From: Caldifarciminota bacterium 4484_100
Lineage (GTDB): Bacteria; Hydrothermota; Tepidihabitantia; SM23-42
Length of the DNA stretch: 19,210 nucleotides
NCBI GenBank assembly: GCA_002049785.1
Contig: MUKB01000035.1
Coordinates: forward strand, 1 to 19,210
Direction: 5' to 3'
Positions 1-19,210 of the stretch are shown piece by piece. How positions within the stretch are numbered: position 1 is the stretch's first letter; the number at the start of each line of letters is the position of its first letter. The notes under the pieces were generated by a model. The model saw only the letters and a list, made by a program, of their open reading frames with translations. It searched no databases and was not told where the DNA came from. Both the position numbers and the translations under genes were made by a program.

Positions 1-1042
1 CCATCAGGGTCATTATCGTTTTGATAAACCGTTTTTTAAACTTCGTAAGAAAGAATTCTTCAAATTGCGGATAGAGGATGAGGATACCATATACTGCAGC
101 AAAAGAGAGTTCGGTTCCAACATCAAAGAACAACAAAGGATTTACTAGAAGAAAGGCGATCGCGGTGATATTAATGATGTGCAGGGGTTCTACATTTCGT
201 TGCAGAACCAATCCCAGACCAAAAAGGAAGGCCATTATCCCGGCCCGGCAGACACTGGGACGAAATCCTGTAATTCCTGCATAGACAAAGAGTCCAACCA
301 TAATAATCAAAAATTTTATTCTATTATCGATCGGAATAAAGATGAGCAGACTGCTCAAAAAGACTATAACGAAACCGATATGGAGCCCGGATACTGCCAG
401 AATATGGAGCACCCCTGCACTTCGGAAGATGTCCTTCATCGATTTGGCCAGACGGCTGCTTCCACCGAGAATAAATCCCGTAGCGATATCATAATTCTGT
501 GGTGAAAAGAGTTTTTTAAACAGGGTTTCAATATAGTTTCTGATATGATAGAACACCCGACTTAAAAAATTATCGTCAGGATATGATCCGACAATCGAAC
601 CAACCATAATATTCCGAAAACCCGAAGCCCGATTATCTCTAATCCTGCCCCTGATGATTACCCTTCTACCCAAGAGTGTCTTCTCCTGATAATAAGAAAA
701 AAATTCAACTGGAATATTATAATCAACTGTATCATTCTTTAACAAGATTTTATCAATATCGATAAAAAGTTTTTTAAAATCAGGATAACACTCCTCGCCT
801 GTAACGACACCGGAAAATTTAATATCCCTCTTTATATCAGGAAGTTCAACCGGTCTGTTCAAACTGGTATTGATGGCACTCAACAATCCCAAAAGAAAAA
901 AGAGAAACTCCTTTCTCCAGAAACATAACACCAGAATAAATACGCAGATAAATAGAAGAATGTGAAGTTGAAGTTCGGTTAAGGTCTGGAATAAAATACC
1001 TGATACTAAGGCACCCAGGATCTTAAAGCCTAAGTTCCTTAT
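1..1042 (-). CDS. comEC: ComEC/Rec2-family DNA uptake channel, N-terminal part (runs off left edge)
   Basis: ComEC is the inner-membrane channel that moves single-stranded DNA into the cytoplasm during transformation. About 347 codons are open on the minus strand to the window edge, so the C-terminal part is missing. The N-terminus has hydrophobic segments, then a soluble region of about 150 residues (DUF4131-like). The signature HILAVSGLHIGF follows, then GFRPSVCRAGIMA in a hydrophobic stretch, both typical of the Competence domain. The reading frame opens after a TAG at 1045-1043. No ATG, GTG or TTG lies near the expected N-terminus. The best-placed codon is ATA at 1042, four bases after GGGAGG, giving a family-like start (?RNLGFKILGALVSG). 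A CTG at 1018 is the alternative. It lies 80 bp after the Roadblock gene, probably in the same transcript. The family call is firm; the start is not. Confidence 0.85.
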   Translation of the reverse strand, partial: MRNLGFKILGALVSGILFQTLTELQLHILLFICVFILVLCFWRKEFLFFLLGLLSAINTSLNRPVELPDIKRDIKFSGVVTGEECYPDFKKLFIDIDKILLKNDTVDYNIPVEFFSYYQEKTLLGRRVIIRGRIRDNRASGFRNIMVGSIVGSYPDDNFLSRVFYHIRNYIETLFKKLFSPQNYDIATGFILGGSSRLAKSMKDIFRSAGVLHILAVSGLHIGFVIVFLSSLLIFIPIDNRIKFLIIMVGLFVYAGITGFRPSVCRAGIMAFLFGLGLVLQRNVEPLHIINITAIAFLLVNPLLFFDVGTELSFAAVYGILILYPQFEEFFLTKFKKRFIKTIMTLM

Positions 1043-1122
1043 CTATCCTCCCATAATTGTCAAATACCTCTTTTACTCAAATGAGTGCTGTTCTATACAC
1101 AATTGTTTGTAAGCAATATTAG

Positions 1123-1506
1123 CTAAGAAGCGGAATCTGGATAGATAATTTTCTTAATTACCGGCTTTGCCTTATTCAGAGTAATCCTCGCAACCCCGGG
1201 ATTTGAATCTGAGGATTTGAGGCAGGCATAAATAAAATATTCTTCACTCACCGGATGGATTATAAAAAAAGAATTCTCGGTCAACCAGATGAGTTCCTTT
1301 TCGTGACCCAATTCAAGGCTCTCCCGAACCTCCTTTGATGCCAGCATAATCGAAGAGACCTCTGCATCATAAAGGCTGACATCAAAATTGGCTTCAACAA
1401 TATGTTGGGTTACGGTTATGCCATCATATCCAACAAGACTGACATAACGACAACCTGGAATCTTCTCAGCAATGCTTTTAATCTCTTCCTGTAAATCACC
1501 GGCCAT
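1123..1506 (-). CDS. Roadblock/LC7-domain protein (MglB-like)
   Basis: This 127-residue protein has the compact alpha/beta Roadblock/LC7 fold pattern. It opens with an amphipathic helix, followed by GCRYVSLVGYDGITVTQ, the usual first strand-turn of the family, then a central helix and a C-terminal helix. Family members such as MglB regulate small Ras-like GTPases or act as dimeric scaffolds. No partner GTPase gene lies in the window, so the role here is unknown. The start is supported by AAGGAGG six bases before the ATG. It follows efp by 53 bp and a candidate promoter overlaps the 3' end of efp, so it and comEC may be expressed apart from the cysS-efp transcript. No signal peptide or membrane segment is seen, which suggests a cytosolic protein. 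Confidence 0.75.
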   Translation of the reverse strand: MAGDLQEEIKSIAEKIPGCRYVSLVGYDGITVTQHIVEANFDVSLYDAEVSSIMLASKEVRESLELGHEKELIWLTENSFFIIHPVSEEYFIYACLKSSDSNPGVARITLNKAKPVIKKIIYPDSAS

Positions 1507-1545
1507 AAAACCTCCTTTTGGAACCGAAAGACTTTATTGACAAAA

Positions 1546-1573
1546 ATTTTAATAACATACTACACACGCTCAA
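1546..1573 (-). promoter_or_regulatory. Candidate promoter for the Roadblock gene
   Basis: On the minus strand a TTGAGC box (1573-1568) and a TAAAAT box (1551-1546) are separated by exactly 16 bp. The -35 lies inside the last codons of efp. The predicted start site would fall about 30 bases upstream of the Roadblock Shine-Dalgarno sequence. The -35 matches consensus at only four of six positions. The call rests on the good -10 and on the spacer length shared with four other promoters in the window. Confidence 0.4.
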
Positions 1574-2117
1574 CATATTCTCCAGTCTCAGTATTCACCT
1601 TGATTAAATCTCCAACCTCAACAAAGGGTGGAACCTGGCAGTTATGACCACCTTCAAGCAAAGCCGGCTTCATCTGTGCCTGGGCGGTCGCATCCTTGAT
1701 ATAGGCCTGGGTCTCCAGAACCTTCAAGACTACATACTTGGGTAGAATAATACCCAACGGCTTTCCTTCATAAAACCTGACCCTCACCCTGATATTCGGC
1801 TGGAGAAATTTCGCCGACTCGCCGATAAGTTCTGCATCTAAGGGAATCTGTTCATAAGACTCGAGGTCCATAAAATAGTAGATATTATCTGCATTGTAGA
1901 TATACTCCATATCAACCTCATCAACCTCAGCTTCCTCAACCCGATCATTAGAACGGAATCTTACATCCCGGGAAAGCCCGGTCTGGAGATTTCTTATGAC
2001 ACATTGCATATATGCACGGCCTTTACCCGGTGTAATATGTGTTGCATTCAGAACAACATAGGGTATGCCATCGAGTTTAATAAGCATACCCCTTCTAATC
2101 TGGGTAGCATTGATCAT
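1560..2117 (-). CDS. efp: Translation elongation factor P
   Basis: EF-P binds next to the ribosomal P site and relieves stalling at proline runs. The 185-residue protein has the expected three-domain length. The domain I loop reads HITPGKGRAY, with Lys32 at the position that is post-translationally modified in many bacteria (Lys34 in E. coli). The C-terminus GDLIKVNTETGEYVERV is the standard EF-P ending. No EpmA/EpmB-type modifying enzyme is seen nearby. Its ATG overlaps the cysS stop as ATGA (2117-2114), so translation is likely coupled to cysS. The YeiP-like paralogue is a less likely alternative because the loop retains the PGKG form. Confidence 0.93.
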   Translation of the reverse strand: MINATQIRRGMLIKLDGIPYVVLNATHITPGKGRAYMQCVIRNLQTGLSRDVRFRSNDRVEEAEVDEVDMEYIYNADNIYYFMDLESYEQIPLDAELIGESAKFLQPNIRVRVRFYEGKPLGIILPKYVVLKVLETQAYIKDATAQAQMKPALLEGGHNCQVPPFVEVGDLIKVNTETGEYVERV

Positions 2118-3589
2118 CGCACCTCCAATCGATAGGTGCTCGAATTAATATTGATATCCTGAATCTGAATGCCGGCATCGGCAAGCCGTGACCTGATATA
2201 ATCGGCAAATGAATATTCCTTCTCCTTTCTAAGCATATTCCTCACATCCAGAATCAGACCAACCACACCCGGAAATACATCTTTCATCTGATTGACATCC
2301 TCGAATATCCTCAGAAACCCATCTTTGACCTTGTCCAGAATCTCTGTTCTGCCTTCTGTTTTCAATCTCTCCATAACCTCTTTGATAATAATCATAACCG
2401 ATTCGAACGGCGGCTCTGGTATCTCATCCTTGAACCCCAATGTCCTCAAATAATACTTTACACTTCGGGCAATATCAATATCATTTTCTTCATAACCCTT
2501 TTTTATCAGTTCATAGATAATCCCCAATGCCCTGGAGGTATTGAGGTCGTCATTCATCGCCTGAGTGAACTCTTCAAGCATCAGAGGTTTTTCAATATCA
2601 CCCAGTTCCTTAAAACTATGAAGATAAGTCTGGATTCTTAAATATGCAGACCTTGCCTCATTCAATCTCTCCCGTGAAAATTCAATCTGATTGCGATAAT
2701 GGGTCTTTAAAAGATATAATCTTACCACATTCGGGCGATACTCTTTTAATAGGTCCTCAATAAGAAGAAAATGTCCTGTAGACTTCGCCATCTTCTCGCC
2801 CCCGAGTGTCACCCAACCAGTGTGGAGCCAGTAGCGCACAAACTGCTTACCTGTCGCAGCCTCGGACTGGGCGATCTCATTCTCATGATGGGGGAATATC
2901 AAATCCTCACCACCTGTGTGGATATCAAATGTTTCACCCAGATAGTGCATCGACATCGCAGAACACTCAATATGCCAGCCAGGTCTCCCCTTTCCCCAGG
3001 GGCTGAGCCAGTAAGGCTCACCCGATTTTGCCGATTTCCAGACCGCAAAATCCAGCGGATCCTTCTTATGCTCAGTCGGTTCTATACGCGCCCCGGATAC
3101 AAGTTCATCAATACTCTTCTTTGAAAGTCGGCCATACCGGGGAAAATTTCTCACCCGATAATAGACATCACCTTCACTTTCATAAGCATACCCCTTGTCA
3201 ACAAGAGACTGAACCAGATCAATTATCTCTTCAATATGCTGCGATGCCCTGGGATAGACCGTTGCCCTTTCAATATTCAGCTGGTCACAGGCCCAGAGAT
3301 ATTTCTCAATATTCCCCTGGGCGATTATCCGCCAATCCAATTTATACTCTTTCTGTTTCTGAATAATCTTATCATCGACATCAGTAAAATTCTCTACACT
3401 TATAACCTCATAACCCAGATATCGAAGCCAGCGCACCAGCACATCACGATTTAATGCTGCACGGATATGTCCAATATGGGGAGGTCCCTGGACTGTCATA
3501 CCACAGGTGTAGATACCTACTTTATTATCATTCAGGGGTGTAAAATCCTCTAATCGGCTGGAAAGGGTATTGAATAATCTCAAACCCAT
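2114..3589 (-). CDS. cysS: Cysteinyl-tRNA synthetase
   Basis: This class I aminoacyl-tRNA synthetase charges tRNA-Cys. Counting from the ATG at 3589 the protein has 491 residues, a normal length. Visible signatures are YTCGMTVQGPPHIGHIR (zinc ligand Cys29 and HIGH motif 38-41), HIECSAM (second zinc Cys), GEDLIFPHHENE (zinc His/Glu) and KMAKS at 266-270, a tolerated KMSKS variant. The frame is open further upstream to 3676, but that would overlap the HEAT gene. The ATG at 3589 matches the family N-terminus and shares bases with the HEAT gene stop (TAATG), preceded by a GGGAAG Shine-Dalgarno. It is the second gene of a tightly packed HEAT-cysS-efp unit. Confidence 0.95.
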   Translation of the reverse strand: MGLRLFNTLSSRLEDFTPLNDNKVGIYTCGMTVQGPPHIGHIRAALNRDVLVRWLRYLGYEVISVENFTDVDDKIIQKQKEYKLDWRIIAQGNIEKYLWACDQLNIERATVYPRASQHIEEIIDLVQSLVDKGYAYESEGDVYYRVRNFPRYGRLSKKSIDELVSGARIEPTEHKKDPLDFAVWKSAKSGEPYWLSPWGKGRPGWHIECSAMSMHYLGETFDIHTGGEDLIFPHHENEIAQSEAATGKQFVRYWLHTGWVTLGGEKMAKSTGHFLLIEDLLKEYRPNVVRLYLLKTHYRNQIEFSRERLNEARSAYLRIQTYLHSFKELGDIEKPLMLEEFTQAMNDDLNTSRALGIIYELIKKGYEENDIDIARSVKYYLRTLGFKDEIPEPPFESVMIIIKEVMERLKTEGRTEILDKVKDGFLRIFEDVNQMKDVFPGVVGLILDVRNMLRKEKEYSFADYIRSRLADAGIQIQDININSSTYRLEVR

Positions 3590-4572
3590 TATTCTTCCCT
3601 GAGATAGGCTGTAGCCGCAGCAATCTTCACCAAGGGATTGGGTGCATCCATAAGTTTGGCAAATAAATTCTTGCATTCTTTCTGACGATAACGTGCCAAT
3701 GCTTCGATTGCCGTGATTGAGACATTAATATACTCGTCCTTTGTTGCCTCTTTCAGCGGTTCAAAAAGCTCAGAGATTAAAAATCTCTTCAATACACCCA
3801 CTGTCTTGATACGAACAAATGGGTCTTCAGACTCAAGACCCTGCTTTAAAATATCGATTCCAGAACGGTCATTAAGGATCAGAAGTGCCTCACATGCAGT
3901 GATTTTTAAATCCCAGGGCGTCTCAACAAGAAGTTTTTTAATAAAATCGAGGGCTGAGGTATCGCGCAATTCAGCAAGGGCAAGCACACCCTGCGCCCAG
4001 ACCTCAGGATTTTTCAATTTTAACTCATTTCTTATAAAATTCTCCATCCCCTTTTCTCCGCAAAGTCCTAAAGACCGTGCAGATTCAATCCGGACTATCG
4101 GGTCAGGGTCCCGGAGACCAGGCTGGAGCACTGTTTTATCCTTGAACTGTGCCAGGCCTCGATATGCGATTCTTCTGATCCGCACAATCCGATCCTTGGT
4201 TCCATCAATAAGAATCTTTTTTACTTCAGGTTGAGAAAGTTCAGCAATCACCCGATATGCCTCGGTCCGAACCAGGGGGTCAGAATTTTTGATCAGGTTC
4301 ACCACCAAGGGTGAAAGTCTCTCTTCCCGCAGTTCATAAAGTGCACCCAGTGCTGCAACAATGCCATCGGTATCATCACCCCGTAATATCTTATAGAGTA
4401 ACTCAATACCCCTGCTGTCACCGATCTCTTGAAGCCCTTTTGCTGCATTGACCTGAATTACAACTGAACTGTCCTTGATTCCCGCATTAAGGATTTTCAA
4501 TGCCTTCTCGTGCGGTGCTGTCCCGCAACATAAGAATAGTATCAAAAAATTTAGTGTCAAAAGACGTTTCAT
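3589..4572 (-). CDS. HEAT-repeat protein, probable lipoprotein
   Basis: The protein has 327 residues from the ATG at 4572. It begins with a basic, hydrophobic leader (MKRLLTLNFLILFLCCG) whose Cys pair could be a lipid-attachment site, although the residues before it fit the lipobox only loosely. The rest is a chain of about eight HEAT-like (PBS-lyase-type) helical pairs with recurring patterns such as DP.VR.EA and D.GIDILKQGL. Such solenoids act as protein-binding scaffolds, and no enzymatic motif is visible. A longer frame reaches 4635, but the shorter start is favoured because it gives a clean signal peptide and sits at the predicted transcription start of a strong promoter. It shares a stop/start overlap with cysS. 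Confidence 0.75.
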   Translation of the reverse strand: MKRLLTLNFLILFLCCGTAPHEKALKILNAGIKDSSVVIQVNAAKGLQEIGDSRGIELLYKILRGDDTDGIVAALGALYELREERLSPLVVNLIKNSDPLVRTEAYRVIAELSQPEVKKILIDGTKDRIVRIRRIAYRGLAQFKDKTVLQPGLRDPDPIVRIESARSLGLCGEKGMENFIRNELKLKNPEVWAQGVLALAELRDTSALDFIKKLLVETPWDLKITACEALLILNDRSGIDILKQGLESEDPFVRIKTVGVLKRFLISELFEPLKEATKDEYINVSITAIEALARYRQKECKNLFAKLMDAPNPLVKIAAATAYLREE

Positions 4573-4579
4573 CAAACGA

Positions 4580-4607
4580 ATTATATACAGATTTGCAAAT
4601 AAGTCAA
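4580..4607 (-). promoter_or_regulatory. Strong promoter of the HEAT-cysS-efp unit, leaderless configuration
   Basis: On the minus strand TTGACT (4607-4602) and a perfect TATAAT (4585-4580) are separated by 16 bp. Only seven bases lie between the -10 box and the ATG at 4572, so transcription would begin at or next to the A of the start codon. No Shine-Dalgarno sequence precedes this ATG, which fits a leaderless mRNA. Confidence 0.7.
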
Positions 4608-4830
4608 GGCAGCGGAAAATTCTTACCTTATACAATGCAAACAGAGAATTTTCTATTTCTACAATATCCTCTTACCCCGGTCCTGAAAAATTTTCTTTTC
4701 CATTTTCATATCTCAGCAATTGCAAAGATACGAAAATTAGAATTGTTCCGTGCATTATTCCAAATAAATACAACTATAATTTCAACCATTATCATCATAT
4801 CATTCTGACAGCTTTTCAATTAATCTCAGG

Positions 4831-4856
4831 CCAGAACATAATTCAGGATGTTCTGG
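4831..4856. promoter_or_regulatory. Inverted repeat upstream of hutU, possible operator
   Basis: Two perfect 9-bp arms, CCAGAACAT and ATGTTCTGG, flank an 8-bp centre (4840-4847). The repeat sits 41 bp upstream of the hutU -35 box. It lacks a trailing T-run, so it is not a typical terminator. Its size fits a binding site for a dimeric regulator controlling hutU, either as an activator site or a looping repressor site. The regulator is unknown. Confidence 0.5.
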
Positions 4857-4897
4857 ATAATGCAAATACTACATTCAAAAACTTGACCAGGTCTGTC

Positions 4898-4925
4898 TTG
4901 ACTATCCTCAATTTATTGCTAAAAT
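4898..4925 (+). promoter_or_regulatory. Promoter of hutU-mnmA
   Basis: TTGACT (4898-4903) and TAAAAT (4920-4925) have a 16-bp spacer. A TGC directly before the -10 gives an extended -10 form. The start site would fall near 4931-4933, so the leader would be only about ten bases and would begin at or within the AAGGAGG ribosome-binding site (4931-4937). Confidence 0.6.
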
Positions 4926-4941
4926 AGAACAAGGAGGTTTA

Positions 4942-6598
4942 ATGAAAAAGACCAAAACGATGAAGGATTATGTCTACAAACCGATCTCAGCCCCACGCGG
5001 AACAGAAATTACCTGTAAAGGGTGGCAACAAGAAGCTGCCCTGAGAATGCTTCAAAATAATTTAGACCCTGATGTTGCGGAAAGACCTGAGGAGCTGATT
5101 GTCTATGGAGGCAGTGGTAGGGCTGCAAGAAACTGGGAATGCTATCGTGCAATCGTAAAATCGCTAAGGGAACTTGAGAACGACGAAACCCTGCTGATTC
5201 AGTCAGGTAAGCCGGTCGGGGTCTTCAAAACATTTGAATATGCACCCAGGGTCTTGATTGCCAATTCATTGTTGGTTCCTGCCTGGGCAAACTGGGATTA
5301 CTTCAGAAAACTTGAGGCATTAGGATTGATAATGTATGGCCAGATGACTGCGGGCTCCTGGATTTACATCGGAACCCAGGGTATTATCCAGGGAACCTAT
5401 GAAACCCTTGCTGTCTGTGCCAAGAAACACTTTGGCGGAACCCTGAAAGGCAAATGGGTTCTGACCGGTGGAATGGGTGCGATGAGTGGTGCCCAGCCCC
5501 TTGCGGTAACAATGAATGAAGGTGTGCTCCTTGATATTGAGGTCGATCCTGCCCGCATCAAGAGACGCATTGACCAGGGTTTCTGTGATATAATGGTCGA
5601 TGACCTTGACCAGGCCTTAAAACTTGTATTCGATGCAGTAAAACAGAAAAAGCCGCTCTCCGTAGGTCTGGTGGGAAACACCTCGGATATCGAACCTGAA
5701 CTTGTGCGCCGGGGAATAATCCCAGATGTTCTTACTGACCAGACATCTGCCCACGATGAACTGAACGGCTATGTGCCCGGAGGTATGAGCTTAGAACAAG
5801 CCCTTCACCTGCGTAGCACAAACCCTGAAGAATATAAAAAACGGGCATTAGAATCGATTGCCCGGCAGATGGAGGCGATGCTTGAAATGCAGAAGAGAGG
5901 TGCAGTTGCATTTGATTACGGCAATAATATTCGGGGTCAGGCAAAACGTGCCGGGGTTGAAAATCCATTCGTGATACCGGGATTTGTTCCAGAATATATC
6001 AGGCCACTCTTCTGCGAGGGTAAAGGTCCTTTCAGATGGGCTGCCCTTTCCGGAGATAAAGAAGATATCTATAAAACTGATAAAGAGGTCTTAAAGATGT
6101 TCGGTGATGACCCGGCAATCCGAAGATGGATTGAGCTTGCCCAGAAAAAGATACCATTTCAGGGTCTACCCGCAAGGATTATGTGGCTCGGCTATGGAGA
6201 AAGGGATAAGCTGGGTTTGAAGTGAATTGAAGGCACCGGTAGTTATCGGCCGGGACCACCTTGATACCGGTTCGGTTGCCTCACCATATCGTGAAACCGA
6301 AGGGATGCTTGATGGGTCTGATGCCATTGCTGACTGGCCCATCCTGAATGGTCTGCTCAATACCGCTTCAGGCGCCTCCTGGATATCAATCCATCATGGT
6401 GGTGGCGTAGGTATCGGTTATTCAATCCATGCGGGCCAGGTCCTTGTCTGCGACGGAACCGAGGATATGGACTCAAGGATTGAACGGGTTCTGACCAATG
6501 ACCCGGGAATCGGTATTGCCCGACACTACGATGCCGGATATCAGAAGGCGATTGAAATAGCCCGGAAAAAGGGTATCAAGATTCCGATGGAAAAATAA
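4942..6598 (+). pseudogene. hutU: Urocanate hydratase (urocanase), frame-broken
   Basis: Urocanase converts urocanate to imidazolonepropionate in histidine breakdown, using tightly bound NAD+. Residues 1-427 (4942-6225) match the family closely: [54 protein letters not shown] and [11 protein letters not shown]. The frame ends at TGA 6223-6225. The remaining 123 residues, starting [15 protein letters not shown], continue in another frame to 6598. Compared with the family as I recall it, about eight residues (near NEMVRSG) are missing at the joint, a net loss of about 23 nt, so this is not a simple one-base slip. Restored length would be near the normal 557. Residue 414 is Met in LPARIMW, where the P. 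putida enzyme has its catalytic Cys410 (from memory). AAGGAGG precedes the ATG. No hutH, hutI or formimidoyltransferase gene is in the window. The family is certain; whether it is active is doubtful. Confidence 0.85.
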
Positions 6599-6611
6599 CA
6601 TAAAAGGTCTG

Positions 6612-7640
6612 ATGCGGATTCTCGCTGCACTGAGTGGTGGGGTTGACTCCTCAACTACCGCTGCAATTTTAAAAAAAGAAGGCTATGAAGTCGAATCCGC
6701 AATAATGGTCTTCAGGGGTGTTACAGATGAAGATATTGAATTTGCCCGAGAGGCAGCAGAGAAGATTGGCATTCCATTTCATCGTTTTGACTTCACGCCC
6801 CAGTATGAGAAGACCATAATCGACTACTTTATCCAGGAATATAAAGATGGACGCACCCCAAACCCCTGCGTTCTGTGCAACCGCTACATAAAATTTGAAC
6901 TCTTTCTCAATAAGGCATTGGAACTCGGATTTGAACGCATCGCCACGGGCCATTATGCAATAATTGAAAAAGTGAATAATAGATATTTTTTAAAAAGGGG
7001 CAGGGATAAAAATGAACAGTCCTATTTTTTGTATCGCCTTACCCAGAAACAACTTTCACGAACAATCCTTCCTCTGGGTGTATATACAAAAAAAGATGTT
7101 CGTAAAATTGCCCAGAGCTTTAACTTACCCACTGCCCGGCGAAGAAAGAGCCAGGATGTCTGTTTTCTTCCAGATACTGACTGTGCCACATTTCTTAAAA
7201 AGAATCTGCCACAAAGACCTGGCCCAATAATCAATAAGAAAGGTAAGATAATTGGAGAGCATAAAGGGATCTTCTTTTATACCTTAGGCCAGCGTCGGGG
7301 TATCGGTATCAGCCATAAATTTCCTTATTATGTCCTGAAAATTGACCCTGAAAAAAATGCGATATATGTTGGAGAAAAAAAAGACCTCTACAAATCACAA
7401 TTTATTGCCGGGGATATAAATCTCATCCCATTTGACCGATTCAAAAAAAAGAAAATTGTTCAGGCAAAGACAAGATATACTGCACCCCTTGCTGAGGCAC
7501 AGGTCTCATCCTTGAAAAACGGAAAGATAAAGGTTGTTTTCAAACAACCCCAATGGGCCATCACCCCGGGACAATCTGTGGTCTTTTATCAAAATGACCT
7601 TGTACTCGGTGGCGGAATTATTGAAGAGGTTCTGGAATGA
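6612..7640 (+). CDS. mnmA: tRNA-specific 2-thiouridylase MnmA
   Basis: MnmA installs the 2-thio group on the wobble uridine (U34) of tRNAs for Lys, Glu and Gln, by adenylating U34 and passing sulfur through a persulfide. The 342-residue protein begins with the PP-loop MRILAALSGGVDSS. It has TPNPCVLCNRYIKF with Cys89 at the catalytic position (Cys86 is an extra cysteine nearby), ATGHYA, and SQDVCFL with the second catalytic Cys184. LGQRRGIG follows, then the C-terminal beta-barrel ending PGQSVVFY....LGGGII. It is slightly shorter than the E. coli enzyme but looks complete. It starts 13 bp after hutU with AAGG upstream and is probably co-transcribed from the hutU promoter. No functional link with histidine breakdown is apparent. 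Confidence 0.94.
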   Translation: MRILAALSGGVDSSTTAAILKKEGYEVESAIMVFRGVTDEDIEFAREAAEKIGIPFHRFDFTPQYEKTIIDYFIQEYKDGRTPNPCVLCNRYIKFELFLNKALELGFERIATGHYAIIEKVNNRYFLKRGRDKNEQSYFLYRLTQKQLSRTILPLGVYTKKDVRKIAQSFNLPTARRRKSQDVCFLPDTDCATFLKKNLPQRPGPIINKKGKIIGEHKGIFFYTLGQRRGIGISHKFPYYVLKIDPEKNAIYVGEKKDLYKSQFIAGDINLIPFDRFKKKKIVQAKTRYTAPLAEAQVSSLKNGKIKVVFKQPQWAITPGQSVVFYQNDLVLGGGIIEEVLE

Positions 7641-7662
7641 CCGAACCTCTCCATCAGAACCC

Positions 7663-7690
7663 TTGACAATCAGCAGATTTTGAATATAAT
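7663..7690 (+). promoter_or_regulatory. Promoter of the tetR-exporter operon
   Basis: A perfect TTGACA (7663-7668), a 16-bp spacer and a perfect TATAAT (7685-7690) lie just after mnmA. The start site would be near 7697. This gives a leader of about 45 bases that contains an imperfect palindrome and the AAGGAGG ribosome-binding site at 7730-7736. Confidence 0.75.
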
Positions 7691-7704
7691 TAGACGATGG
7701 AACA

Positions 7705-7723
7705 TTTGACCAATTTAGTCGAA
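7705..7723. promoter_or_regulatory. Imperfect palindrome, candidate TetR operator
   Basis: TTTGAC and GTCGAA, separated by seven bases, form an imperfect palindrome in which 14 of 19 positions are symmetric. It lies just downstream of the predicted transcription start and upstream of tetR. TetR-family repressors commonly bind such sites in their own promoters, so autorepression is plausible. This is inferred from position and symmetry only. Confidence 0.35.
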
Positions 7724-7742
7724 AATTTTAAGGAGGTAGATA

Positions 7743-8327
7743 ATGCCTGAAATGGATAATGAAGTTCGAAACCAGATCATCGAGGCGGGAGTTAGGATTT
7801 TTGCCCGGTATGGATATCGCAAGACTACAATGGATGATATTGCAAAGGCGACCAACAAGGCAAAGAGCTCACTCTACCATTATTTTTCCAGTAAAGAGGA
7901 TATCTTCAAGGCAGTCGTGGAAAAAGAAGGCAATATCCTGACATCAGCGGTTCTGAACGCCATCGCTAAGGAAGAACTACCCACTGATAAACTCCGGGCC
8001 TATGTCAAAACGAGAATGAAGGCACTGAATCGGCTGGCAAATATCTATAATGCATTTCAGGACGAATACTTAGAAAACTACAAATTCATCCAGAACCTGA
8101 GAAGTCAATATGATAACTTTGAGATTGAAACGATAAAGAAAATATTGAAGCAGGGCATTGACCAGGGCATATTTGAAATCGATGACCTCGATCTCACCGC
8201 ATTCACCATTGTGGTCGGAATGAAAGGGCTTGAATACTACTGGGCTACGGAGAAAGATATCAGGCGACTCAATCGGAATATTGATACCCTGTTCGACCTG
8301 CTGTTCAATGGTATGCAAAAGAGATAA
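7743..8327 (+). CDS. TetR/AcrR-family transcriptional regulator
   Basis: The protein has 194 residues, a normal TetR size. Residues 8-55 form the family helix-turn-helix: NQIIEAGVRIFARYGYRKTT, then MDDIAKATNKAKSSLYHYF and SSKEDIF. The C-terminal ligand-binding half is helical, with a hydrophobic segment near the end. A perfect Shine-Dalgarno (AAGGAGG) lies six bases before the ATG. It is the first gene of a run leading into an RND exporter, a LolA-like protein and an outer-membrane protein. It therefore probably represses this set and responds to a hydrophobic ligand handled by it. Ligand and operator are inferred, not shown. Confidence 0.88.
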   Translation: MPEMDNEVRNQIIEAGVRIFARYGYRKTTMDDIAKATNKAKSSLYHYFSSKEDIFKAVVEKEGNILTSAVLNAIAKEELPTDKLRAYVKTRMKALNRLANIYNAFQDEYLENYKFIQNLRSQYDNFEIETIKKILKQGIDQGIFEIDDLDLTAFTIVVGMKGLEYYWATEKDIRRLNRNIDTLFDLLFNGMQKR

Positions 8328-8337
8328 AAAATTTTTT

Positions 8338-10568
8338 ATGGCAATTCGAACAAAAAACCCAAATAGTCAATTAGTCCACAAATCAATACTCTCCGGAGCC
8401 GCACGATTTGTGCTCAAGGTCCACAAATTGATTGTCATTGGAACCATAGTCATCACGCTGTTTCTCGGGTATTCTCTCAAAAATCTCAAAATCAACCCCG
8501 ATATTATGTCCTATATGCCTGAAGACGACCCTCTGGTAAAAAATTTCGATTATGTTGGCGACCTTTTCGGTGGTAATATGATGGCAATGATTGTACTTGA
8601 AGCCGATGATATATTCAATCACCAGACCCTCAAACAGATTGCCGAACTGACTGAAAAAATTCAAGGCCTGGATGGAGTGCAATCGGTCACAAGTCTGACC
8701 AATATTCTGAATATCGAGGCCAGTGATGAAGGCCTTGAGATTGGCCCGCTCATCGACCCGGACAATCTACCTGAAACCGCTCAGGAGCTCGCCGCCCTCA
8801 AACAATACACCCTTTCCCGGGATATGTATCAAGGGAATATAATCTCCCGTGATGGTAAAGAGACGATAATTATCTGTCGATTAAATCGCAATGGAAACCA
8901 GATTGAGATCGCCCGTAATCTAAAAAAGGTGGTTCAGCAACTCAATATGAGAGAGAATGTCTATTATGGTGGTCAACCGTTTCTACTTTTGGGTATCAGC
9001 GATATGATAATCCATGACCTGAAGTTTCTAATTCCCCTGGTGTTTCTATTTATTCTCATTACCCTGGGTATCGGATTCCAGAACATTCCAGGAGTCATTC
9101 TACCGCTTCTCTCGGTTTCACTCAGCACCATCTGGACATTGGGGATAATGGCTATGTTAAAAGTCCCCATCACAATCATCTCAGACATCATCCCGGTTGT
9201 CCTCTTTGCAGTCGGCAGTGCCTACAGCATCCATGTAGTCACCCATTTTCAAGAACTAAAATATTCAAAAGATAGGTTGAAAGGTGCAGTTACAGCACTC
9301 ACCAATGTCGGTATTCCGGTAATACTCGCAGGTGCAACAACCATTCTCGGTTTTATCTCATTCATCTTCGGTTCATATCTCACCGCAATCAAACAGTTTG
9401 GAATCTTCTGTAGTTTAGGGATTCTCTTCTCATTGATTATCTCGCTGACCTTCATCCCGGCATTAATCTACTGGTCCAATCCCAGGGGTTTAAAAAAGAA
9501 AAAAAGTTTCGGCTTAAAAACAGGACGACTGATATTGAAGGAACACAGATTAATTACAGTCGCAGGTCTGCTGGTTATGATGACTGCAGGGCTCGGTATT
9601 CCGGAGATTGAGAGGAAGGTTGATATCCTCAACTATTTCCGGCCAGAAACCGATTTTAGACGCACTGAAATGGTAATTCAGGAAAAATTCGGAGGTTCAA
9701 CTCCGATTCAGATTCTGGTGAAAGGCGAAATTGAAGCCCCCAGCACCCTGATTAGAATGAAAAAGATAGAGACCTTTCTCGATTCATTCCCTGATATCCA
9801 CAATACCCAGTCTGTAGCCGACCTCATTGAATGGATGAATGAAGTGATGGGTGAGGGCAGAAGAATTCCTCAAGACCGGGCAAAGGTGTCCAACCTCTTC
9901 TTATAAATAGTGACAAATCCGAGGCCCTGATTCAAGCCACCCTGACCAGTGGGCTCAGGACCCAGCGGGTTCATCAGGTCGTCCTGGCAATCAATAAATA
10001 TCTGGCGAATATGAACACCCCCTCCATCAATTTCTACCTGACCGGTATGCCTCCAATCCATTGTAAACTCGACCAGAGTATCAAGGTCAGTCTGCTTCAA
10101 AGCCTGCTGCTCGCAATAATTGCGGTATTTATCATTCTCATCTTGATGATGCACAACCCATTTTATGGATTGGTTGGACTTCTACCCATCGCCTTTTCCC
10201 TGACCGCGATATTCGGATTTATGGGTTATACAAAAATACCCCTTGATATCGCCACCGTGCTTGTCGGTAGCATATCGATTGGTATCGGCGTCGACTACTC
10301 AATCCATCTGCTCAACCGCTTCTCCCGGGAAAGGAAAAGAGGCCTGAATACTAAAGAGGCAATGGCCCGGGCCCTTGATACAACAGGCAATGCAATTTTC
10401 ATAAACGACTTCACCGTAATTCTCGGATTTCTGGCATTGACATTTGCCCAGTTAATACCACTACAAAATTTTGGCATCCTGGTGGCAATCACAATGCTCG
10501 GTGCCGGACTCGGCGCCCTATTAATACTGCCATCAGTAATTATTTTAATCAAGAAAAGGAGACAATAA
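8338..10568 (+). CDS. MMPL/RND-superfamily exporter (HAE3-like), one frameshift near 9901
   Basis: This large inner-membrane exporter of the COG1033 type moves hydrophobic or lipid substrates using the proton gradient. The restored protein has about 743 residues. TM1 is at about 30-48, followed by a periplasmic domain, a five- to six-helix bundle containing GSAYSIHVVTH, TM7 and a second periplasmic domain. The C-terminal bundle holds the hallmark GVDYSIHLLNRF. The first frame ends at TAA 9904-9906. The second frame continues LINSDKSEALIQATL without loss of family sequence, so a single missing base around 9901 explains the break. The ATG at 8338 is ten bases after the tetR stop and has no clear Shine-Dalgarno. 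The end overlaps the next gene as TAATG. The break could be a sequencing error, a real mutation or, less likely, recoding. Confidence 0.85.
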
Positions 10569-11311
10569 TGCAAAAAAAATTAATAACAATAATCATCGGT
10601 TCCATTATTCTTCTATCCGGTTTTGCATCCGCGCAGAAACCGAACGCCCGGGAGATTATGGACCGGGTAGATATGGTAATCAATGGACCGAAGGATCAGA
10701 AGCTCATTATGGAATTGAAATTAATCGACAAGAATGGTGATGAAAGAGTGCGTGAAATTGTGATGTATCAGAAAGGAAGCAATAAGAGATTAAGCAAATT
10801 TCTGTCTCCGGCCGACCAGAAAGGTATCGGATTCCTCTCCCTGCCCGGTGGCAAAATGTATCTATATCTTCCTGCCTTTCAAAAAATCAGGCGCATTGCA
10901 GGGCACATAAAAAATAACCGATTTGCTGGAACCGATATGACCTACGAAGATATGGAGGCGATAAACTACAATGAAAAATGGCTGCCTGAACTGAATGGAG
11001 AAGATGAAGAGCACTACATACTACAATTGAAACCAAAAGAAAATGTCTCAACTGCATATAAATCCATGAAAATCTGGGTTCTGAAGGACAAATTTTTTCC
11101 CACGCGCATTGAATACTACAATAAGACTGGAAAATTAATCAAAATCTTAACCCGCGAAGAAATTGAAAAGGTTGATGGTTACTGGGTCGCTCGAAAATCT
11201 ACGATGGAAAACTTAAAGTCCGGGCATAAAACCCTAATAATTCTAAAGCAGGTAAAATTCGATTCCGGACTTTCTGATGATATCTTCACCAAAAGATATC
11301 TACGAAGATAA
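10568..11311 (+). CDS. LolA-like periplasmic protein (outer-membrane lipoprotein-sorting family)
   Basis: The 247-residue protein has a clear signal peptide, residues 1-22, ending SGFASA-Q. The mature part starts with AREIMDRVDMV and continues in the half-barrel pattern of LolA-like proteins (COG2834 type). It includes REIVMYQKGSNKRLSKFLSPADQKG and GGKMYLYLPAFQKIRRI, then FAGTDMTYEDM, a motif often seen in members paired with MMPL exporters. Such proteins bind lipid or other hydrophobic cargo in the periplasm. AAGGAG precedes the ATG, which overlaps the exporter stop as TAATG, so the two are translationally coupled. It probably shuttles the exporter's cargo to or from the outer membrane; true LolA function is less likely in this context. 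Confidence 0.85.
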   Translation: MQKKLITIIIGSIILLSGFASAQKPNAREIMDRVDMVINGPKDQKLIMELKLIDKNGDERVREIVMYQKGSNKRLSKFLSPADQKGIGFLSLPGGKMYLYLPAFQKIRRIAGHIKNNRFAGTDMTYEDMEAINYNEKWLPELNGEDEEHYILQLKPKENVSTAYKSMKIWVLKDKFFPTRIEYYNKTGKLIKILTREEIEKVDGYWVARKSTMENLKSGHKTLIILKQVKFDSGLSDDIFTKRYLRR

Positions 11312-11323
11312 AGGAGATAAATA

Positions 11324-12661
11324 ATGAAGCAACTTATTACCCTTATAATAAGCATTGGATTAATCTCCTTTGCCCGGGGTGCAGAAATAGACTGGAGCGG
11401 TTATCTCCGGACCGACAATCGTCTCCAACTGGTGAATGACTACGACTTCTCCTGGCATGAATACCGATTGAATCTCACTGCAGAATTGAAACCATTTAAC
11501 CGAGCCCATTTCTATACAAATTTCTGGATCAGGTCATTGGGATTTCCTGCAGTTAAGACCAGTGCAGACCTTGGTAATCGGGACAAACTCATTCCCCTTG
11601 ATCTGGAACTCCGTTCCGCATACATCGACCTATATGGATTTCTGTTAAAAAATGTCGACCTCAGAATCGGGCGTCAGCGTATCGCCTGGGGAACTGGAGA
11701 TAAGATAAACCCCACTGATAACATCAATCCAGAAGATTTAGAGGATATCTGGGACTTTGGACGACATCTGAGCTCGGATGGTATTCAGGCTGGTATCTAT
11801 CTTGGTGACTACACCCTGAACCTTATCTTCATACCTATCTTTACACCAGGTATACTTCCCGCAGGTGATTGGAGATCAACCCTTATGCCGGATATAAATC
11901 TACCCTCAGGCCTTGAGCTCGGTGAAATTACCGACTCCATAATACTTCCTGAGAATAATCTGAAAAAAAGCTCCGAGTTCGGTCTCAAACTCAGTCGAAC
12001 CATCTTCGGGTATGACATCAGCCTCAGCTATCTCTATGGAAGGGATGACCTGCCGATCAGCCAGAAGGTCATATTCTCTCCGGATACAATCACTGGAAGG
12101 GTTAACTTGAAAACCGAACTTATCTACCCCGGAATGCAGATTGCGGGGTTGGACGCTGCCGGTGCGGTGGGTGACCTCGGTATCTGGTTTGAACTCGCCC
12201 TGTGCTTTCCTGAAAGGATTGTTCAGACAATCGACCTCTCTAAACTGGGAATGGGTGTCATCGATTCGGTCATTCTTGATAATAAACTATTTGCCCGATA
12301 CCTCATCGGTCTCGATTATACATTCAGAAACGGACTCTATATCAATCTCCAGTATCTCCATGGATTCACTGGTGAACGCGGAAAAACCAATTTAGAAGAT
12401 TATCTATTTCTCGGCTCCGAATATCTATTCCTTAATGACCGGTTAAAACTCTCCCCACTCAACAGCAGTCTCGAGATAAAAGACTACAAAGACCTGAAAC
12501 AGAACCTTGCTCTTGTCTACACTCCGGAATTAACTTACTATCCAATGGACAATGTCGAACTTTCTATCGGTGTAAGACTTATCCAGGGTGGTGAAAATAC
12601 AAAATTCGGTCGGATAAAAAACGATGATGAACTCTACTTTCGGGTAAAATACAGCTTCTAA
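11324..12661 (+). CDS. Outer-membrane beta-barrel protein (DUF1302/porin-like)
   Basis: The 445-residue protein has a signal peptide (cleavage probably after ARG at about residue 19). A string of amphipathic strands with alternating hydrophobic residues follows, and it ends in an aromatic residue (FRVKYSF), the usual signal for outer-membrane barrel assembly. The segment LRIGRQRIAWGTGDKINPTD resembles the GRQ..WG signature of DUF1302-like barrels that accompany MMPL exporters in other diderms. It follows the LolA-like gene by 12 bp with AAGGAG before the ATG, and is probably the outer-membrane component of the same transport set. Its stop codon overlaps that of the convergent NTPase gene (12658-12661). 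The barrel is well supported; the substrate is unknown. Confidence 0.75.
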   Translation: MKQLITLIISIGLISFARGAEIDWSGYLRTDNRLQLVNDYDFSWHEYRLNLTAELKPFNRAHFYTNFWIRSLGFPAVKTSADLGNRDKLIPLDLELRSAYIDLYGFLLKNVDLRIGRQRIAWGTGDKINPTDNINPEDLEDIWDFGRHLSSDGIQAGIYLGDYTLNLIFIPIFTPGILPAGDWRSTLMPDINLPSGLELGEITDSIILPENNLKKSSEFGLKLSRTIFGYDISLSYLYGRDDLPISQKVIFSPDTITGRVNLKTELIYPGMQIAGLDAAGAVGDLGIWFELALCFPERIVQTIDLSKLGMGVIDSVILDNKLFARYLIGLDYTFRNGLYINLQYLHGFTGERGKTNLEDYLFLGSEYLFLNDRLKLSPLNSSLEIKDYKDLKQNLALVYTPELTYYPMDNVELSIGVRLIQGGENTKFGRIKNDDELYFRVKYSF

Positions 12662-13173
12662 GTCAATCGAGCTACAATCCCCTCGGGCAGGATATTCCGA
12701 TTGGCGAAGGTCACCTCAATGATTTCAACATCATCCCGGGCCTTAATCCGGTCGCAGAAGGGTTCAGGTCTTAAGAGAATTGTGCCCAACACCGGGATCT
12801 CAGAATCGAGGGCCTTCAGTGCTACTGAACGAAAGCGCGTGGAAAAGAGTTCCATCTTTCCTATTTCATCGATGATAATCAACCCTTTCTTATGGGTGAT
12901 CCCCTTTTCGATTGCTGAAACTCCAACCCGTTCGATACAAGTAAGGTCTACCCCATACTTGCCCACCCTTGGCCCTGATTGTGTAATATGAGAAAGCACA
13001 CACTCTTTATTATCCAGTGTCTGAAGCATAAATCCAACCCGCTTGTTCCTGTCCCTTATTTCCCGGGTGTAAAACCCTGCACATCTGAAATCGACCGCTT
13101 CTATCACCTTTTTAATTATTGTGGTCTTACCAATCCTTGGAGGTCCAGTAAGCAGGATATTATTTTTTATCAT
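12658..13173 (-). CDS. THEP1-family nucleoside-triphosphatase
   Basis: This 171-residue P-loop NTPase belongs to the family typified by Aquifex/Thermotoga THEP1, which hydrolyses ATP, GTP and other NTPs slowly in vitro and whose cellular role is unclear. Walker A is GPPRIGKTT (10-18). FRCAGFYTREIR and GPRVGKYGVDL are family markers, and Walker B is LIIIDEIGKMEL (98-109). Length matches the family. The ATG overlaps the recO stop as ATGA (13173-13170), so the two are translated together. At the other end its TAG overlaps the porin TAA on the opposite strand. The family is common in thermophiles and archaea, a weak hint about habitat. Confidence 0.9.
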   Translation of the reverse strand: MIKNNILLTGPPRIGKTTIIKKVIEAVDFRCAGFYTREIRDRNKRVGFMLQTLDNKECVLSHITQSGPRVGKYGVDLTCIERVGVSAIEKGITHKKGLIIIDEIGKMELFSTRFRSVALKALDSEIPVLGTILLRPEPFCDRIKARDDVEIIEVTFANRNILPEGIVARLT

Positions 13174-13901
13174 AAAAACTTTAATGAATTGAGCACCAGA
13201 CGATTGAGATGGTATCCAAGATATCGAGTAACAAACTTTTCGATTTCATCAAAGACCTTCAAAGAAAATTGAATCTCCTGATTTTTATATATCCTTACCA
13301 ATGTCTGATATGCCTGATTGCTTAAAAACACAACCGTATCATCATAGTCTCGGGAGCAGACCACACCTCCGCCTGAGATACTCAACTGAACCCGCGGACC
13401 GGGCTCAATCTTCTCTTTACAGCGCACACAGCTTTTCAGATGGGGCATAAAACCGATGATACGCAGACCTTTCAGTAGATAAATTAGAACAAGGGGTTTA
13501 ATCAGACGTTGAGGGATAGTTTCTAATCTCTTCAAAAATTCATTAATCAGGGAAAATGCAGAATAACTGGGTTGTTCCAGGGCAAGGGATTTTTCAAAAA
13601 ATTCACACAGGACCGATGCGCCATTCACCCTTTTCGGGTCGCACCGCAGTTTCTCAAAGTGGTTCAGGACAACCGCATCACTGAGTGTATAAATCTCTTT
13701 CGTTTCCCGTTTATAATAGATAATTTCATCAAGATTAAAAGGCTCCATCGTGCCGCAGAACTTACTCTTTGGTCTTCTTGCCCCCTTGGCCAGAACCTTT
13801 ATCCGACCTGCACTTCGGGTCAACACCGAGACGATGAGGCTCGATTCCTTGAATGGAAAGGTGTGCAGTATGAACCCTTTTGTCTTGACAATTCTGGGCA
13901 C
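13170..13901 (-). CDS. recO: DNA repair protein RecO
   Basis: RecO anneals single strands and, with RecR, loads RecA onto SSB-coated DNA. The 243-residue protein starts MPRIVKTKGFILHTFPFKESS, the OB-fold N-terminus of the family, and has GRIKVLAKGARRPKSKF and the linker TLSDAVVLNHF. Its C-terminal zinc-finger region is C158-x2-C161 ... C182-x2-D185, so the last ligand position is Asp rather than the usual Cys. The start codon is GTG at 13901, chosen because it matches the family N-terminus and lies five bases after a perfect TATAAT. The mRNA would be leaderless or nearly so. It is the first gene of a recO-NTPase pair. Confidence 0.9.
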   Translation of the reverse strand: MPRIVKTKGFILHTFPFKESSLIVSVLTRSAGRIKVLAKGARRPKSKFCGTMEPFNLDEIIYYKRETKEIYTLSDAVVLNHFEKLRCDPKRVNGASVLCEFFEKSLALEQPSYSAFSLINEFLKRLETIPQRLIKPLVLIYLLKGLRIIGFMPHLKSCVRCKEKIEPGPRVQLSISGGGVVCSRDYDDTVVFLSNQAYQTLVRIYKNQEIQFSLKVFDEIEKFVTRYLGYHLNRLVLNSLKFL

Positions 13902-13906
13902 AAGTT

Positions 13907-13934
13907 ATTATAGCCCAGGGGGCAGTGATGTCAA
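13907..13934 (-). promoter_or_regulatory. Consensus promoter of recO, leaderless configuration
   Basis: A perfect TTGACA (13934-13929), a 16-bp spacer and a perfect TATAAT (13912-13907) fill the 45-bp gap between the upstream TPR gene and recO. Only five bases (AACTT) separate the -10 box from the GTG start, so transcription would start within the first codon. No Shine-Dalgarno sequence is present. Confidence 0.75.
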
Positions 13935-13946
13935 GGCAGGTCTTAG

Positions 13947-15719
13947 CTACTCTATACTTCCATCAATATGCTTCTTGAGCATCTCAATAATATCTCTATC
14001 CACAGAATATCCTAAATCCTTCAACACCTGAAGGTCGCGGAGTGCATCCTTATATCGCTCCAGATAGTAATAAGCAACCGCGCGGTTATAAAGGGCCTGG
14101 CGATTATTCGGTGCTCTCCCCAACACCCGATTGTAGTCTTCAATCGCCAGCTCATATGAACCCTTTCGGCCGTAGGCATTTCCACGATTGATATAGGCAT
14201 CAAAATAATCCGGCCTTATTCCAATCACCCGTGAATAGTCATCAATGGCACTATCATACTCACCTATCTTCATATAAAGGTTACCGCGGTTATAGTATGC
14301 ATCGACAAAGTTCGAATCGAGCATCACCGCATCAGAAAAATCATTATAGGCAAGTCCATATCTGCCCAGCGCACGATAAGCAATCCCTCGATTATTATAT
14401 GAGCCTACAAAATCGGGATTTATGTTGATCGCACGGGTGAAATCATCGATCGCTTCGATGTATCTTTCCCTTTCGAGATAGCCCAGCCCCCGCTGATTAT
14501 AGGCATGCGGCGATTTCGGAAAATTTTTCAACACCTCACTCCACAGTGTAATACTGTCTTTCCAGATACCACAGCGATGATATGTTCGGATTGAAAAATA
14601 GCCCGCAACGGCAATAAAACCCATAAGGGTAATTACCCTTATGCTGACCAGTCTATTTCGCAACAATTGGTATAAAAGATATGCAGCAATAAAGAGAATC
14701 CCGATTGAGGGAATATAGGTATAACGGTTTGCCGCAATCTCGGGTCCTGCCACCGGAATCAACTGTGTTACGGGCAGGATTGTAATTGCGAAAAATAGTC
14801 CGCCAAAGGCAATCTTATTTGTATACCTCCTTGAATAGACGACCGCCCAGATGAGCAGAACAAGAATAATCGGAGTGATGAAAAAAGGGGGTGGTAGTCT
14901 ATTGGTGATACCTGTAGGAAACGGGTAGAAGGCATAGAGCTGAACCGGAAAGATAATTTTATATATATAAAAAATAAAGACATAGATGGCAATGAGGATA
15001 TTCTTCAAGAATGGAAATGTATGACCCCTTAAAGTCTGCTGGGCGATTATCGCCATAATTCCCGAGACTACGGCAATTACAAAAAATGGGACCTTCTCCA
15101 GAAACAATCTTTTATCAAATCGCCTCCCCCTGAACCAATCAACAAGCAGAAGAATAAAGGGCAAGGTCATCGCCATCCCCTTGGCAAGAAATGAAAAGAT
15201 AAATAATATCAGTGAAAGATAATAGTAAGAGATTTTTCTCCTCTGCAGATAATATAAGTAAGAAAGGAGTGAACCGAGGAAAAAGAGGGCATAGAGCACA
15301 TCCTTACGCTCGGTTACCCAGGCGACCGATTCCACCCTCAGCGGATGGATTCCAAATAAGACAGCGGTAATAAAAGAAACTGTAATATTCCTGGTTAAGA
15401 CAAAAATTATTAGAAAGACAATAAGACAATTCAGAAGATGGAGTATGAGGTTAGTGAAATGATAAATGTATGGCTCAGACTTGAAGAATTGGTATTCTAC
15501 AGAGAAACTGAGGATTGTAAAAGGGATATATGTTCCGGCATAATACGAAGTAAAGACCTTCTTCAATTGTGGCCAGGAAATCTGCCTTATGTCAGGGTTC
15601 TTGACCACAAGAATATCATCATCCCAATTTACAAAATTATTTTTTAAGGAAGGAAGAAATGATAAGCAAGTAATCAAGAGAACTATGATTATTGCACCAA
15701 TAAAAAACCGCCGTTCCAT
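13947..15719 (-). CDS. TMTC-like multi-pass membrane protein with C-terminal TPR repeats
   Basis: The 590-residue protein has about eleven hydrophobic segments in residues 1-390, then about five and a half TPR units (roughly 400-575) of the form AYNQRGLGYLERERYIEAID. The N-terminal NWDDDILVVKNP (acidic residues 33-35) and HPLRVESVAWVTERKDVLYA are hallmarks of the bacterial relatives of TMTC GT-C glycosyltransferases, where the acidic pair in the first extracytoplasmic loop is thought to be catalytic. It therefore probably transfers a sugar from a lipid carrier to a protein, outside the cytoplasmic membrane; this is inferred from family. Its ATG directly abuts the stop of the upstream membrane-protein gene (TAGATG) with no strong Shine-Dalgarno, so it is the last gene of the radical SAM operon. 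Confidence 0.75.
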   Translation of the reverse strand: MERRFFIGAIIIVLLITCLSFLPSLKNNFVNWDDDILVVKNPDIRQISWPQLKKVFTSYYAGTYIPFTILSFSVEYQFFKSEPYIYHFTNLILHLLNCLIVFLIIFVLTRNITVSFITAVLFGIHPLRVESVAWVTERKDVLYALFFLGSLLSYLYYLQRRKISYYYLSLILFIFSFLAKGMAMTLPFILLLVDWFRGRRFDKRLFLEKVPFFVIAVVSGIMAIIAQQTLRGHTFPFLKNILIAIYVFIFYIYKIIFPVQLYAFYPFPTGITNRLPPPFFITPIILVLLIWAVVYSRRYTNKIAFGGLFFAITILPVTQLIPVAGPEIAANRYTYIPSIGILFIAAYLLYQLLRNRLVSIRVITLMGFIAVAGYFSIRTYHRCGIWKDSITLWSEVLKNFPKSPHAYNQRGLGYLERERYIEAIDDFTRAININPDFVGSYNNRGIAYRALGRYGLAYNDFSDAVMLDSNFVDAYYNRGNLYMKIGEYDSAIDDYSRVIGIRPDYFDAYINRGNAYGRKGSYELAIEDYNRVLGRAPNNRQALYNRAVAYYYLERYKDALRDLQVLKDLGYSVDRDIIEMLKKHIDGSIE

Positions 15720-16631
15720 CTATTTAGACTGCTCAAGGACAGACCGACAGAGTCTGATGCCTTGAGCAAGAATATAATCCTGGACGGCCTCATTCGTGTA
15801 GTATCCTGTCCTCTTTGTGGTATGTTGTCTAATCACAACCACATCTACTTCACCCCCACCCTTCTTTTCAATCACCAATTTTTTAATCGAGGGTGCCTTA
15901 AATTTCTTCAAGAGGCCAAATTCCGGCTGTGCTATCATCACCACATAAAAATAGGGATATTTTCTTGCGCCGACCGTATTGAGTGATATCTGCCCTTGTA
16001 ATCCAATGAATTCCTTAGGTGCATCGAGAAATTTTATCAATATCCGGGCATCCTGAGGGAACGAACCATCCTTGTGGATACCTATTTCAAGAAAAGGGAT
16101 TGCCTTTAATGAGGGGGCTCTCAATATCGGCGATTCCATCATCCTCTTAACAATCCGGGCCTTGATATCCAGACCGACCGGCATCCAGGCCCGACGCTGG
16201 CCCGTGAATATCAATCCACTGAAGAGAATAAAGGCGTTAAAAAATGTTGCAATGAGGGGAAAAGGTATTGCCAGTAATGTTAATAAGGGGAAACCGAATG
16301 TGAGTAAAAAAAAGATAAATATTATATATGTTATTATCGCGCCAATACCAAAAGTGGTAAACTTTTTTATTCGCTGGCACTGGTCGATAACCTGCTCGAT
16401 CTTTGCTGGTGTTACCTCACGCCATTCCGATTTCTGGGCCGTAACCCGTTTTATCCTGATACCCTTCATAAGGTTGAGAACAAGACAACCAACAATAAAT
16501 GGAATACCGACAAGTATATTCTTAGAATCGAGTTGTAAAAAGAAGGCGGTGGCAATCAAAAGCGCCGAGAGTAACCCTCTCAGTTGAGGTGAGATTCTAT
16601 CGAATATGAGATAGACGCGAGGCTCTTCCAT
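15720..16631 (-). CDS. Unrecognised four-helix membrane protein with a soluble C-terminal domain
   Basis: I do not recognise this family. From the ATG at 16631 the protein has 303 residues. Four hydrophobic segments occur in two pairs, at about 18-34 and 38-54, then about 92-112 and 115-143, separated by a charged stretch. A basic segment and a soluble domain of about 150 residues follow, rich in beta-type sequence (FLEIGIHKDGSFPQDARIL, EVDVVVIRQHT) and ending in a helix. The frame is open to 16733, but the ATG at 16631 has a GAGGA Shine-Dalgarno six bases upstream and avoids a long overlap. It still overlaps the radical SAM gene by 35 bp and abuts the TPR gene. Tight coupling suggests it acts with the radical SAM enzyme and the Cys-tailed protein, possibly as a membrane partner, but no function can be assigned. 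Confidence 0.65.
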   Translation of the reverse strand: MEEPRVYLIFDRISPQLRGLLSALLIATAFFLQLDSKNILVGIPFIVGCLVLNLMKGIRIKRVTAQKSEWREVTPAKIEQVIDQCQRIKKFTTFGIGAIITYIIFIFFLLTFGFPLLTLLAIPFPLIATFFNAFILFSGLIFTGQRRAWMPVGLDIKARIVKRMMESPILRAPSLKAIPFLEIGIHKDGSFPQDARILIKFLDAPKEFIGLQGQISLNTVGARKYPYFYVVMIAQPEFGLLKKFKAPSIKKLVIEKKGGGEVDVVVIRQHTTKRTGYYTNEAVQDYILAQGIRLCRSVLEQSK

Positions 16632-17916
16632 CCAATTCCTCAAGGTTATGAACCTTCCAGTATAAAGGACAGGCTCCCTTACAGATATCAAAATAAGAAC
16701 ATTGATGACACCGCGCAGGTGCATAATCAGCACGCTTGAAATAACTGAGCATTGGTGAATTCCAGATACTTTGAAAACTCTTTTTAAGAAGGTTGCCTAC
16801 GGGCATACGCCAGGATGAACAGGGGATGATATTACCAACCGGGTCGATACTCAAAAGCCCGGTGATTGCGGCACAGGATTTATTTCCAAAGCCGTATGCA
16901 ATAGGATTGAATTTACAGATGGGCACCGGTGAATACCAGAGAAATTGTATCCCTCGAGACTCGGCCCGCTCCTTCACCTCAAGGACATATCCACCAATTT
17001 CATCATAGGATACCCATAACTTTCTATCTTTATTCGCTGCACCACAGGGAATCAAGAGATTCATCGAAAATCTCTTCAAACCTAACTCTTCTACGAGACC
17101 AACAATATTTATCAGGTCCAAAAGATTTCCTCTCGATACTGTAGTGTTCGTATGGACAGAAATACCGGCCTGCATCAGTAATCTTATTCCGTTGACTGTA
17201 GCATCAAATGAACCGGGAACACCGGTAAGCCCATCGTGCACACCAGCATTGGAACCTTCAATACTCATCTGAGCACTGCGCAGACCCGACCCCTTTAAAC
17301 TCTCCACAAGTCCCTCATTCAAAAGGGTTCCATTGGTGATGAGGTTTGTCCACATTCCAATCCCAGCGGCATAATCAATGAGTTCGGCAATATCATCTCT
17401 TAAAAGAGGCTCGCCCCCGGTAAAACTTACCGATGGTACCTGTGCTTCATTGAATATTTTAAAGATAACCTTCTTTACATCATTTGTATTCATTTCGCGA
17501 TAGTCCCTATCTCCCACATAACAGAATCTGCATTTCAGATTACAGCGGTAGGTGACCGCGATTTCAGAAAGGACAGGATACTCATTGGGCGCGCCAGAAA
17601 ATTCATAATATGATACCGCCTCACGCCGGTCTGTCTCACGCAGACATCCACATACAACCGCCCTTAAATCGCAGAAGAAATAGTGAAGTTCTAAACGGCG
17701 TTCATCACTATCCCCGACCGTATCAAGTAGTTGACGGATAGAACCACCCTTCAATAGATATTGGAGTATACTCACACCACTCTGATTCAATCTGTAGACC
17801 TGATTCGGCACGAGGATTAACAATCGATCTCGCTCGCGGACATAGACAAACGGCTTAATCTCCTGAATAAAGCGATCAACCCAATCCAGGTTATAGACCC
17901 TTTGATTTCCGATCAA
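16597..17916 (-). CDS. Radical SAM/SPASM enzyme with N-terminal PqqD-like peptide-recognition domain
   Basis: This 439-residue enzyme is of the type that matures ribosomally made peptides. Residues 1 to about 95 look like a PqqD-like RRE domain: FVYVRERDRLLILVPNQVYR, LNQSGVSILQYLLKGG. The SAM cluster motif C125-x3-C129-x2-C132 (CNLKCRFC) follows, with GGEP at 167-170. The C-terminal SPASM region has seven cysteines (334, 348, 366, 403, 406, 412, 416), enough for two auxiliary iron-sulfur clusters. The pattern is that of sactisynthase and other SPASM peptide-modifying enzymes, some of which form thioether or C-C crosslinks. The start is TTG at 17916, overlapping the upstream stop (TTGA), with no strong Shine-Dalgarno, so translation is likely coupled to the Cys-tailed protein. 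That protein is the obvious substrate candidate. The reaction is not predictable from sequence. Confidence 0.85.
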   Translation of the reverse strand: MIGNQRVYNLDWVDRFIQEIKPFVYVRERDRLLILVPNQVYRLNQSGVSILQYLLKGGSIRQLLDTVGDSDERRLELHYFFCDLRAVVCGCLRETDRREAVSYYEFSGAPNEYPVLSEIAVTYRCNLKCRFCYVGDRDYREMNTNDVKKVIFKIFNEAQVPSVSFTGGEPLLRDDIAELIDYAAGIGMWTNLITNGTLLNEGLVESLKGSGLRSAQMSIEGSNAGVHDGLTGVPGSFDATVNGIRLLMQAGISVHTNTTVSRGNLLDLINIVGLVEELGLKRFSMNLLIPCGAANKDRKLWVSYDEIGGYVLEVKERAESRGIQFLWYSPVPICKFNPIAYGFGNKSCAAITGLLSIDPVGNIIPCSSWRMPVGNLLKKSFQSIWNSPMLSYFKRADYAPARCHQCSYFDICKGACPLYWKVHNLEELDGRASRLSHIR

Positions 17917-19210
17917 TGTGCACCACCACTTACGCAGGCTGAATGACAGGCGGAATGGCAGGCGGAGTGACAGGCAGAATGGCAGGCGGAGTGACAGGCG
18001 GAATGGCAGGCATCATGACACGCGGTATGAACATAGCAGGCGGAATGGCAGGCGTCAGAATGGATAAATGCCGAATAATTTTTTATTGGTGCAGTATAAA
18101 CAACAAAGCCCTGCTCTAAATCTCGATAATAATGTAGTCGTGAAAATCGGTATCCACGCAGATAATCATAGTAATCTGGATTTCTATACTCTTCGTCGAT
18201 ATACCTTTCAGGTGAAGGTGAACCTATCTTTTCTGTGTAGTATGCTTTGGTTGATTCGAGGTCACAATCCCAGGCCTTGGCAGAAATCTTCTGGACTATC
18301 ATAGTAATCAGTGACTTCAGCCTTTCCTGGTCAAGCGAACTATCCGGTTTCACCGCATCACAGAATGCCTGCTCATAGTATCTTAGACTACCTGGTCGAG
18401 AAAGTATCTTTATCTTCAGGGGTGGCCCCTTGATGATTTCAATCACACCCTGTTCGGCCAGTTTATTCGTCAGAATGGTCAAAACCTTGTTCACTGGATA
18501 GTCGAGAAAAAGCGCTGCCTCCACAAGGTCCAGCTTCGCAACCTTGCCCGATTTCCTGAAACTTGAGACCTCAATCCGGGGTGGAACCCAATCATCCCTG
18601 AGCCATCTCAGACTTGCCACATCACTGTATGCACCTTTCAGTCTGCGCGCTTTACGATTGGAATAGAATAGGTAGGGCACTAAGCAGATAATCATATAGA
18701 CCAGATCGACCGGGAATGTCCGACGTGGTCTCGTTCTTGGTTTTATTCTCAGCTTACCAAACTTTGCCGTCTCAAAATACCGCGCCGGAACATACTGCTG
18801 AATCATCACCTTCTCTCTTGTTCCCACACCCTCTTTATGGACTCGCACCGTAAACCAGTATCTTCCCTGATATTCCTGTCCAAAATATGAGAGGAGATAT
18901 TTTTCATTCATAAACCGTTCTGTACGGAAACCGTAATCATTCGGGTTAACCTCTCTTCCTTTCACTACAATCGGATAATAGACATAAACCGTATAGTGCT
19001 CTAACGGTTCATCCCACTGCACCGGAGACCAGTGTAGCACCACAAGTTCGCCAAATTCACTCTTGGTCAATGCCAGATTTCCGGTTTGGCCAACTTATTA
19101 CCCAGGTCCTTAATCTTCAGATGGTAGCGGACACCCGATTGGTCCAAGGCATAGGAACCTTCATAATCAAAATAGGGTTCCATATCCAGACCCTGGAGAT
19201 AGAAGCCATG
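17913..19210 (-). CDS. DUF2207-like membrane protein with C-terminal His-Ser-Ala-Cys repeat tail (5'-partial, one frameshift)
   Basis: The gene enters from the right edge. A first frame reads HGFYLQGLDMEPYFDYEG...LAKPEIWH and stops at TGA 19069-19067. The second frame, open from 19094, continues FGELVVLHWSPVQWDEP. In DUF2207-like proteins these parts would be continuous, so one base is probably missing around 19070-19095. Counting residues from 19070: an extracytoplasmic beta-rich part, one membrane segment at about 119-137 followed by RKARR, then a cytoplasmic-looking region with a winged-helix-like stretch (about 178-212). The tail (337-379) has ten Cys, mostly as HSAC units, and ends VSGGAH. 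The positive flank after the membrane segment puts the tail in the cytoplasm, where the radical SAM enzyme could reach it. The stop overlaps that enzyme's start. The DUF2207 call is from remembered pattern; the tail is directly visible. Confidence 0.7.
17934..18062 (-). repeat. 12-bp tandem repeat encoding the HSAC tail
   Basis: The stretch encodes HSDAC, HSAC, YVHTAC, HDAC and then six uninterrupted HSAC units, 43 residues with ten Cys. At the DNA level the unit is 12 bp and the copies differ at synonymous positions. Cys codons alternate TGT and TGC and Ser codons vary (TCC, TCT, TCA), hinting at a 24-bp higher-order unit. The degenerate copies lie at the N-terminal side, the uniform ones toward the C-terminus. 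Confidence 0.9.

Follow-up and report, generated by a model that had tools for sequence, protein, structure and literature searches.

Radical SAM maturases such as SkfB, CteB and SuiB, which we take to represent the sactipeptide, ranthipeptide and streptide classes, have an RRE-like N-terminus, a CX3CX2C motif, SPASM cysteines and an overall fold that are shared by the enzyme described here (gene B). They act on a short free precursor, whereas the proposed substrate here is the C-terminal tail of a large membrane protein (gene A). Repeats serve as substrates in the His-Xaa-Ser (HxsA/HxsBCD), ACGX and CXXX systems, which likewise pair a short-period repeat with a SPASM enzyme; the repeat and the scaffold differ from the H-x-A-C repeat and gene A, and the HxsC4 and ACGX models score 94 bits with gene B against cut-offs of 500 and 400. 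QhpD, a SPASM enzyme acting on the small subunit of quinohemoprotein amine dehydrogenase, offers a likeness in that a functional protein is altered in place, but its Cys-Asp/Glu links are made within a secreted, folded subunit and not on a repetitive tail of a membrane protein.

Two further systems are close in other respects. In the TvgA/TvgB system (PMC9062424), a radical SAM enzyme acts on the repeat units of a TVGG-repeat peptide with a loss of 2 Da, resembling the unit-by-unit action proposed below but with a short precursor peptide and a different motif and chemistry. A study of SMU.243 of Streptococcus mutans, a DUF2207 protein, describes an N-terminal domain outside, a C-terminal part inside and a low-complexity end, with a Gly/Ser-rich C-terminal stretch as a common trait of the described members (PMC10457818). 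The outside/inside layout and the low-complexity end recur in the present system, in which the Gly/Ser-rich end of those accounts (PMC10457818) is replaced by a Cys-rich HxAC end with a dedicated enzyme. No description of a system combining such a tail with a radical SAM enzyme was found in open-licence papers.

Gene organization of the locus

The window, the whole stretch of 19,210 nucleotides that was analysed, contains the following features.

19067..19210, minus strand: N-terminal piece of gene A in a different frame, reaching the contig end (tblastn of eight homologues)
17913..19070, minus strand: gene A, DUF2207-like membrane protein, the 'scaffold' (open reading frame and homologues)
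17934..18062, minus strand: Cys/His tail of gene A, ten Cys and nine H-x-A-C units (pattern and reading)
17916–17933, minus strand: residues V-S-G-G-A-H after the tail, the end of gene A
16597..17916, minus strand: gene B, RRE–radical SAM–SPASM enzyme of 439 residues, TTG start
17653..17883, minus strand: RRE-like (PqqD-like) N-terminal domain of gene B, model residues 11–87
15720..16733, minus strand: gene C, conserved membrane protein with a C-terminal soluble α/β domain (family HMM and model)

Gene A is made up of a partial outside domain, one hydrophobic stretch, a cytoplasmic domain with a conserved K-x-W-D-x-D-x-x-x-T motif, and the C-terminal tail; its N-terminal domain presumably lies outside and its C-terminal domain in the cytoplasm. 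The copy in the window is not intact: about 25 codons are absent relative to homologues, which are mostly 500–750 residues long, the frame shifts near 19070–19095, and the contig ends. Two further split genes on the contig point to an assembly error as the likely cause. No Pfam family matches the window protein itself, and the assignment to DUF2207 (PF09972) comes through homologues, P0166 scoring 31 bits (cut-off 24.4). Of ten homologues compared with PF09972, one is above the cut-off, four are sub-threshold and five have no match, and precomputed PF09972 matches are listed on 5 of 99 homologues, including P0141, which is 68% identical to gene A of the window. The C-terminal end reads ...HSDACHSACYVHTACHDACHSACHSACHSACHSACHSACHSACVSGGAH, with two irregular places in the tail, HSDAC at its start and YVHTAC.

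The radical SAM domain (PF04055) is matched in 70 of 70 members of the gene B family and SPASM (PF13186) in 69 of 70. All three cysteines of CX3CX2C are invariant in the alignment of 70 sequences, as are six cysteines of the SPASM region and one more (C333, C347, C365, C402, C405, C411 and C415). The canonical SPASM set includes a last cysteine near the C-terminus, which gene B of the window does not have. Of the 70 members, 22 match PqqD (PF05402) with E values of at most 0.01 (best 6e-11), and window gene B alone is sub-threshold against PqqD/RRE (E 0.03–0.04). Its N-terminal domain is β-β-β-α-α-α in the predicted model, for which the best structural matches are RiPP (peptide) maturases (TM 0.53–0.67, rmsd 7–15). 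These matches include SkfB and the 5wgg/5why sactipeptide enzyme, a resemblance in fold only, and SuiB, the product of which has a carbon-carbon bond, fits as well as the thioether enzymes. The best 25 of 91 NCBIfam matches to gene B all fall far short of their curated cut-offs, and the scaffold, gene C and gene D have no NCBIfam match.

The soluble domain of gene C carries the motif V-x-R-Q...G-Y-H-T, and the window copy reaches 247 bits against a family HMM from which it had been left out. In the model the first 35 residues of the open reading frame show no structure, and the actual start may therefore be further downstream.

The first-pass annotation of this DNA is borne out, with some corrections, and its interpretation is supported. 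The ten-cysteine tail in a near-regular period of four was recovered with its nine H-x-A-C units, the TGA of the tail overlaps the TTG start of gene B as claimed, and the PqqD-like/radical SAM/SPASM architecture agrees with the family matches and the model, the window's own PqqD match staying sub-threshold. The reading of gene A as a DUF2207-like scaffold with a Cys tail holds by way of homologues and not for the window protein itself, with no Pfam match and a copy that is not intact; the gene content given was right for genes A and B and lacked gene C and the (CA)n sister system described below.

Co-occurrence of tails and enzymes

Tail loci were taken from a pattern scan of species genomes, and the counts refer to the matches listed. 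Among these, 90 of 90 accepted tail loci have a matching enzyme in the genome, which lies inside the fetched stretch at 80 of the 90. The linked enzymes score 353–805 bits in 74 of these 80 listed cases, the remaining six being partial (47–227 bits; five are truncated by an end), and in the other ten listed genomes the enzyme is found elsewhere (343–502 bits). Among the same matches, the enzyme occurs in 0 of 19 control genomes with look-alike or chance repeats; three of these controls had passed the initial tail rule and were only later discounted as chance, and counting them gives 90 of 93. Tails hold 2 to 11 H-x-A-C units and occur in more than 20 phylum-level groups, as labelled in the sequence records, and in Asgard archaea.

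In the window's phylum (147 genomes), the repeated tail is present in 24 genomes, the enzyme in 25 and both in 24 (Fisher p 1e-26, relatedness ignored). Tail-bearing homologues that routinely lacked the enzyme would have spoken against the pairing first proposed; the 90 of 90 accepted loci among the matches listed and the 24 of 24 genomes in the phylum all have it. The scaffold family is found in 29 of the 147 genomes, always with an enzyme and one of the two tail types, and a tail-less scaffold in none. The two of 31 enzyme genomes in which no scaffold was seen are G082, whose enzyme lies at the edge of a contig, and G079, where the contig ends inside the tail. In two single-contig genomes the tail and enzyme genes are 0.56 and 0.64 Mb apart and still paired. 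In one of the unlinked genomes, G086, the enzyme match begins only at model position 176, and the enzyme there may have a broken RRE part. Among 251 Chloroflexota genomes, the three with at least six tail matches are the same three that have an enzyme of 550 bits or more; 16 further genomes have one to three two-unit pattern matches, taken as chance from their letters, and no enzyme of the HxAC branch. Co-occurrence alone leaves the tail as substrate an inference.

Pairing of the closest relatives of the enzyme with a free precursor would likewise have spoken against the proposal; the next-closest enzymes adjoin homologous membrane proteins ending in (Cys-Ala)n and are not paired with a free peptide, in keeping with the fused substrate that the first-pass annotation had put forward. 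Of 15 Chloroflexota matches to the sister enzyme at 277–322 bits, all 15 adjoin a (CA)n tail, 13 of the tails having been recognised by pattern and two by reading. Most (CA)n tails read come after a Gly/Ser-rich stretch. The two systems coexist in one Chloroflexota genome, where each enzyme adjoins a tail of its own kind. Profile comparison shows that the scaffolds of types I, II and CA are homologous, and in the enzyme tree clade agrees with tail type (59 and 19 leaves), with low support (0.59) for the type I clade. The sister branch would treat (Cys-Ala)n tails on a homologous scaffold in the same way.

The role of the tail

The cassette is probably a dedicated protein maturation system in which gene B modifies the Cys/His tail of gene A and the tail stays attached. 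That the tail might instead be an unmodified metal- or cluster-binding element serving the enzyme as an electron or iron-sulfur donor would suit its richness in Cys and His and its pairing with an iron-sulfur enzyme at each of the 90 accepted loci among the matches listed. We consider such a role unlikely, given that gene B carries an RRE-type domain for substrate binding and most resembles peptide maturases in fold, and that alanine stands directly before cysteine in 832 of 911 tail cysteines, a near-strict preference with no obvious metal-binding role. Tail type, (CA)n or HxAC, moreover goes with enzyme clade, a pattern more easily explained by substrate specificity than by donation of a cluster. 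Less probable again is an enzyme acting on another partner, either gene C or a small peptide, with the tail a bystander of a conserved operon. Gene C does follow gene B in 49 of 66 loci with room (among the matches listed) and remains with the enzyme when the tail gene is elsewhere, but the type II loci with room, 17 of 17 among the matches listed, are without gene C and retain tail and enzyme, unlinked tails and enzymes still share a genome, and the window's phylum has no tail-less scaffold.

That the repeat is chance or low-complexity DNA next to a radical SAM gene can be regarded as refuted. Look-alike repeats in other kinds of open reading frame (HRAC, HLAC, HPAC and others) do make up 16 of 115 scanned stretches among the matches listed, but these 16 genomes are without such an enzyme, and the tails span more than 20 phylum-level groups. 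Three consecutive H-x-A-C units give six minus-strand matches in the window against 0 in 200 dinucleotide shuffles. The 754 units of the 90 tail loci among the matches listed include 149 distinct 12-mers, and serine in the units is encoded by both TCN and AGY; such synonymous differences indicate a protein repeat kept by selection and not merely a recent DNA expansion.

On the maturation reading, gene C would be an accessory of the type I branch and perhaps, on weak grounds, helps by binding the tail. Among neighbour families common to at least five loci there is no protease or exporter, the clustering having taken in proteins of at least 90 residues, and an ABC-type ATPase is near four loci only, at scattered distances. 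The strict RiPP trait of a short free precursor with leader, core and cleavage does not apply to the large membrane protein that is the partner, as judged on neighbours of at least 90 residues.

Proposed tail maturation

The tail is most likely a permanently attached substrate, altered unit by unit and probably at its cysteines. Gene B would bind gene A on the cytoplasmic side, as their genomic pairing suggests, and modify successive units, most likely by using a 5'-deoxyadenosyl radical to link the sulfur of each Cys to carbon in a nearby residue. By analogy with related enzymes, the chances appear about even that the product is a thioether, with 2 Da lost per unit. After modification the tail would stay attached as a functional part of the membrane protein and might, speculatively, offer a rigid surface of His and Cys residues to metal or redox chemistry. 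Speculative as well is a wider system spanning bacteria and archaea, with SPASM enzymes making poly-crosslinked strands of His/Cys or Ala/Cys at the cytoplasmic end of a membrane protein as membrane-tethered metal or redox elements, the DUF2207 scaffold being the common carrier on which HxAC, CA and mixed Asgard tails evolved.

If the maturation reading is true, SPASM chemistry is carried over from small peptides into a permanent segment of a widespread membrane protein family, and the low-complexity tails of DUF2207, a family with no known biochemical function, gain a handle. The carriers include at least one strain held in a culture collection, Desulfobulbus alkaliphilus DSM 24258, which makes the system directly testable.

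Gene cassette and its RRE-SPASM enzyme

The scaffold gene (A), the enzyme gene (B) and the third cassette gene (C) are followed on the minus strand by a gene for a TPR membrane protein, and two genes on the plus strand are interrupted.

19070 to 17913, minus strand: A, DUF2207-like membrane protein with C-terminal Cys/His tail; N-terminal piece, up to 19210, in another frame
17916 to 16597, minus strand: B, RRE-radical SAM-SPASM enzyme
16733 to 15720, minus strand: C, conserved membrane protein
15719 to 13947, minus strand: TPR membrane protein behind C, TPR repeats C-terminal
8230 to 9906 and 10011 to 10568, plus strand: MMPL-type transporter, apparently split like the urocanase
4942 to 6225 and 6227 to 6598, plus strand: urocanase in two ORFs with a break at 6225/6227, likely a frameshift in the contig

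The Cys/His tail on A (ten cysteines and nine H-x-A-C units in the window copy) and the overlap of A's TGA stop with B's TTG start, both noted in the first-pass annotation, were borne out, and a three-unit DNA pattern gave 6 matches on the window's minus strand versus 0 in 200 dinucleotide shuffles. Relative to its homologues, A in the window lacks approximately 25 codons, with a frame shift near 19070–19095; because this contig has two further split genes, those for urocanase and the MMPL transporter, this broken copy is likely to be an assembly error. The split MMPL gene is flanked by genes for a TetR regulator (7743–8327) and a LolA-like protein (10568–11311). The window's genome is an incomplete 1.33-Mb assembly (53% complete), and those homologues of B that bear names come mostly from candidate division WOR-3 or a plain ‘bacterium’.

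Enzyme B belongs to the RRE-SPASM class. Pfam searches of 70 enzymes identified the radical SAM domain in 70/70, SPASM in 69/70 and PqqD in 22/70 (best 6e-11); the PqqD-like domain proposed from the window is recognized in these 22 members, the window copy alone reaching only E 0.03–0.04. The model of B (pLDDT 91.6) begins with an N-terminal helix followed by three strands and three helices, an order shared with RRE domains. Its nearest structures are SkfB, SuiB and the sactipeptide enzyme 5wgg/5why, which we take to be CteB (TM 0.53–0.67, rmsd 7–15), and comparison with the PDB by sequence placed SkfB first and PqqE next. None of the best 25 of the 91 NCBIfam models matching B reaches its cut-off.

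The RRE-SPASM class is already known, and the established repeat substrates of SPASM enzymes include His-Xaa-Ser, ACGX and CXXX. TVGG is a further repeat substrate of a SPASM enzyme according to PMC9062424. A search of open-licence papers returned no HxAC tail (repeated H-x-A-C units), no radical SAM enzyme paired with a DUF2207-like scaffold and no (Cys-Ala)n tail, denoted (CA)n; a newer Pfam entry is listed on some homologues. Strict RiPPs are defined by a short free precursor, which the putative substrate here lacks; this difference sets the system apart and, combined with its RRE-SPASM enzyme, makes it a variant on a known theme.

Distribution and sequence of the HxAC tail

The HxAC tail is common and old. 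Searching with A as the query gave 99 homologous proteins, 86 of which contain at least three cysteines at a period of four within the last 90 residues, the remaining 13 appearing mostly truncated or off-target. Scanning each species, represented by a single genome, for the pattern yielded at least 115 stretches. Tails were defined as having at least three units, a second residue that is mostly small or acidic, and a distance of at most 45 residues from the stop; applied to the 115 listed stretches, this rule gave 93 tails, 16 look-alike repeats and 6 stretches without a suitable ORF in the fetched sequence, two of which (L049 and L061) are real tails that run off the end of the stretch. Three loci that fitted the rule, from Kuenenia (L033), Pseudomonas mucoides (L054) and Burkholderiales (L116), were set aside as chance, leaving 90 of the 93. 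These 90 loci, including two (L006 and L012) from one genome, span more than 20 phylum-level groups by record name, among them Thorarchaeota, Heimdallarchaeota and Thermoproteota.

Of 911 cysteines in the listed tail loci, 832 are preceded by Ala, 756 have His at −3 and 789 have Ser/Asp at −2, counts that are partly circular because the loci were chosen by the pattern; the same positions in the homologues from the whole-protein search (753 cysteines) hold Ala in 656, His in 589 and Ser/Asp in 610. Tail units vary in synonymous codons, with 149 distinct 12-mers among 754 units.

Tail type pairs with enzyme clade

Genomics shows that tail type pairs with enzyme clade, and that this pairing outlasts separation of the genes. 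Tabulating the radical SAM neighbours of such tails, as the first-pass annotation had suggested, located the enzyme in 80 of the 90 listed tail loci (74 at 353–805 bits; 6 partial at 47–227 bits, five of them cut by an end), on the same strand as the tail in 78 and on the opposite strand in 2, both Thorarchaeota. The other ten genomes all encode the enzyme elsewhere, at 343–502 bits in a whole-genome search whose further listed matches reached at most 136 bits. In the genomes of the 16 look-alikes and the 3 loci set aside, it was not found even at E 1e-30.

The window's phylum is represented by 147 genomes. An enzyme of B's branch (at least 381 bits) is present in 25 of them and a repeated tail in 24, each of which also encodes the enzyme (Fisher p 1e-26, relatedness ignored). 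In the sole genome of the 25 without a repeated tail (G082), the enzyme is a fragment lying at the edge of a contig, and three more genomes have a single isolated match to a two-unit pattern. Distances of 0.56 and 0.64 Mb separate the tail gene from the B–C pair in two genomes assembled as single contigs, so the association is not explained by linkage alone; in one of these (G086) the enzyme match begins only at model position 176. Searched for without its tail part, the scaffold family occurs in 29 genomes of the phylum. Each of these encodes an enzyme from one or other of the two branches, and their Cys tails are HxAC in 23 and (CA)n in 6, one of the latter cut by a contig end. The Myxococcales genome containing L006 and L012 has two tail genes and only one enzyme found, which may therefore act on both tails.

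The sister system combines a SPASM enzyme with a homologous scaffold in which (Cys-Ala)n follows a Gly/Ser-rich stretch.

L163, 1878 to 3545: sister system
L196, 3121 to 6750: sister system

Its more distant enzyme (207–290 bits) is present in six genomes of the window's phylum; the scaffold in five of them reads as a Gly/Ser-rich stretch and then terminal CACACACAGCACACAGGGR, and in the sixth (G014) the scaffold contig breaks off within a CACACAC tail, and a different contig begins with the enzyme. Across 251 Chloroflexota genomes, a 550+ bit enzyme and an HxAC tail (at least 6 matches) coincide in exactly 3, and 16 others have 1–3 pattern matches, taken from their letters as chance. All 15 Chloroflexota enzyme matches of 277–322 bits adjoin a tail of the (CA)n type, recognized by pattern in 13 and by reading in 2; two weaker matches score 172–173 bits. 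Both systems occur together in one genome, where each enzyme adjoins its own tail type.

Profile comparison indicated that the scaffolds of both HxAC branches (types I and II) are homologous to (CA)n scaffolds (probability 99.4–100%), and gave two archaeal scaffolds a partial match to types I and II and none to (CA)n. These two archaeal scaffolds, P0215 and P0220, carry HSAC/HSNC units together with CACACACAGGGW. An enzyme tree with 83 members was rooted on five from the (CA)n branch. Its type I enzymes group in a single clade (59 leaves: 58 labelled and L049, assigned by its tail; support 0.59), and its type II enzymes in a second (19 leaves: 18 plus L061; support 0.82).

Proposed tail modification and neighbouring genes

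The tail would be the substrate of B. Ahead of it lies a K-x-W-D-x-D-x-x-x-T motif, a candidate docking site that is strongly conserved across both types (26 scaffolds). As tails contain 2 to 11 units, the reaction probably repeats along them unit by unit; a thioether product is our first guess because SkfB and CteB act on Cys, although SuiB does not. The near-strict Ala before Cys, also a feature of (CA)n, suggests a requirement, chemical or steric, that goes beyond metal binding. The tail is predicted to be cytoplasmic, owing to a single hydrophobic stretch that comes after the outside domain and has basic residues behind it, and to the DUF2207 topology described in PMC10457818.

Gene C lies behind the enzyme in 49 of the 66 loci with room for it (47 by rule; L010 and L095 by reading). 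The 17 without it are all type II, and it is absent from every type II locus with room; instead of C, 14 type II loci (L074, 1598–2824, and 13 others) have in common a neighbour that is coiled-coil-like. C sits between A and B in L007 and directly behind A in L006 and L088. The window's C scores 247 bits against a family HMM built without the window, and its model (pLDDT 87) consists of helices and a C-terminal α/β domain, the nearest known fold being below the level that means much. The window's TPR protein family is not among the neighbour families common to the wider locus set; the gene behind C in L159, L173 and L174 encodes a C-terminus resembling that of the window's TPR protein.

A small gene, D, encoding approximately 130 residues assigned to no family, lies immediately upstream of A.

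L159, 4809 to 5216: D
L060, 3185 to 3598: D

D was found in WOR-3, an Aminicenantes and Thorarchaeota, and overlaps A in an Armatimonadota locus.
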